Shown here piece by piece: positions 1 to 64,000 of a stretch of 64,000 nucleotides of DNA; the first letter of the stretch is position 1, and every line of letters starts with the position of its first letter. The stretch is from positions 1 through 64,000 of the forward strand of contig WSXX01000009.1 in NCBI GenBank assembly GCA_009773515.1. Direction: 5' to 3'. The position numbers and the translations under genes were made by a program. Origin of the DNA: Bacteroidota bacterium. GTDB taxonomy: Bacteria; Bacteroidota; Bacteroidia; Bacteroidales; Lentimicrobiaceae. Under the pieces are notes generated by a model. It worked only from the letters and a program-made list of their open reading frames with translations. It ran no database searches and was not told the origin of the DNA.

Positions 1-127
1 TTTTTATGGGGTTTACTCATAAATCCATGCATTAGTTACCCCAAATATAGCTATAATCCGCTAGCGGACAAGGCTTCTATACTTTAACAGCAGACCCTAA
101 CTATCAGTTTTTATCTTTATCTTTTCT
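1..127. other. Flank distal to the CRISPR array
   Basis: AT-rich sequence beyond the oldest (leader-distal) repeat. It holds an imperfect inverted repeat with arms TGGGGT (about 7-12) and ACCCCA (about 38-43) and a perfect 12-bp palindrome TCCGCTAGCGGA at 57-68. No coding sequence is visible. There is no clear T-tract terminator for the array transcript. Confidence 0.4.
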
Positions 128-3100
128 GTTTCAATCCACGCGCCCCTGCGGGACGCGACATGGCTGTTCACGATCGACACATCAAAAGTGCGCGTTTCAA
201 TCCACGCGCCCCTGCGGGACGCGACAAAGCCAGGCAAAGGGAGAAACAGCGATTAAATGTTTCAATCCACGCGCCCCTGCGGGACGCGACCCCTCGGGAA
301 CAAAATCAAGAACAAAGATCTTCTTGTTTCAATCCACGCGCCCCTGCGGGACGCGACGATGTAAAAATCTTCATCCATGGCCGATTCATTGTTTCAATCC
401 ACGCGCCCCTGCGGGACGCGACTGACTTAATCAGAAATCCTGACCTGACCAGCAAGGTTTCAATCCACGCGCCCCTGCGGGACGCGACGCATTGAGGATA
501 TTGTCAACGGCAATGTTAAACTGTTTCAATCCACGCGCCCCTGCGGGACGCGACCAGTGTTTGGATGACGACGATATGATGTTGATTAGGTTTCAATCCA
601 CGCGCCCCTGCGGGACGCGACCAATCCGTGAAGGCTTGCGTTTATTCGGTTATCCTGTTTCAATCCACGCGCCCCTGCGGGACGCGACCTTACTCTACCA
701 CTGTGCAAGCTGGCCGGATTTCTGTTTCAATCCACGCGCCCCTGCGGGACGCGACAAAACTGCTGATTAGCGTTAGGATGCACTTTATCGTTTCAATCCA
801 CGCGCCCCTGCGGGACGCGACGAGTGACAACCGTTTCTGAGGTGGTTGCAACACTTGTTTCAATCCACGCGCCCCTGCGGGACGCGACCGTTGGGCTAAT
901 CAGATTTCGAGCCAATTGAATGTTTCAATCCACGCGCCCCTGCGGGACGCGACTTGGAGTTAAAGTTAGCCCCGATGCTGTTGGAGTAGTTTCAATCCAC
1001 GCGCCCCTGCGGGACGCGACATGGATGCGCTGAAAACTTCTGGCCAGACAAAAAAGTTTCAATCCACGCGCCCCTGCGGGACGCGACCATGGGTTAGGTT
1101 CTCTAAAAGTAAATCTATCTTGTTTCAATCCACGCGCCCCTGCGGGACGCGACGGCTAAACCAAATATTACAACCGTAAATTTAGGAGTTTCAATCCACG
1201 CGCCCCTGCGGGACGCGACCCAGAAATCGATTACGGAGATTACGTGAAAAAGGTTTCAATCCACGCGCCCCTGCGGGACGCGACTGGAGCCAAATGGAAT
1301 TCTTGTCTCCAAAAATATTGTTTCAATCCACGCGCCCCTGCGGGACGCGACGCAATTGATTTTGACGGAACGTGTGTAACTCACGTTTCAATCCACGCGC
1401 CCCTGCGGGACGCGACAAAGGCAATGAGTGTTTTGTTCATCATGAATTGCGTTTCAATCCACGCGCCCCTGCGGGACGCGACTTGAGGATCATAAAAAGA
1501 TAACTGATTTTATAACCGTTTCAATCCACGCGCCCCTGCGGGACGCGACGGCATCCTCCTGCCGGTTTATGTCGTTTTTAACAAGTTTCAATCCACGCGC
1601 CCCTGCGGGACGCGACGTTTAAGGAGTATCTTGATGAGATTGACATTCGGTTTCAATCCACGCGCCCCTGCGGGACGCGACGCTCGCTAAAGATTCAAAC
1701 TTCACTTTAACCGAAGTTTCAATCCACGCGCCCCTGCGGGACGCGACTACGATCATCGCGATTGAGATGACCGACATAAGTTTCAATCCACGCGCCCCTG
1801 CGGGACGCGACCACGTTCGGTTAAAAAGTCAAATGGTCTTTTACTGTTTCAATCCACGCGCCCCTGCGGGACGCGACAGACAGGCATCAAGGTAGGCCGC
1901 AATGGATTTGAGTTTCAATCCACGCGCCCCTGCGGGACGCGACTGTCTTTTGACTTCGCATCAACGCCTATTGATTTGTTTCAATCCACGCGCCCCTGCG
2001 GGACGCGACCGCTTCATTGCCGCCGGATACTTATAACTAACAGTTTCAATCCACGCGCCCCTGCGGGACGCGACCCTAAACAAAATGGGCAATTAGGTCT
2101 ATAATAATGAGTTTCAATCCACGCGCCCCTGCGGGACGCGACTGGATGCGCTGAAAACTTCTGGCCCGACAAAAAAGTTTCAATCCACGCGCCCCTGCGG
2201 GACGCGACTCATATAGTTCCTTGGTGCAAGGACTTTATTAAGTTTCAATCCACGCGCCCCTGCGGGACGCGACTTTGACAATTGTGATGATTTTGAAGAC
2301 GTGATTGTTTCAATCCACGCGCCCCTGCGGGACGCGACTTATATATGATCCTGTTTCCGAATCTGGTTATGTGTTTCAATCCACGCGCCCCTGCGGGACG
2401 CGACTCAGATGCTTGGAGATAAGACTCTAATCTATTGGTTTCAATCCACGCGCCCCTGCGGGACGCGACTGCTTTTTGTTCATGATAGACTGAACAACCT
2501 CGATAGTTTCAATCCACGCGCCCCTGCGGGACGCGACATTGATTCAAAATAATTCTCAAATGCACTGCACAGTTTCAATCCACGCGCCCCTGCGGGACGC
2601 GACGCAGACAGGCATCAAGGTAGGCCGCAATGGATTTGAGTTTCAATCCACGCGCCCCTGCGGGACGCGACACCTTTGCAAGGTTTATGCCTGAGGGGTT
2701 TGAAGTTTCAATCCACGCGCCCCTGCGGGACGCGACAAAGATCTGATAAAGAAACTTCCGGATGAAAATGTTTCAATCCACGCGCCCCTGCGGGACGCGA
2801 CGGCAGATCCGCCGCCATCGCCTTTGTATAAAATTGTTTCAATCCACGCGCCCCTGCGGGACGCGACTGGCCCAGGGCCTTGGACGTGATGAAGAATTTA
2901 TGTTTCAATCCACGCGCCCCTGCGGGACGCGACTATTCAGCTCATCGCATTGATTGATTACGCTTTGTTTCAATCCACGCGCCCCTGCGGGACGCGACTG
3001 ATTTCGCGGCGCTCATTCGGATACTTTAAGAAGTTTCAATCCACGCGCCCCTGCGGGACGCGACACTTCTTTTTTGCTGTGATTTTCGTAGTATTTGCAG

Positions 3101-5303
3101 TTTCAATCCACGCGCCCCTGCGGGACGCGACATCAAATAATCACAACCTAAAACCAAACCAACAATGTTTCAATCCACGCGCCCCTGCGGGACGCGACCA
3201 GGCAATGAAAACATATAACGCTGTTTTAAACGTTTCAATCCACGCGCCCCTGCGGGACGCGACGACAATAGGAGATGCCTCAGGAATGTTAAAAGTTGTT
3301 TCAATCCACGCGCCCCTGCGGGACGCGACCAATATTCAGGATAAAGAAAAGGTGTACTGATATGTTTCAATCCACGCGCCCCTGCGGGACGCGACTTCAA
3401 CTTTGGTGCTTCGTATTGGGCTTTCTGCTGTTTCAATCCACGCGCCCCTGCGGGACGCGACCCACCCATCAAATTCGAGCCCTGTATCGTAAAAGTTTCA
3501 ATCCACGCGCCCCTGCGGGACGCGACCGGCTCATTTTCTTCAATAACTTCACCATTTAGGTTTCAATCCACGCGCCCCTGCGGGACGCGACACGGTTGCC
3601 ACTAACGTAACGGCGCTATGATCAGTTTCAATCCACGCGCCCCTGCGGGACGCGACAAGCGGAATGTTTATTGAATTGTCTTCTTTATTGTTTCAATCCA
3701 CGCGCCCCTGCGGGACGCGACTTTATCCAGTTTTCGTTAGTACCATCACTGAATCGTTTCAATCCACGCGCCCCTGCGGGACGCGACCAAAAGCGGATTT
3801 ACTTTAAAGCTGTAATGTTCTGTTTCAATCCACGCGCCCCTGCGGGACGCGACGATAAACTACCTGTATTAATGAATCGCTTGATTGTTTCAATCCACGC
3901 GCCCCTGCGGGACGCGACGTACAGCTCAGGCAGGTATAACCTGTACAGCAATGTTTCAATCCACGCGCCCCTGCGGGACGCGACTTTTATGTAGTTGCGT
4001 AAGCTCATCGATTGATCTGTTTCAATCCACGCGCCCCTGCGGGACGCGACATAGCCTGATATCATTGCTTTGCCTTTTATTTTATGTTTCAATCCACGCG
4101 CCCCTGCGGGACGCGACGTTTTTGTTTTTTGGAAATGGCTCAGGTTTAGGGGTTTCAATCCACGCGCCCCTGCGGGACGCGACTGACCTGCAAAGTGCTA
4201 TTAGCCCCATTAAAATGTTTCAATCCACGCGCCCCTGCGGGACGCGACTCAGATGAGCCGCTTCCTTCGTTTACGTTGTAGATGTTTCAATCCACGCGCC
4301 CCTGCGGGACGCGACTTCGTTGCCAGCTCAGCCGATCATATTATTGCCGTTTCAATCCACGCGCCCCTGCGGGACGCGACAAATCAACCTTGCCGCATTC
4401 ATTCACACCACGCTGTTTCAATCCACGCGCCCCTGCGGGACGCGACTCTTCGACCCCACGCTCACCAGCGATGCATTTCTGTTTCAATCCACGCGCCCCT
4501 GCGGGACGCGACTTATGGATAATGTCTATTGTCCAGTTTACAGACGTTTCAATCCACGCGCCCCTGCGGGACGCGACGTCCATCATTTACAATTGAAACC
4601 TACACACCATGTTTCAATCCACGCGCCCCTGCGGGACGCGACTCACCAGCAAACTGCATTGCGCGGGCTGTGGTAAAGTTTCAATCCACGCGCCCCTGCG
4701 GGACGCGACGAGACATCAAAAGGTTAATGGCTTTTTCCGATAAGTTTCAATCCACGCGCCCCTGCGGGACGCGACTTTGCTGCAAAATTGTCTAAACAGC
4801 TAACATTTGTTTCAATCCACGCGCCCCTGCGGGACGCGACTTGCAAAGGCCGAAGATCTTAAACCAAAAAAATGTTTCAATCCACGCGCCCCTGCGGGAC
4901 GCGACTTGCCGAAGTTGAAGTTGCAGGCGAAGATCCATTTGTTTCAATCCACGCGCCCCTGCGGGACGCGACCAGTTGCAATGATTATCCTTTCTGCCTG
5001 TTCAAAGTTTCAATCCACGCGCCCCTGCGGGACGCGACTCCAACATCTGTAACTAATGCCGTAGCAGCATTGTTTCAATCCACGCGCCCCTGCGGGACGC
5101 GACATCCGTTGACACCAAAAGCGAAACGGTTGTAACTTTAGTTTCAATCCACGCGCCCCTGCGGGACGCGACAAGTACCGTAATTGATGATATGGATACT
5201 TTTATGTTTCAATCCACGCGCCCCTGCGGGACGCGACATTAAAGCTAATTAATATGGAAGTGTTTGCACAAGTTTCAATCCACGCGCCCCTGCGGGACGC
5301 GAC
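128..5303 (-). CRISPR. Type I-C CRISPR array, 79 repeats and 78 spacers
   Basis: I located 79 copies of a 32-nt repeat, starting at 128, 194, 259 and so on to 5272. Plus-strand copies begin GTTTCAATCCACGCGCC and end CTGCGGGACGCGAC. Spacers are 32-37 nt, mostly 33-35. I saw no diverged repeat, not even at either end. The minus strand is inferred to be transcribed. In that orientation the repeat RNA folds into an 8-bp stem (repeat bases 3-10 with 14-21, loop GCA) in which one pair is U-G; on the plus strand the same position is a C-A mismatch. The 11 nt after the stem, UGGAUUGAAAC, match the 11-nt 5' handle known for type I-C crRNAs. The array lies directly downstream of cas2 on the same strand, so new spacers should enter near 5303. 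Two spacer pairs are near duplicates (1021-1055 with 2143-2176, and 1878-1911 with 2604-2639). Confidence 0.98.
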
Positions 5304-5472
5304 TGCACACAAGCTAAATAAATAACCTTAAGGAAGTTATATTAGCTGTTCCGCGAAGGTCTGAAAAAAATGAATTAATTACATAAAATTCTTTTAGCAA
5401 TTTATGCAATCAGCTAATTATCAGATGTTGCGAAGAGTCCGGGGATTCAATGATAGCTTTGGGTTCGCGGGA
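5304..5472 (-). promoter_or_regulatory. CRISPR leader
   Basis: This 169-bp AT-rich, non-coding stretch lies between the cas2 stop codon and the first repeat in the direction of transcription. Its position and composition fit a leader that carries the array promoter and the spacer-integration signals. I could not pick a convincing TAnnTTTG promoter in it. The assignment follows from the array orientation inferred from the repeat hairpin and the cas operon. Confidence 0.75.
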
Positions 5473-5763
5473 TTAGATTATCATGGGACCTTCCGGATTG
5501 TATGACTGTTTGGTTCCAACATGCTCAATTTTACTTTCCCACTTATTTCCAAGCATATAGTATCTCAAACTATCCTTTTCAGCATCCATAATACTTTCAA
5601 GCCTATGTTTTAATTCGGCAAATTGGGCAGGGTCAATTAGACATTCAAAAACTGAATTTTGAACCCGTTGACCATAATTGACACATTGTTTTGCTATTTG
5701 TCGCAGACGCTTTCTTCCTGCAGGCGACAAAGTTTCAACATCATAGGTAATGAGCACCATCAT
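5473..5763 (-). CDS. cas2: CRISPR-associated endoribonuclease Cas2
   Basis: A 96-residue protein of the usual Cas2 length. It starts MMVLITYDVET, the first beta strand of the ferredoxin-like fold with the conserved Asp (YDV), and continues with the QxSVFEC-type segment (VQNSVFECLID) typical of type I-C Cas2. Cas2 forms the Cas1-Cas2 integrase that inserts new spacers at the leader end. It is the last gene of the operon, 7 bp after cas1 and 169 bp before the array. The start may be either of two adjacent ATG codons (5763 or 5760). Confidence 0.96.
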   Translation of the reverse strand: MMVLITYDVETLSPAGRKRLRQIAKQCVNYGQRVQNSVFECLIDPAQFAELKHRLESIMDAEKDSLRYYMLGNKWESKIEHVGTKQSYNPEGPMII

Positions 5764-5770
5764 AATTATT

Positions 5771-6802
5771 CTATTTACTTATAAAAACAGGATAGTTGTC
5801 AATGTCACCCCTGATATAACGTGCCAGTAACAATGCCTGGCAATAAGGCAGCAAGCCGACAGGAACAGTTGTTTCAAGAAATGGATGCATAACTTCTTCC
5901 TGTTTGCGTTTTTGCCACGCTGTTAATATTACCTTACGTGTCGAATCATCCATTACAATTCCACCGGCATCTCTGGAGGTAAATCCCTTTGCATCAACTT
6001 GCTTTCGGTTTATAAGTGACAGTACCAATCTATCTGCAAGATAAGGCCTGAATTCTTCCATCAAATCTAGTGCGAGACTATGCCTTCCGGGTCTATCAGT
6101 ATGCAAAAATCCAACACATGGATCTATCCCGACACTTTCGAGCGCTGAACGTACTTCATGCATCAATAAAACATAAACAAAGGATAGCATAGAATTCACA
6201 TTATCCATTGGTGGGCGCCGGTTTCGGCCATTAAAGAAAAAACTGCTTTTCTGGGCAATGATCATCTGATCGAAGACACTAAAATATGTCAAAGCAGCTT
6301 CACCTTCAATTCCTCTCAAAATGCCATTATCTGAGCATTTCAATGCCTGTTTTTGCTTTCTGGTAAGTGTCTGTATCGCTTCGTCAAATGCTACTTTGTT
6401 TAATTCACCAGGATGATCGCGCATAGCTCTTTGCAACACAGTTTTACTATTTGATATTTTCCCTGCAATTAATATTCTGCTGATATTGTTTGAAAACTCA
6501 ATATCATCTGCCAATCTGTATTGTTTTCTCCGGAGTAATACATTTCCGGAAACAGGTCCTGATACTCTACCCAGAAAGTATCCGTTATCTGATAAAAAAC
6601 TCATGCCAATGCTTCGCTCAGCGCACATCGCCATTAATGAAGGACTTGCACCCATAAATCCAAAACATACGATGCCTTCGACATTGTGAACAGGAATTCT
6701 GAACTTCTCCAGATTTTCAACTTTTATTACAATGTTTTCACCATCCTTACTCAGGTAAGCGCCAGGAGTAGTCACATACAATGTATTAAGTAGTTTTCGC
6801 AT
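5771..6802 (-). CDS. cas1: CRISPR-associated integrase Cas1 (type I-C)
   Basis: The protein has 343 residues from the start MRKLLNTLYVTTPGAYLS, which is the usual N-terminus and length for type I-C Cas1. A longer frame reaches back to 6898 but would overlap cas4 by about 90 bp and adds 32 residues alien to the family, so I reject it. Metal-binding regions are visible: Glu in GIEGEAALTYF, His in GFLHTDRPGRHSLALDL and the following acidic residues (DLMEEFRP). Cas1 catalyses spacer integration with Cas2, and Cas4 helps select PAM-containing prespacers. It begins 5 bp after the cas4 stop. Confidence 0.96.
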   Translation of the reverse strand: MRKLLNTLYVTTPGAYLSKDGENIVIKVENLEKFRIPVHNVEGIVCFGFMGASPSLMAMCAERSIGMSFLSDNGYFLGRVSGPVSGNVLLRRKQYRLADDIEFSNNISRILIAGKISNSKTVLQRAMRDHPGELNKVAFDEAIQTLTRKQKQALKCSDNGILRGIEGEAALTYFSVFDQMIIAQKSSFFFNGRNRRPPMDNVNSMLSFVYVLLMHEVRSALESVGIDPCVGFLHTDRPGRHSLALDLMEEFRPYLADRLVLSLINRKQVDAKGFTSRDAGGIVMDDSTRKVILTAWQKRKQEEVMHPFLETTVPVGLLPYCQALLLARYIRGDIDNYPVFISK

Positions 6803-6807
6803 AGGCT

Positions 6808-7470
6808 CTAATCTGTTATAAGTAAATTCCTTAAATATTCTGATGCATTTTTTTGACCATTCATACTCTGCGGCAGACAAAGATTGAACAATGAGCATGA
6901 TTTACAATGGGATTTATAAATGGCCAACGGTGTTATCCTGTCTTCGAATAACTCATGCATTCTGGCCGCAAGATCATGGACGATTTTCCTTAATTCAGGT
7001 GTAAGTTCAACAATGACACGGCGTCGCGTTTCCGCGTAAAACAAGGAGCCATTAGAAATTTCAGTATTGAACATTTCTTCAAGGCAAATGGCTTGTGAAC
7101 AAACTTGCACTGCATCGCGGTCATCAGGTTTTTGCTTTCCTCTTTTATATTCAACAGGATGCAAAAGCCATTTGCCTGTATAACCACGAACAGGAACTCC
7201 ATTTTCTTCATCTAATATTAACTCTACAACATCAGTGCGGCCAGTAAAACCAAGCTTCCTGCTGATTAAAGGGAAGGCGCGATATGTAATTACCTTACCA
7301 CGCTTATCACTCTCCAACGGATCATCTACTCTTTCATGCAGATGGTGTCCTTCAGTTGTTTTCACATTTTCTGCCCATTGTTGCTCTATATGTATCAGAG
7401 CCCATTGTCGTTCGCAAAAAGCAAAATGCTGGATACCGGATAACATGAGCAGGTCTTCGTCTGAGTACAT
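6808..7470 (-). CDS. cas4: CRISPR-associated exonuclease Cas4
   Basis: The protein has 220 residues from MYSDEDLLMLSGIQHFAFCER, the typical type I-C Cas4 start. A TTG five codons upstream (7485) is possible but less likely. The PD-(D/E)XK nuclease core shows in GRTDVVE and PVEYKRGK, followed by the QVCSQAICLEEMF helix. Four cysteines, one in FCER and three in HCKSCSLFNLC, fit the Fe-S cluster of Cas4. Cas4 trims prespacers and checks the PAM before Cas1-Cas2 integration. It is separated from cas7 by an unusual 175-bp gap, while it is tightly spaced with cas1. Confidence 0.95.
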   Translation of the reverse strand: MYSDEDLLMLSGIQHFAFCERQWALIHIEQQWAENVKTTEGHHLHERVDDPLESDKRGKVITYRAFPLISRKLGFTGRTDVVELILDEENGVPVRGYTGKWLLHPVEYKRGKQKPDDRDAVQVCSQAICLEEMFNTEISNGSLFYAETRRRVIVELTPELRKIVHDLAARMHELFEDRITPLAIYKSHCKSCSLFNLCLPQSMNGQKNASEYLRNLLITD

Positions 7471-7516
7471 ATTTTCTAATAACAATTTTTGTGCTTTAGT
7501 AATAACCCAAGCTGTG

Positions 7517-7615
7517 ATGAATCATATCACTATGCCCAAACATGTTCCAATACAAATTGGAACCCTAAATGCCATACTCATTGAGGTAGCAAGGCATTTA
7601 GGGGTTTCAAATAGG
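7517..7615 (+). pseudogene. Remnant resembling the C-terminus of a HicA toxin
   Basis: On the strand opposite the cas operon, the cas7-cas4 gap translates as MNHITMPKHVPIQIGTLN followed by AILIEVARHLGVSN. This resembles the C-terminal half of HicA-type mRNA interferases (a His/Thr-Pro-His strand, then a GTL..IL helix). The N-terminal half with the catalytic GSH region is missing, and downstream the frame runs into antisense of cas7. No HicB partner is present. I infer a decayed insertion from similarity judged by eye; a chance open frame is the alternative. Confidence 0.4.
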
Positions 7616-7647
7616 AGGTGGTTGAGGGGTTGTATTAAAAACCACCT
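7616..7647. repeat. Inverted repeat at the cas7 stop codon
   Basis: Perfect 8-nt arms AGGTGGTT (7616-7623) and AACCACCT (7640-7647) flank a 16-nt loop. One arm overlaps the TAG stop of cas7. In the cas transcript this would form a hairpin directly after cas7. No T-tract follows, so processing or mRNA stabilisation is more likely than termination. Confidence 0.5.
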
Positions 7648-8512
7648 ATATCATCTCAATTACTTCAACACCATGTGGTATCAATGACAAGTCGATTGCC
7701 ACTGAATAATCATCAAATGATCGAGCTGGTTTTAAATGATCTTTCTTTACGATTTTGATAGCATCAAAGAGCTGGTGTGCTGGAGCATTTCCCAAACCTG
7801 TTGAATGCTTGAACACAATCAACTTACGGGTACTCATCATGCCACGAGCGGCAGAATGATCATGGTCGAACATGTTTTTAAGGGCTTCCCAAAACAAATT
7901 AAGATCAGTCTCATTAAAACCTGTTTGAGCAGCCAAATGAGATGAAATAAAACCTTTAGAAAAATACAATCCATAAGGAACTGTAAATTTGCGACCCATG
8001 GTGCGGTTATCTCCACCTTGTTTTTCTGATTCTGCTTCTGTAGCAACGGCCATACGGGTTATGCTGTGTTCAAGTGCAACAACCGGATCGACAGAGCGGC
8101 CAAATGTAAATTGAACAGGGCCGCGGACTTGACCAGCATTTTTGCCCGTACTCATTACTGCACCGAATGTACGAACATCATAATAGTTACTACACATCCA
8201 TTTTCTTGCAGCTTCAGTCTTATCTCCATTTTTTTCTTTTGATATGACTTCTTTCTGCTCATGTGATTCATCAATCAATTGGTTAAGAATTGCCTTTTCT
8301 TTAATGAAAATATCGAAGGGCTTTTCTGCCAACTTAACCATCTGTACATAATTTCTCACTTTACGTTTCAGACAAACATCAGTAACCAAACCCATTCCAG
8401 TTTCGGCATCAACCCGTGGCAAATTTCCTGCATCGGGGTCACCATTAGGGTTTCCGTCTGTAACATCGAACAATAAAGCAAAATCGTACCGGTTTTTAAT
8501 TAAATCGCTCAT
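7646..8512 (-). CDS. cas7: Type I-C Cascade backbone protein Cas7 (Csd2)
   Basis: The protein has 288 residues from [20 protein letters not shown], with the strongly conserved type I-C motif [15 protein letters not shown] near the N-terminus. Cas7 subunits polymerise along the crRNA spacer to form the backbone of the interference complex. The start at 8512 is set by a strong Shine-Dalgarno sequence (AGGAGA) 8 nt upstream. An upstream extension to 8590 would overlap the cas8c 3' end and lacks family similarity. It follows cas8c by 16 bp. Confidence 0.95.
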
Positions 8513-8528
8513 AATTGAATCTCCTGTT

Positions 8529-8894
8529 TTAAGTTGTTTTATCTTTTTTTGTGAATAAATCCTGACGTTGATGATAATAGCCAATGGCAAAACGGCTTTG
8601 GTCGTCTAATGACAGGTGAGCGGGCAAGCCATTACTACTGACTCCGGTCATAATTTCCTGAATCCTCTTTTCGTAATAGGTTTTGCTACCACCTCCAAGT
8701 TTAGCCAGATGGTGATTGGTGAGATTTAGCAACCGGCCAAATACAGTCACTGGTGTGCTTGATGCAGCACCGTAGTATCTGTCTTTTATGGTTGCATTAA
8801 TACCTGGTTGCGCATCTTCCTGTATTTTTTCAAGCACAGCAAACAGGCGACCACATAAGTAGCCCTGATTTTTGTTTTCTGAATCGAGTGACAT
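8529..8894 (-). CDS. Candidate Cas11c small subunit translated from inside cas8c
   Basis: Type I-C systems are known to make a small subunit (Cas11c) by internal initiation in the 3' part of cas8c. Here an in-frame ATG (codon 465, at 8892-8894) sits exactly before the conserved block [20 protein letters not shown]. Initiation there would give a 121-residue protein, close to the size known for Cas11c. No Shine-Dalgarno sequence is visible upstream, but many Bacteroidota genes lack one. The identification is by position and family knowledge only. Confidence 0.5.
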
Positions 8895-10286
8895 GGTAAT
8901 GAGGTTTTCGTTTGTATTATAAAATGTTTCTTTTCGATTTAAATAAGCTTTAAGAATTGCCGCACGGATGCGATTAACATGCTGTTCAGCCCTGATGCGC
9001 CGGATACATTGCTGCTGAAGTGTATCCGGGTATTTTGTTCCATCCAGGATGCTTTCGATCACTTTGCCTGCAAGATTGGGTGGAACATTATCAACCTTAA
9101 ATTCAAATGAAACATTTGAAAGCAAATTGAATAATGAGAAATACTCCTTTTCATCATTTCTACTTCTAATAATATCTAAATCTTCAAAGTGCTTTGCAAC
9201 ATTCGCTGCAAAGTCAGCAACTTTTCCAGTCTTCCAGAATCGAATGGAAATTCTAGCCGCATTTGGAGCTAATCCCAAAATGTAAAATTGAGTATCACCT
9301 TCACTATTTAGTTTACCGGTGTGGATAGTTTCAAATAAGGCTTTAACCTCTCTGATATTTTGATCGGGATCATCTTTTGGAGGTGCAGAAAAAAAGAAGG
9401 AAAATTGATTCTCAAAATCGGATTGTTGTTGTGACCAAAATACAACTGACGTATCAGCAATTTTGAATTTGTTCTTTGAATCTCTTCCAAGCAGAACATT
9501 TAATGCTGTAGTGTAGGCATCTTCGGCTTTCTTTGAAATCGGAGCATTAAGACCTTGTTCTTTGTAATAAGAATCGTAACCGGAATTTTTCTGGAAACCA
9601 ACAAGCTTTCCCCCGCTTTTACCACCTGGGATTGATGTTGCTGTATGAAGAATTGCAATTGGCAATCTTTCGCCGGTGATCAAACATATACCATCGGTGG
9701 ATTGCGATTGTACTTCACTGTCAGATTCACTTTGTACTTCTACTTCCATCAACAGGTCATCATGTTCAGCTACGGTAATCGACTCACCTGCAATTCGAAA
9801 CGAAAGGTTACAGCCCGGAATTTTGTAGCATTCTTTCCAGCTTTCATGTTCAAGAATCTTTTGAATATGATCATCCTGATCAAAAAGTTTGCAAACAGCG
9901 GCAAATTGTTTATTCGTAGCGTATTTCTCTGAAAGTTTTTTAACCTGGGCAACAAAAGTGCGATTCTGCTTTTTTGCATCTTCTATTGCTTTCTCCGTTT
10001 GATCCTTCGGTTGGCCTAAAATATATCCCCAGTGATCCCAAAAAACATTAGCAGTATCAGAAGCTTTAGATCCCGTTCTACTTTTTGTTTTTAGAACCAT
10101 AAATGTTTTTGCCCGCTTCTGTTTACCGTCTCCGAAACGGGTATCCTCCAGATTGATGAAATTCCCTTCTAAGTCGATAACAATTACGAATGGAATTTCC
10201 TTTCGTTCAAACCCGCGTGGTGCAATACTGCTTTCAGGGTCAGCAGCTTTGCGTTGGTAATAGTCATATAATGCTTGCAGTATCAT
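8529..10286 (-). CDS. cas8c: Type I-C Cascade large subunit Cas8c (Csd1)
   Basis: A 585-residue protein, the usual Csd1 length, beginning [16 protein letters not shown] with the characteristic N-terminus and the [17 protein letters not shown] segment. The C-terminal helical block contains [14 protein letters not shown] and [19 protein letters not shown], conserved in the family. Cas8c recognises the PAM and anchors the crRNA 5' handle in Cascade. Its start overlaps the cas5c stop by 4 nt (ATGA), which indicates translational coupling. The 3' part probably also encodes Cas11c. Confidence 0.95.
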
Positions 10287-10990
10287 CTTCGAACCTCCTC
10301 GCTATCAATTGATGGAACTTCAATTACTCCGTGTTCGAGTTGAACCCTGAAGAACATGGGTTTTGGATCTTTTTCATCGGTGAAATCCATATCGTACAGC
10401 ATAAAGCCCATATCTCGAGTCTCTTTTATTGGCCTTTTTTCTTCCTTTTCAGGATTTTCAATTAACTTAAAATTACATGAAAATTCCCTGCATCCTAAAT
10501 AAGGTTGGTTAAAGCATTGTCCTTTCTTTACCCTGCGTTCGAAAATCGCATTATATTTCCCGGGATTCTCGGTACTTTTGAGGATGCTTTCTTCTTCCTG
10601 ATCTATAAGAGCATCAGGCATTTCATTGAATTTTCTGTTTTTGGGGTTGATAAATACCATTTCGGCATAAAGCCTGTAAGCGACATCACGCAAAAACAGG
10701 CCAGCCCTTTGTTGACGTTCTTCTTCAATAAAAATCTGCTTTGATTGTGGGCTCATCAGTTTACCCACCTCATTCCGGCGAACTGAAATCCAACGAATTG
10801 GATTCAACACTTCTATCTTTTTTACCTTCCATTGAATGGCCGGTTTCCAAAAGATTGCCTCGAACACAGCACGTGCTGCTGATGGGGTGATTACATCGTA
10901 ACTTACCCGCTCCACCTTCATCTCGGGTCGGGTAAAACAAGCATAATCGCTCCATACTTCAATGCAAAATTGTTTGTTGTAGTATTCCAT
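10283..10990 (-). CDS. cas5c: Type I-C Cas5 (Cas5c/Cas5d), pre-crRNA processing nuclease
   Basis: The protein has 235 residues. Family features are the start FCIEVWSDYACFTRPEMKVE, the SAARAVFEAIFWKP helix and the segment RRVKKGQCFNQPYLGCREF. In type I-C systems, which lack Cas6, Cas5 cuts the repeat RNA at the base of its hairpin and stays on the 5' handle; the 11-nt handle predicted from the repeat here fits that. It starts 9 bp after cas3 and overlaps cas8c by 4 nt. Confidence 0.95.
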   Translation of the reverse strand: MEYYNKQFCIEVWSDYACFTRPEMKVERVSYDVITPSAARAVFEAIFWKPAIQWKVKKIEVLNPIRWISVRRNEVGKLMSPQSKQIFIEEERQQRAGLFLRDVAYRLYAEMVFINPKNRKFNEMPDALIDQEEESILKSTENPGKYNAIFERRVKKGQCFNQPYLGCREFSCNFKLIENPEKEEKRPIKETRDMGFMLYDMDFTDEKDPKPMFFRVQLEHGVIEVPSIDSEEVRR

Positions 10991-10999
10991 ATTGTAAAT

Positions 11000-13228
11000 T
11001 TATATGATGTTTATTTCTTCCAGCCATTTGCCTTTCAGTTGTAATCCTGAATGTTGGTTATATAGTTTAGAGTACTCCTGAATCCAGCACCCATGCAATT
11101 CAACTATTAATCCGGCTCTTCGTATTTCTGCAAAATCCCGTTCGTTTACCGAAACCGTATAACGCTGCAATTTACGCATCAGCCAGGGTTCTGGTCCAAT
11201 TCTTTTCAGTTGGTTGATCAGGCTACTGCCATCTTTATAATCAACCAGAATTGTCTGTGAATTTTTGTCATCAATCAACCTAAAGTCCCGTGCCGCAGTG
11301 GCAAATTGAAATCTCATCGATTGGGCATCTTTCCACAAGCTATCACTAATATCTGCCTTATCGAAATTGTCAATTTTACTATAGAAAAGCCTGAAATATT
11401 CCTGAAAATCTTTTGGTTCGAGGAGTGAGGTTTCTCTTCCCTTCCTATTAGATAACATCTCTTTAAAAGTATCGGCACCTTTTCGCATTAATCCAATTGG
11501 AGTTCCTTTTGCTGGCACAAAAACACTCATTAATCCAAGCCTGTTTTCCTTGTTCAATTTCCCTTCCCGGTTGCATCTTCCAGCGCATTGTGCAATAGAA
11601 TCCAATCCGGCAATAGCTCGATAAACCACAGGAAAATCAATATCAACACCAGCTTCTATCAATTGAGTGCTTATAACTCTAACTGGCATATTTTCTTTGA
11701 GACGGTGTTTTACTTCATCGATGACATCCATAATGTGAGCAGTACACATCAATCTTGAAAGATGAAGTGTATCTTCAGGCATTAATTCATGTAATTCACG
11801 GCATTGATTTCGAGTGTTTACAATGCAAAGAACCTGTTCATGCTTTTTAAGCTCATCTGCAATATCATGCCAATCGACTGATTCATTGATATTTTCAGGT
11901 AATTTTATTTCTACCCTTTTAAGTTTTAGTGCTAAGTCGTCAATATTTTGAACGAGCTCGCGAACTGAATCTGAAGAAATACCTTCAAAAGCAAATTGTC
12001 CCTTTCCTCCAATTTTTCCGGTTAAGGCCGGTTGAGTAGCTGTTGAGAACAATACCGACGCAGAATAATTCTCCACAAGACCTTTTAAGGTTGTCAGAAT
12101 TGGATTTAAAAATTCCGGTGGCAGCATCTGAGCTTCATCCAAAATAATTATGCTGTTAACCAGATTATGTAATTTCCTACATCGGGACGTTTTATTAGAA
12201 TAAAGAGATTCAAAAAGCTGCACGTTTGTCGTAACAACAATAGGTGCATCCCAATTTTCAGCAGCAAGTTTTCTCTCCTGGGTGTTTGTAACTTCGTCAA
12301 TATTACTGTGATGTTCAATTACATTGTCATCGCCAAAAATTGAACGGTAAATCTGTGCCGTTTGGGTAATTATACTTGTGTAAGGGATAGCAAAAATAAT
12401 TCTGGTCTTGTCGTATTTCAGCGCATGAACCAATGCCCATGCCATAGACGACAATGTTTTACCCCCTCCAGTTGGTACTGTAATTGAAAAGAACCCGGGT
12501 GATAACTCCCCTGATTTGATGCAATCTTCTAATATTCTACTTCGAATTGAATTAACAGTTGTAAAAGGCGCGTTTTTTACAATCTCCTCCATGTATATAT
12601 CAAATCGACTTTTCAATTCACTCAGCGAGTCATACTTGCCTCTTCTTGCAAACGATTCGGGATTCATAAAGCGCTCAGTGTCCAGATAATCGGCATCAAC
12701 TAAACAGGAAAAGAGCATTCTTACCCATAGATTCATCTGCTTCGGATCAATGGATTTCCCGATTGGGGGTTTTAGATTTACTTTCTCTAATAATTTGACA
12801 GGTATCTTTGATCTGACTTTATCCAAAAACTCTTGTTTCTTTAGCCTATCAGACAAATCTCCTGAAACCCCTGGATCGTGTGTGAAATTGTGCAATCCAG
12901 CGTGATGTCCAGCGATACAATAGGCTAAAGGCGGCCATATGTTTGGATAGATTTCTTTAGATAAGATTGCTGCGGCAGAAGTATGATCAGTTTTTGATCT
13001 CTTCTGGTCATCTTCCTCATAACCAGAATTAACTCTAATATATTCTTGAAATTCAGAAGAATATTTTCCCAAATCATGCCAAAGTCCAAGTAATTTGCCC
13101 CATTCTGGATTATTGAATTCTCTAGCGAAATCCTGTGCGATGATAGCAGTACCATTCAAATGATCCAGCATTTCCTGCTTCTCAAATTCTATCTCGCTAA
13201 TTCTCTTTATATGAGCAATGTATTCCAT
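11000..13228 (-). CDS. cas3: CRISPR-associated nuclease-helicase Cas3
   Basis: The protein has 742 residues, first gene of the operon. The N-terminal HD nuclease domain shows LWHDLGKYS (His51-Asp52), DHTSAAA and IAGHHAGLHN. The SF2 helicase follows with Walker A PTGGGKT (residues 252-258), a DEAQ box (ILDEAQMLP) in place of DEAH, STATQPAL, and the C-terminal AGRCNREGKL motif. Cas3 is recruited by Cascade bound to target DNA and degrades it. The domain order HD then helicase is the standard one. A candidate promoter lies about 160 bp upstream. Confidence 0.96.
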   Translation of the reverse strand: MEYIAHIKRISEIEFEKQEMLDHLNGTAIIAQDFAREFNNPEWGKLLGLWHDLGKYSSEFQEYIRVNSGYEEDDQKRSKTDHTSAAAILSKEIYPNIWPPLAYCIAGHHAGLHNFTHDPGVSGDLSDRLKKQEFLDKVRSKIPVKLLEKVNLKPPIGKSIDPKQMNLWVRMLFSCLVDADYLDTERFMNPESFARRGKYDSLSELKSRFDIYMEEIVKNAPFTTVNSIRSRILEDCIKSGELSPGFFSITVPTGGGKTLSSMAWALVHALKYDKTRIIFAIPYTSIITQTAQIYRSIFGDDNVIEHHSNIDEVTNTQERKLAAENWDAPIVVTTNVQLFESLYSNKTSRCRKLHNLVNSIIILDEAQMLPPEFLNPILTTLKGLVENYSASVLFSTATQPALTGKIGGKGQFAFEGISSDSVRELVQNIDDLALKLKRVEIKLPENINESVDWHDIADELKKHEQVLCIVNTRNQCRELHELMPEDTLHLSRLMCTAHIMDVIDEVKHRLKENMPVRVISTQLIEAGVDIDFPVVYRAIAGLDSIAQCAGRCNREGKLNKENRLGLMSVFVPAKGTPIGLMRKGADTFKEMLSNRKGRETSLLEPKDFQEYFRLFYSKIDNFDKADISDSLWKDAQSMRFQFATAARDFRLIDDKNSQTILVDYKDGSSLINQLKRIGPEPWLMRKLQRYTVSVNERDFAEIRRAGLIVELHGCWIQEYSKLYNQHSGLQLKGKWLEEINII

Positions 13229-13388
13229 AGACAGTAATTATTCCGTTGTTAAAACATTTAAGGCGGCGTAACTCGCCTTTTTTTATGCGCGATATTTAAA
13301 AACCATTATTACACTTCTGATTACCAACTAAATACACAATATTTTAATCAATAATCTGCAATACTACTTCATTTAACTAAGCTCGTTT

Positions 13389-13396
13389 CAAATATA
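13389..13396 (-). promoter_or_regulatory. Candidate -7 element for the cas operon
   Basis: The minus strand reads TATATTTG, a full match to the TAnnTTTG consensus of Bacteroidota sigma-70-type promoters. It would give a 5' leader of about 150 nt before cas3. A good TTTG -33 element at standard spacing is not evident (CAA triplets at 13411-13416 are the nearest), so the call is tentative. Confidence 0.35.
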
Positions 13397-13533
13397 TTAA
13401 ATAAAACTCACAACAACTTTATTATAAGAAATATTTTTTTTCTGCAGGTTTTCAGTAGTTCTGCCAATGTCTGCTAGCAGCAAATTAACCAATTTCAATG
13501 GCTTATACTGTTCTATTTCTCACTTAAACAGAG

Positions 13534-13561
13534 TTTAAATACAGTTTAAACACAGTTTAAA
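13534..13561. repeat. Three helically phased TTTAAA motifs
   Basis: ACAGTTTAAAC-like units repeat in tandem, so that TTTAAA occurs at 13534-13539, 13545-13550 and 13556-13561, each 11 bp apart, about one helical turn. A partial fourth (CTTAAAC) precedes them. This could be a cooperative protein-binding site or intrinsically curved DNA between the cas operon and the next gene. Confidence 0.4.
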
Positions 13562-13702
13562 TTCCATTCAAACTATGGTATTACGTCACATAAGCAATAG
13601 GTTCATGAATTTATCATAATGCGAGCTGTCTGCATCGTACTGCAAGCTGTTATAAATAAATAATTAAAAGTGATCCCGGCTATCGGGAATGAAAAATGCC
13701 CT

Positions 13703-13739
13703 AAAAAAACAGCCCGCTGTTAAAAGAAACAGCAGGCTG
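13703..13739 (-). terminator. Rho-independent terminator of the BACON/PKD gene
   Basis: Twelve-nt arms at 13710-13721 and 13728-13739 flank a 6-nt loop. On the minus strand all positions pair (one as G-U) and seven T follow (A at 13703-13709). On the plus strand the same position is a C-A mismatch, so the structure favours minus-strand transcripts. It lies 38 bp after the stop of the gene at 13777-17880. Confidence 0.85.
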
Positions 13740-13776
13740 ATTTTTAATGGTATCCGGCAAAACCGGCTTTGCATCT

Positions 13777-16700
13777 TTACTTCATAATCAGAATGATACG
13801 ATTGATCATATTATCACCCGATATAATCCTGATCATATATGAACCTGATTTTACCGAACTGATGTCGACCGAATACTTTTCTTTGCCTGAACATTGTTTC
13901 GATAGAATTTCTACTCCGGCCAGATTAAGAAGCTGAATTTTAAACTCAGGATATTCTGAAGGTTTTACTTCAACAATAAACTCATCCTTTGCGGGATTCG
14001 GATAAATGCGCAGGGAGTTCAGTTCATTTTCGTCAATACCAACTCCGGTGCCGTTTTGTGTTAAAGAAACAGCCATTGGAGTCAGACCGGCGGCAGAAAT
14101 TGTAATGATGCTGGTTCTGGAACCTGAGTAAGGGTTTGTTGAGTAAGTGGCAGTAAGAATTCCATTTCCGCTTCCTGCGTTGGTAACGCTTAACCACGCT
14201 GAATCGGCTTCAGCTGTCCAGGCAACATTTGATGTAACTGTAAAATCAACAGAACCTGCTTCGCTCAGCACCAGCGCATTCAGCGGATTAACCTCAAGCG
14301 ATGCAAATCCCGCCTCCTGAATAAGTTCGGCAGAAACTGTCATCTGACTTCCAACCACAGAAATGGTGGCTGTGCGCTCAAGGGTAAGCGGATTTTGTGC
14401 ATGGTTGATTGACAGGGTGGCATTTCCGCTGCCAAACTGTGGCACAACTTCGCACCATGGTGAATCAGAGCCTGCAATCCAATCGAAATTGGAAGAAACG
14501 TCTATCAGCGTAGTACCTGATGTGCCAGACACCTGAATCGTCATTGGGTTCATTGTAAGATATGCTTCAGCAGATTCCTGCGAAAGGGTAATAACCACAT
14601 CGCTTACTCCATCTGCACTCAGCGTAATTGTTGCTGTACGAACAGCAGCCCAGGTGTTTTCGGCATAATCGATTGCTAAGATCCCGCTTCCGCTGCCCGA
14701 TGGAGTAACACTACACCACTCCGGATTGCTGCTGATAACATTCCAGGTAGTGTTTGAAGTTACCTGAGCCTGCACATTTCCCGCGGCGGCCGGAACTGAA
14801 AATGTTTCAGGCAACACTGACAATGCAGGAGTTGCACCGCTCTGGGTAAGGGTAACTGTGACCGGATTCAGACCTGCAACAGTAACTGTTATTTCGGCAA
14901 TACGCTGGGTAACCTGTAGATTGTCTTCGTAATCTACTTCAATTGAGGCATTTCCAATGCCTGAAGAAGTTACGGTACACCATCCGGCAGAAGTTTCAGC
15001 CGTCCATGATGAATTGGAAATCACCGAAAAAGCTGTTGATCCTGCAACATCTTCAACATTAATATTATCGGGCGAAACCACTAATGTTGGCGGAGCTGCC
15101 GGCGTTGTAGCTGAAGCTTCGGTTCCGGTTGAATATGCCATTGCATTGGTGTAGCTGAAGGCTTTATAGTTGTAAGTTGTTGAGGAGGCAAGTCCCGAAT
15201 GTGTAAATTCGTTCAATGAGCCTGTGGATAGCACTACACCTCCTCCCGGAAGATTTTCACCCGGCACATAAGTAACTCCTGACACCGGTTGACCAACATT
15301 AGTGTTAGACCATGCAATCATTACATTATCATTATCGGGATTTTTGGTCCATTGGAGCAGAATTTCTGCTTCGTTAAGTGCTGCTGCTGAAAATGTTTCA
15401 GGATTTGCAACCGGAGAAAAGCAGGAGATATTTGCTGCCCAACCCGGCGCATTCACCGAACCATTGCTTCTGAAAACGAAAGTAAGACCTCCATTTACAT
15501 TATCAGAAGATATTATACCAGGAGAATCGGTGCCGCACCATTTCCCGATTACCGGAGCAAATGGTGTAAGTCCATTATGAATTGTAAGATAATCATTGGC
15601 ACAATCAGCACTACTTTCAAGCTCAAATTGAGTAAACTCAATCATTATCTGATTTCCGGGAATGCTTGATTTGAAAACCATGGTCTGACTGAGGTTGTTG
15701 CCATAATTCTGGTCGGGACCTCCTGCATCATAAAAATTGCCACTGCAGGTATTAACGGTTGTATTGCCCATATTAAAAGAGTCGGGAATCACCGTAATAT
15801 AGTCGGTACGGGTCATTGTATTGCCACCGTTAACAGTAAGGGTAATTGTTTTTAATCCCTCGGATGAATACACGACTGCATGCGGCCCCTGGGTGTTTGC
15901 GGTTGCAGGAATGGCATCTTCGCCAAAATTCCATGCCCAGGTTGTTACATCGCAGGTAGATTCATCGGTAAAGAGAACAGGATTATTTACTACAATGGTC
16001 AACGGTGTGGCTGAGAAAGCTGCATTGGCTTCATTGACTATAATGTAATTATCCTGGGTTACAGAATTTGTACCACCAGCATTGGTAGCTGCAAGAGTTA
16101 CTGAATAGCTTCCGAAAGCATCAAATTGCACCCTCGGATTCTGAGAGTTGCTGCTTGTACCATTCACATATGTTACTGTATTTGGCGAAAATGACCATGA
16201 CCATGAAGTTGGAGTGCCGTTGCTGAGATCGGTAAAAGAAACCGTTTGGCCGGTACAAGGCAGTGTGGTATTAGCCGAAAAGTTTGGAGTCGGGCCTAAA
16301 GGACCAATACTGAACGAAGCAATTCGGGTACGTTGTCCACCACTTACATACTGATTGGTGTACCAGAAAGTCTCGTCATCAGAAGGATCAACACTAAGCA
16401 GAGAATAATCGCCCCAGCGGTTGGCACCACTTTGTGAGGCAGTTCCTTCCCATATCACACCTTCAGCAACATCCATAATACCGCTTGCAAGCGCATATTC
16501 GTCAGCAGTTTGTCCGGTGTAGCGAATACCAGGATAAACGCTAGTGCTGGAAATGGAATAACCAAGTCCGATTTCATTACTTCCGTTAAGCATAATGCTT
16601 GACATCCAGCGCGAATGCTGATCGGGGGCATAGGTTCCCTGCTGGCGTATGGTCCATTCGCCGGTAGTTTTTCGAAGCTCGTACCAACGGATTCCGGCAT

Positions 16701-17880
16701 GATCGGTAGCATCAACGTCAACCACATGGCTGCATACAAGGGTTTGGTATGTGCCAAAGTTTCTGTATTGCGGCACATTCATAATCACCTGCGGAATGGC
16801 GTCGAGTTCCTGATTTGTTCCGGGTTGTTTGATGTTATTCCAGTTGTTGCCGAAATTACTGTCGAAAGGCTCAACATTTATCTGCTGAACGCGGGTAAAA
16901 GTGGAGTTGGTGGTTGTAGTCCAATCCACATCGAGTTCATAAATCCACAACTGATCGGCTGAGCCACCAAATGCATCATCCTGATGGGCTATAAAAAGTC
17001 CCGGAGAACCGGCAGGAGCAGCAATTCCATCATTGTCAACCGGAGGCACCATCATAAAACCATCCACAGAACCCGGCCGCCATGGATTGTCGAAAGCAAC
17101 CATTTTAGGACTTGTTCCACCGGCCAGCATTACTGAACGTTCAAAAACATAAATGTCGGTATTGTTTGATGTATTGGTTGCCATATAATATCCATCAGGC
17201 CAGATTCCGAATTTTTCGTAATCGGGCATACCTCCCATCACAAAAGAATACTGATACCATACACCGGTCGGATCATCGGTTGCAGAAACTGCCACCAGCA
17301 TTCTGTCGGGGTTTCCGCAAAGCGAAAAAGCAGCTGCCATCCAGCGTCCAGCCATTTCATCATATAAAATGATAGGGTCACCGTCGTTGCAGTTGGCTCC
17401 GGGAACACTTCCGAAGAGCAGATTCATATTTGTAGGACCTGCCAGCAATGTGCCTGTTTTTGAGTAGATGGCATAAGTCGTATTTACTGTTTGCATGTAA
17501 TGGTTTGGGCCGGCGGTGCCGTTCTCATCAGGAGGAAAATAAGGAGAAGTCTGACCCTGAAAATTAACAATTGGATCGCTGAGCGCGGCTTTATTGCCAC
17601 CCATGGTTTTCTGCCAAACACCGTCGGGGCCTTTCGGAAGGGCTGTTTCGGCAAATGGATAGTTTCTGATCCGAAGTTTTGGATTCAGCAGTTTTTCATT
17701 TGCTTTGGCAACCATGCCATCAAATTCGGCTTGTGTTATGGGCGGAATATCTTTTAGCGGCTGAGTGATTCCGATGAGTGTACCGTTTCTTATGGTTGTC
17801 GGCCGGACTATACTATCCTGTGCCCTGGCAGAAATAAACAGCACCAAAAGAATAAGTGCAAAAAAGTAACGTTGTTTCAT
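13777..17880 (-). CDS. Large secreted T9SS protein with PKD, CUB and BACON domains
   Basis: The protein has 1367 residues with a Sec signal peptide ending ISARAQ. Residues about 80-530 form a region with repeated Asp/Gly-rich turns, perhaps a beta-propeller or adhesin head. Two PKD domains follow (about 535-705, with TSWSWSFS and TTWAWNFG), then a CUB-like domain (about 710-820, CSGNFYDAGG to WAANISC), an FN3-like segment, and four BACON repeats (about 920-1285, each with a SWTAE- or TWNV-like motif and an ITVTVAG strand). The C-terminus (IYPNPAKDEF onward) is a type A T9SS sorting domain, so the protein should be exported and attached to the cell surface or released. No catalytic motif was recognised; a role in adhesion or polysaccharide binding is an inference from BACON domains. 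A strong terminator follows it. Confidence 0.88.
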   Translation of the reverse strand: MKQRYFFALILLVLFISARAQDSIVRPTTIRNGTLIGITQPLKDIPPITQAEFDGMVAKANEKLLNPKLRIRNYPFAETALPKGPDGVWQKTMGGNKAALSDPIVNFQGQTSPYFPPDENGTAGPNHYMQTVNTTYAIYSKTGTLLAGPTNMNLLFGSVPGANCNDGDPIILYDEMAGRWMAAAFSLCGNPDRMLVAVSATDDPTGVWYQYSFVMGGMPDYEKFGIWPDGYYMATNTSNNTDIYVFERSVMLAGGTSPKMVAFDNPWRPGSVDGFMMVPPVDNDGIAAPAGSPGLFIAHQDDAFGGSADQLWIYELDVDWTTTTNSTFTRVQQINVEPFDSNFGNNWNNIKQPGTNQELDAIPQVIMNVPQYRNFGTYQTLVCSHVVDVDATDHAGIRWYELRKTTGEWTIRQQGTYAPDQHSRWMSSIMLNGSNEIGLGYSISSTSVYPGIRYTGQTADEYALASGIMDVAEGVIWEGTASQSGANRWGDYSLLSVDPSDDETFWYTNQYVSGGQRTRIASFSIGPLGPTPNFSANTTLPCTGQTVSFTDLSNGTPTSWSWSFSPNTVTYVNGTSSNSQNPRVQFDAFGSYSVTLAATNAGGTNSVTQDNYIIVNEANAAFSATPLTIVVNNPVLFTDESTCDVTTWAWNFGEDAIPATANTQGPHAVVYSSEGLKTITLTVNGGNTMTRTDYITVIPDSFNMGNTTVNTCSGNFYDAGGPDQNYGNNLSQTMVFKSSIPGNQIMIEFTQFELESSADCANDYLTIHNGLTPFAPVIGKWCGTDSPGIISSDNVNGGLTFVFRSNGSVNAPGWAANISCFSPVANPETFSAAALNEAEILLQWTKNPDNDNVMIAWSNTNVGQPVSGVTYVPGENLPGGGVVLSTGSLNEFTHSGLASSTTYNYKAFSYTNAMAYSTGTEASATTPAAPPTLVVSPDNINVEDVAGSTAFSVISNSSWTAETSAGWCTVTSSGIGNASIEVDYEDNLQVTQRIAEITVTVAGLNPVTVTLTQSGATPALSVLPETFSVPAAAGNVQAQVTSNTTWNVISSNPEWCSVTPSGSGSGILAIDYAENTWAAVRTATITLSADGVSDVVITLSQESAEAYLTMNPMTIQVSGTSGTTLIDVSSNFDWIAGSDSPWCEVVPQFGSGNATLSINHAQNPLTLERTATISVVGSQMTVSAELIQEAGFASLEVNPLNALVLSEAGSVDFTVTSNVAWTAEADSAWLSVTNAGSGNGILTATYSTNPYSGSRTSIITISAAGLTPMAVSLTQNGTGVGIDENELNSLRIYPNPAKDEFIVEVKPSEYPEFKIQLLNLAGVEILSKQCSGKEKYSVDISSVKSGSYMIRIISGDNMINRIILIMK

Positions 17881-17950
17881 ATTTTAAAGGTTGTTGAGAG
17901 GTTGTGATAAAAACTCTGGAAAGAAAGTGAAAGCCACTTATGCGGGACGC

Positions 17951-17958
17951 CAAATTTA
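17951..17958 (-). promoter_or_regulatory. Candidate -7 element for the BACON/PKD gene
   Basis: The minus strand reads TAAATTTG, matching TAnnTTTG. Transcription from here would give a leader of about 65 nt before the ATG at 17880. The region 17881-18153 is a divergent promoter region shared with the gene at 18154. Confidence 0.4.
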
Positions 17959-18141
17959 TAAATATTATTCAACCCCCCTAAAATTACCATCAGGAAACTT
18001 TCAGGAATTATCATTTAAACAACCATATAGTCAGTTATGTTTCTTGCAGAGAAATCTCATATTTATCAATGCCCCTGACAGATACTGCATAATAATCGGA
18101 ACTTCTTTAAGTTATTTATACAAAAAAACAAAGCAATTTCG

Positions 18142-18149
18142 TACTTTTG
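18142..18149 (+). promoter_or_regulatory. Candidate -7 element for the gliding-type secreted protein
   Basis: TACTTTTG matches TAnnTTTG and ends only 4 nt before the ATG at 18154. If it is the true -7 element, the transcript would have almost no 5' leader. No clear -33 TTTG was seen. Confidence 0.4.
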
Positions 18150-18153
18150 AACT

Positions 18154-20232
18154 ATGAATAAGGATGCATCACATCGGGCTTTCCCAATATTTATAATTAC
18201 AGCATTGTTTTTTTTGCTGATCACAACTATTGCATTTGCCCAGCCTCCCAAACCGCGACTGATTTCGCTATCGGTTGAAGCAGACGGCTCTATTACTGCT
18301 TCCTGGAATACTCCTGCCGGAACATTTGATGGGTTTAGATTATTTTACAGGATTCACCCAGAAATTCTCCCGGGACCACCTTATAATTCTACTGATTTTG
18401 ATTTTGATGACATAAGTGGAATTATTCCTGTTTCTAATGCCCAAACTGAAAAATATGAAGCATTTTTAACTACTTTTACAAATGACCCGGCAGATATTTC
18501 CGATTATTTTGATCCAATAACTACTATGTTTCTAAGGGTTTCAAAAATAGGAACCGGCACAGCACGCCTCGATTGGGACAAAATGGAACAAGGAGCCAAT
18601 GAACAGTATATCATTTACAAATCTCTCGATAACTTAAACTATACTCAGATTGGAGAATCAACAACAATTTCTTTTGAATATCAGATTAATGGAGTTTGTA
18701 ACGAGCCGGTTTATTTCAGGGTGGATTGTTTTGAAGACGGAATATATAAGGGCACTTCCAACGTAGGAAGTGAGGTTTTTCTTGATGATAACCAACCCCT
18801 TGATCCGGCTTTTACCTATATCACCATTAATGAGCAAGGATATGCAGAACTTAACTGGACTCGCAGTCTTTCAGATGATGTTGTCGGCTACCAGATTGAA
18901 ATTTTTAATGGTTCTCAATATGACTTGCATACAACAGTGGGCGATATCAATACTTTTATAGATATTGAAGAAACTTCTGATTTTTATAAAAATCCTTGTG
19001 ATGAAATAGTTACCTACGTTATTAAAGCAGTTGACCTGTGCGGAAATACCAGCGCACAGAATGTTTATTCACCAACCAGCATTCACAATACCATACTGTT
19101 AAATGTTGATACTGAAATCAATTGCGACCGAAAAGCAACGCTCAAATGGAACAAGTACAACAATATGCAGCCTGATGTAGTAGAATACTTGATCATGCGA
19201 AGCCATATTCCAGATGGAGAAGTTGAGCCAATTGTACCAGTTGAGATTGGGAGAATCAGCAGTTCAAATGCACCTCAATACGAATATACTGACGAAGACA
19301 TTCTTATCCCCGGAGATAAATATATATACCATGTGATAGCAGTTAACAGCGATCAGAGTTTTTCATCAGAAAGCTGCAGGTTCGATGTATATCCTGATCC
19401 TGAACCTGTCGAAACGTTTGACCTTGACAATGTTACTGTTTTCAACAACGAATACATTAATCTGTTTGCAAATGGCGAACCTCCGGCACTGATTCATGAA
19501 GTGGAAGTTTTTCGTTCGGCAACTGATGCTGCAAATCTGCAGTCTATTATGAAAAGTGGGTGGGGAAGTCCGAATGTAACATTGCCTGAAACTTCGGCTT
19601 TGGTAAACGAAACTGCTTATTACTACAAGATAGTTGCACTGGATTCCTGCGGTTATGAGATAGCCTCCAGCAGAATTTTCAGAAGCATTTACCTTGAACT
19701 GTTTGATATGGGAAACGGCAGTGTAAGACTTAACTGGAATGAATTTGAAGGCTGGGGAGACAGCCTGGTTGGCTACTATGTTTATCGCACACTTAACGGA
19801 TCACCTGCACCGGGTTTCCCTGAATTTTTTTTCCCGGGTACATTGGTTTACAACGATCTCTCCCCTGATCCTGATGCCGGAAGAGTTACCTACTATATTG
19901 AAGCACTGAGAAATGATGATGTTGTCAGCCGGTCTAATGAAGTTCATCTTCCCGGCGAAGCGGAAGTACTTATGCCGAATGCATTCAGACCGGGAGGTCT
20001 GAACGCTGTTTTCCGCCCAAAAGCCCGAAACATTGTAACACAAAATTACCGGTTTGTAATTTATAACCGATGGGGACAAATTGTGTTCGAAACCAACGAT
20101 TATGCCGGAGGATGGGATGGAACGCTTAACGGAAGTGCGTCAGAGTCAGGAATCTATGCTTACATCATCAGCTATTCTGATTATGATGGCATTACCTATT
20201 CCAAACGAGGTTCGGTAATGCTGATTAGATAA
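18154..20232 (+). CDS. Secreted multi-FN3 protein with gliding-motility type C-terminal domain (T9SS type B)
   Basis: The protein has 692 residues with a signal peptide (hydrophobic IITALFFLLITTIAFA, then Q). The middle consists of repeated fibronectin-III-like units marked by motifs such as ARLDWDKME, AELNWTRS and VRLNWNEFEGW. The last about 90 residues (VLMPNAFRPGGLN, FVIYNRWGQIVFET, GWDGTLNG, YSKRGSVMLIR) are the gliding motility-associated C-terminal domain, a type B T9SS sorting signal. The protein is therefore predicted to be surface-exposed. No enzymatic motif is visible. It is transcribed divergently from the BACON/PKD gene. Confidence 0.88.
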   Translation: MNKDASHRAFPIFIITALFFLLITTIAFAQPPKPRLISLSVEADGSITASWNTPAGTFDGFRLFYRIHPEILPGPPYNSTDFDFDDISGIIPVSNAQTEKYEAFLTTFTNDPADISDYFDPITTMFLRVSKIGTGTARLDWDKMEQGANEQYIIYKSLDNLNYTQIGESTTISFEYQINGVCNEPVYFRVDCFEDGIYKGTSNVGSEVFLDDNQPLDPAFTYITINEQGYAELNWTRSLSDDVVGYQIEIFNGSQYDLHTTVGDINTFIDIEETSDFYKNPCDEIVTYVIKAVDLCGNTSAQNVYSPTSIHNTILLNVDTEINCDRKATLKWNKYNNMQPDVVEYLIMRSHIPDGEVEPIVPVEIGRISSSNAPQYEYTDEDILIPGDKYIYHVIAVNSDQSFSSESCRFDVYPDPEPVETFDLDNVTVFNNEYINLFANGEPPALIHEVEVFRSATDAANLQSIMKSGWGSPNVTLPETSALVNETAYYYKIVALDSCGYEIASSRIFRSIYLELFDMGNGSVRLNWNEFEGWGDSLVGYYVYRTLNGSPAPGFPEFFFPGTLVYNDLSPDPDAGRVTYYIEALRNDDVVSRSNEVHLPGEAEVLMPNAFRPGGLNAVFRPKARNIVTQNYRFVIYNRWGQIVFETNDYAGGWDGTLNGSASESGIYAYIISYSDYDGITYSKRGSVMLIR

Positions 20233-20296
20233 AAAATCCTGCATAGAGAATTGGCGCCTAATCGAGACAATGCAATGAAGGCTGATCTTTTTTTTG

Positions 20297-20304
20297 TACA
20301 TTTG
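20297..20304 (+). promoter_or_regulatory. Candidate -7 element for a small RNA
   Basis: TACATTTG matches TAnnTTTG exactly. It stands in the intergenic region after a plus-strand gene and points at a hairpin-terminator 10 nt downstream, with no coding sequence in between. No clear -33 TTTG lies upstream. Confidence 0.45.
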
Positions 20305-20310
20305 CGTTGT

Positions 20311-20359
20311 AGTCCCGGTTGTCCCTGACGAAAGTCATACAATCGGGTTTTGTTTTTTT
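20311..20359 (+). ncRNA. Candidate 49-nt small RNA (hairpin plus terminator)
   Basis: A 9-bp stem CCCGGTTGT (20314-20322) with ACAATCGGG (20339-20347) encloses an inner TGAC-GAAA-GTCA hairpin (20326-20337) with a GNRA-type tetraloop. A T-tract TTTTGTTTTTTT follows at once. The one G-U pair of the stem would be an A-C mismatch on the minus strand, so the plus strand is the functional one. The promoter-like TACATTTG just upstream suggests an independent transcript. Otherwise it is the terminator of the gene ending at 20232. It could belong to one of the short conserved Bacteroidetes RNA motifs, but I cannot confirm which. Confidence 0.5.
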
Positions 20360-20405
20360 ATCCCCCTGACTTTTCGCATAATCCCAAAAAAGCGTTATCG
20401 CCAAC

Positions 20406-22814
20406 TTATTTATTTTTCTTTTTAACGTATTTTTCCAGCCATTCATCGGTTTCCCAAAGCATATGCAGCACATTCTCTCTGGCGCTGTAACCGTGGCTTT
20501 CGAATGGCAGCAACACCAGGCGGGCAGTACCTCCCAGACCTTTTATTGCGCTAAATAATCGCTCACTCTGCAATGTAAATGTTCCGGGATTATTATCGGC
20601 ATCGCCATGTATCAGCAACAAAGGCTCATTAATCTTATCGGCATTTACAAACGGTGACATTTTAAGGTAAACCTCAGGTGATTCCCAAAAAGTACGCTCT
20701 TCGGCCTGAAAACCAAATGGAGTGAGTGTCCGGTTATAAGCACCACTACGTGCAATGCCTGCAGCAAACAAATCGCTGTGCGCCATAAGGTTGGCAGTCA
20801 TAAATGCGCCATAAGAATGTCCGCCGATAGCTACCCTATCGGGGTCGGTTACGCCACGCGAAACCGCATAATCAATGGCAGCAGCTGCATTGGCGACCAA
20901 TTGCTCCACAAAAAGGTCGTTTGGCTCGGTTTTTCCTTCTCCGATAATCGGGAAATCGGCATCATCAATAATGGCGTAACCTCTGGCAGCCCAATAAACC
21001 GGCGAACCATAATACAACTGCACAAATGTATGCGGCGATTCCTTTAACTGACCAGCCTGATCAGCATCTTTAAATTCTCTTGGATAAGCCCACATCAGTG
21101 TAGGTAAACGCCCGTCGCGCTCAGCATTGTAACCGGCAGGCAAATACAGGGTAGCTGATAAATCAACCCCATCGGCCCGCTTATAGCGTACCTGCTCCTT
21201 GCTCACTTTCATAAATTCAGCATAGGGATTCGGAAACTGTGTCAACGCCCTGAGTTTTTTGCCGGTGCGCATAAAATAGTTCGGGTTAACTGTCTTTTCC
21301 TCAATAGAGGTAATCAGTTGATTTTTAGATGGATCAACAACCCTTACAATGGATTCGTAGGTTGAGATTCCGTCAGCCTGCCATAATCTTTTAGTTTTGA
21401 ATGTTTTCAGATCGAATTCATCCACAAAAGGTTTATTCCCTTCCGGAGAATATCCTTCACCCTGAAGATACAGCTTCTTTCCGTCTTCCGAAAACCACAA
21501 AGCATATCTGTCAAAATTATTGCGCTTCTGAAGGAAATCGCCGGGATCGCCGTAATAATCTTCCGTGGAACGGTCAAAAATAACGCGCGGCTCTTGATCC
21601 GGCTTCAATGGATTAATCAGATATGCAGTGCTGCGGCGTGTTTTCCACCAATAATCGTAAAGTACAGCTACATCTTCACGACCCCAGCTGAACCCGGCAA
21701 AACGGTTTTTTGTGCTTGCCAGAAGTATTGGTTGCCCGTCAAACGGCGCATTCAGCATAAAAACGTTGTCACGGAATTCAGCCTCCACCGCCGGATCTCC
21801 GCCATCCTGAGCTTCGGCCCAGCAAAGTGTTGCAGCGGCATCTGCACGCCAGGCAATTGATCGCTTACCGGTTTCTACCGCATCAAATCCTGTTGGAAGT
21901 TCCTCAATAAGTGGCTTCTGATAAAAGTTTTTTAATAGTTTTCCTTCAGAGGTGTGAATGTTATAGTCCAATGGAAACCTCCCGGAAGGGACGATATAGG
22001 AATATGGTCTTACAATTACCTGACTCAGCAGAAATTGCCCATCCGGCGAAAACTGCAGGGAACGGTAGATAGCTTTTGGCAGAAAATTTTGCTGTTTACC
22101 GCTAAAATCAATCTTAAATACTTCAGATTGGGTATAATGCTCGTAAAGAATTTCATCTGCCGGATTACGAAGCAGATCCTGATAAGTGCGAACAGGAGCT
22201 TTTCGGCCTGATGTTTCCTGCACCGCCGGCCCCACCGGCATTTCCTTTGTTGCGCCCAAAGCTTGACGACCCTGCGGAATAGTAAGAATAAGAAATCCAT
22301 CAGAATCGGGCAACCAGCTGTAAGGCATTCCCATACTTCCGTTCAGCACAGGCGAAGTAATCCTGATTGCAACACCCGATTGAAGATCGAGTGTCCAGAG
22401 TTCAATACCTTTAGCAACTGTATTGGTAAAAGCAATCTTTGTTTCATCAGGAGAAAAACTAAAGTCTGAAATTTTTAATTTCTCAGGCAAACCTGTTATA
22501 ACAGGCATTTTTCCTGAGGCAATATCTGTAATGGATATTCCGTAAGTATAATTAACCCTTGCTGGTCCGTTGGTTGCGGGATTAATGCGCAATCCGGCTA
22601 GTTTAACTTCTTCGGCCGCCATTTCTTCAAGTGTCTTAAAAGTCTGACGCTGAAGCATAACCATGGTACGGTTTCTTGAATCAATCCTTATAAATGGACG
22701 GGGGCTGATATCAACCAGCTCAAGAATTTCCGCAGGCGGTAGCTGATATTGCTGAGAGGTTTGTGCTTGCAATAATCCGTAAGTCATGACAAGAAGAAGA
22801 ATTAGTAGTTTCAT
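20406..22814 (-). CDS. Secreted S9 family (prolyl oligopeptidase/glutamyl endopeptidase-like) serine peptidase
   Basis: The protein has 802 residues with a signal peptide ending GLLQAQ. The N-terminal part (about 30-540) has beta-propeller-like repeats (KISDFSFSPDETKIAF, SLQFSPDGQFLLSQ). The C-terminal alpha/beta hydrolase domain carries the catalytic triad: Ser667 in GGHSYGAF, Asp near 738 in HGDADNNPGT and His774 in FESHGYSAREN. The pattern resembles the S9D glutamyl endopeptidases. It would cleave peptides in the periplasm or outside. It is a single-gene unit; only a weak hairpin (GCG-ATAA-CGC then T6, about 20384-20396) lies downstream. Confidence 0.9.
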   Translation of the reverse strand: MKLLILLLVMTYGLLQAQTSQQYQLPPAEILELVDISPRPFIRIDSRNRTMVMLQRQTFKTLEEMAAEEVKLAGLRINPATNGPARVNYTYGISITDIASGKMPVITGLPEKLKISDFSFSPDETKIAFTNTVAKGIELWTLDLQSGVAIRITSPVLNGSMGMPYSWLPDSDGFLILTIPQGRQALGATKEMPVGPAVQETSGRKAPVRTYQDLLRNPADEILYEHYTQSEVFKIDFSGKQQNFLPKAIYRSLQFSPDGQFLLSQVIVRPYSYIVPSGRFPLDYNIHTSEGKLLKNFYQKPLIEELPTGFDAVETGKRSIAWRADAAATLCWAEAQDGGDPAVEAEFRDNVFMLNAPFDGQPILLASTKNRFAGFSWGREDVAVLYDYWWKTRRSTAYLINPLKPDQEPRVIFDRSTEDYYGDPGDFLQKRNNFDRYALWFSEDGKKLYLQGEGYSPEGNKPFVDEFDLKTFKTKRLWQADGISTYESIVRVVDPSKNQLITSIEEKTVNPNYFMRTGKKLRALTQFPNPYAEFMKVSKEQVRYKRADGVDLSATLYLPAGYNAERDGRLPTLMWAYPREFKDADQAGQLKESPHTFVQLYYGSPVYWAARGYAIIDDADFPIIGEGKTEPNDLFVEQLVANAAAAIDYAVSRGVTDPDRVAIGGHSYGAFMTANLMAHSDLFAAGIARSGAYNRTLTPFGFQAEERTFWESPEVYLKMSPFVNADKINEPLLLIHGDADNNPGTFTLQSERLFSAIKGLGGTARLVLLPFESHGYSARENVLHMLWETDEWLEKYVKKKNK

Positions 22815-22918
22815 TTTAGCAGCTGTTAAATGGCGATTTTCTTCAGATTAAGACATATCGGGGTATCCCGATCCCAGAAATTTATACGCCCGATAGTCAG
22901 ACCTGAAGCAGAAGTTTT

Positions 22919-24589
22919 TTAATTCTTAACAAAGCGGACAACAGAAATTGTTTTGTCATCGGTAATTCTTAGGGTATAAATCCCGGTTTTAAGAAAACCA
23001 ACCTGAATAGAATGGTTAGTTGACTCAGCCCTGACTTCATCGCGGTGAACAATCCGGCCAAAAGCATCCACAATCTCGATCTGTGAAATCTTTGCTGATT
23101 CAGGAAGATTACCCAGATGCAATATATCTTCAACAGGGTTAGGAAATACCTTTATTGCGGAATTATTCGCAGGCATAGTATTGTTGCTCAGCGTATAACA
23201 AGTTCCCGGGAGATTTAAATCCAGCCAGTTAAGGCGTTGAAATATCCAGTTTTTCAGCGACTCAATTTCAGCAGCATAAGTGGGTGGATAAGGCCAGGGA
23301 TTTGGCCAAACATAAACACCCAGAATTGGCCATACAGTAAAATTACGCTGCTGCGATTCGTCAAGAAGAAATGCAACACTATCAATATAGCTTTCAAACC
23401 ATTGGTCGCTGAGTATGTTTCCGCGGAGCATTTCCCAACGGCATCTCAGGTTATTGGCAAAAGTACTGTCTTCAAGCATTCTCCCCCACCAGAAAGGCAC
23501 CTGCCAGTAATCGTCTGCACAGGGGAACTGATAAGCCCATCCGGTGAGCTCATCGCCGGCGCAATAGTTGGCATTGTGCCAGGCAATGTCATAATCCCAA
23601 ACCGGTCCAATCCTGATTTTTCCGCCAAGACTTTCGCGTTGTTTGTGAAGAAAAGTGCTGAGCCGGTATCCGTCAACATTCTTACTTATTTCATTCACCA
23701 GAAAATAATCGATAAAGGAAAGCTCATCGGCATACTTTCTGAAACCATTTTCAGGATCAGCAAAGTCGGGACCTGCCAGCGCTGTTTCGAAAGTGTTCAC
23801 ATAATCAGCTATGTATTGCTTTTGCATTACAGTGATATCTTCGGCTTTAGGGTATTCATACTGAAAAAAGATGGTTTGTCCGAAAGGATTAACAGGGGGA
23901 GGAAATGCAGAAACCCAGCCATCGCCGCCACTACCAGTAGATTTGTCAACTTTAAAAATATAACCGCCCGTAAGCACATCTCCGGTATTCTGATTGGCAC
24001 TGAGTTTGGCAATATTTACCCTGTTCGGATCGCGTTTGATCTTTTCAGAAAAAACATATATACCCTTGTATTCCTCATTAATAACCACTTCTACAAATTT
24101 ATAGCGGGTTGAATAATGCCCCATATTCTGAGAAACCTGATAAGCCATAGCGTTACGGCTCAAGGTTTTATCAGTATAATTTGCATTGAGAATCCAGTCA
24201 GCTTCTTCCGGCATGCCCAGCAACGAAACATCAATATCGTTGCCGTTTGCATCCCAGGTTTCAACTCCGTAACTTTTTTTAGGAAACATCTGAGAACTTG
24301 ATCCTCTGATTTCGAAGCCTGCAAATCCGTCATAAACAGGATTATCATCCACAAAATTCCGCACTCCTGGTCCGTTATCAATAATTTTCATCCCTACCAG
24401 AATTTTGGGATCATCAGGAATTTCTTCTCCATAGGTGTCAATCAGAAAGATCGGCAGATTAGATGATTCAAAATTAACTGAACCATTGCTGCTTGCAAGC
24501 AGTGAATCCCCTTTAATGTATTTTTCCTGAGAAAAAGCATTGGTAAGAAAAATGGCAAAAAAAAGAAGAAAAAGAAGAGATTTTTTCAT
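22919..24589 (-). CDS. CotH kinase family protein with T9SS sorting domain
   Basis: The protein has 556 residues from MKKSLLFLLFFAIFLTNAFSQ, a good signal peptide; an in-frame extension to 24685 would put 32 residues before it and is rejected. The CotH region shows FEIRGSSSQMFPKKSYGVE, DWILNANYTDKTLSRN and the GPVWDYDIAWHN motif with the conserved Asp residues. The C-terminus (KVFPNPVEDILHLGNLP onward) is a type A T9SS sorting domain. CotH kinases of Bacillus phosphorylate coat proteins; the substrate here is unknown. It is transcribed alone, divergent from guaB. Confidence 0.88.
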   Translation of the reverse strand: MKKSLLFLLFFAIFLTNAFSQEKYIKGDSLLASSNGSVNFESSNLPIFLIDTYGEEIPDDPKILVGMKIIDNGPGVRNFVDDNPVYDGFAGFEIRGSSSQMFPKKSYGVETWDANGNDIDVSLLGMPEEADWILNANYTDKTLSRNAMAYQVSQNMGHYSTRYKFVEVVINEEYKGIYVFSEKIKRDPNRVNIAKLSANQNTGDVLTGGYIFKVDKSTGSGGDGWVSAFPPPVNPFGQTIFFQYEYPKAEDITVMQKQYIADYVNTFETALAGPDFADPENGFRKYADELSFIDYFLVNEISKNVDGYRLSTFLHKQRESLGGKIRIGPVWDYDIAWHNANYCAGDELTGWAYQFPCADDYWQVPFWWGRMLEDSTFANNLRCRWEMLRGNILSDQWFESYIDSVAFLLDESQQRNFTVWPILGVYVWPNPWPYPPTYAAEIESLKNWIFQRLNWLDLNLPGTCYTLSNNTMPANNSAIKVFPNPVEDILHLGNLPESAKISQIEIVDAFGRIVHRDEVRAESTNHSIQVGFLKTGIYTLRITDDKTISVVRFVKN

Positions 24590-24938
24590 AATCAGAGGTA
24601 TGGATGAGACAATATGTTTCCGACCTGTAAATTTAGGATTTTTTAACAAGGGCGAAACATCGGATAAAAAAAACCATAATCCCAATAATTCACGGCAGGA
24701 AATTTTACACGAATGAAATGCCTGAAATGAAAATGATTCCTATTTATCTGTATATCTGTATTTTATAATATACTTTTACCTTAAAGCAGCATATAAAACA
24801 AACCACAATTATATAAATTGCTAACATATAAATAATTAGCGCTGACGACTTACTGAATATATGGATGCAGGATCAGAATAACATAAACCCATTGAAAACC
24901 TATTTTTTATAACTTTGCGCATCCCAAATCAAATGACC
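24590..24938. other. Divergent intergenic region between cotH-like gene and guaB
   Basis: A 349-bp AT-rich region with no gene. It contains the guaB -7 element at 24910-24917. On the minus strand TAAATTTA at about 24635-24645 is a weaker candidate for the CotH-like gene. No hairpin or riboswitch-like structure was seen. Confidence 0.6.
24910..24917 (+). promoter_or_regulatory. Candidate -7 element of guaB
   Basis: TAACTTTG matches TAnnTTTG. A TTG at 24892-24894 lies 15 bp upstream, a little close for the -33 element. Transcription would start near 24924, leaving about 10-15 nt before the ATG. Confidence 0.5.
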
Positions 24939-26408
24939 ATGTCAATTTTCAATGAGAAATTTACCGGTGAAGGTTTTACCTATGACGATGTTTTGCTTTT
25001 ACCGGCATACTCTGAGGTTTTACCGCGCGAAGTAAATACATCAACCCGGTTTTCGAGAAATATAAGCCTGAATATACCCATTGTTACTGCAGCGATGGAC
25101 ACTGTTACCGATTCCATTATGGCCATAGCCATAGCCCAGGAAGGCGGCATTGGTGTTTTGCATAAAAACATGAGCATTGCAGAGCAGGCCAATGAAGTAA
25201 AAAAGGTGAAACGGGCTGAAAACGGAATGATTCTCGACCCCATCACTTTAAAAGCCGGATCACTGGTTGGCGATGCACTTGCTATTATGAGCGAATACAA
25301 GATCGGTGGAATTCCTGTGGTTGACAATGCAGGCAAACTTGTCGGAATTGTTACCAACCGCGACCTGCGTTTCGAGAGAAATCCCAAAAAACCGGTATCA
25401 GAAGTTATGACCAGCCAGAATCTGATTACCACTACCGAATTTACCGATTTTGAAAAAGCTGCTGACATTCTTCAGGAATACAAAATAGAAAAGCTACCGG
25501 TAGTTGACAAAAACTACAAATTGGTCGGGCTGATCACCTACAAGGACATTATAAAAATAAAAGCACGTCCCAATGCCTGCAAAGATGAGCGGGGACGACT
25601 CAGAGTTGCTGCGGCGGTTGGCGTAACCTCCGATCTGATAGAGCGCGTTCAGGCACTTGTTGACAATGGCGTTGATGCCGTAGTAATTGACACTGCCCAC
25701 GGTCATTCGAAAGGGGTAATGGATGCAGCAAGGCTTTTCAAGCAGCATTTTCCCAATATCGATCTTGTAGTGGGAAATGTTGGCACTGCTGAAGCCGCCA
25801 AAGACCTGATGAAACTGAATATAGACGGAATCAAGGTTGGTATCGGACCCGGTTCAATCTGTACCACACGCATCATTGCCGGCATAGGCGTACCGCAACT
25901 TTCAGCAGTTTATGAAGTTGCCAATGCTTTAAAAGGATCAGGAATTCCGGTTATCGCCGATGGAGGTATAAGATATACCGGTGATATCCCGAAAGCAATT
26001 GCTGCAGGTGCTGATACCATTATGGCGGGAAGTCTGTTTGCCGGTGTTGAAGAATCGCCGGGAGAAACCATTATTTTCGAAGGTCGTAAATACAAAACCT
26101 ACCGGGGCATGGGATCTATTGAAGCCATGCAAAAAGGCTCAAAAGACCGGTATTTCCAGGATGCAGAAGACGACATCAAAAAACTGGTTCCCGAAGGAAT
26201 TGTTGGACGTGTACCCTATAAAGGAACGCTTTCTGAAGTCATTCATCAGCTTGTTGGAGGCCTTAAAGCAGGGATGGGATATACCGGATCGGCAAATATC
26301 GCTCAATTACAAAAAGCAAAGTTTATAAAAATGACTGTTGCAGGCGTTGCCGAAAGTCACCCTCACGACATAACCATTACCCGCGAAGCGCCAAATTACA
26401 GCAGATAA
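24939..26408 (+). CDS. guaB: Inosine-5'-monophosphate dehydrogenase
   Basis: The protein has 489 residues from [27 protein letters not shown], the usual IMPDH start and length; an ATG two codons upstream (24933) is also possible. It converts IMP to XMP with NAD, the committed step of GMP synthesis. Two CBS domains lie at about residues 95-205 ([28 protein letters not shown]). The active-site Cys is in GPGSICTTR, and the mobile flap follows in [10 protein letters not shown]. It is the first gene before a run of foldase genes on the same strand. Confidence 0.97.
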
Positions 26409-26519
26409 GCAAAAATCCGGAAATCCGATTCCGCAAGACATCTTCCGATAATTTGCGAAAACTCCCTGTTTGCCTGCAAAAAACAATGAATTAAATCAGA
26501 AGACAGTTAACAATAATAA

Positions 26520-28517
26520 ATGAAGAAAAAAATGAAGAAAACAGTATTTGGGATTTTCACCATTGCACTTTTAAGCATTTCAACTTTTTTACATGCTCAG
26601 CAAAAGGATCAGGTAGTTTTAACCGTTGCTGGTGAAAACATTACCCGTTCTGAATTTTTGAATGTGTATCAGAAAAACAATGTGAATGGTGAGGTAATTG
26701 ACAGAAAATCGCTTGAAGAATATATGGAGTTGTATATCAACTTCAGACTAAAAGTGAAAGAAGCCGAATCACTTGGTCTTGATACCGTTACATCATTCAA
26801 AGAGGAACTTGCAGGCTACCGCAAGCAACTGGCGCAGCCCTATCTGATTGACGAGGAGATGAACAGTGCGCTTCTTAAAGAAGCTTACGACCGCAAAAAC
26901 ATCGACCTCAGAGCCAGCCATATATTATTACGTGTTGACCGCAATTCATCACCTGCAGACACACTCGCTGCATACAAACGTATAATGAACCTGCGTAAAC
27001 GCATACTCAAAGGAGAAGATTTCGGAAAAGTTGCCGAAGAAGCTTCAGAGGATTTATCGGCCCGCGATCGCACCGCTGAAGGACGCACTTACAAAGGAAA
27101 CAAAGGTGATCTTGGATACTTTACTGTTTTTGATATGGTGTATCCGTTCGAAACCGGTGCTTATAATACTCCGGTTGGTGAAGTTTCAATGCCTGTGCGC
27201 AGTGACTTCGGGTATCATCTGATTAAAGTAACCGACCGCAAACCAGCACTTGGGAGGGTTCAGGTAGCACACATACTGCTCAGGATCCCGGCAGATGCCA
27301 AAGCAGCTGACAGCGCAGGTATTCAGAATAAAGCAACAGAAATCTATGAAAAAGCAACAAACGGCGAGGATTTTGCAAGACTGGCCGAGCAATACTCCGA
27401 CGACAAATCAACATCAACCAAAGGTGGTGTGCTTCCCTGGTTTGGGTCCAATAAAATGATTCCTGAGTTTATCAAAGAAATATCGAAACTTGAAAATCTC
27501 AATGAAATCACCAAACCCTTCATTTCATCTTTCGGCTGGCACATTGTGAAATTGATCGATCGAAAAGAAACAGGAACATACGAAGACAATGTTAACGAAC
27601 TGAAACAAAGTCTGACACGCAACGACAGAGCTAAAAAAAGCGAAGAAGCACTTGTAAAACGCATCAAAAAAGAATACAAATTCAGCGAAAACCTTAAAGC
27701 CCGCGACGAATTTTACAAAGTTGTAACCGACACCGTTTTTGCCGCAGCATGGGATGTAAAACAAGCCGCCAGTCTGAATAAAACTTTGTTTACCATCGGC
27801 CGAAGAAGCATATCGCAGCAGGATTTTGCCAATTACATCGCAAGCTCACAGCGCAAGCGCAATCCTGAAGACATAAAACAGTTTGTAAACGGAACATACA
27901 GCACCTTTGTTAATGAAACCCTGCTTGCCCATGAAGACTCACAACTGGAATCAAAACATCCGGAGTTTAAATCGCTGGTGAAAGAGTACCGCGATGGAAT
28001 TTTACTGTTCGAACTGACTGATCAGAAAATATGGTCAAAAGCTGTAAAGGATACAACCGGACTTCAGGAGTTTTACAAAGCCAACAGGAACAATTACATG
28101 TGGGAACAGCGTGCTGATGCAACCATCTACACCCTGAGCTCCACCGACGAAAAAGTTGTCTCCGGTTTACGCAACAGTCTTAAAAAAGGAATCAGCGACA
28201 ATGAACTGCTGGAACAGATAAATACCGACAGCACAACACTGCTCTCCACCGAAAGGCGCAAATTCTCAAAAGGCGACAATACCATGGTTGACTCCATTGA
28301 ATGGAAAAACGGCATGTCAAAGGATATCATTCAGGATGGAAAAACAATAATCATCAACATCAACGAAATTGTAGCACCTGAGCCAAAAAAACTTGATGAA
28401 GCCAGGGGACTGATTACCGCTGACTACCAGAATCATCTGGAACAGTTATGGATCAAGGAGTTAAGGGAAAAGTATCCGTTTAGCGTGAACCAGGAGGTAC
28501 TTTCAACAATCAGGTAG
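26520..28517 (+). CDS. Periplasmic peptidyl-prolyl isomerase with two PpiC rotamase domains
   Basis: The protein has 665 residues with a signal peptide ending STFLHAQ. A SurA-like N-terminal helix region (GENITRSEFLNVYQKNN) is followed by two parvulin domains: one at about 120-245 (ASHILLRV to GYHLIKVTDR) and one at about 245-350 (VAHILLRI to GWHIVKLIDR). The C-terminal 300 residues are a long helical tail without a recognised domain. It should assist folding of outer membrane proteins. It starts 111 bp after guaB and is followed 9 bp later by a PpiC-like lipoprotein, so the genes form one operon. Confidence 0.88.
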   Translation: MKKKMKKTVFGIFTIALLSISTFLHAQQKDQVVLTVAGENITRSEFLNVYQKNNVNGEVIDRKSLEEYMELYINFRLKVKEAESLGLDTVTSFKEELAGYRKQLAQPYLIDEEMNSALLKEAYDRKNIDLRASHILLRVDRNSSPADTLAAYKRIMNLRKRILKGEDFGKVAEEASEDLSARDRTAEGRTYKGNKGDLGYFTVFDMVYPFETGAYNTPVGEVSMPVRSDFGYHLIKVTDRKPALGRVQVAHILLRIPADAKAADSAGIQNKATEIYEKATNGEDFARLAEQYSDDKSTSTKGGVLPWFGSNKMIPEFIKEISKLENLNEITKPFISSFGWHIVKLIDRKETGTYEDNVNELKQSLTRNDRAKKSEEALVKRIKKEYKFSENLKARDEFYKVVTDTVFAAAWDVKQAASLNKTLFTIGRRSISQQDFANYIASSQRKRNPEDIKQFVNGTYSTFVNETLLAHEDSQLESKHPEFKSLVKEYRDGILLFELTDQKIWSKAVKDTTGLQEFYKANRNNYMWEQRADATIYTLSSTDEKVVSGLRNSLKKGISDNELLEQINTDSTTLLSTERRKFSKGDNTMVDSIEWKNGMSKDIIQDGKTIIININEIVAPEPKKLDEARGLITADYQNHLEQLWIKELREKYPFSVNQEVLSTIR

Positions 28518-28526
28518 TAAAACACA

Positions 28527-29390
28527 ATGAAACCGACTTTAAATAATATTCTGGCAATTGTTATGCTTCTGGCGGTTTCATCATGCTCATATCTGAAGAA
28601 ACAGGCAGGAGATGACATACTGGCAATTGCCGGCGATAAATACCTTTACCGCAAGGAATTGGAAGGGGTTATTCCTAAGGGAATCCCGGCAACGGACAGT
28701 ATGGAAATTGCCAGGCAGTTTATCGACAACTGGATCAGGCAGGAGGTTCTGCTGAAACATGCTGAAAGTAATCTGGAAGAAAGCAGAAAAGATTTTGCAA
28801 AACAGCTGGAAGCGTACCGTAACTCACTGATTATATATGAATATGAAAGTGAACTTATCAGGCAAAAGCTGGACACCGTTGTAAGTGAAACTGAAATTCA
28901 GGAATTTTATCAGGCAAACGAATCAAATTTTCAACTGCCGGAGAATATAATAAAGGTCTCTTACGTTAAAATTCCCACGGAGAGCAAAACAAAACCTTCA
29001 GCGAAAAAAGCCAGGCAACTTCTGGTTTCGAAGAATCCTGACGATCTGATAAAATTGATGGAATTGTGTGATCAGTCGATGTTCAGCTGCCGGATAGACG
29101 ACGAAAACTGGATAACTTTCAGCGATTTTATTCGCGAGCTTTCGCTTGACATCAACAATCAGGAAGACTTTTTAAAAAACAAAACTTTTTTTGAAACCAA
29201 TGATTCCTTATTCACTTATCTGATCAGGATCAACGAATACAAAACCATTGAAAGTTCAGCTCCTGCATCTCTTGTTCAGGATAAAATCAGGAACCTCATT
29301 CTGAACAAAAGAAAATCGGAGCTTATCAACCGCATGCAACAGCAAATCTTTGAAGAAGCGCTGAAGAACAAAGAATTTGAAATACTTTAA
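28527..29390 (+). CDS. SurA-like chaperone lipoprotein without visible rotamase core
   Basis: The protein has 287 residues. The N-terminus ends in a lipobox-like LLAVSSC, so it is probably lipidated at Cys20. The next segment (ILAIAGDKYLYRKELEGVIPKG) resembles the N-terminal part of PpiC/SurA proteins, and the rest is helical. The parvulin signature present in both neighbours (HILL..., GYHI) is not evident, so it may be a chaperone only. It lies 9 bp after one PPIase and 33 bp before the next, so these should act together on outer membrane protein assembly. Confidence 0.75.
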   Translation: MKPTLNNILAIVMLLAVSSCSYLKKQAGDDILAIAGDKYLYRKELEGVIPKGIPATDSMEIARQFIDNWIRQEVLLKHAESNLEESRKDFAKQLEAYRNSLIIYEYESELIRQKLDTVVSETEIQEFYQANESNFQLPENIIKVSYVKIPTESKTKPSAKKARQLLVSKNPDDLIKLMELCDQSMFSCRIDDENWITFSDFIRELSLDINNQEDFLKNKTFFETNDSLFTYLIRINEYKTIESSAPASLVQDKIRNLILNKRKSELINRMQQQIFEEALKNKEFEIL

Positions 29391-29423
29391 CAGGCCGGGC
29401 CTGAACCAACACGAAAAACCAAA

Positions 29424-30773
29424 ATGATGAAAAAAGCAGGTGTACTTGTTTTACTGGTATTACTCATAGTAAAAGCTTACCGCGTTGAAGCGCAGGAGCA
29501 GGTTATTGACGAAGTGGTTGCCGTTGTGGGAGCTAATTTTGTTCTGCAATCTGACATTGAAGCCCAATACCTGCAATATCGTGCGCAGGGTGCTATAAAA
29601 GATGCAAGAGCTGCAAGATGCCAGATTCTGGAAGATATGTTGTTCCAGAAACTACTTTTAAATCAGGCTGAGCTTGACAGTGTACAGGTAACCGAAGATC
29701 AGATAGAACAAACCATGGATGCCCGTTTCCGCTATTATATTCAGCAGTTTGGTTCTCAGGAAAAACTGGAACAGTTCTACAAAAAACCCCTGCTTCAGAT
29801 TAAAGAAGAGTTCCGCACGCTGGTAAAAGAGCAGTTGATGGTTGATGAAGTGCAGCAAAAACTGACCAAAGACATTAAAGTCACACCCAGCGAAGTCAGG
29901 GCATTTTTTAACCGTATTCCTCTGGACAGTATTCCTACCATTGAAATGGAATATCAGGTAGGACAGATTGTAAAAGAACCCATCATCAGCAAAGAAGAGA
30001 TGGATGCCACGCGCGAAAGGCTGAGAGTGCTCAGAGAGCGTATTGTGAAAGGTGAAAATTTTGCTGCGCTGGCAACTTTATACTCCGAAGACCCCGGATC
30101 ATCTCGTAAAGGCGGCGAAGTTGGATTTGTAAGCCGTGGCCAGCTTTATCCTGAATACGAGGCATCGGCATTCAGTCTTAAGCAAGGTGAAATATCCGAC
30201 ATTGTTAAATCAAAAGCCGGATACCATATTATTCAAATGATTGAACGCCGGGGCGAAATGATCAACACCCGCCATATTCTGCTTATGCCGAAAATCTCAG
30301 ATGAAGATCTTACACGGGCTTCGGCACTGCTCGATAGTGTAGCTAACCTTATCAAGGAAAATAAAATGACTTTTGAGGAGGCTGCTTTAAAATTCTCCGA
30401 CGATCCGGGCAAAATAAACGGAGGTCTGATGGTGAATCCTGTGTCGGGTAATACCCAGTTTGCGGCCAATCAACTTGATCCCAAGATTTTCTTTGTCATC
30501 GACAAAATGAAAGTTGGTGACATTTCGAAGCCTATGGCAATGATGAATGAAGAAGCCAAACAAACCATCAACCTTTATTATCTGAAAAACAGGACTGAAC
30601 CTCATTGGGCAAACCTTAAAGATGACTATTCGGTAATTCAGGAATGGGCGCTTAACGAAAAACAGAATAAAGCCATCGGTAAATGGATCGGCCAGAAAAT
30701 TAATTCAACTTATTTCAGGATAAATGAGCACTACACTGATTGTTCGTTTAAACACACCTGGGAAATCAAATAA
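29424..30773 (+). CDS. surA: SurA-type peptidyl-prolyl cis-trans isomerase
   Basis: The protein has 449 residues with a signal peptide (VLVLLVLLIVKAYRVEAQ). The SurA N-domain starts VIDEVVAVVGANFVLQSDIE. Two parvulin domains follow, one at about 172-280 (EDPGSSRKGGEVGFVSRG, AGYHIIQMIERR) and one at about 285-385 (NTRHILLMPKIS, SDDPGKINGGLM). Length and domain order match SurA, which escorts outer membrane proteins through the periplasm to the BAM complex. It is the third foldase gene in a row. The start may be the first or second of two adjacent ATGs. Confidence 0.9.
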   Translation: MMKKAGVLVLLVLLIVKAYRVEAQEQVIDEVVAVVGANFVLQSDIEAQYLQYRAQGAIKDARAARCQILEDMLFQKLLLNQAELDSVQVTEDQIEQTMDARFRYYIQQFGSQEKLEQFYKKPLLQIKEEFRTLVKEQLMVDEVQQKLTKDIKVTPSEVRAFFNRIPLDSIPTIEMEYQVGQIVKEPIISKEEMDATRERLRVLRERIVKGENFAALATLYSEDPGSSRKGGEVGFVSRGQLYPEYEASAFSLKQGEISDIVKSKAGYHIIQMIERRGEMINTRHILLMPKISDEDLTRASALLDSVANLIKENKMTFEEAALKFSDDPGKINGGLMVNPVSGNTQFAANQLDPKIFFVIDKMKVGDISKPMAMMNEEAKQTINLYYLKNRTEPHWANLKDDYSVIQEWALNEKQNKAIGKWIGQKINSTYFRINEHYTDCSFKHTWEIK

Positions 30774-30799
30774 GTTTTTTACATATTCCGAAATACAAA

Positions 30800-31768
30800 A
30801 TGACACAATATAAATCTGATGTTGAAGCTGTTGATGCTTTTGTACAAAAATACCGGACACTTACCCGCGAAATCGGAAAAGTAATTGTAGGGCAAGACGA
30901 TGTAGTGAAAGATGTACTTATCTGCATCTTCAGCAAAGGACATGCACTGCTTGTTGGTGTTCCGGGACTTGCAAAAACCCTGCTGGTAAATACCATAGCA
31001 AGGTCGCTGGGTCTTACCTACAGCCGTATTCAGTTCACACCCGACCTGATGCCTTCCGACATCCTCGGCACCGAAATACTTGATGAAAACCGCAAATTCA
31101 GATTTTTGAAAGGACCTGTATTTGCCAATATCATTCTTGCCGATGAAATCAACCGGACGCCACCCAAAACTCAATCGGCACTTCTGGAAGCCATGCAGGA
31201 AAAGGCAGTAACCGTAGCCGGTGAAAGCCACAAACTAACAGAGCCATTTTTTGTTCTGGCAACTCAAAACCCAATTGAACAGGAAGGAACCTACCCCCTG
31301 CCCGAAGCTCAACTCGACCGGTTTATGTTCAACATCTGGCTTGACTACCCAACTTTTGAACAGGAAATAATGGTGGTAAAAAATACCACTTCTGATAAAC
31401 TTGCTGAACCTGAAGTTGTAATTTCAGGCAACGAAATTCTTTTCTTTCAGGAACTGATTCGCAGGATTCCGGTTCCTGATAATGTTTATGAGTATGCCGT
31501 CCGGCTGGCTGCGCGTACCCGTCCGGGGACTGCCAAAGCCCACGAATGGGCAAATAAGTATTTAACTTGGGGAGCAGGGCCACGTGCTTCACAATACCTT
31601 ATACTCGGAGCAAAATGCAATGCCGCCATCAATGGGAAATATTCTCCTGATATTGAAGATGTTCAGGCAGTTGCCACAAGCATTTTACGCCACAGAATTG
31701 TAAGGAATTACCGCGCTGAAGCTGAAGGTATAGGAGTAAAAGAAATTGTAAATGAGTTGCTGAAATAA
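30800..31768 (+). CDS. MoxR family AAA+ ATPase
   Basis: The protein has 322 residues, standard for MoxR. Walker A is GVPGLAKT, Walker B ILADEINRTPPKTQSALLEA, and sensor 1 LATQNPIEQEGTYPLPEAQL; the lid domain follows with RTRPGTAKA. MoxR ATPases act as chaperones that mature partner proteins, often with von Willebrand factor A domain proteins. No DUF58/VWA partner follows here; the next gene is an efflux adaptor after 186 bp. It starts 26 bp after surA, probably in the same operon. Confidence 0.93.
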   Translation: MTQYKSDVEAVDAFVQKYRTLTREIGKVIVGQDDVVKDVLICIFSKGHALLVGVPGLAKTLLVNTIARSLGLTYSRIQFTPDLMPSDILGTEILDENRKFRFLKGPVFANIILADEINRTPPKTQSALLEAMQEKAVTVAGESHKLTEPFFVLATQNPIEQEGTYPLPEAQLDRFMFNIWLDYPTFEQEIMVVKNTTSDKLAEPEVVISGNEILFFQELIRRIPVPDNVYEYAVRLAARTRPGTAKAHEWANKYLTWGAGPRASQYLILGAKCNAAINGKYSPDIEDVQAVATSILRHRIVRNYRAEAEGIGVKEIVNELLK

Positions 31769-31954
31769 AGGTTTCATTCGTTTCATCAAAAAATTTAATA
31801 TTGTTACCTCAGGTTTGCAGTTTATGACCAACTCTCTTAAAACAATGCAATTGAGATATATCAGAGTTTATCCAATATTCTGCAAAATTTGTCGTTAATC
31901 TTTATCCACGCTTGATCGGGCATTGTGCTGCTGATCATAAAAAAAAGGTTAAAT

Positions 31955-33205
31955 ATGTCAATCCCAAAGCCCGGCCGGAAGTTCTGGTACATTTCTCCGA
32001 TTATCATTATTGCAATTGCAGCCAGTTGGTATTATTTTTCAAATGGCAGCAAGCAAGGCCCTTCGGTAACCTCAAAGGTTGAATTTGGAAACTTCTCAAT
32101 CAATGTTACCACAAGCGGAGAGCTTGAGGCTAAAAATTCAGAGAATATTCTGGGCCCTTCCGGACTCAGGGAAGTAAGAATCTGGCAGGTTCAGATCAGC
32201 GATATCATTCCTGAAGGTTCTATTGTTGACTCAGGTCAATATGTTGCGACCCTCGATCGCACTGAAATTACCAACAGGATGAAGGACCTTGAAAGTGAAC
32301 TTGAAAAACTTGAATCACAGTTCATTAAAACCAAACTTGATACTTCCATGGACATGAGGGCTGCGCGCGAGGAGCTGATTAACCTGAAATATGCCCTGGA
32401 AGAAAGACAAATTACAGTGGATCAATCCATTTATGAACCACCGGCAACCCAACGCCAGGCAAAAATAGAACTTGAGAAATCGCAGCGTGCATACGAGCAG
32501 GCCGAAAAAAATTACAAACTCCGGTCAGATAAAAACAATGCAAACATGCAGGAAGTTTTCGCTTCCTATTCTCAGGCTCAACGCAGGCTTGAGCAAATCA
32601 GAGATGTACTCAACGGCTTTACAGTTACTGCGCCCAAACCCGGTATGCTCATTTACAAGCGAAACTGGGATGGATCAAAAATGGGCATTGGTGCAACAAT
32701 GAGTTCATGGGAAAATGTTGTAGCTACCCTTCCAAACCTTACTGAAATGATGTCGAAAACCTATGTTAATGAAATTGACATCAGTAAAATAAAAATCGGT
32801 CAAAAGGTTGAAATCGGCGTGGATGCTTTCCCCGAAATGAAGTATTCAGGTGAAGTTACTGAAGTTGCAAATATAGGAGAGCAGATGCGCAACTCAAATG
32901 CAAAAGTATTTGAAGTAAAAATCAGGGTCAATGAGTTTGATTCAATCCTTCGCCCTGCAATGACCACAAAAAACATCATAAACACTTCGATTATTCCCGA
33001 TGTACTTTACCTTCCGATTGAATGCGTGCATACTTCCGACAGCATTTCATTTGTTTACAGAGTGGGGGGTCAGGTAAGGCAGCAGATCAAAACCGGGGTA
33101 AGCAACGAAAATCAGATTATTGTAAAAGAAGGCCTCAAAGAAGGCGATGAGGTTTACCTTTCACCGCCTGAAAACGCCATCAACTGGAAACTTTCAAAAT
33201 TATAA
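31955..33205 (+). CDS. MacA-like efflux periplasmic adaptor (HlyD family)
   Basis: The protein has 416 residues from MSIPKPGRKFWYISPIIIIA; a GTG ten codons upstream (31925) is possible, but the ATG follows an AAAGG element. One N-terminal membrane anchor is followed by a barrel-sandwich half (VTTSGELEAKNSE), a long coiled-coil hairpin (about 110-225, MKDLESELEKLESQ and RQAKIELEKSQRAYEQ), the second half (FTVTAPKPGMLIYKR) and a beta-barrel/MP domain. It would link an inner membrane ABC transporter to the outer membrane channel. Its stop overlaps the next start by one base (TAATG). Confidence 0.9.
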   Translation: MSIPKPGRKFWYISPIIIIAIAASWYYFSNGSKQGPSVTSKVEFGNFSINVTTSGELEAKNSENILGPSGLREVRIWQVQISDIIPEGSIVDSGQYVATLDRTEITNRMKDLESELEKLESQFIKTKLDTSMDMRAAREELINLKYALEERQITVDQSIYEPPATQRQAKIELEKSQRAYEQAEKNYKLRSDKNNANMQEVFASYSQAQRRLEQIRDVLNGFTVTAPKPGMLIYKRNWDGSKMGIGATMSSWENVVATLPNLTEMMSKTYVNEIDISKIKIGQKVEIGVDAFPEMKYSGEVTEVANIGEQMRNSNAKVFEVKIRVNEFDSILRPAMTTKNIINTSIIPDVLYLPIECVHTSDSISFVYRVGGQVRQQIKTGVSNENQIIVKEGLKEGDEVYLSPPENAINWKLSKL

Positions 33206-34608
33206 TGCCGTTAACTCAAGCAAAAGCAATGAAGAAGACGCTCAATTTTGAACGTAGGCTCTATATACTCAACATAGCACTGGAAGCAGTTTTTGCCAAT
33301 AAATTCAGGTCTATGCTCACTGCTCTGGGAATTATTTTCGGAGTTGCAGCTGTTATTGCTATGCTTGCCATCGGCAACGGGGCCAAACAGGAAATTCTTG
33401 AACAGATGAAGCTTGTTGGCGTAAACAATATCATCATCATGCCCAAAGATGATTCGAAACTTGAGTCGGCAAACGAAGAAAACGCGCAGGGAAAGCAGGC
33501 CAGCAAAAAATTCTCCGCGGGTTTATCCTTGTCAGATGCAGCTTCAATCTCACAAATTATTCCTTCGGTGGCTAAAGTGAGCCCTGAAGTAATGTATGAA
33601 TCGGTAATCATTTCAGAAGGTGTAAGCACCTATGGAAAAGTAAGTGGCGTTACGCCTGACTTTTTCGATGTTTTTAACCTCTCGCTTGAAAGAGGAGAAA
33701 TGTTTAATGAAGATCAGTTGCGCGATGGAAAAGCTGTCTGCATACTCGGAGCTACCATAAAAGCCAAGCTTTTCCCGAATTCCGACCCCATCGGGCAACA
33801 TGTAAAATGTGGAAACATCTGGCTGAAAGTTACAGGAGTTCTGCAAAACCGGGCTGTATCGGCAGACCTATCTGAAAATATGGGCATCAGCGATTACAAC
33901 AATCAGGTTTATGCTCCCATACAAACGATTCTGCTGCGTTACCGCGACCGCTCTGTAGTAACAACTTCAATGGTGAGAGGCGGATCGAGCAGCACGGTTT
34001 TTATGGACGGTGGTATGATGTCTTTCAACTCATCAGGCGATGGAAGTGAAGGGCTCAGCAATCAGATCGACAAGATTGTGGTTCAGGTAAAAGAAACGGA
34101 AATGATCAGCCCAACCTCTGAAATTATACAGCGAATGCTCAATCGGCGTCACTCCGGGGTTGATGACTTTGAAATAAAAGTTCCAGAACTTCTGCTAAAA
34201 CAGGAACAACGCACCAAGGACATCTTTAACATTGTACTCGGAGCCATTGCCAGCATATCTCTGATTGTGGGAGGTATCGGCATTATGAACATTATGCTTG
34301 CTTCGGTGATGGAGCGTACCAAAGAAATCGGAATCAGAATGGCCACCGGCGCAACCCGCAAAGATGTGGTATTCCAGTTTTTGAGTGAAGCTACTATGAT
34401 CAGTATTTCAGGTGGGATTATCGGAATATTTCTGGGACTGGCACTGGCCAAAATAATTATGGAAGTAGCTGATATTCTAACCATTGTATCTATGGCGTCT
34501 ATCGTTATTTCTTTCGGGGTTTCTGCAACTGTTGGAATTGTTTTTGGCTATATGCCTGCGAAAAAAGCAGCCTCACAGGATCCTGTTGCTTCACTGAGAT
34601 ATGAATAA
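33205..34608 (+). CDS. MacB-like ABC transporter permease (FtsX family)
   Basis: The protein has 467 residues. An N-terminal transmembrane segment (MLTALGIIFGVAAVIAMLA) is followed by a MacB-PCD periplasmic domain (about 70-330) and three C-terminal membrane segments (IVGGIGIMNIMLASVMERTKEI and following), the FtsX pattern. The signature ERTKEIGIRMATGAT is conserved. Unlike E. coli MacB, no ATPase domain is fused, and no ATP-binding subunit is encoded beside it. It is translationally coupled to the adaptor upstream and followed by a TolC-like gene. Together they form a tripartite exporter for an unknown substrate. Confidence 0.9.
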   Translation: MPLTQAKAMKKTLNFERRLYILNIALEAVFANKFRSMLTALGIIFGVAAVIAMLAIGNGAKQEILEQMKLVGVNNIIIMPKDDSKLESANEENAQGKQASKKFSAGLSLSDAASISQIIPSVAKVSPEVMYESVIISEGVSTYGKVSGVTPDFFDVFNLSLERGEMFNEDQLRDGKAVCILGATIKAKLFPNSDPIGQHVKCGNIWLKVTGVLQNRAVSADLSENMGISDYNNQVYAPIQTILLRYRDRSVVTTSMVRGGSSSTVFMDGGMMSFNSSGDGSEGLSNQIDKIVVQVKETEMISPTSEIIQRMLNRRHSGVDDFEIKVPELLLKQEQRTKDIFNIVLGAIASISLIVGGIGIMNIMLASVMERTKEIGIRMATGATRKDVVFQFLSEATMISISGGIIGIFLGLALAKIIMEVADILTIVSMASIVISFGVSATVGIVFGYMPAKKAASQDPVASLRYE

Positions 34609-34662
34609 ACTCATACAATTCAGTCTGTTCACTAAAATATTAACCATAACCGAACTATACGG

Positions 34663-36150
34663 ATGAAGGTTCTTGCTACACTTGTCTTAATCTTAATTCT
34701 GACAACAATTTCGTTCAGTCTCCACAGTCAGAATCAGGTAAAAATGCTTTCGCTAAGCGAAGTTATTGAAATTGCCAAACAGCAATCGCCCGATGCACTT
34801 GCTTCGCAACACAGATTCAGGAGCAGTTACTGGCAATTCAGAAACTACAAAGCCGGACTGATGCCCATGCTTACGCTTGATGGAACCATTCCCAGCCTCA
34901 GCCGCAGCATCGAAAAAATCACAACACCTGAAGGCGATTTCTTTTATAACAGGAATCTGGCCAGTTATTCAGCCGGTATGTCACTCACCAAAAACATCGG
35001 GCTTACAGGAGGTCAGGTATTTCTGAACTCCGACCTGCAACGCATAGATATATTCGGCGACAGCACACGCACCTCCTACCTTTCGTCGCCATTGAATATC
35101 GGTATAAGCCAGCCTTTGTTCAACTACAACCCTTACAAATGGGCAAAAAAGATTGAACCCATGCGCTACAACGAAGCAGAGCGACGCTATATCGAAGACG
35201 TGGAACAGATCAACATCAACGCTTCCAATCTCTTTTTCAGTTTGCTTGATGCTCAAATCCGCCTGAGAATTCAACAGCTTAATCTGGCAAACAACGACAC
35301 ACTTTATCAGATTGCCCGAGGACGTTTCAACATTGGCACAATTGCCGAAAACGAACTGCTGCAGATTGAACTCAGCCTGCTGAATGCTCAATCAGCCGTT
35401 GAAAGTGCAAGCCTTGATGTTCAGATGAAAACATTCAATCTTAAATCATTCCTTCGATTACCTGAAGAGATGGACCTTGAATTAATTTCGCCGACAGCAC
35501 CTGAAGCACCTGTAATTGATGCCCAGATTGCAGTGAGTGAAGCCCGTGAAAACCGCTCCGATGCGCTTGCTTATGAGCGGCGTATGATTGTCGCCGAAAG
35601 CGGCGTAAACAGGGCAAAAACCGAGAACCGTTTCAATGCCAACCTTTACGCGGTTTATGGACTTACGCAGAGCACTTCAGACTTCAGCAATGTTTACAGA
35701 AATCCGCAGGAACAGCAAAGGGTGGTTCTCGGCATTCAGGTTCCTATTCTTGACTGGGGGCTGACCCGCGGAAAAATCAAACTCGCTGAATCAGACCGCG
35801 ATCTTGAGCGCACTGCAGTGCAACAGGAAATGATTGACTTTGATCAGCAGATTTTCCTTAAAGTAATGCAGTTTAATATGCAACGCAATCAGCTCGCTAT
35901 TGCTGCAAAAAGTGATACCGTGGCAGTGAAGCGTTACGAAGTAACCAAGCAGCGCTACCTTATCGGGAAAATAGGCATCATTGATCTGAATCTGGCCCAG
36001 ACCGAAAAAGACAACGCCCAGCAGGGATATATAGCAGCACTTTCTTCGTATTGGCGAAGCTTTTATGAGCTGCGCAAACTCACCCTTTACGATTTTGTTG
36101 CCGGCAGAAGAATTATCTTCAATTTCAACGATATTCCTGATGTGGAATAG
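34663..36150 (+). CDS. TolC-like outer membrane efflux protein
   Basis: The protein has 495 residues with a signal peptide (ATLVLILILTTISFSLHSQ). Two OEP repeats are visible as long amphipathic helices, with the first centred on NQVKMLSLSEVIEIAKQQSP and the second at about residues 285-480 (ARENRSDALAYERRM, VQQEMIDFDQQIFLKVMQF). It is the outer membrane channel of the exporter encoded by the two genes upstream, 54 bp after the permease. Confidence 0.9.
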   Translation: MKVLATLVLILILTTISFSLHSQNQVKMLSLSEVIEIAKQQSPDALASQHRFRSSYWQFRNYKAGLMPMLTLDGTIPSLSRSIEKITTPEGDFFYNRNLASYSAGMSLTKNIGLTGGQVFLNSDLQRIDIFGDSTRTSYLSSPLNIGISQPLFNYNPYKWAKKIEPMRYNEAERRYIEDVEQININASNLFFSLLDAQIRLRIQQLNLANNDTLYQIARGRFNIGTIAENELLQIELSLLNAQSAVESASLDVQMKTFNLKSFLRLPEEMDLELISPTAPEAPVIDAQIAVSEARENRSDALAYERRMIVAESGVNRAKTENRFNANLYAVYGLTQSTSDFSNVYRNPQEQQRVVLGIQVPILDWGLTRGKIKLAESDRDLERTAVQQEMIDFDQQIFLKVMQFNMQRNQLAIAAKSDTVAVKRYEVTKQRYLIGKIGIIDLNLAQTEKDNAQQGYIAALSSYWRSFYELRKLTLYDFVAGRRIIFNFNDIPDVE

Positions 36151-36502
36151 GTGAATTGCTGAAAACGATTAAGTCAGCAGGTTGACTGTCGTTTTGCAGG
36201 AATTTATTTTTCTCACTTAGTGAAACTTTGTGTCTTTGTGAAACTGTCGAAATAACATCCCCATTTGAGTAACCGATCTAACTGGACTTTCTGCAAACTA
36301 ATGTGTCAAAAAAAACGAAAGTAATCGTCCCCCTTTTCCGAAAGGGGGAGAAGAGGGGGATATAAAATGTGCCCTTATTTGAGGAAGTTAATTTTGATAT
36401 TCCCCCTTTGTGACTTTGTGGCAAGCCCTTTTCTATCATTATAAGGCATTGTAATTCTTATACTTATTTTTTGCAATTTTGTGATCGCAATTCATATGGT
36501 TT
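36151..36502. repeat. Intergenic region with G/C hairpin and CTTTGTG-type repeat fragments
   Basis: This 352-bp gap has no gene. It contains a hairpin CCCCCTTT-TCCG-AAAGGGGG at about 36330-36349, followed by a second GGGGG tract, and two same-orientation fragments rich in CTTTGTG (about 36225-36243 and 36404-36423, the latter TTTGTGACTTTGTGGC). These resemble the arms of the imperfect inverted repeats at 43239-43352 and 45391-45494, so this may be a degraded copy of the same dispersed element. The zupT promoter should lie in the last 80 bp, but no clear element was found. Confidence 0.5.
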
Positions 36503-37330
36503 ATGACAAGTGATATTCCCAATTCCGTAATACTTTTTGCATTCGGACTTACATTGTTTGCCGGGCTTTCAACCGGAATTGGAGCAGCTGTTGCATTCTT
36601 TGCAAAAAAAACCAACACCCGCCTGCTTTCCACTTCGCTTGGCTTTTCTGCCGGAGTTATGATCTATGTTTCTATGATAGAAATATTCCCGAAAGCAAAG
36701 GTGAGCCTTATTGCTGAACTTGGCGAAGTACAGGGTTACACCGTTACCGTTCTTGCTTTTTTTGGAGGAATATTTATCTCGGCACTTATCGATAAACTTG
36801 TGCCAAGCGGTCAGAACCCGCACGAACAGGTTTCGCTCAGCGATATTCAGGATGTGCAGCAAGACGTGAAGAAGAAAAAAGCTTTGTACCGGATGGGTGT
36901 ATTTTCGGCCATTGCAATTGCCATCCATAACTTTCCGGAAGGATTGGCAACTTTCTTTTCTGCAATTGAAGATCCGGCTTTGGGTATCAGTGTTGCTGTT
37001 GCTGTGGCAATACACAATATTCCCGAAGGCATCGCGGTATCTGTTCCCCTCTACTATTCAACCGAGAACCGGAAAAAAGCATTCTTTCTCTCATTTCTTT
37101 CAGGTTTGGCAGAGCCGGTAGGTGCACTTTTCGGCTTCTTTTTCCTTCTCCCCTATTTCAACGGACTAACCTTCGGAATCACATTTGCAATTGTGGCCGG
37201 CATTATGGTATTTATTTCATTGGATGAGCTTTTACCCACTGCCGAACAATACGGCGAACACCATTTGTCAATTTACGGACTAATTGCCGGCATGGCTGTT
37301 ATGGCTGTAAGTCTTTTACTGTTCGTCTGA
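36503..37330 (+). CDS. zupT: ZIP family zinc/divalent metal transporter ZupT
   Basis: The protein has 275 residues with about eight membrane segments. The two metal-binding ZIP motifs HNFPEG and HNIPEG lie in transmembrane segments IV and V, which is characteristic. An acidic and lysine-rich loop (DIQDVQQDVKKKK) separates segments III and IV. It imports zinc or other divalent cations through the inner membrane. It is followed 14 bp later by an AlkB-like gene on the same strand. Confidence 0.93.
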   Translation: MTSDIPNSVILFAFGLTLFAGLSTGIGAAVAFFAKKTNTRLLSTSLGFSAGVMIYVSMIEIFPKAKVSLIAELGEVQGYTVTVLAFFGGIFISALIDKLVPSGQNPHEQVSLSDIQDVQQDVKKKKALYRMGVFSAIAIAIHNFPEGLATFFSAIEDPALGISVAVAVAIHNIPEGIAVSVPLYYSTENRKKAFFLSFLSGLAEPVGALFGFFFLLPYFNGLTFGITFAIVAGIMVFISLDELLPTAEQYGEHHLSIYGLIAGMAVMAVSLLLFV

Positions 37331-37344
37331 TTTTAGAATGCCGG

Positions 37345-37968
37345 ATGTCACTTTTTGATGATCAAACCAACATCCCGCAGGTTATTCCGGTTAAAGACGG
37401 CAAACTGATCTGTTTCAATGGATTTATTGACGAAACAGCCTCAGCAATTCTGATTGACAAACTCCGGAAAGAAATCATCTGGAAACAGGAAACTTTGAAA
37501 ATTTTTGGTCGTCAACATCTTACACCCCGGCTTACGGCCTGGTATGGAGATGCGGGAATGACTTACAGCTATTCAGGATTAAAACTTCAGCCTGCGGAAT
37601 GGACTCACACATTGCAGGAAGTGAAGCAACAAATTGAACAGAAGATACAATATACCTTCAACTCAGTTTTACTGAATTGGTATCGGAATGGCAACGACAG
37701 CATGGGCTGGCATGCCGACGATGAGAAAGAGCTCGGCAAAAACCCGGTAATTGCGAGCCTGAGTCTGGGTCAGTCCCGCTTTTTGCATTTCCGGCGAAAA
37801 GACAATCATAAAGATTCCTTCAAAATTCTGCTTGAAAACGGAAGTCTTCTGATTATGAGTGAAACCTTACAGCATCATTGGCAACATGCATTGCCAAAAT
37901 CAACCAAACCCATGGGTGAACGGATGAATCTGACTTTCAGAACTATTTTTCCAGAGAAGAATACTTAA
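37345..37968 (+). CDS. AlkB-like 2-oxoglutarate/Fe(II) dioxygenase
   Basis: The protein has 207 residues. Iron ligands are visible in MGWHADDE (HxD) and in the downstream His of WQHALP; the 2-oxoglutarate-binding arginines lie in GERMNLTFR. RFLHFRRK and LTAWYGDAGMTYSYSG are typical of bacterial AlkB homologues of the ALKBH2/3-like type. It probably removes alkyl lesions from DNA or RNA bases. It stands 14 bp after zupT; a functional link is not obvious. Confidence 0.9.
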   Translation: MSLFDDQTNIPQVIPVKDGKLICFNGFIDETASAILIDKLRKEIIWKQETLKIFGRQHLTPRLTAWYGDAGMTYSYSGLKLQPAEWTHTLQEVKQQIEQKIQYTFNSVLLNWYRNGNDSMGWHADDEKELGKNPVIASLSLGQSRFLHFRRKDNHKDSFKILLENGSLLIMSETLQHHWQHALPKSTKPMGERMNLTFRTIFPEKNT

Positions 37969-38069
37969 GAATAAATATTTAAAATCTCCTTATATTTGCT
38001 TATCAAACCTGAATTATTTGTATCAATAATTCCGAAAGCCGCGAAGATTCAAACTTAATAGACAAACAA

Positions 38070-38648
38070 ATGGAAGAAACATCAGGAAATGAAAATCTGA
38101 TTGACAATCTTATTAAATTAGGATTGAACCCTGAAACACATATAAAAAATGAAACAGCTGTTTTGGCGACAAAAGACAGATATGCCAATTCAAAATATGT
38201 GATAGCCTCATTATCTGATTCAATATATTTTCTGGCCTATGACTCCGGAAGGTCATATCCATTTACTGGCCTGTACGCTTCAGTTGACCTTCCTGTTGAA
38301 GCAGAGTACAAAGTTTATAAACGAAGCTGGTTTGATAAATTTATATTTTTCAACAGAAAAAAAGTTGGCATTGATTACATAGATGATAAATTGACAATTT
38401 CTTCTTCAAATTGGATTCCGAAGAAAGAACTTAATGCCGAAAGTGTTGATTTATTTCTAAGGATAAACAAAAAAGGCAATCCATATAGCTTGATTGTACA
38501 AAATGATTATCTCCCAATGATTCATATGTTTAAAGGCAAAAAAATAATTGGATTAGAGACCAAGACCTGGCTTTACAAAAAGGAAGATTTGAAGATTCTA
38601 CTGGAATCAGGAAACATTTTATTACAAAAAATAAAAAATAAGTTATAG
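38070..38648 (+). CDS. Protein of unknown function
   Basis: The protein has 192 residues with no signal peptide or membrane segment, rich in Lys, Ile and aromatic residues. I do not recognise a family. Visible segments are KYVIASLSDSIYFLAYDSGR and, in the middle, KRSWFDKFIFFNRKKVGIDYI. The gene is more AT-rich than its surroundings and opens an AT-rich stretch (about 37970-40200) of small accessory genes. Confidence 0.65.
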   Translation: MEETSGNENLIDNLIKLGLNPETHIKNETAVLATKDRYANSKYVIASLSDSIYFLAYDSGRSYPFTGLYASVDLPVEAEYKVYKRSWFDKFIFFNRKKVGIDYIDDKLTISSSNWIPKKELNAESVDLFLRINKKGNPYSLIVQNDYLPMIHMFKGKKIIGLETKTWLYKKEDLKILLESGNILLQKIKNKL

Positions 38649-38724
38649 CCTGGTAAATAAAAAAATGGCGGTCAGGTGCTCCCTGCGATTTCAACTTTCC
38701 TGTAACGCATAGAGGCAAATTCGG

Positions 38725-38764
38725 GCTTGCGTGAAATTTGTATATTTATCGAAAATTCGCAAGC
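38725..38764. repeat. Inverted repeat upstream of the GNAT gene
   Basis: Perfect 7-bp arms GCTTGCG (38725-38731) and CGCAAGC (38758-38764) surround a 26-nt AT-rich loop that contains TTTGTATATTTAT. It lies 49 bp before the GNAT start and could be an operator or the trace of a mobile cassette. Confidence 0.4.
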
Positions 38765-38813
38765 TCCGGTGTCGGGGTTATTTAATACCTGTCGCAAAAA
38801 TGGAGGAAACACA

Positions 38814-39689
38814 ATGAAATCAGAGTTAGTTTACAATTATAAAGAGAATGAGACTTTAAGGAAGAGTTTCAATGAATTAAGTCAAATCACATTTGGAATA
38901 AACTTTGAGGAATGGTATCAGAAAAAGTTGTGGAACGATAAGTATGAGTGTTATTCTATAAAAATTGGAGAGAAAATCGTTTCAAATGCTTCTGTAAATA
39001 AGCTACAGTTTATAATCAACGGAGAGAAAATAACTGCATTGCAAATCGGAACAGTTATGACCGCTGAAGATTATAAGGGGAGAGGAATGGCTAAACAACT
39101 GATGAATTTCATACTTGAGAAATTTGAAAAAGAATACGACATTATCTATCTGTTTGCAAATAATTCAGTAGCTGAATTCTACCCGAAGTTTGGCTTTGAA
39201 AAAATAAAACAGTTTCAGATTTATACCACGGAAAAAATTGAGACAAATACTAAATACAAGTTTCGTAAATTAGATATGGATAATCCGGATGACATTTCCA
39301 CATTGAAGAACTTAGGGATAAAACGCATTAATAATTCAGGAAAATTTGATGTCATAGATGGGCATGAAGTGATGTTTTGGTATTGCCTGAATGTATTCAG
39401 AGACCATATATACTTTGATGACAGCGAAAAAGTTATTGTCATATGCACGGGTGGTGAAAATAAATTAAACATACACGATATAGTTTTAACAGAAAAAAAG
39501 AACTACAGAGAAATTGCAGGAAGCCTGATAACGGAGGGAATAAATGAAGTATCATTCAATTTTAATATGGATGCAGACAATATAGAAATAAAAGAAAGAG
39601 TTATTGACGAAGACGATAACATATTGTTTATCAAAGGAAAATACAACAAAGAGTTAAAAGTTATCCATCCTATAACCTCGCATGCATAA
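38814..39689 (+). CDS. GNAT family N-acetyltransferase
   Basis: The protein has 291 residues from MKSELVYNYKENETLRKSF. This start has a near-perfect Shine-Dalgarno GGAGG 8 nt upstream, uncommon in this phylum; an extension to 38727 is rejected. The acetyl-CoA binding motif is GTVMTAEDYKGRGMAKQLMN, followed by FYPKFGFEKI. The C-terminal half (about 150-291) is a second domain as in Eis-like or Firmicutes GNAT proteins of this length. The substrate is unknown. AT-rich composition and a strong ribosome site suggest transfer from another phylum. Confidence 0.85.
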   Translation: MKSELVYNYKENETLRKSFNELSQITFGINFEEWYQKKLWNDKYECYSIKIGEKIVSNASVNKLQFIINGEKITALQIGTVMTAEDYKGRGMAKQLMNFILEKFEKEYDIIYLFANNSVAEFYPKFGFEKIKQFQIYTTEKIETNTKYKFRKLDMDNPDDISTLKNLGIKRINNSGKFDVIDGHEVMFWYCLNVFRDHIYFDDSEKVIVICTGGENKLNIHDIVLTEKKNYREIAGSLITEGINEVSFNFNMDADNIEIKERVIDEDDNILFIKGKYNKELKVIHPITSHA

Positions 39690-39898
39690 AATCAGATTAA
39701 CAGAAAAGCAGAAAAGCATTTCCCAGTATAGCGATATAACAAATGTGAGTTTGTGTGATCGTTAAACAATCGAAATAATTACATACATTTGTTCTGATCA
39801 TTAGTTGAGCACCAATTTAGACTGCACTTGCCAGAGCTTACGCATAAATTCCTTGAAGCTTAAGAATCAACCACTATAAATCTTCAAATAATCTTATT

Positions 39899-40117
39899 AT
39901 GACACAAGAACTAATTATCAAGGACAAGCAAAAGTACCTGGAGGAAAATTATCCATTCGAAGGAATGCCAAAACTCACAGACAAGCTTGAATGCATACAT
40001 TGCGCCTCAATTTTTACTGTTGGAGATTACAAAGTTTATAAAGATGAAACTGGCTTTGAATATATTTGCTGTCCCAATGCACCGGAATGCAATGGAACTG
40101 TTATTGATTGGATTTAG
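39899..40117 (+). CDS. Small zinc-ribbon-like protein
   Basis: The protein has 72 residues. Two cysteine pairs, CIHC and CCPNAPEC, about 30 residues apart, suggest a zinc ribbon; the segment CPNAPECNGTVIDW looks conserved. No other domain fits in the length. It stands alone in an AT-rich stretch with 209 bp of featureless sequence upstream. The function is unknown. Confidence 0.65.
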   Translation: MTQELIIKDKQKYLEENYPFEGMPKLTDKLECIHCASIFTVGDYKVYKDETGFEYICCPNAPECNGTVIDWI

Positions 40118-40211
40118 ACTTTGGAAACAGGCAGTAAAAATGCAAACCATGTCGATTAAATGTTTTTTTTTCGGACAACAATGATAAAGCAAGAAACTAA
40201 AAATAAAAGAA

Positions 40212-40976
40212 ATGAAAACGTTAATCTATTCAATTTGCATTTTATCACTGACTTTTTTTCTCAATAAATCAGTAAATGCGCAGGCTTTTATTGATCTTGA
40301 GACTGGCCCTGTCTTTACAGGTTATAATGATGTTCGCATTCCGGGCGACCAGGGCACACTTTTTTCAATGAAGGATGATTTAGTTTCAAAAACTAAAATA
40401 TTTTATCGATTGAGAGCGGGTTACAAAATTAATCCGCGTCACTCACTTTCCCTTTTATATGCGCCTCTTGAAACAAAATCAGAAGGCAGTATGGCAAATG
40501 ACATATTTTTCGAAGGATCGTCATTTCCTGCCAACACGCTGATAAATGGCTCTTACAAATTCAATTCGTACAGGTTAACCTATCGCTATGATTTCGTAAA
40601 TAAACCCAGACTTGTTTTCGGATTAGGGTTCACTGCGAAAATCAGAGATGCCAGAATTGCTCTTTCTTCGCCTGGCATAACAGCAGAGAAAACCAATGTC
40701 GGGTTTGTGCCCATTATAAATTTCAGGCTTTGGTGGAAGATTGATGAAATGTTTGGTCTCCTTATTGACGGCGATGCATTGGCCGCACCGCAGGGAAGAG
40801 CCGAAGATGTTCATATTGCGGCAACTTATAAAGTCTCTGACAACATTGGCATAAGGGCAGGTTACCGGATTCTTGAAGGTGGTGCAGATAATGACGAAGT
40901 TTACAATTTTTCATTATTTCACTATATTTCGGCCGGTGTGACTTATACTTTTACAAATAAGACAAAGTCAGATTAG
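40212..40976 (+). CDS. Outer membrane beta-barrel protein of unknown function
   Basis: The protein has 254 residues with a signal peptide (YSICILSLTFFLNKSVNAQ). It alternates hydrophobic and polar residues in strands such as RLRAGYKINPRHSLSLLYAP, FNSYRLTYRYDFV and GIRAGYRILEGGADN, and ends in an aromatic strand (FHYISAGVTYTF), typical of an 8-12-stranded barrel. It is transcribed alone, 94 bp after the zinc-ribbon gene. Transport or structural roles cannot be told apart. Confidence 0.75.
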   Translation: MKTLIYSICILSLTFFLNKSVNAQAFIDLETGPVFTGYNDVRIPGDQGTLFSMKDDLVSKTKIFYRLRAGYKINPRHSLSLLYAPLETKSEGSMANDIFFEGSSFPANTLINGSYKFNSYRLTYRYDFVNKPRLVFGLGFTAKIRDARIALSSPGITAEKTNVGFVPIINFRLWWKIDEMFGLLIDGDALAAPQGRAEDVHIAATYKVSDNIGIRAGYRILEGGADNDEVYNFSLFHYISAGVTYTFTNKTKSD

Positions 40977-41128
40977 TTTATCGCGCGTTTTGAGACAATA
41001 ATGAAAGTATTCAAAGCATTAAACGCCAAGGTTAGCTTTAATGTGGAATTACTCAATCAAACAGTTAAACTTACCTGACATAAAGGAAACCTTTGCTAAA
41101 AAACAGGAATATAATCGATGCCCCCCTC

Positions 41129-41689
41129 TCACAAACCAATCTCATCCCCAATTTCAACCATAGCAGCCAAAGCAAGCGTAGCAAATTCATCAAGTGGTAT
41201 TCCGGTTTTTTCACATTCCATAATTACTTCGCGGCGTACTGAGGCAGCAAATGCTTTTTCTTTCATGCGCTTTATCACAGATTTTGGCTTTACTGAGGCA
41301 ACTTTTTTATCCGGATAAACCATTGCCGTTGCAGTAATCAGTCCGGTGATGGTTTCGCCGGCGGCAAGTGCAAATTGAAATTCGGTGGTACGTTCGAGTC
41401 CGGTAGCCATTTCATTGTGCATTTTAATGGCATCCACTACATCGGCATCAACGCCCATTTCGGTAAGAATCCGCGCAGTTTCCAGTGCATGAACACTTGG
41501 CTCAGCGTGTGTAACTTCCACATCCAGATCGTGCAGCAGCCCAGCCTGTGCCCATTTTTCAGCATCCCGGCCCAACCGGATTGCCAGCGCCCGCATCACA
41601 GCCTCCGAAGCCAGTGAATGTGCTATTGTCCGTTCGTTTTTTATGTATTGCCGAAGCAATGCCAATGCTTCTTCCCGTGGAAGTATCAT
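41129..41689 (-). CDS. HD-domain hydrolase
   Basis: The protein has 186 residues from MILPREEALALLRQYIKNE; a longer frame to 41848 adds 53 low-complexity residues and is rejected. HD motifs are visible: the first His in RTIAHSLASEAVM, then GLLHDLDVE and a downstream His in KMHNEMATG. This fits the small HDIG-type phosphohydrolases common in bacteria; the substrate is unknown. It is divergent from the aromatic amino acid operon. Confidence 0.85.
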   Translation of the reverse strand: MILPREEALALLRQYIKNERTIAHSLASEAVMRALAIRLGRDAEKWAQAGLLHDLDVEVTHAEPSVHALETARILTEMGVDADVVDAIKMHNEMATGLERTTEFQFALAAGETITGLITATAMVYPDKKVASVKPKSVIKRMKEKAFAASVRREVIMECEKTGIPLDEFATLALAAMVEIGDEIGL

Positions 41690-41873
41690 AAGTGTGGGTT
41701 TGTGGTTTCTAATTGCACAACTTGTAAAGCCAGAACAAAAATAGCGTGTTCTTAAAGATGATTCCCCCTTTAAGTCAATAAAATTTACATCTACTGAACA
41801 ACTTCCAAAAAATAATGTTAATAATCCCTTGAATAAGTCCGGCTTCAAATACCCGGAAACTTAATCTGACGAC
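41690..41873. other. Divergent region upstream of the aromatic leader
   Basis: This 184-bp stretch should carry the promoters of the HD-domain gene (minus) and of the aromatic operon (plus). A full TAnnTTTG element for the operon was not found. AAGTCC at 41835-41840 is complementary to GGACTT in the attenuator and may add an alternative pairing, if it lies inside the transcript. Confidence 0.4.
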
Positions 41874-41885
41874 ATGATAATCACC

Positions 41886-41942
41886 ATGAACAATTTCTAT
41901 TTTAACGCCTATTATTACTGGACAGGTAATTCGGGGACTTAA
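41886..41942 (+). CDS. Leader peptide of the aromatic amino acid operon
   Basis: An 18-codon frame encodes MNNFYFNAYYYWTGNSGT. Seven of 18 residues are aromatic (FYF and YYYW), very unlike a chance frame. An in-frame ATG four codons earlier (41874) is also possible. The stop codon TAA (41940-41942) overlaps the end of a segment able to pair with the terminator's 5' arm. The operon downstream makes phenylalanine and tyrosine precursors, so ribosome stalling on Phe, Tyr or Trp codons would report their supply. No database check was done. Confidence 0.8.
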   Translation: MNNFYFNAYYYWTGNSGT

Positions 41943-42006
41943 TGCGTTGTATCTGGTGAAAATCAACAAAATACTTCGAAAAGTCCCTTAAAGAGGGACT
42001 TTTTTT
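41933..42006 (+). promoter_or_regulatory. Transcription attenuator (antiterminator/terminator)
   Basis: The terminator hairpin has arms AAAGTCCC (41980-41987) and GGGACTTT (41995-42002), a 7-nt loop and a T-run. The 5' arm can instead pair with GGGACTT at 41934-41940, which overlaps the leader stop codon. A ribosome that finishes the leader would cover 41934-41940 and leave the terminator free to form. A ribosome stalled at the Tyr/Trp codons (up to 41921) should leave it free and allow the antiterminator. Transcription then reaches the aminotransferase gene 23 bp downstream. Confidence 0.8.
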
Positions 42007-42029
42007 ATTTACAAATCAAGGCTGAGCCA

Positions 42030-43211
42030 ATGGAACAAACAGAAGGCATTCTGATACCGGCAGCAAATCGCACCCAACAGGTGCAGGAATATTATTTTTC
42101 AGGCAAGCTGCAGCAGATTGATGAAATGCGCAGAAACGGCGCCAACGTTATTAACCTGGGCATTGGCAGTCCGGATTTACCTCCCCATCCCACTGTAGTG
42201 GAAGAACTTTACCAGTGTGCGCTTAACCCCATAAATCATGGATATCAAAGCTATATTGGCACTCCCCTTTTGCGAAATGCATTTGCAGAGTGGTATCTGA
42301 AGCACTTCAGGGTAAACCTTGATCCCGCCCGTGAAATTCTGCCGCTTATTGGCTCAAAAGAGGGCATTATGCACATCACTATGGCATTTGTTAATGAAGG
42401 CGAAGAAGTTCTGATTCCGAATCCCGGTTATCCGGCTTACGAATCAGTTGCCCGTCTGGCAGGTGCAAAAATCAGGTATTACGATCTGAAAGAAGAAACC
42501 GGATGGCTTCCCGACCTCAACAATCTGGAATCAGAAGGACTTCAGAATGTAAAACTGATGTGGGTTAATTATCCGCATATGCCAACAGGCACTCCTTCAA
42601 CCGACAAGCTTTTCAGCGATCTTATTGCCTTTGCCCGCAAAAAACGGATTCTTATCTGCAACGACAACCCTTACAGTTTTATCCTGAATACGGACACCCG
42701 CAGCATCTTATCCGTTGAAGGGGCGATGGATGTTGCCATGGAGCTAAACTCCCTGAGCAAATCGCAGAATATGGCTGGCTGGCGCATTGGAATGCTTGCC
42801 GGCAGATCTGAATACATAAAGGCAGTGCTGAAAGTCAAGAGCAACATGGACTCAGGTATGTTTCAACCGCTTCAGGCTGCTGCTGCGAAAGCATTGCAAA
42901 TGGACGACAGCTGGTACCAATCGGTGAATGAAGTTTACCTGAAACGTCGCCTGGTAGCTGAAAAAATCATGAATGCACTCAATTGCACTTTCGATTCCCG
43001 GCAAACCGGACTTTTCCTTTGGGGGAAAATTCCTGCTCATTTCAGCGGTTCGGAAGAACTTACCGAGCAGGTTCTCCATGGAGTTCATGTTTTTCTCACT
43101 CCGGGTTTTATTTTCGGAAGCAACGGCAACCGCTTTATCCGCATTTCGCTGTGCAGCACCGAAGACTTATTGAAAGAAGCGCTTTTGAGAATTGAAAATA
43201 AACTGCTTTAA
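42030..43211 (+). CDS. PLP-dependent class I/II aminotransferase (aromatic pathway)
   Basis: The protein has 393 residues. The PLP-binding Lys lies in SLSKSQNMAGWRIG, preceded by ICNDNPYSF (Asp/Tyr contacts) and followed by the NRFIRISLC Arg. It is a fold-type I aminotransferase of the aspartate/aromatic subgroup. Placed at the head of an operon with tyrA and DAHP synthase-chorismate mutase, it probably transaminates aromatic keto acids or prephenate. It starts 23 bp after the attenuator; substrate specificity cannot be read from the sequence. Confidence 0.9.
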   Translation: MEQTEGILIPAANRTQQVQEYYFSGKLQQIDEMRRNGANVINLGIGSPDLPPHPTVVEELYQCALNPINHGYQSYIGTPLLRNAFAEWYLKHFRVNLDPAREILPLIGSKEGIMHITMAFVNEGEEVLIPNPGYPAYESVARLAGAKIRYYDLKEETGWLPDLNNLESEGLQNVKLMWVNYPHMPTGTPSTDKLFSDLIAFARKKRILICNDNPYSFILNTDTRSILSVEGAMDVAMELNSLSKSQNMAGWRIGMLAGRSEYIKAVLKVKSNMDSGMFQPLQAAAAKALQMDDSWYQSVNEVYLKRRLVAEKIMNALNCTFDSRQTGLFLWGKIPAHFSGSEELTEQVLHGVHVFLTPGFIFGSNGNRFIRISLCSTEDLLKEALLRIENKLL

Positions 43212-43238
43212 ATTACCGCTCATGGATACGGGTTCACG

Positions 43239-43352
43239 CAAAGACGCAATGACGCAAAGGATTAATATTCTTTCTTCTAGAAAAAAATGCGCTAAGAACC
43301 GCCTATACTGTATTTCTTCAGGCAGTCGGTTCTCTGTGCTTATGCGTCTTTG
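43239..43352. repeat. Degenerate intergenic inverted repeat (CAAAGACGCA arms)
   Basis: Arms CAAAGACGCA (43239-43248) and TGCGTCTTTG (43343-43352) are perfect inverted copies; a nested pair AGAACCG (43295-43301) and CGGTTCT (43327-43333) lies inside. It sits in the 182-bp gap between the aminotransferase and tyrA. It resembles the element at 45391-45494 in layout (GCAAAG/GCAC-rich arms about 90 bp apart). Confidence 0.55.
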
Positions 43353-43393
43353 AGCGGTTCTAATTCACTAAAAACACAAACGAACTTAAATAT

Positions 43394-44242
43394 ATGATGA
43401 ACATTTGTATTGTCGGGATGGGCCTGATTGGCGGATCACTTTCGAAAGCCATGCGTGGTAATGGCTTTGCAGGAAAAATAATCGGAGTTGATAAAAATCC
43501 TCAGCACTGCACCATTGCCATGTATTGCGGACTTGCCAGTGAGTTTCTGCCATTGGAAGAGGCAATTGAAGTTTCAGACCTTATCCTGCTATGTTCCCCG
43601 GTTGATGTCAATGTAAAACTGCTTCCCGAAATCCTCGACCGGATCAAAGGAACTTCAAAAGTAGTCGCAGACATGGGCTCAACCAAGGCTGATCTGGCTG
43701 CTGTTGTTAAAAATCACGAAGGTCGCGGCAGGTATGTAGCCGCACATCCAATGGCCGGAACGGAGTTTTCTGGACCGGCAGCGGCAATAGAAAATCTGTT
43801 TTACGACAAAGTAGCCATAATCTGCGACAAGGAGAAAAGTGATGAAGACGCTTATCTGCTGGTAATGGCTATGCTGCAGTCATTAAGCATGCGCATTCAG
43901 TATATGAATTCGGCTGACCACGATGTTCATGTGGCTTACGTTTCTCACATTTCACACATCACATCTTTTGCCCTTGCCCTTTGTGTTCTGGATAAGGAAA
44001 AAAACGAAAAGAATATTCTCTCCCTCGCTGCCGGCGGATTTGAAAGCACGGTTCGTCTGGCAAAAAGCAATTGCGATACCTGGACTCCAATTTTTCTGGG
44101 AAATTCAGCATCCATTCTTGAGGTGATCGATACCTATATCGAGAAAATGAACTCCTTTAAGAAGAGCATTCAGGAAAACGATCATGAATCGCTCAGAGCT
44201 TTGATGGATCGGGCCAATTCGATCCGTAAAATATTAAAATGA
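43394..44242 (+). CDS. tyrA: Prephenate dehydrogenase
   Basis: The protein has 282 residues. The NAD-binding Rossmann motif GMGLIGGSL is at the N-terminus, and AHPMAGTEFSGP and SHISHITSFALA are conserved TyrA segments with the catalytic His. It oxidises prephenate to 4-hydroxyphenylpyruvate for tyrosine. No chorismate mutase or ACT domain is fused; the mutase is on the next gene. Its stop overlaps the next start by 4 nt, so the two are translationally coupled. The start is 43394 or the adjacent ATG at 43397. Confidence 0.95.
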   Translation: MMNICIVGMGLIGGSLSKAMRGNGFAGKIIGVDKNPQHCTIAMYCGLASEFLPLEEAIEVSDLILLCSPVDVNVKLLPEILDRIKGTSKVVADMGSTKADLAAVVKNHEGRGRYVAAHPMAGTEFSGPAAAIENLFYDKVAIICDKEKSDEDAYLLVMAMLQSLSMRIQYMNSADHDVHVAYVSHISHITSFALALCVLDKEKNEKNILSLAAGGFESTVRLAKSNCDTWTPIFLGNSASILEVIDTYIEKMNSFKKSIQENDHESLRALMDRANSIRKILK

Positions 44243-45375
44243 CGAAACATTTACCAAAAACAGCAAAACCAATGGAAACTAAAATACAAATAGAACCCCT
44301 TAAAAGCTGGGACATTTATAAAAAACGACCACTTCTCCTTACTGGCCCATGCAGTGTAGAAACAGAGGAGCAGGTTATGGCAACCGCCAAAAGTCTGGTT
44401 GAAGCCAAAAAGGTAGATGTATTCCGCGCCGGAATCTGGAAACCCCGCACCCGCCCCAACTCTTTCGAAGGGGTTGGAACCCCCGGGCTTAAATGGTTGA
44501 AACAGGTGAAACAGGAATTCGGTCTGCCGATTGCTACCGAAGTTGCCACCGAAAAACATGTTTACGAAGCCTTAAAATTTGGAGTGGATGTGCTGTGGAT
44601 AGGCGCACGCACAACTGTTAATCCATTTGCAGTGCAGGAAATTGCCAATGCACTTCAGGGGGTTGATGTAAAAGTATTGGTAAAAAATCCGATTAATCCT
44701 GAACTGGAATTGTGGGTTGGCGCCATCGAGCGGATTATGAAAGCCGGAGTCAGCCAGGTAGGTGCCATTCACCGGGGATTTTCCTCTTACGAAAAAACAG
44801 CCTTCCGCAATCAACCACAGTGGCAGATTCCCATTGACCTCCGGCAACGTATGCCAGGCCTGCCGCTGATCTGCGACCCCAGTCACATCGGAGGCAAAAG
44901 AGCATATCTGCATGACATTGCACAGGAAGCAATGGATTTGAATTACGATGGGCTGATGATTGAATCTCACATCGATCCCGAAAATGCCTGGAGCGACAAA
45001 CAACAGCAGCTCACACCTGAAGCCCTCGCCAAAATGCTGGATGAACTTGTACTTCGGAATGAAGATACCAGCGATTCACAATTTGCAAATTCAATTGACG
45101 AACTCCGCAGCCAGATTGACATTTTCGACGATCAATTGCTCGATATACTCGAGCGCAGAATGCAGGTTGCAAAAACCATTGGGGAATACAAGAAAAAGCA
45201 CAATATCACCATTCTGCAGACCAACCGCTGGCAGGAGATTGTGAACAAAGCAATCCGCAAAGCAAATACCAATGGCCTGAGCCCTGAATTTATTTCAACC
45301 ATCCTCAAGGCAATTCATCAGGAATCAATTGCCAATCAAATGAGGGTAATGAATGAACCGGAAAAAATAGCTTAA
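44239..45375 (+). CDS. aroG: Bifunctional DAHP synthase / chorismate mutase
   Basis: The protein has 378 residues; an internal ATG at codon 12 (METKIQIEPLKSW, 44272) may be the true start. The N-terminal part (to about 270) is a type I-beta DAHP synthase: LLTGPCSVE, FRAGIWKPRTRPNSFEG, IGARTTVNP, GAIHRGFSSYE and CDPSHIGGKR. The C-terminal about 90 residues (SIDELRSQIDIFDDQLLDIL, RMQVAKTIGEYKKKHN) are an AroQ-type chorismate mutase. The fusion is typical of Bacteroidota and joins the first and branch-point reactions of the pathway. It is coupled to tyrA by a 4-nt overlap. Confidence 0.95.
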   Translation: MTKHLPKTAKPMETKIQIEPLKSWDIYKKRPLLLTGPCSVETEEQVMATAKSLVEAKKVDVFRAGIWKPRTRPNSFEGVGTPGLKWLKQVKQEFGLPIATEVATEKHVYEALKFGVDVLWIGARTTVNPFAVQEIANALQGVDVKVLVKNPINPELELWVGAIERIMKAGVSQVGAIHRGFSSYEKTAFRNQPQWQIPIDLRQRMPGLPLICDPSHIGGKRAYLHDIAQEAMDLNYDGLMIESHIDPENAWSDKQQQLTPEALAKMLDELVLRNEDTSDSQFANSIDELRSQIDIFDDQLLDILERRMQVAKTIGEYKKKHNITILQTNRWQEIVNKAIRKANTNGLSPEFISTILKAIHQESIANQMRVMNEPEKIA

Positions 45376-45390
45376 ACTTGATATTTACTT

Positions 45391-45494
45391 TTGCCACCAA
45401 AGCACTAAAGCACTAAATTGCACTAATTTATAAGCACATATAGTGAAACCTATAGCTGGCAGGCTGGCTTTGTGTCTTAGTGCCTTGGTGGCAA
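45391..45494. repeat. Large intergenic inverted repeat (TTGCCACCAA arms)
   Basis: Arms TTGCCACCAAAGCACTAA (45391-45408) and TTAGTGCCTTGGTGGCAA (45477-45494) are inverted copies with one mismatch in 18. The similarity extends inward imperfectly with CACTAA and TTTGTG units. A T-rich run follows. It lies downstream of the DAHP synthase-mutase gene and may act as a terminator-like hairpin, but the form suggests a dispersed palindromic element. Confidence 0.75.
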
Positions 45495-45566
45495 TCTTTT
45501 TTTCTTTACACGTACAATAGTAGTAAACCATCCCAGATGAAAATCACACCTAATCACTCATTTAAC

Positions 45567-45589
45567 CCGGAAACTCAGTAACTTTCCGG
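45567..45589. repeat. Hairpin upstream of aroA
   Basis: Arms CCGGAAA (45567-45573) and TTTCCGG (45583-45589) with a 9-nt loop, 34 bp before the aroA start. No T-run follows, so it is not a terminator; its role is unknown. Confidence 0.5.
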
Positions 45590-45622
45590 TTGATTTCAAC
45601 ACTTGCTAACTGATTGAAAATA

Positions 45623-46879
45623 ATGCAGAAAATCATACGGCCCTCATTCGTAAAAGGTTCGGTTACGGCTCCATCAAGCAAAAGCATGACTCAAAGAGCC
45701 ATTGCAGCAGCCATGTTATGCACAGGAACCTCAACCTTAAAGAATGTTTCAGATTGCAACGATTCGCTGGCCGCACTTGAAATGATTCAGAAACTCGGCG
45801 CTGAAATTGTGCCGGGTGGTGATGAAGTCACCATCATGGGCGGATTCCTGATGCGAAGTCAGCAAATGAATTGTGGCGAATCAGGTCTCGCAATGCGCAT
45901 GTTCGCTCCCATTGCTGCGCTTCACCGAAAAGAAATCACATTTACAGGTGAAGGTTCGCTTACCAAACGTCCGGTGGGAATGATCGGCGAAGCACTTACT
46001 CAACTGGGGGCCGGTTTTAATTCACAAAATGGCTTACTCCCCTTTTCGGTAAACGGACCTTTGCAGGGAGGAAAGGCTACGATTGACGGATCAGTCAGCT
46101 CGCAACTTCTCACAGGTTTGTTGATGGCGCTTCCCCTTGCAGGAAACGATTCGGAAGTTACAGTCGTAAATCTGAAAAGTAAACCCTATGTTTCCATGAC
46201 CATAAAGTTGCTTGAAGATTTTGGAATATCTGTTCAGAACCGCAACTTTGAATCATTCCTGATCCCCGGAAACCAGAAATATATCGCCAGAGAATACACC
46301 ATAGAAGGTGACTGGAGTGCTGCAGCATTTTTGCTGGTTGCCGGTGCCATCAATGGAAACCTTACGGTGAAAGGAATTAACCAAAGTAGCGAACAGTCTG
46401 ATAAAGCTATACTCGATGTTTTGAAAATGGCCGGCGCGCAGATGAAAATCGATTCTGATTCTGTGGAAATTCAGAAATCAGAACTACAGGCTTTTTCGTT
46501 TGATGCCACCGAATGCCCCGACCTGTTTCCCCCGCTTGCGGCCTTGGCTGCTTATTGCAATGGAACATCAACCATTCACGGAGTAGAGAGGTTGATTCAC
46601 AAAGAAAGTAACCGGGCTATTGCAATACAGCAGGAACTTTCAAAACTTGGGATTGAAGTACTGATTAAGAATAATGTTATGTCAATTACAGGTGGAAATG
46701 TTTCTGAAGCATTTGTATATTCGCATAACGATCACCGCATTGCCATGATGGCTGCAGTAATGGCTTTGGGTGCGGATGGTCCGGTTTCAATTCAGGATGC
46801 GGAGTGTGTGGCAAAATCCTATCCGGGCTTTTTTGCAGACCTTCAAAAACTTGGTGCAGGCATTGAAAATGTTGACTAA
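45623..46879 (+). CDS. aroA: 3-phosphoshikimate 1-carboxyvinyltransferase (EPSP synthase)
   Basis: The protein has 418 residues from the ATG at 45623 (MQKIIRPSFVKGSVTAPSSK); a TTG three codons upstream is less likely. Conserved segments are APSSKSMTQRAIAA, NCGESGLAMRMFAP, VSSQLLTGLLMALP and the C-terminal HNDHRIAMMAAVMA. It condenses shikimate-3-phosphate with PEP. It stands 247 bp after the DAHP synthase gene, beyond the inverted repeat, so it may be a second transcription unit with aroC. Confidence 0.95.
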   Translation: MQKIIRPSFVKGSVTAPSSKSMTQRAIAAAMLCTGTSTLKNVSDCNDSLAALEMIQKLGAEIVPGGDEVTIMGGFLMRSQQMNCGESGLAMRMFAPIAALHRKEITFTGEGSLTKRPVGMIGEALTQLGAGFNSQNGLLPFSVNGPLQGGKATIDGSVSSQLLTGLLMALPLAGNDSEVTVVNLKSKPYVSMTIKLLEDFGISVQNRNFESFLIPGNQKYIAREYTIEGDWSAAAFLLVAGAINGNLTVKGINQSSEQSDKAILDVLKMAGAQMKIDSDSVEIQKSELQAFSFDATECPDLFPPLAALAAYCNGTSTIHGVERLIHKESNRAIAIQQELSKLGIEVLIKNNVMSITGGNVSEAFVYSHNDHRIAMMAAVMALGADGPVSIQDAECVAKSYPGFFADLQKLGAGIENVD

Positions 46880-46946
46880 TAAAAAATATAAGCCAGACTT
46901 TCTGGCAACAGAAAATTGAAGTGAGTTTTAAAGTAAAAGCCGGAAT

Positions 46947-47924
46947 ATGAACACAATCGGACGAATTTTTCGCGTAAGCATATTTGGAGAATCACATGGA
47001 GAAGGCATCGGTGTAGTGATTGACGGAGTACCGCCGGGAATTCCGTTAACTGAAACTGATTTTCTAAGCGATCTTTCCAGACGCAGAAGCGGCGCTGCCG
47101 GCACCACACCCCGCATTGAACCCGATCTGCCAAAATTAAAAAGCGGCATATGGAACGGATTTACAACCGGAGCACCTTTAAGCGTTTTCTTCGAAAACAC
47201 AAACACCAAATCAGCCGATTACGACAACCTGCGCGACATTCCTCGTCCCGGACATTCTGATTTTACTGCCAGAATAAAATTCAAAGGCTATGCCGATCCG
47301 CGTGGTGGCGGGCATTTTTCGGGACGAATTACCCTCGGACTTGTGGCTGCCGGAGTGGTTGCAAAAAAAATTATTGATCCTGTGTTTGTCAGTTCTCAGA
47401 TTCTGGAACTTGGAGGAGATTCCGATATTGCAAGAGCCATAGAAAACATCACAGGAACAGGCGATTCAGTTGGCGGAATTATTCAATGTACCGCCACAAA
47501 CATGCCTCAGGGTTTGGGCGAACCTTTTTTTGGAAGTGTGGAATCAACCATCAGTCAACTGATATTTTCGATACCGGCCATCAAAGGAATTGAATTTGGT
47601 TCAGGATTCAGTGCTGCCCGTATGCGGGGAAGTCAGCACAACGACGTTTACATCAACCCACAGGGAAAGACTCTAACCAACAATGCAGCCGGAATAAACG
47701 GCGGAATCACTAACGGGAACGATCTTGTTTTCAGAATCGTTGTAAAACCAACTTCCAGCATTTCACTACCTCAGGAAACCATCAATCTGAAAACAGGAAA
47801 AATTGAAACTCTGAAAGTCGAAGGGCGTCATGATGTTTGCATAGCACTTCGTGTGCCGGTCGTCGCTGAAGCTGCAACCGCCATTGGTCTGGCAGATTTA
47901 TTTCTGCTCAGCAAAAGTCACTGA
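46947..47924 (+). CDS. aroC: Chorismate synthase
   Basis: The protein has 325 residues, slightly shorter than the usual 350-360. Signatures are GESHGEGIGVVIDGVPPG, RRRSGAAGTTPRIEPD, RPGHSDFTARIKFKGYADPR and GGGHFSGR. It makes chorismate from EPSP with reduced FMN. It follows aroA by 67 bp and ends 14 bp before the convergent MOSC-MogA gene, with no room for a separate terminator. Confidence 0.95.
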   Translation: MNTIGRIFRVSIFGESHGEGIGVVIDGVPPGIPLTETDFLSDLSRRRSGAAGTTPRIEPDLPKLKSGIWNGFTTGAPLSVFFENTNTKSADYDNLRDIPRPGHSDFTARIKFKGYADPRGGGHFSGRITLGLVAAGVVAKKIIDPVFVSSQILELGGDSDIARAIENITGTGDSVGGIIQCTATNMPQGLGEPFFGSVESTISQLIFSIPAIKGIEFGSGFSAARMRGSQHNDVYINPQGKTLTNNAAGINGGITNGNDLVFRIVVKPTSSISLPQETINLKTGKIETLKVEGRHDVCIALRVPVVAEAATAIGLADLFLLSKSH

Positions 47925-47938
47925 CAGGAGAGGAAATT

Positions 47939-48862
47939 CTAATGCAAATCCAGCCCATTCAACATAAATACGCTGTGTCTGATGGTTTTTGTGATTTCGG
48001 CAAGGTATTCCTCTACAGCTTTTACACTTCCTGGAAGCGTATAAACAAGTGTGCTGCCAATAACTCCGGCTACACTTCTGCTAACCAATGCATTGGGTTT
48101 TTCGGCACCGTATTTAACGCGGATTAAATCCATAATTCCCGGAATTTCTTTTGTAAGCATGGGTTTGATCACGTCAACCGTAAAATCGCGCGGACCAATG
48201 CCAGTGCCTCCGGTGGTGATAAGAATATCTGAACCGGATGCATCTTTAATCTGCTGATACAACAAATCTGCATCATCCGGAATAACAACCCTGTCAATTT
48301 CTAATTTCCAGCCCTGTGAGGATAAATATTCTTCAATCAGCTGCACAACCCGCGGACCGCTGCGATCTTCGTATTCACCGGCCGAAGCGCGGTCGCTCAA
48401 GGTAATTACTTTGACTTTAAACACTTTAGGTTGATATTCAAGACTATCGCCATCCTTTACAATTCCCGGATTCAGTACACGGCAGAAAATCCCTTCTTTT
48501 GGCATCACACAATTGCCGACTTCACGGTAAATGGCGCAACCATCTCCGTGGCATTTTTTACCGATCTGGGTAACTTCGAGCAAAACATCGCCGATTACAA
48601 AACGATCGAGCGGATGTGTTTCGTAGAGAACAATACCTTCGGTGGTGATGTTTTCGGCAAATTCACCGTATTGGAGCGCTCGTCCTGCAGCGATTTCAAA
48701 TTTTCTGAAACTTTCTGTCCCCAGAAGGCTAACCTGCCGGTGCCATTTTCCGGCATGTGCATCGCCGGCCACGCCATTACTATTCAATTCAATTTGTCCG
48801 ACAGGAACTTTGACGGTTCCCTTTTTCTCTGAAATATTGACTGAAATTACTTTGATTTCCAT
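47939..48862 (-). CDS. MOSC domain - MogA/MoaB fusion (molybdenum cofactor protein)
   Basis: The protein has 307 residues. The N-terminal half (about 1-145) is a MOSC domain with VAGDAHAGKWHRQVSLL and the conserved Cys in GKKCHGDGCAIYREVGNCVMP. The C-terminal half (about 150-307) is a MogA/MoaB-like molybdopterin-binding domain with ITLSDRASAGEYEDRSGP and TTGGTGIGPRDFTVD. MogA adenylylates molybdopterin before molybdenum insertion; MOSC domains handle sulfur or carry the cofactor. It is the last gene of the minus-strand cofactor cluster, separated from the others by an inverted repeat. Confidence 0.92.
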   Translation of the reverse strand: MEIKVISVNISEKKGTVKVPVGQIELNSNGVAGDAHAGKWHRQVSLLGTESFRKFEIAAGRALQYGEFAENITTEGIVLYETHPLDRFVIGDVLLEVTQIGKKCHGDGCAIYREVGNCVMPKEGIFCRVLNPGIVKDGDSLEYQPKVFKVKVITLSDRASAGEYEDRSGPRVVQLIEEYLSSQGWKLEIDRVVIPDDADLLYQQIKDASGSDILITTGGTGIGPRDFTVDVIKPMLTKEIPGIMDLIRVKYGAEKPNALVSRSVAGVIGSTLVYTLPGSVKAVEEYLAEITKTIRHSVFMLNGLDLH

Positions 48863-48900
48863 TATTGTTTGTATTGAATTTGAAATTTATTCGGTGGTTA

Positions 48901-48914
48901 AGTGTTTAAACACT
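48901..48914. repeat. Perfect 14-bp palindrome AGTGTTTAAACACT
   Basis: It lies 39 bp upstream of the MOSC-MogA start and directly at the edge of a large inverted repeat. It could be an operator for that gene or part of the repeat element. Confidence 0.5.
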
Positions 48915-49014
48915 TCGACTCCGCTCAGTGTGACATGCGTTTTATGTCGAAATTGATTTTATTTAATGCACACGTTATCTACTCTATACGATGTCATCCT
49001 GAGCGGAGTCGAAG
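48913..49014. repeat. Intergenic inverted repeat with CTTCGACTCCGCTCAG arms
   Basis: Arms at 48913-48936 and 48991-49014 match as inverted copies at 22 of 24 positions, sharing CTTCGACTCCGCTCAG then TGACAT. The form, together with the fact that similar GTCATCCTGAGCGGAGTCGAAG sequences are widespread between genes in this phylum, suggests a REP-like dispersed element. The 54-bp centre is AT-rich. Confidence 0.75.
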
Positions 49015-49028
49015 GATACTTATTCATT

Positions 49029-49499
49029 TTAGTCTTCCCCGTTTCCCTTTGCTTCATGGAAAAGTATTCCTGCATTTACAAACATCATTGCCGACATAAA
49101 CAGAGAGCCACTTAGTGCGATGTAAAAAATTCCCTGCATAAAAACCGGGATAACCTCATATCGGGCAAAAAGAATTCCGGCAGAAGCCATTAAAGCAATA
49201 AGCAGATAACTTTTCCATCCGAAGAAGGCAAAGAGACATGGATTTTTCTGCTCCATTGCGGCAATGCGCTGAATGTAATTTCGGCTGACTTTCAGAAATA
49301 CAAAATTGAAGAAAACTGCAAAGCCAATGAGCCCAAACACAATTTCCATCCACATTGGGAATGGTCCTTCCGGAACGTACAAAATGGCAAGTTTAAACAC
49401 CCTGAACGCCGCATAAGCCCATACAGCCGCCGCCAAAAAGAATAACCATCTTTTTGGTACAGCAGGTTTAAAATTTGCACTTATCGGCCCTGATTTCAT
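49029..49499 (-). CDS. Small integral membrane protein in the molybdenum cofactor cluster
   Basis: The protein has 156 residues with about four membrane segments (WLFFLAAAVWAYAAFRVF, MEIVFGLIGFAVFFNFVFL, YLLIALMASAGILFARY, IFYIALSGSLFMSAMMF). No family is recognised. It starts only 3 bp after moaC, so it is cotranscribed with moeA-moaA-moaC. A link to molybdate or cofactor handling is inferred from position only. Confidence 0.75.
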   Translation of the reverse strand: MKSGPISANFKPAVPKRWLFFLAAAVWAYAAFRVFKLAILYVPEGPFPMWMEIVFGLIGFAVFFNFVFLKVSRNYIQRIAAMEQKNPCLFAFFGWKSYLLIALMASAGILFARYEVIPVFMQGIFYIALSGSLFMSAMMFVNAGILFHEAKGNGED

Positions 49500-49502
49500 G
49501 AT

Positions 49503-49958
49503 TCAGAGATCAGTTTTAACTTTCTCAACCAGACTTATATCGCTGATTACCATATTTTTATCAACAGCCTTACACATATCGTAAATGGTAAGCAGGGCGA
49601 CACTTACAGCAGTCAGCGCTTCCATTTCCACACCTGTTTGTCCAAGGCAGCGAGCAGTAGAAGTGATTTCAACACCTAAATCCGTCAACTTCGATTTCAC
49701 TTCAACCTTTGTCAGCTGCAGCGGATGGCAAAGCGGAATCAACCGACTGGTTTCCTTGGCCGCCTGAATGCCTGCAATTTCTGCAACGGTAAGCACATCG
49801 CCCTTTTTCATTTCATTTTCACGGATAAGTTTAACGGTCTCCTCCGAAAGCAGGATCCGTCCTTTGGCAATGGCAGTGCGATGCTGCATGGGCTTATCAC
49901 CCACATCTACCATATTGGCTTTGCCTTTTTTATCAGTATGTGAAAATTTTGCATTCAT
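49503..49958 (-). CDS. moaC: Cyclic pyranopterin monophosphate synthase MoaC
   Basis: The protein has 151 residues. The family segments are GKANMVDVGDKPMQHRTAIA, AGIQAAKETSRLIPLCHPL and TGVEMEALTAVSVALLTIYDMCK with the catalytic Lys and His residues in place. MoaC converts the MoaA product to cyclic pyranopterin monophosphate, the second step of molybdopterin synthesis. It lies downstream of moaA across a 168-bp gap that contains heptamer repeats. Confidence 0.95.
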   Translation of the reverse strand: MNAKFSHTDKKGKANMVDVGDKPMQHRTAIAKGRILLSEETVKLIRENEMKKGDVLTVAEIAGIQAAKETSRLIPLCHPLQLTKVEVKSKLTDLGVEITSTARCLGQTGVEMEALTAVSVALLTIYDMCKAVDKNMVISDISLVEKVKTDL

Positions 49959-50000
49959 GTTTTTACGGTCAATTATTATATTTGCTTCGGGGTTAAAATG

Positions 50001-50123
50001 TTAGAAATTAGAAATTAGAAATTAGAAATTAGAAATTAGAAATTAGAAATTAGAAATTAGAAATTTCTCCCCTTGTCTCCCCGTCCCCTTGTCCCCTTGT
50101 CCTAAACCCCGTCCCCTTGTCCC
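50001..50123. repeat. TTAGAAA heptamer tandem repeat and CCCCTTGTC-rich tract
   Basis: From 50001 to 50065 the 7-mer TTAGAAA is repeated about 9.3 times without error. It is followed by a pyrimidine-rich tract with several imperfect copies of CCCCTTGTC (to about 50123). The whole lies between moaA and moaC and begins 42 bp upstream of the moaC start codon in the direction of transcription. Confidence 0.9.
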
Positions 50124-50126
50124 AAA

Positions 50127-50927
50127 TCACCCTCCAATATTATAAAACTCCCCGCTCAGATTCATACTTCCGCAGGCAGGTTTTTCTTCAATCGCCTTTC
50201 GTATTGCAGCTTCCGCACCCAATAGTCTGACGTCAAATTCAATTCCATTAAATAAACAAGGCATCAATTTACCATTGGCTGTGAGTCTTAATCGGTTACA
50301 GGTGCTGCAATCTCCGCCGGAGCCACCTTCAACCACCGAAAAATGGCCTTCAGTCAGGCTCATCTGATGGATAAAACGAACCTGAAGCCCATTATCAATG
50401 CAATAAGCCGCAACCATTTGTGCATCAGGTTCATCGGATGAATTCTGAACCACACAATTAATTTTAACAGGAAAAAGTCCAGCATCCTTAGCTGCTTTAA
50501 TCCCGTTTAAAACATCTTCCAGTTTCCCTCCACGGGTGATTTTACTGTATTTTGCTGAATCAAGTGTATCGAGACTGATGTTGATACGGTTCAGGCCTGC
50601 AGCTTTAAGTTGATCGGCAAACCGGGCCAGATAGGTCCCATTGCTTGTCATGGAAAGATCATCAATTCCCGGAATTTCGGCCAGCATTTTAACCAGATTA
50701 ACCACACCTTTTCTCACCAAAGGTTCACCGCCGGTAATTCTCACTTTATTAACTCCCATGCCAACAGCAACCCTGGTTACTTCAGTTATTTCCTCAAACG
50801 ACAGGATATCTGCATGTTGCAGCATTTCATAGCCTTCCGCAGGCATACAATACAAACAACGCAGATTGCACCGATCGGTTACTGAAATCCGAAGGTAATT
50901 TATTCTTCTATTGTAGTTGTCGTACAT
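50127..50927 (-). CDS. moaA: GTP 3',8-cyclase MoaA, short form
   Basis: The protein has 266 residues from MYDNYNRRINYLRISVTDRC; an upstream start at 50948 is possible. The radical SAM cluster motif is CNLRCLYC (Cys20, 24, 27), with TGGEPLVR next. The second Fe-S cluster is CSTCNRLRLTANGKLMPC near residue 196, and the C-terminus ends in GG as required in MoaA. It is about 60 residues shorter than typical MoaA: the segment between VRFIHQMSL and the second cluster is very short. MoaA converts GTP to the first pterin intermediate. Its start overlaps the moeA end by 20 nt. Confidence 0.88.
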   Translation of the reverse strand: MYDNYNRRINYLRISVTDRCNLRCLYCMPAEGYEMLQHADILSFEEITEVTRVAVGMGVNKVRITGGEPLVRKGVVNLVKMLAEIPGIDDLSMTSNGTYLARFADQLKAAGLNRINISLDTLDSAKYSKITRGGKLEDVLNGIKAAKDAGLFPVKINCVVQNSSDEPDAQMVAAYCIDNGLQVRFIHQMSLTEGHFSVVEGGSGGDCSTCNRLRLTANGKLMPCLFNGIEFDVRLLGAEAAIRKAIEEKPACGSMNLSGEFYNIGG

Positions 50928-52086
50928 TTCTGTATTCTCCTTTAGCAATTTGAGTTTCGCCTATTTCAACCGACATAATTCCGTCAGCTCCTTCATAGGC
51001 ATGAATGTGTGCAGATCCGTGATATTCAAGTGGCTCAATTTTACCCTCAGCATTTATCCTGACAGGCATAAATGATTTTCGTTCTGCTTTTTTTCTTGTA
51101 AAATCAGCAGCCATTGGCAATTTTACAATCATTGGCTTAAAAGAATATCTCATCAATCTGTAGGCAAGTTGTTTCACCAGCAGTTCAAACTGTACGTATG
51201 ATGATACAGGATTTCCAGGCAAACCAAAAAGAAATTTGTTTTCCCTGACTCCAAATACGGTCGGGCGTCCGGGTTGAACTGCAATACTTTTAAAAAGCAC
51301 CTCTACACCTATTTTCTCCAAAACAGCCGGCACATGATCAAAATCACCCATTGAAACCCCTCCGGTAAGCAGCAGAATATCACATTGATCAAATCCTTTT
51401 TCCATCAGCAATTCAATGCTTTCGGACGTATCAGCTGCAATGCCAAGGTAAACCGAATCAAGTCCCATTGCTTTTGCCTGAGCAATCAACTGATGTGCGT
51501 TGCTGTTGCGAATCTGTCCGGGTCGGGGTTTTATATCCGGCTCAACCAATTCATCTCCGGTTGAAATCACACCAATAAGCGGACGTTTGAAAACCAAAGG
51601 TTCAGCCACGCCAACCGCGGCAAGTATGGCAATATGATGAGGTTTCAGCAAGGTACTTTTCTGAAGCACCAATTGCCCTTCTTTTACATCTTCGGCCTGC
51701 CAGGCAATGTTCGCGGAAGTTTTATCTCTGTTGAATAAAACTTTCCCCTCTGCATCAACCTCAGTATATTCAACCATAATGATGGTATCTGCACCTTGCG
51801 GAACCATTGCACCGGTCATAATTTTGGAGCAATGCCCCTGCGCAATTACAACTTCAGGAACCACCCCGGCAGGAATTATTTCGACAACCTCAAGCGGACC
51901 CGGCAAATCAGCACGGCGACAGGCATAACCATCCACCGCAGCTTTGTTGAAAGGAGGCATCTCAACATCTGAGAATACATCATTTGCCAATATGCGGCCA
52001 ACAGCATCTTCAAGCCTGATATGCTCTGTGTGCGTTGTGACAGGTATTTGATTAATAGTATCGAGTGCTTCTTCAAAAGTAATCAT
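50908..52086 (-). CDS. moeA: Molybdopterin molybdenumtransferase MoeA
   Basis: The protein has 392 residues from MITFEEALDTINQIPVTTH; an extension to 52176 adds a hydrophobic tail foreign to the family. Conserved segments are MPPFNKAAVDGYACR, IMTGAMVPQGADTIIMVE, ISTGDELVEP and TGGVSMGDFDHVP, with LFGLPGNPVS near the C-terminal third. MoeA inserts molybdate into adenylylated molybdopterin, the step after MogA. It is the first gene of the minus-strand cofactor cluster. Confidence 0.94.
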   Translation of the reverse strand: MITFEEALDTINQIPVTTHTEHIRLEDAVGRILANDVFSDVEMPPFNKAAVDGYACRRADLPGPLEVVEIIPAGVVPEVVIAQGHCSKIMTGAMVPQGADTIIMVEYTEVDAEGKVLFNRDKTSANIAWQAEDVKEGQLVLQKSTLLKPHHIAILAAVGVAEPLVFKRPLIGVISTGDELVEPDIKPRPGQIRNSNAHQLIAQAKAMGLDSVYLGIAADTSESIELLMEKGFDQCDILLLTGGVSMGDFDHVPAVLEKIGVEVLFKSIAVQPGRPTVFGVRENKFLFGLPGNPVSSYVQFELLVKQLAYRLMRYSFKPMIVKLPMAADFTRKKAERKSFMPVRINAEGKIEPLEYHGSAHIHAYEGADGIMSVEIGETQIAKGEYRNVRQLQ

Positions 52087-52446
52087 GGGAAAAAGGGAAA
52101 AGGAAAAAGACAAAAGATAAAAGACAATAGAATTAAATAAAAAATAATGAATCAAGACTCTGACCACTGGCAGCATGAAAATCTTTGGTTCAAAAACAAG
52201 TAAAAACAGGTCTTATTTTAGACTGAACTTCTCTTCTTTAAAATCTGACCTTCAATTTATTGCAACAAACAATGACATTCACATTCCCCGCAATGGATGG
52301 CAAAGATAAACAACCTGAGCGATATGCACAGAGAATCCTAATGAAGAAAAAAATGATTTTCGCTCATTTTATGCTATAAAACTACCACAAGAAACATACT
52401 TTCAGTAATTAAGGGATGAAGACATTACGTTCAACCGAAAAAAGCA

Positions 52447-52484
52447 TGCGTTTATAAAGATTTCTCCTGCGTTTGTAAACGCAG
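52447..52484 (+). promoter_or_regulatory. Candidate LytTR-type binding site (two direct repeats)
   Basis: TGCGTTTAT (52447-52455) and TGCGTTTGT (52468-52476) are direct repeats, separated by 12 bp, so they start 21 bp apart, two helical turns. Each matches 8 of 9 positions of the LytTR consensus [TA][AC][CA]GTTN[AG][TG]. The second repeat is also half of a near-palindrome CTGCGTTTGTAAACGCAG (52467-52484). They end about 6-9 bp upstream of the -33 position of the promoter, where an activator would sit. A LytTR regulator is encoded just after the downstream gene. Confidence 0.6.
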
Positions 52485-52516
52485 TTCATGTATGGCTTTC
52501 TGGTGCCATAACTTTA
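52485..52516 (+). promoter_or_regulatory. Candidate promoter of the beta-helix gene
   Basis: A weak -33 (TTC at 52485-52487) and a -7-like TAACTTTA (52509-52516, last base off the TAnnTTTG consensus) are 21 bp apart. A weak promoter next to direct repeats fits activator control. Initiation would be near 52523. Confidence 0.4.
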
Positions 52517-52561
52517 TGTAAATTTTTCACTTTCAAAATATTAACCAAAAAAGGAGGCGTT

Positions 52562-55258
52562 ATGAAAACTTTAAAATTTACTTTTTTGCCTGTCGCAACA
52601 TTTGTTCTGATGTTGTTATATGCAGGCTCACTATCTGCACAAATCCAATTTGCAGGATTATACGCAGAGGGTGAAGGCGGGGCGGCATGGGATGCTGACG
52701 GCACAGGATCGGAGCCTTACGGGAATGGGCACAGCGACATTTTTTATTACACTGCTTCCCGTGACTATATTGACCCGACATCCTCATCTGGAGCACATAT
52801 GCTGGATATCCTGAGTGGATTCCCTCTGTTTGAAAAAGCTCTTCTTGAAAATGGATTTACAGCAGAGCAGGTAACCCTGAAAGTTGCACTGGCAAGCCTG
52901 GGCGATGATATAAAGGGCATTGACTGGTTTACGATAGGTAATATGCATTATGCCAACTTTTATCCGGTTAAATGCTTTATAGAACTGGATGGAGAACCCT
53001 TGGTTGAAGCCTTAGGGAATTATGCTATTTACAGCTCCGGCCCCTTCTCTCAGGGGTTTGAATCGGGATATCTTAAGGTCTGTAACATATCCGGATTTAG
53101 CACTGAATCTGCCAGATACGTTGCGGCTGCTTTGATGACGGACTTAGGGTCGGATGAATTAAAAATTGAGATGGATGTAACAAATGCAGCTCCAATAAGA
53201 GGTAATGGCCGGACAGGATGCTATTTTAATCTTTCAGCAGTGATTACAAAAGGTGTTCAAAAGCTACCATTCCAAGGCTTAAATTCAAATCACGAAGGCT
53301 TTGCCGGATGGGATGCAGATGGCACAGGTATGGAGCCTTATGGCAACGGACATTTAAACCAGTTGTATTATGGAGCATCTCTTGATTATGATGGCATTGA
53401 TCCGAATCCAGCTGCCAGCCTTGGTCATTTTATAAATGGTTCTTCAGGATTTCGCAACACCTTACTCCAGATTCAATACCGAGGATTTTCAATTGGCGAC
53501 CTGAAGATTAAACTGGGGCTGGAAAGTCTGGGACCTGACATATACGGCGAAGACTGGGTATTCGAGAATGGATATCACTCTTGCAACTATTACAATCGCA
53601 ACATAGTGATTGAATTTAATGGAGAGCCTATCCTGACTTTCAGGCAGGATACAAATAAACTGCAGGGATTGTTTGGAATTTCTCATAAGTTTTCAAGCAC
53701 CAGCGGTACAGGCAAGGTGTACAACATATCTCAAAATGCATCGCCCGAAGCGCAATTTGTTGCCCTGTCGTTCCTCAAAGATATCGGATCGCATTTTTTG
53801 AAAACAATAACATCCGATTTACGGTTTCACAGCTCGTTCAGCAGTAATGGACGGGATGGCGCACTTTATGAAATTCAAGCAGGCGAACTGGCTGGCATCC
53901 ACGAACAAGCAACTTTCATTCCGGAAGGTACTTTAAGCGGTGTGTGGACAACTGCCAATTCACCATATTTTATTGACGGCCACCAGAGTATTGAAAACGG
54001 ACAGACCTTAACCATTGAGCCTGGTGTTCAGGTAAAAGTGCGTGGCCCTTATCATTTCGATGTGCAGGGGACAGTTATTGCTCTGGGCACAGCCGATGAA
54101 AATATTCTGTTCACCCGATCCAATCCAAATTTATGGTGGGATGGGTTTGATTATTTAAATACATCATCTGAAAATCAGGCTTCAGTTTTTGATCATTGCA
54201 TTTTTGAGTATGGATATGGGCAGGGAAGTGAAATCGGGTTAAATAGCGGAGGTGCTTTTGCCATCTATGGATATGATGCACTTTCCGTTTCAAATTCCGT
54301 TTTCAGATACAATAAGGCTGACCTCTCCGGATACTATCCACCCTCAGGAGGTGCCGTTGGCTTATGGGATGCATCACCTATGTTCTCGAAATGCACTTTT
54401 TATAATAATGAAGCTGAATATGGCGGAGCATTTTTCTGCTTTGAACAGTCTGATCCGGTTGTTTCCAATTGTTTGTTTTACAATAATTTTGGAACATACG
54501 GAGGAGCAATTACTTTGTGGGATAATTGCGATGGCATTTATATCAACAATACAATTGCTGATAATGCAGGCGAACAAGGCGGAGCATTCTACTTTTATTG
54601 GCAATCCAATCCTGAAATCATTAACAATATAATCTGGGGCAATACAGCCGTAGAAGGAAGTCAGATATACTTCACTTCAATGGGGCCAAGTTACCCTGGG
54701 TTTTATTACAACAATATTGAAGAAGGAAAAGAGGGATTTCATGGAGGATCATCAGTTGAATATCTGTTTAACCTGGATGCAGATCCTCTGTTCATGGGTG
54801 AAGACCCAAATCCATACGCAATCAGCAGCGAATCCTCTCCCTGCTGGAACGCCGGTACTCCCGATACTTCAGCATGGTATTACCCGCAATACTTACCAGC
54901 AACCTGCCTTTGCGGTTCACAACGCTTTTCTGACGGATGCCTCGATATAGGCGCCTATGAATTTATGATGTCTACAGAATCATCACCCGGCCACTTTCCT
55001 GCTCTAACTCTCAAAGTCAAACCCAATCCTTTTACTGACAACCTGAATATCGGTTTTTCTCTATCTGAAAAAGCCGCTGTAAGTCTGATAATCTACAACA
55101 CTGTGGGTTTAAAGGTCGCAGAAACAGACTTCGGAATTCTGCAGGCCGGAGACTTTGAGAAAATTATTCGCTTACCTGCTTTAAATGAGGGCGTTTATAT
55201 CATAACAGTAAGAATAAACAATCATTTACTTGCAGAAAAAGTCGTCAGAATTAAATAG
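52562..55258 (+). CDS. Secreted right-handed beta-helix protein with duplicated N-terminal domain and T9SS sorting domain
   Basis: The protein has 898 residues with a signal peptide (VATFVLMLLYAGSLSAQ). Two homologous copies of an N-terminal domain (about 30-230 and 240-450) share AAWDADGTGSEPYGNGH and AGWDADGTGMEPYGNGH, then a TLKVAL/LKIKLGL..LG-D motif. A right-handed beta-helix follows (about 460-800: DHCIFEYGYG, SNSVFRYNKA, SKCTFYNNEAEYGGAFF, SNCLFYNNFG, INNTIADNAG). The C-terminus (VKPNPFTDNLNIGFS onward) is a T9SS type A sorting domain. A near-perfect Shine-Dalgarno AAGGAGG precedes the ATG. No catalytic residues were recognised; it may bind or process polysaccharide. Confidence 0.88.
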   Translation: MKTLKFTFLPVATFVLMLLYAGSLSAQIQFAGLYAEGEGGAAWDADGTGSEPYGNGHSDIFYYTASRDYIDPTSSSGAHMLDILSGFPLFEKALLENGFTAEQVTLKVALASLGDDIKGIDWFTIGNMHYANFYPVKCFIELDGEPLVEALGNYAIYSSGPFSQGFESGYLKVCNISGFSTESARYVAAALMTDLGSDELKIEMDVTNAAPIRGNGRTGCYFNLSAVITKGVQKLPFQGLNSNHEGFAGWDADGTGMEPYGNGHLNQLYYGASLDYDGIDPNPAASLGHFINGSSGFRNTLLQIQYRGFSIGDLKIKLGLESLGPDIYGEDWVFENGYHSCNYYNRNIVIEFNGEPILTFRQDTNKLQGLFGISHKFSSTSGTGKVYNISQNASPEAQFVALSFLKDIGSHFLKTITSDLRFHSSFSSNGRDGALYEIQAGELAGIHEQATFIPEGTLSGVWTTANSPYFIDGHQSIENGQTLTIEPGVQVKVRGPYHFDVQGTVIALGTADENILFTRSNPNLWWDGFDYLNTSSENQASVFDHCIFEYGYGQGSEIGLNSGGAFAIYGYDALSVSNSVFRYNKADLSGYYPPSGGAVGLWDASPMFSKCTFYNNEAEYGGAFFCFEQSDPVVSNCLFYNNFGTYGGAITLWDNCDGIYINNTIADNAGEQGGAFYFYWQSNPEIINNIIWGNTAVEGSQIYFTSMGPSYPGFYYNNIEEGKEGFHGGSSVEYLFNLDADPLFMGEDPNPYAISSESSPCWNAGTPDTSAWYYPQYLPATCLCGSQRFSDGCLDIGAYEFMMSTESSPGHFPALTLKVKPNPFTDNLNIGFSLSEKAAVSLIIYNTVGLKVAETDFGILQAGDFEKIIRLPALNEGVYIITVRINNHLLAEKVVRIK

Positions 55259-55302
55259 CTCCTGAGATCTGAATGCTGAAAAAATCATTAAATCAATCCA
55301 CG

Positions 55303-55344
55303 CACGACCTTCTCTTCTGCTATTTGACAGAAGTGAAGGTCGTG
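55303..55344 (+). terminator. Hairpin after the beta-helix gene
   Basis: Arms CACGACCTTC (55303-55312) and GAAGGTCGTG (55335-55344) plus inner CTTCTG/CAGAAG form a 16-bp stem with one T-T mismatch. Only a weak T-run follows, so termination is probable but not certain. It begins 45 bp after the stop codon. Confidence 0.6.
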
Positions 55345-55434
55345 TTAATAAAACCCAGGGAATGAATAACATTAACCTGAGCACATAAAAAACACAGAAT
55401 CAGGGCAAAAACTGAAAAAATGATTAAACTTTGA

Positions 55435-55465
55435 TTGCATAACAGGATGATTTTTACTATCTTTG
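55435..55465 (+). promoter_or_regulatory. Candidate promoter of the LytTR regulator
   Basis: TTG at 55435-55437 (-33) and TATCTTTG at 55458-55465 (-7, full TAnnTTTG match) are separated by 20 bp, the expected spacing in this phylum. Transcription would start about 14 nt before the ATG at 55486. Confidence 0.65.
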
Positions 55466-55485
55466 GAAGGAAGATAAAGAATAAG

Positions 55486-56238
55486 ATGGTAAAAACCATC
55501 ATTGTTGATGACGAGCATCATGTGAGGGTGACACTTGGCAGGATGCTTAAAAAGCATTGTCCTCACGTAAAGGTTATCGGCGAGGCTGAGAGTGTTTTGC
55601 AGGCCCATGAACTCATCCTTCGAAAACGACCCGATCTTATTTTACTTGATATACATCTGGGTGACGGAAACGGGTTTGATTTAATCAGAAAATTCGAAAC
55701 ACCCGGCTTCAAGATAATTTTTATTACAGCTCACGATCAGTATGCTTTGCAGGCTTTCAAGGTAAGTGCAGTAGATTATATCCTGAAGCCAATAACTGCT
55801 GAAGCATTGATTGAAGCAGTTACAAGAGCCGGAAATATTTTGCGGCAGGAATTGCTCATCAGACTTGATGCGCTGGAATCCAATTTATATCCGGAAAACC
55901 GTCATAAACGAAAAATTGTTATAAAGACTCAGGACAAAATTTATCTGGAAAACCTGGATCACATCACACATCTTGATTCAGATGGAACATACACCCGAAT
56001 CTTCACCACAGATACGGGGGAGATTATGACTTCAAAACCTTTGAAAGAATATGAAGAGATGCTTGTGGAATCCGGATTCTTCAGGGTGTATCGCTCCTAT
56101 CTGATAAATCTGGCTCACATAAGCCGTTTTGACAAAAATGAAGGCGGCTATGTAATTCTTACCAACAAACACCAGATTCCAGTCGCCTCACGCAAAAGAG
56201 AAGAATTACTTGAATTGTTCGAAGAGTTCATCAAATAA
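55486..56238 (+). CDS. LytTR family response regulator
   Basis: The protein has 250 residues from MVKTIIVDDEHHVRVTL; a longer frame to 55435 would run into the promoter and is rejected. The receiver domain (about 1-120) has the phospho-acceptor Asp55 in LLDIHLG, the acidic pair VDDE, and VDYILKPI with the conserved Lys. The LytTR DNA-binding domain (about 140-245) has KIYLENLDHITHLDSDGTYT and FFRVYRSYLINLAHI. It lies 6 bp before its sensor kinase gene. Its candidate target site is upstream of the secreted beta-helix gene. Confidence 0.93.
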   Translation: MVKTIIVDDEHHVRVTLGRMLKKHCPHVKVIGEAESVLQAHELILRKRPDLILLDIHLGDGNGFDLIRKFETPGFKIIFITAHDQYALQAFKVSAVDYILKPITAEALIEAVTRAGNILRQELLIRLDALESNLYPENRHKRKIVIKTQDKIYLENLDHITHLDSDGTYTRIFTTDTGEIMTSKPLKEYEEMLVESGFFRVYRSYLINLAHISRFDKNEGGYVILTNKHQIPVASRKREELLELFEEFIK

Positions 56239-56244
56239 GCAACC

Positions 56245-58323
56245 ATGAAACGGTTCATCACCCTGTTTCTGATGTTTATCTCCGTTCCGCACAATGCTTT
56301 ACCTCAGGCATTCATTAATATTGAATGGTACAATACCGACAGTTTGCTAAATGTCTTACCTTTTAAACAGGGAATTGAAAAGGTAAACACTTTGAATCGC
56401 CTGTCTGCCTCCTTTTCATTTACCGATGCAGCCAAAAGCAAACTCTATGCAGATCAGGCCATGGCGCTGGCAATCAGCAGCAGCAATAAAACAGGCATTG
56501 CAGCCGCCAACTATAATTATGGCCGGATAAGTTTTTACGAAGGAGATTATCCACGTGCACTCCATTTTTTTCAGGAAGCACTTAATCTGTATGAATCTCT
56601 TGAAAATTTAAGGATGACGGCAAAAATGTATTTCGAAATTGCCACGATGCATTATTTTGCAGGAAATCTGGATAAATCGGCTGAAATGGCAATTAATAAA
56701 GCACTCAGGCTATACAGAACACTGGATAAAGACGGAAAACCAGTCGGAACCCTGCTCGATACAGTGAGGTTCTCGTCATCCATAGGACTGCTTTATCGAA
56801 CTTTAGGGCGCTCAGATACGGCTCTTCTTATTTATCTCAGATATCTTGAAACAGGCAAAAAGCATAATTTCGGGCTTGCAGATATGATGGTACACCATGG
56901 CCTTGTTGCAGGTTGCTATACTGAAACAGGCAAAAACGACAGCGCCATTGCATACTTCAGGCGAACGTTGAATTTTGAGGAGATTAACATCAGTATTAAG
57001 GCGCTGAAACATGAGCATATGCGGCGAATGGGTGAAATCTATTATAATCTGGGAGAAAAAGATTCGGCAATATTCTATTTAACAAGGGCATATGAATGGC
57101 TTTCTTTTCAGGGATATTTAAGGCAATCTCAAATGGCAGCGCTCAGATTAGGTCAGATTTATTTCGAAAACAAAAGAATACCAAAAGCAAAATTATTCTT
57201 CGGGTTTTCGGAAAATCTCTTAAACGAGATGCTCTTAAGCAATTCCTTTTACCGCCACGATTCAATGAAATATACAGTTTCTTATGGCATTGAACTGTAC
57301 CTGCCTTTCCCAAAGAAGCAGGTCAGGGAAACAATATTCAGCTTGTCAATAAATCACTACACCATGCTCTTTAATTTCTACAATGAAAGAAATGAACTGC
57401 ATAATGCCATGAAGTATCTTCAGGCTTTATCATCTGCAAAAGATACATTGGCAAAGTTGACAAGAAACAGAGAGGCCATTGAAATACAAATGAAATATGA
57501 AGCCGACAGAAAAGACAATGAAATTCTAAGCCTTGGGCAGTCCAACGAGTTGAAAGAACTGAGGTTATACCGCACAAGATGGCTTTTGGGAAGCATGTCG
57601 GGTCTGGCTTTAATTATTGCCTTATTTTTTATTATACTTATCAGGCAGAAAAAAATCAAGCTCAACCAGCAAACATTAATCCTGAGGCAAAAACTACTTC
57701 GGCTCAGAATGAACCCGCATTTTATTTTTAATGCCCTTTCGGGTATTCAGTCATTTATCGTGGGCGAAGAACCGGATAAAGCAAGTTTTTATCTTTCGAA
57801 ATTTTCGACTCTGGTAAGAAGTGTATTGCACAGTTCAGAAAACGAATACATTACCCTCGAAAATGAACTGAAAGCCATCGATAGCTACCTGTCGCTGCAA
57901 AAAATCCGCTATCCTTTTACGTTTGACTACTTTATTGATATTGACCCTCTTATTGAACCAGAATACCTGAATATCCCAACTATGATTGCCCAACCTTTTA
58001 TTGAAAATGCAATCGAGCACGGTGTTAAAGCTCTTAAAACCAAAGGAAAAGTTACAGTAAAGTTTTATCTTGACCATTCGAAACTGATACTTGAAATAGA
58101 GGACAACGGCGTGGGCCGGATAAAAGCCGCAGAATTACTGTCGAAAAACGATAAAGATCATGAGTCCAGAGCTATTGACATTACGCGCGAAAGACTTGAC
58201 CTGCTTAATAGAAAACTTAAACAGAAAATAGTGCTGGGTATTAATGATTTGAAAAATGAAGTGGGAGAAGCAAGGGGTACAAAGGTTACGATAAGCATCC
58301 CGATGCTGTCATATTTAGTGTAA
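56245..58323 (+). CDS. LytS-type sensor histidine kinase with TPR sensor domain
   Basis: The protein has 692 residues with a signal peptide (ITLFLMFISVPHNALPQ). A periplasmic region of TPR repeats (about 50-420; ANYNYGRISFYEGDYPRALHFF, GEIYYNLGEKDSAIFYLTRA) is followed by a transmembrane segment (about 447-468) and a His kinase domain with phospho-acceptor His492 in MNPHFIFNALSGIQ and the ATP-binding motif EDNGVGR. Such kinases pair with LytTR regulators. Start and stop are 6 bp from the regulator gene, so the two are cotranscribed. Confidence 0.93.
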   Translation: MKRFITLFLMFISVPHNALPQAFINIEWYNTDSLLNVLPFKQGIEKVNTLNRLSASFSFTDAAKSKLYADQAMALAISSSNKTGIAAANYNYGRISFYEGDYPRALHFFQEALNLYESLENLRMTAKMYFEIATMHYFAGNLDKSAEMAINKALRLYRTLDKDGKPVGTLLDTVRFSSSIGLLYRTLGRSDTALLIYLRYLETGKKHNFGLADMMVHHGLVAGCYTETGKNDSAIAYFRRTLNFEEINISIKALKHEHMRRMGEIYYNLGEKDSAIFYLTRAYEWLSFQGYLRQSQMAALRLGQIYFENKRIPKAKLFFGFSENLLNEMLLSNSFYRHDSMKYTVSYGIELYLPFPKKQVRETIFSLSINHYTMLFNFYNERNELHNAMKYLQALSSAKDTLAKLTRNREAIEIQMKYEADRKDNEILSLGQSNELKELRLYRTRWLLGSMSGLALIIALFFIILIRQKKIKLNQQTLILRQKLLRLRMNPHFIFNALSGIQSFIVGEEPDKASFYLSKFSTLVRSVLHSSENEYITLENELKAIDSYLSLQKIRYPFTFDYFIDIDPLIEPEYLNIPTMIAQPFIENAIEHGVKALKTKGKVTVKFYLDHSKLILEIEDNGVGRIKAAELLSKNDKDHESRAIDITRERLDLLNRKLKQKIVLGINDLKNEVGEARGTKVTISIPMLSYLV

Positions 58324-58369
58324 TTTTACACCCCGAAACAATCTGTTTCTGAACCCTCAAAAATACTTT

Positions 58370-59512
58370 ATGTCATTTTCCTCCCTGGGCCTGTCTCCAT
58401 CCTTGCTCGAAGCATTGATAAAACTTGAATACACCGAGCCTTATCCGATTCAGTCAGAGGCCATTCCTGCCATTTTACAACGAAAAGATGTGCTTGGAAT
58501 TGCACCTACCGGCTCAGGGAAAACTGCCGGATATGTGTTGCCCATACTGATGAATCTTCAGGAAAGCCAACCACTGAAAAACAGACACGTAAATGTATTG
58601 GTTCTGGTCCCAACCCGTGAATTGGCGATGCAGGTAAGTGATGTTTTTAAAATATTCACCAACGCTGTTTCCCGAAAAATCAAAACCCTGGCTGTTTATG
58701 GCGGAGTTTCTACAAACGTGCAGATGTTAAGCCTGCAGGATGTAAACGTACTTATTGCCACACCCGGAAGATTGCTCGATCTGGTTGAATCGAATGCAGT
58801 GCATTTGTCATCTGTTGAAACGCTGGTGCTTGACGAAGCCGATAAAATGCTGAACCTTGGTTTTCAGGAAGAAATGAAACACATTTTTGACCTTCTGCCA
58901 AAGAAGCGACAGAATCTGCTTTTTTCAGCCACCCTGAGCGAAGATGTCAGCACCATCAATCAGATATTACTGCATAAGCCTGTTGTTATAAAGATAGAAG
59001 CCGAAGAAGCCAATATTGACCTGATTGATCAGGTTGGATATTTTGTTTCTGATGAAAGAAAAGGTCCTTTGCTCCGATATCTTATCAAAGAAAACGACAT
59101 GAAACAGGTTCTGGTCTTTACTTCATCGGTTTTTTCTGCGAATATTGTCACCGGCAAGCTCTGGAAAAATGGCATTGACGCCATGGCCATTCACAGCAAG
59201 GTAAGTCAGAAAGGCAGAACCGAAGCATTGGCAAAATTTAAAGCCGGGAAGTTACAGGTGCTTGTTGCCACAGATCTGATATCCAGAGGAATTGACATTA
59301 AGTTCCTCCCTTATGTGATCAACTACGAATTGCCCCGCTCACCCAAAGATTACATTCACCGCATTGGCCGTACAGGACGCGCTGAATCACCCGGCCAGGC
59401 CATTTCCTTTGTTTCGCCTGAAGATCAGCATCACTTCAGGGTTATACAGAAAAAAATGGGAAAGTGGGTAACCATGATTGATAGCGAAAATATTGATTTC
59501 AGGGGGTATTGA
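58370..59512 (+). CDS. DEAD-box RNA helicase
   Basis: The protein has 380 residues. Motifs in order: Q motif (EPYPIQSEAIPAIL), Walker A APTGSGKT, PTRELA, TPGR, DEAD in VLDEADKML, SAT, and the C-terminal ARGID-like SRGIDIKFLP and HRIGRTGR. The length lacks an extended C-terminal tail. It probably remodels RNA in ribosome assembly or decay. It follows the kinase gene by 46 bp on the same strand. Confidence 0.92.
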   Translation: MSFSSLGLSPSLLEALIKLEYTEPYPIQSEAIPAILQRKDVLGIAPTGSGKTAGYVLPILMNLQESQPLKNRHVNVLVLVPTRELAMQVSDVFKIFTNAVSRKIKTLAVYGGVSTNVQMLSLQDVNVLIATPGRLLDLVESNAVHLSSVETLVLDEADKMLNLGFQEEMKHIFDLLPKKRQNLLFSATLSEDVSTINQILLHKPVVIKIEAEEANIDLIDQVGYFVSDERKGPLLRYLIKENDMKQVLVFTSSVFSANIVTGKLWKNGIDAMAIHSKVSQKGRTEALAKFKAGKLQVLVATDLISRGIDIKFLPYVINYELPRSPKDYIHRIGRTGRAESPGQAISFVSPEDQHHFRVIQKKMGKWVTMIDSENIDFRGY

Positions 59513-59633
59513 TGAAATAAAAGCCCGAAGTTGTGAATGGTTTCTTTACTAGGACTTTTCATGCGTATAACACAAATTAAACATCTGACCAGGAAAAAAT
59601 CACGATTCTTTTCGCCAAATACTATATTATCAT

Positions 59634-59641
59634 TATATTTG
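59634..59641 (+). promoter_or_regulatory. Candidate -7 element of the toxin-antitoxin pair
   Basis: TATATTTG matches TAnnTTTG, 48 bp before the antitoxin start. An imperfect inverted repeat CAAATA...TATTTG spans it, which could be an operator for autoregulation. No clear -33 TTTG was found. Confidence 0.45.
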
Positions 59642-59689
59642 TCAAACAAAAAAGCAGCATTTATCATTTGAATGTTGCGCTTAATAAAA

Positions 59690-59890
59690 ATGAAACAACT
59701 GACTTTATATATTAACGAGAGTAAATTCCAGGCTTTTCTGGAGTTTATTAAAACATTGGATTACGTAGAAGTGCCGGAAGCTGATAAAAAATCATTAACC
59801 GAACTGCAAAACAGCCTTAATCAGGTTAAAATGATGCAGGAAGGAAAAATAGAGAAACAATCGGCTAACGAGTTTTTGAATGAACTATAA
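59690..59890 (+). CDS. RelB-like antitoxin
   Basis: The protein has 66 residues from MKQLTLYINESKFQAFLEFIKTL; a start at 59672 would add six residues. A short helical N-terminus and a C-terminal tail rich in Glu, Lys and Asn (EGKIEKQSANEFLNEL) fit antitoxins of the RelB type that wrap their toxin. The family is assigned mainly from the partner. It overlaps the toxin gene by 11 nt, so translation of the two is coupled. Confidence 0.7.
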   Translation: MKQLTLYINESKFQAFLEFIKTLDYVEVPEADKKSLTELQNSLNQVKMMQEGKIEKQSANEFLNEL

Positions 59891-60212
59891 CATCTATCCA
59901 ACCCCTGACTTTAAAAAGCTTTTCAAGAAGCTTTACAAGAAATACCCTTCTTTAAAAACCGACCTGCAGGACCTTATTAAAATACTTACTGTAAAGCCGG
60001 ATATCGGAATAAAACTTGGCCATGGTATTTATAAAATCCGTTTGGCCATTTCTTCCAAAGCAAAAGGCAAGTCTGGAGGTGCAAGGGTTATTACTTATCT
60101 GGTTACCGAGGATAAAGAAGTTTACCTTGTGTTTATTTATGATAAAAGCCAACTGGAAAACATTACAAAAGAGCAAATCTTTGAGATGCTCAAAAAAGCA
60201 AACCTGATATAA
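59880..60212 (+). CDS. RelE/ParE-superfamily toxin
   Basis: The protein has 110 residues. It begins NIYPTPDFKKLFKKLYKKYP, typical of RelE/YafQ/HigB toxins, and contains GIYKIRLAISSKAKGKSGGARVI followed by the strand VYLVFIYDKSQ. These toxins cut mRNA in the ribosome A site or poison gyrase. The antitoxin is upstream and overlaps by 11 nt, the usual order for RelBE pairs. Confidence 0.8.
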   Translation: MNYNIYPTPDFKKLFKKLYKKYPSLKTDLQDLIKILTVKPDIGIKLGHGIYKIRLAISSKAKGKSGGARVITYLVTEDKEVYLVFIYDKSQLENITKEQIFEMLKKANLI

Positions 60213-60256
60213 TAAAAAAGTTCAGACTGAGCAGAATTTAGCAAGGCTCAGTCCAC

Positions 60257-61147
60257 CTACACCAACCCCTTATCCTTCATCTCCTTATATTTAAGCAATA
60301 CCAGTCCATCGGCAAGTCCTAACCTTGGAGCAACCACTGTTCCTATGCCTGTCCATTTCAGTATCCTTACAAAAATACGTGCAGCGGGGACAATAACGTC
60401 GGCGCGATCGGGTCGAAGTCCGAGTTGTTCAATCCGTGTTATAAGGGGCATATTGTTAAGTTGCTTGTAAGCAAGCACCAATTGATCAAATGTGATCAGA
60501 TTGGCTGATGGCTGACCGTACATTTTGGTAATCTTATTGATGTTTCCGCCCGAACCAATACAATTCATTCTTCCAAAATCTGACTTGAACTGCTGCAGCC
60601 AATCTTTCATTTTATGCCACTCTGACTCTTCAACTTTATTGGCCAGCAAACGAATGGTTCCGATCCGGAAAGAAGCAGAAGTTATAAACCGCTCTCCATC
60701 AAGAAGCGACAGCTCTGTTGAACCTCCTCCAACATCAACATACAAAGTTCTGCTGTAATTATTATCTGTAAAAATACCGCCTAATGAGCTAATAATATTG
60801 GCCTCTTCAATGCCGTCAATCATACCGATTTCAAGTCCGGTTTCAGTTTTAACCAGATCTAATATTTCCTGATTATTAATGGCTTCGCGCATGGCTGAAG
60901 TGGCGGCAACCTTGTATCCGAGTGGCTTATAAACATCAATCAGCAGTTTAAATGCACGCATGGTTTTAACCAGATCATCGGTGCGTTGGGCTGAGATAAA
61001 ACCATCATTAAACACATCAAATCCCAGCCTTAACGGAATCCTGATCAGTGAAGCCTTTTCAAGAATGGGCCCGTTTTTGGTTTCATAAACATTGGCAAAC
61101 AAAAGTCTGACAGCATTTGAACCTATATCTATACTTGCAAAAAGCAT
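60257..61147 (-). CDS. Ppx/GppA family exopolyphosphatase
   Basis: The protein has 296 residues, the short form of the family. N-terminal ATPase-fold motifs are SIDIGSNAVRLL and, at about 135, VDVGGGSTELSLL; GSGGNINKI and RPDRADVIVPAA are conserved. It should hydrolyse polyphosphate or pppGpp. It lies 14 bp after lpxH on the minus strand, probably in one operon, and is convergent with the toxin gene. Confidence 0.9.
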   Translation of the reverse strand: MLFASIDIGSNAVRLLFANVYETKNGPILEKASLIRIPLRLGFDVFNDGFISAQRTDDLVKTMRAFKLLIDVYKPLGYKVAATSAMREAINNQEILDLVKTETGLEIGMIDGIEEANIISSLGGIFTDNNYSRTLYVDVGGGSTELSLLDGERFITSASFRIGTIRLLANKVEESEWHKMKDWLQQFKSDFGRMNCIGSGGNINKITKMYGQPSANLITFDQLVLAYKQLNNMPLITRIEQLGLRPDRADVIVPAARIFVRILKWTGIGTVVAPRLGLADGLVLLKYKEMKDKGLV

Positions 61148-61161
61148 GTTGTTGTTTAGAT

Positions 61162-61950
61162 TTATCCCTGAGGTAAACGTTCAGGTTTCCCGTTTTTGAA
61201 TGTAAATAGGTTTAAACTACCGCCATCAAACACGGCATATGAGAAGTTTCCGATCCAGTCGCCGAGGTTCACAAAATGAGAATCTTCGTTGAGTGGAATA
61301 ATGGCTGGAATGTGCCGGTGCCCGAAAATAAAATAATCGATGTGCCTGTTCTGCTTCAGGTATTCATTGGCAAATGAAAAGAGCCTTTCTTTGGAAAGAT
61401 CAATCTGACCGTTTTCGGCAATATCTTTATGATCCCTTGCAACATTTGCATACCTGCTTTTTCGGGAAAAGTACAAAGCCAGCCGGGTTCCGATATCGGG
61501 ATGAAGCCACTTAAACAACCATTGATTGGGCTTAAACTCAAAAACCTTTTTCAGGAATTTATATCCGTTATCTCCGGGGCCAAGTCCGTCGCCATGCGCC
61601 AGAAAAAAGAGTTTGCCGTTCCACTCCCTTATAACTGCTTCGCGCTGAAGACTGATTCCAAGCTCTTTACTGAAATAATCGAAAGCCCAGATGTCGTGGT
61701 TTCCCCTGAAAAGGTAAACCGGAATCCCCTGATCGGTAATTTCTGCGATTTTCCCGAAAAGCCGGGTAAATCCTTTTGGCACAACGGTGTGGTACTCAAA
61801 CCAGAAATCAAAAACATCGCCCATCAGGAAGATTTCATCAGCATCCTGCTTTACCAGATCGAGCCATTTTACAAGCAAACGTTCACGAACCAGACTTGAT
61901 TCATGATCAGGTATTCCCAAATGAAAATCAGAAGCAAAGTATATCTTCAA
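61162..61950 (-). CDS. lpxH: UDP-2,3-diacylglucosamine diphosphatase LpxH
   Basis: The protein has 262 residues. Metal-binding motifs of the calcineurin-like fold are SDFHLG, MGDVFDFW, RGNHDIW, LAHGDGLG and IFGHRHIP. LpxH cuts UDP-2,3-diacylglucosamine in lipid A synthesis. The in-frame start is TTG at 61950; no ATG is available because a stop lies 7 codons upstream. A TACGTTTG promoter element 20 bp upstream supports this start. Confidence 0.92.
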   Translation of the reverse strand: MKIYFASDFHLGIPDHESSLVRERLLVKWLDLVKQDADEIFLMGDVFDFWFEYHTVVPKGFTRLFGKIAEITDQGIPVYLFRGNHDIWAFDYFSKELGISLQREAVIREWNGKLFFLAHGDGLGPGDNGYKFLKKVFEFKPNQWLFKWLHPDIGTRLALYFSRKSRYANVARDHKDIAENGQIDLSKERLFSFANEYLKQNRHIDYFIFGHRHIPAIIPLNEDSHFVNLGDWIGNFSYAVFDGGSLNLFTFKNGKPERLPQG

Positions 61951-61969
61951 TGTGGTATTTTTTTCAGTT

Positions 61970-61977
61970 CAAACGTA
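61970..61977 (-). promoter_or_regulatory. Candidate -7 element of lpxH
   Basis: The minus strand reads TACGTTTG, matching TAnnTTTG, with TTTG (61995-61998) 17 bp upstream as -33. Initiation would be near 61963, 13 nt before the TTG start. Confidence 0.5.
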
Positions 61978-62004
61978 CAAAAAAACTGTGACTTCAAAGC
62001 TTGA

Positions 62005-63189
62005 TTATTTTGCATCAACTTTTGCAAAGTTCTCTTCGAGCCAGATCGCCAATGCTTTGTCTGACAAAAACCGCTCAATAATTCTGCCTTCTTTGTCAAT
62101 CAGCACAAAAGCCGGAAATCCTGAAATCTGATATTCAGAAAGTAAAGGAGATTTCATGCCCAGCGTATCATTTACATTGTTCCACCAGAGTTTATCCAGA
62201 TTTACAGCATTTGTGAAGCGATCCATAAACGGATCAAACGAAACAGCAAAAACTGCAAAACCATCACCTTTATATTTTTCATACAATTCCTTAATTCCGG
62301 CATTGCTTTTCCGGCTCAGGGCATCGGTTGGTGTCCAGAAATAGATGAGCGTAATTTTCCCAGGCTTATCTTTAAGATTCATTACCTGACCCGATGTTCC
62401 CGGCAGACTGATTTCAGGCGCTATTGATCCGGGTGTAAGATTGAGCATGGCTTCACGCTCTGCTTCTATCCGGTTTCTCAATCGATTTGCCCGTGAATGA
62501 AAAAACGCAACGTGCTTATTTCCCTTGTGATAAAGTTGCAAAAGAGAATCAACCACAAAGAAATGATTGTAATCTGTTGTTTCATCGAATAAAACTGCAC
62601 GACCAGGCATTGCATTGATGACCAGAATATTGCTCAGCAAAGAAGGATTAGACTGAATAAAAGCAATTGCTTCGTTTTTAAGTTCAAACTTTATGCGGTT
62701 AAATGCTGAATCGGTAGTTGCCCGTATTTTTGCAAAATCAGGAGTATGGCGGGCATTAAGCATTGCCCTTGTCAATGAATCCATGCTGGCTTCTGCAGAG
62801 GAAATTCCAGATGAGAATTCAGCATAAATTTCAGCCTCACGTCCACCCTGCACAACAGCTTTTAACGAAGGATTAAAGTCAAATTGAAGAGAATCGCCCG
62901 GAAATGCAGGAAAGACAACAGAAACAGAGCGTCCTTTTTTAAAGAAGTAGAATCCTTCACCTTCAACCGCAATCCGCAACCGGAAATTTCCATTTCCATC
63001 AGGTTTTACTGAATCAATGGGATAACTTGAAGCGGTGTCAACTGAAAACAAAACAAGATAACCTGATTCGTAGCCGGCGATACTTCCGCTTAACTGAATG
63101 GCATCTGAATAATCAGTGTTATTGCACGACTCAAAGATGAGAATGGACGCAATTGAAATTGCAAGAAGAAAGTGTTTTTGAAAAAACAT
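62005..63189 (-). CDS. Thioredoxin-fold lipoprotein (TlpA-like) lacking the redox CxxC
   Basis: The protein has 394 residues with a lipobox-like FESC at about residue 22, so it is probably anchored in a membrane. The N-terminal part (about 30-245) resembles the beta domain of DUF4369-type proteins. The C-terminal part (about 255-390) has the TlpA fold: GSIAPEISLPGTSGQVMNL, ITLIYFWTPTDALSRKSN, GDGFAVFAVSFD and SGFPAFVLIDKEGRI with the cis-Pro. The usual WCxxC site is WTPTDA here, so thiol-disulfide exchange is not possible in the normal way. Confidence 0.85.
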   Translation of the reverse strand: MFFQKHFLLAISIASILIFESCNNTDYSDAIQLSGSIAGYESGYLVLFSVDTASSYPIDSVKPDGNGNFRLRIAVEGEGFYFFKKGRSVSVVFPAFPGDSLQFDFNPSLKAVVQGGREAEIYAEFSSGISSAEASMDSLTRAMLNARHTPDFAKIRATTDSAFNRIKFELKNEAIAFIQSNPSLLSNILVINAMPGRAVLFDETTDYNHFFVVDSLLQLYHKGNKHVAFFHSRANRLRNRIEAEREAMLNLTPGSIAPEISLPGTSGQVMNLKDKPGKITLIYFWTPTDALSRKSNAGIKELYEKYKGDGFAVFAVSFDPFMDRFTNAVNLDKLWWNNVNDTLGMKSPLLSEYQISGFPAFVLIDKEGRIIERFLSDKALAIWLEENFAKVDAK

Positions 63190-63227
63190 TACACAGTATC
63201 AGGTTTGCCGGATATTTAACGGCTGAA

Positions 63228-64000
63228 TCAGAATTCAGTTTCCTTCAGCAACTCAATGATAATTTTTGTCATCCTTGGCTCTGCCCTTCTGGCTGCATCC
63301 AAAACCTGTTTATGTGAAATCTCCACAATTTTCCCGGGAACACCAAGATCAGAGATAACAGAAACAGCAAAAACAGGAATATCCATATGCCGGGCAACCA
63401 TCACTTCAGGAACAGTTGACATTCCAACGGCATCAGCACCAATAATATGAAGGTATCGGTATTCGGCAGGAGTTTCAAATGTTGGACCGGTTACAGCTGC
63501 GTAAACACCGGTTCTGAAAGGAATAGCTGCACGACTGGCGATGCTTGCTGCCTGATCGAGAATCTTTCGGTCATAAGCTTCGCTCAGATCCGGAAAACGA
63601 GGGCCGAGTTCTTCGTAATTTTTACCAAGTAGCGGGTTATCACCCATCAGGTTGATGTGGTCGGTAATAAACATGATATCACCAACATCAAAACCAGGAT
63701 TTAAACCACCGCTTGCATTAGAAACAATAAGCATTTTAATGCCAAGAAACTTCATCACCCTTATCGGGAAAGTAAGTTCTTTCATGGAATACCCTTCATA
63801 AAAATGAAAGCGGCCCTGCATGGCAACAATTGGTTTATCGCCGAGTGTTCCAAAAATCAGCTGACCTTTGTGGCCTTCTACGGTAGATACCGGAAAATGA
63901 GGAATACTGCCATAAGGTATTTCGGTTTTGTTCTTAATCTCATCGACAAGTCCACCAAGCCCGGTTCCTAATATTATTCCTGTGTGCGGCACTAAATCTG
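63228..64000 (-). CDS. Purine nucleoside phosphorylase, 5' end beyond the window
   Basis: The frame is open to the right edge, so the N-terminus is cut; the sequence in view begins ..DLVPHTGIILGTGLGG. Conserved segments are GHKGQLIFGTLG, MQGRFHFYEGYSM, IVSNASGGLNPGFDVGD and TGPTFETPAEYR, with SVISDLG near the end. It phosphorolyses purine nucleosides and belongs to the PNP family with inosine-guanosine specificity (DeoD/PunA type II). The next gene starts 38 bp downstream. Confidence 0.9.
   Translation of the reverse strand, partial: DLVPHTGIILGTGLGGLVDEIKNKTEIPYGSIPHFPVSTVEGHKGQLIFGTLGDKPIVAMQGRFHFYEGYSMKELTFPIRVMKFLGIKMLIVSNASGGLNPGFDVGDIMFITDHINLMGDNPLLGKNYEELGPRFPDLSEAYDRKILDQAASIASRAAIPFRTGVYAAVTGPTFETPAEYRYLHIIGADAVGMSTVPEVMVARHMDIPVFAVSVISDLGVPGKIVEISHKQVLDAARRAEPRMTKIIIELLKETEF

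Follow-up and report, generated by a model that had tools for sequence, protein, structure and literature searches.

The 64,000-nucleotide stretch of DNA analyzed here (the window) very probably contains, ahead of a predicted tyrosine-making operon, a ribosome-mediated transcription attenuator that belongs to the pheL/trpL type and responds chiefly to tyrosine. The attenuator codons, the mutually exclusive stems, their spacing, their recurrence and their co-variation in relatives were all found by computation. Judged from the sequence, this is most probably a real attenuator, of a kind already known, and it is predicted to answer mainly to tyrosine in this organism. A preliminary description of the window had proposed a ribosome-stalling attenuator, and that proposal is well supported, as the leader, the terminator and the exclusive stems recurred and co-varied in relatives.

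The 18-codon aromatic leader frame of that description was present (Table 1). It contained four Tyr, two Phe and one Trp codons, and an alternative in-frame ATG at 41874 would prepend MIIT to it. With four Tyr codons ahead of tyrA, the leader carries codons for the product of the genes downstream. Within the 450 nt upstream, the ORF scoring highest for aromatics had 7 in 12 codons, which 0/100 dinucleotide shuffles matched. A combined rule, which asked for a short ORF with 6 or more aromatic residues among 12 codons followed by a terminator, had a single match over both strands of the window, and this was the leader. The stretch 41860-42029 folded more stably than 200 of 200 shuffles (z -3.64).

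Table 1. Coordinates of the predicted attenuator and of the genes behind it in the window.
Feature	Position	Strand	Details
Leader ORF MNNFYFNAYYYWTGNSGT, 18 codons	41886-41942	+	ATG 41886, stop TAA 41940-41942; 7 aromatics in 12 codons
Upstream control codons Phe-Tyr-Phe (TTC TAT TTT)	41895-41903	+	Sequence
Main control codons Tyr-Tyr-Tyr-Trp (TAT TAT TAC TGG)	41910-41921	+	11 nt before antiterminator helix
Small hairpin	41914-41930	+	Predicted fold; last control codons and stretch preceding segment 2
Segment 2, antiterminator 5' strand GGGGACTT	41933-41940	+	Overlaps last leader codons and first base of stop
Segment 3, shared strand	41981-41988	+	Predicted pairing; partner of segment 2 or of terminator 3' arm
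Intrinsic terminator	41978-42006	+	Predicted fold; 12 bp stem 41978-41989/41993-42004, loop AAA 41990-41992, T run 42000-42006
Aminotransferase class I/II, putative first gene under control	42030-43211	+	PF00155, 186.7 bits
tyrA, prephenate dehydrogenase	43394-44242	+	NF006307, 327.1 bits (cut-off 295)
DAHP synthase-chorismate mutase fusion	44239-45375	+	PF00793 and PF01817 above cut-off
aroA	45614-46879	+	TIGR01356, 392.6 bits (cut-off 287.25)
aroC	46947-47924	+	TIGR00033, 334.8 bits (cut-off 212.2)

The terminator sits between the leader and the first gene, 23 nt separating its T run from the start codon at 42030. The preliminary description had placed it correctly, but the arms given there (41980-41987 and 41995-42002) were incomplete, the predicted stem being 12 bp long. 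The motif GGGACTT at 41934-41940, described as complementary to the 5' arm of the terminator, was present and forms part of an alternative stem of 8 bp, in which segments 2 and 3 are joined by seven Watson-Crick pairs and one G-U pair. Folding of 41932-41993 alone gave the antiterminator (-17.2 kcal/mol), and when the 3' arm was included the terminator won (-18.9 kcal/mol); the choice between them would be made during transcription, as in classical attenuators. The 2:3 pairing reached -12.8 kcal/mol against a shuffle mean of -7.2 and was equalled by 0/200 shuffles, and the protector pairing of segment 1 with segment 2, expected where the leader is not translated, was not significant in the window (14/100 shuffles). 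The antiterminator helix starts 11 nt past the last control codon and finishes on the stop codon; taken as geometry only, this leaves segment 2 free at a stalled ribosome and covered by a ribosome at the stop. The small hairpin was read by eye at the same place in three aligned relatives of the genus, and one of its pairs varied, being T-G in the window, T-A in loci L031 and L175 and C-G in L033.

In the proposed mechanism, RNA polymerase would transcribe the leader and a ribosome would follow behind. With ample charged tRNA-Tyr, the ribosome would get to the stop (41940) and mask segment 2, segment 3 would pair with the 3' arm of the terminator, and transcription would stop at the T run. Under Tyr shortage, the ribosome would stall at the Tyr codons 41910-41918 with its leading edge short of segment 2, which would then be free to pair with segment 3, so that the genes from the aminotransferase through tyrA, DAHP synthase and aroA to aroC would be transcribed. 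Stalling may also occur at Phe-Tyr-Phe or at Trp where those tRNAs are uncharged. Transcription and translation of the leader, stalling, the response to tyrosine and the extent of the operon are what we infer from these features.

Profile matches agreed with the earlier calls of tyrA, DAHP synthase-mutase, aroA, aroC and an aminotransferase, the first gene being a class I/II aminotransferase for which no NCBIfam model was above its cut-off among the 25 of 66 models listed. The aroA and aroC genes are presumably co-transcribed with the aminotransferase, tyrA and DAHP synthase-mutase genes. Profile searches of the draft genome (G000, 97.2% complete) did not find prephenate dehydratase (PF00800), at the locus or elsewhere, or indole-glycerol phosphate synthase (IGPS, PF00218, trpC). 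No trpB above the family cut-off was found in this genome either, the best trpB-like gene having 149 bits against a cut-off of 392. Since PF00800 and PF00218 were not found, the operon can lead to Tyr and probably not to Phe or Trp; judging by its gene content, the encoded branch probably ends in tyrosine, with Phe and Trp not its likely products. An alternative route to Phe is conceivable via an unrelated enzyme, e.g., a cyclohexadienyl dehydratase of another family. PF00800 was also missing in the genomes G010, G006 and G009 of the same genus and retained in G015. G000 appears to be auxotrophic for Phe and Trp while its Tyr branch is intact, which suggests that the organism may make its own Tyr but import Phe and Trp.

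The preliminary description had also held that one leader senses all three end products of the downstream pathway. On that view, the leader would respond to Phe, Tyr and Trp alike and the shared chorismate pathway would answer any of the three, in line with the presence of codons for all three amino acids and with DAHP synthase, aroA and aroC serving the common trunk. However, as PF00800, PF00218 and a trpB above the cut-off were not found in the genome, starvation for Phe or Trp would not be relievable by the operon genes, and the leader of G006 from the same genus (L033) was without any Phe codon. Sensing of all three is thus rather unlikely. The window leader looks like a Phe/Tyr sensor drifting to Tyr. 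Its Phe codons look inherited, those of the upstream Phe-Tyr-Phe cluster being judged vestigial because PF00800 was not found in the genome, and for its Trp codon no matching pathway was found there.

Rfam models gave no match at gathering score anywhere in the window, T-box and other riboswitches included. The best sub-threshold match was Phe_leader (RF01859) at 41873-42008, with 28.1 bits against 55 and an E value of 0.0097 in a 401-base search; Bacteroid-trp (RF01692) was not among the nine matches up to E 10 in 41700-42100. The motif TANNTTTG, which we take to be the Bacteroidota -7 element, was absent upstream of the leader in the window, L031 and L033, and the window had no consensus promoter. 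The Rfam scan of 14 relatives at gathering score gave only a SAM riboswitch and a tRNA and no RF01692; the SAM riboswitch lay in the locus of one relative (L033:3741-3840, minus strand).

The absent promoter element would be expected if the attenuator were decaying, with the leader a relic and the terminator constitutive or idle. The genus relatives can be read in the same way, since 2:3 pairing was weak in L031 and L033 (not significant at 75/200 and 61/200 shuffles, nor in L175 at 14/200), and so can the persistence of Phe codons after pheA loss. The L033 leader was matched by 12/100 shuffles. In G009 of the same genus (L176) no leader scored and the upstream stretch was repetitive; short direct repeats, without a leader, preceded its aminotransferase gene at L176:4730-4950. 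However, both antiterminator and terminator are strong in the window, and the upstream neighbour, an HD-domain gene at 41129-41848, lies on the minus strand, divergent from the leader, so that no upstream transcript on the leader strand needs termination there. We consider decay quite improbable and retain the working, tyrosine-tuned attenuator as the preferred reading.

Loci for comparison were chosen by possession of this aminotransferase, present at E 1e-90 in 65 of 296 genomes of the class, and therefore do not represent Bacteroidota as a whole. The 161 loci were reduced to 156 at 95% identity, and 155 were scanned, one being dropped for a too short upstream stretch. An aromatic-rich leader ahead of the aminotransferase or pheA-aminotransferase genes was found in 115/155 loci; these 115, scoring at least 6 aromatics in 12 codons, were carried into the later tests. 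In 103/155 loci the leader was matched by at most 1/100 shuffles. The pheA gene was directly ahead of the aminotransferase in 123/155 loci, and among these pheA-first loci 102 had a leader scoring at least 6 and 94 one matched by at most 1/100 shuffles. The corresponding numbers were 13 and 9 for the 29 loci in which the aminotransferase came first (AT-first), 16 being without a leader of that score. In two further loci pheA lay at a greater distance upstream, and one more locus was truncated; none of these three had such a leader. The combined rule matched the focal 720 nt in 98/155 loci against 10 matches in the other 2.81 Mb of these loci. By coordinates, four of these 10 fall about at the start of aroF-CM (L161, L164, L171 and L173), where an aromatic leader with terminator was seen ~3.5-3.8 kb before pheA, aroF-CM lying upstream of pheA. 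That a plain intergenic terminator lies next to a chance ORF is extremely improbable. Low-scoring short ORFs carrying Phe/Tyr codons are indeed frequent, the best score of shuffles averaging 3.6 to 3.9 of 12 in the main groups, but the combined rule had one match in 64 kb, 0/100 and 0/200 shuffles equalled the window, and the leader recurs at 115/155 loci.

In 15/155 loci (L065, L075, L077, L078, L081, L083, L086, L094, L097, L099, L104, L109, L119, L170 and L180), one aromatic leader was followed by another, and both had a terminator of their own. In the 12 Chitinophaga loci of this kind, the first leader had a Trp codon and the second Phe/Tyr only.

A terminator was detected behind the leader in 113/115 loci. 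The rule recognized no terminator in L038 and L062 and only a poor one in L040, although GC-rich hairpins were visible by eye in L038 and L040. The stretch past the last aromatic codon paired with the terminator 5' arm at or below 10/200 shuffles in 90/113 loci and at or below 2/200 in 75/113, and 23/113 were outside the 5% mark. Swap tests used 106 loci with a terminator score of at least 8, cut to 101 with distinct segment 3. Segment 2 with its own segment 3 gave -13.99 kcal/mol versus -8.83 when swapped (0/10000 permutations). The own partner had a median rank of 6 of 101, was first in 13/101 and was in the best 5% in 45/101; that of the window ranked 16th. In GC- and length-matched swaps, possible for 99 of the 101 loci, the own partner beat the median in 92/99. 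The check by alignment across relatives suggested in the preliminary description thus came out in favor of the attenuator, the aromatic leader recurring (115/155) and segments 2 and 3 co-varying over 101 loci. Segment 1, lying in the 5' half of the leader, with the stretch from segment 2 onward gave -14.99 matched and -11.37 swapped (0/10000; 101 loci), and singly the 1:2 protector pairing was at or below 5/100 shuffles in 36/101 loci.

In the 81 loci with significant pairing, segment 2 started 8.9 nt past the last aromatic codon (sd 2.5); all 101 loci had a mean of 9.2 (sd 3.2) and their shuffles 21.1 (sd 15.0). Its position was looser when measured from the stop codon, with an sd of 11.3, or from the terminator, with an sd of 8.2. 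Segment 2 is thus placed more tightly by the last aromatic codon than by the stop codon, which points to ribosome stalling. A ribosome that holds the last aromatic codon in the A site reaches about 10 nt, and the spacing of 8.9 nt fits this reach. E. coli pheL, the positive control, gave 6 nt and 0/200 shuffles by the same rule. In a count covering 113 of the 115 leaders, TANNTTTG was found within 120 nt upstream of 73 (expected 10.9), and 45/75 sites lay 25-40 nt ahead of the leader start. Aromatic codons in the chosen frame numbered 996/1265, with 282 and 265 out of frame, the in-frame count being inflated because the frame had been picked for aromatics.

Phe was present in the codon cluster of 102/102 pheA-first leaders (median Phe fraction 0.56). 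Among AT-first leaders 6/13 were without it, and the median was 0.20, the window having 0.33. Leaders before operons without pheA, from few independent lineages, were Tyr-biased and often Tyr-only. The aminotransferase occurred in 47/61 genomes of the Siphonobacter family, and of 30 loci fetched from this family, 18 had a Tyr-dominated leader and terminator before it and 12 no convincing leader. Within the available stretch, tyrA followed the aminotransferase in 16/18 of these leader loci; 11/18 leaders had no Phe in the cluster, and the median Phe fraction was 0.00. These 18 overlap the 13 AT-first loci, at least three (L208, L209 and L211) being genomes already counted there.

Separate pheA genes were preceded by an aromatic leader in 8/16 loci (17 were fetched, L194 being the G015 operon itself). 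Their terminators were found by script in L191, L192, L193, L198, L199 and L200 and by eye in L196, and none was found in L207. No convincing Phe leader was found at the separate pheA of the Siphonobacter family in L195, L197, L201, L202, L205 and L206, of which L195 and L197 were assigned to the family from identical coordinates. In G045 the lone pheA had a Phe-only leader (L196) and the aminotransferase a Phe/Tyr leader (L182). Sphingobacterium alkalisoli and Olivibacter jilunii had Phe/Tyr leaders at pheA-aroF (L198, L199) and none at aminotransferase-tyrA (L049, L070). Exceptions were L031, L036, L103, L163 and L182, which retain Phe codons without adjacent pheA; the genomes of L036, L103 and L182 carry pheA elsewhere.

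A tree was calculated from the 115 leader loci and 11 loci of the Siphonobacter family; the remaining seven of its 18 leader loci were judged repeats by eye. The pheA state changed at least eight times, four of them on supported branches. The link between pheA and Phe codons was not significant in independent pairs (four pairs on supported branches, with median p values of 1 and 0.5). A Mann-Whitney test without this correction gave p 8e-12 (90 vs 24 distinct clusters), which is not independent evidence. The window leader may derive from a Phe and Tyr sensor before pheA-aminotransferase operons that has been shedding Phe codons after pheA loss. A wider proposal, for which we see the chances evenly divided, is a widespread family of aromatic attenuators in Bacteroidota, not in Rfam within the range scanned, in which the sensor codons change as operon genes disappear or become separated: Phe and Tyr before pheA-aminotransferase, Tyr only before aminotransferase-tyrA, Phe only before the lone pheA of G045, and leaders paired in series in Chitinophaga. 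In the window, prephenate dehydratase would have been lost and the sensor would be midway in its change from Phe/Tyr to Tyr. Such a family would extend a textbook mechanism to several Bacteroidota lineages with little literature on it, its codons would give readable predictions of the amino acid answered by each operon, and loss or relocation of pheA would offer natural replicates for changes of leader-peptide specificity.

Bacteroid-trp RNA (RF01692) contains Trp codons; it had no gathering-score match in the window or the 14 relatives, and the window genes are not trp genes. It is listed in a published table as a candidate cis-regulatory RNA of Bacteroidetes (PMC2864571). A transcriptome study of Flavobacterium psychrophilum reports a structured 5' element upstream of pheA without Rfam match, conserved in other Flavobacteriaceae, and proposes leader-peptide attenuation for amino-acid operons (PMC9723704). 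For this element, the accessible part of that paper describes neither a leader peptide nor an analysis of codons, and it names no further family. A 5' element before flavobacterial pheA and leader-peptide clues before amino-acid operons were, as far as that part goes, already known (PMC9723704). Ahead of shikimate genes, two candidate uORFs carrying Phe and Tyr codons have also been reported, as has one motif that precedes aroF in Acholeplasma and has a terminator; the passages available leave the lineage of the Phe/Tyr pair unstated and name no Bacteroidota genome and no Tyr-only form (PMC6429828, PMC8632094). The tandem attenuators of Salmonella mgtCBR, with two short ORFs in the leader region according to the portion available (PMC3641672), are comparable only to the Chitinophaga leaders in series, not to the window leader. 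Further related literature includes PMC7366714, PMC2965389 and PMC10219788. In the open literature searched, Phe/Tyr leader peptides were not found described across Bacteroidota, and an earlier account may exist in subscription papers or supplements. The closest known system is E. coli pheL-pheA (RF01859), from which the window differs in that pheL has Phe codons only and precedes pheA, whereas the window leader is Tyr-dominated and pheA was not found; the window also stayed below the gathering score of the Phe_leader model. Both have an aromatic leader, a terminator and a segment 2 starting a few nucleotides past the last aromatic codon, at 6 nt in E. coli pheL and 10 nt in the window by the same rule.
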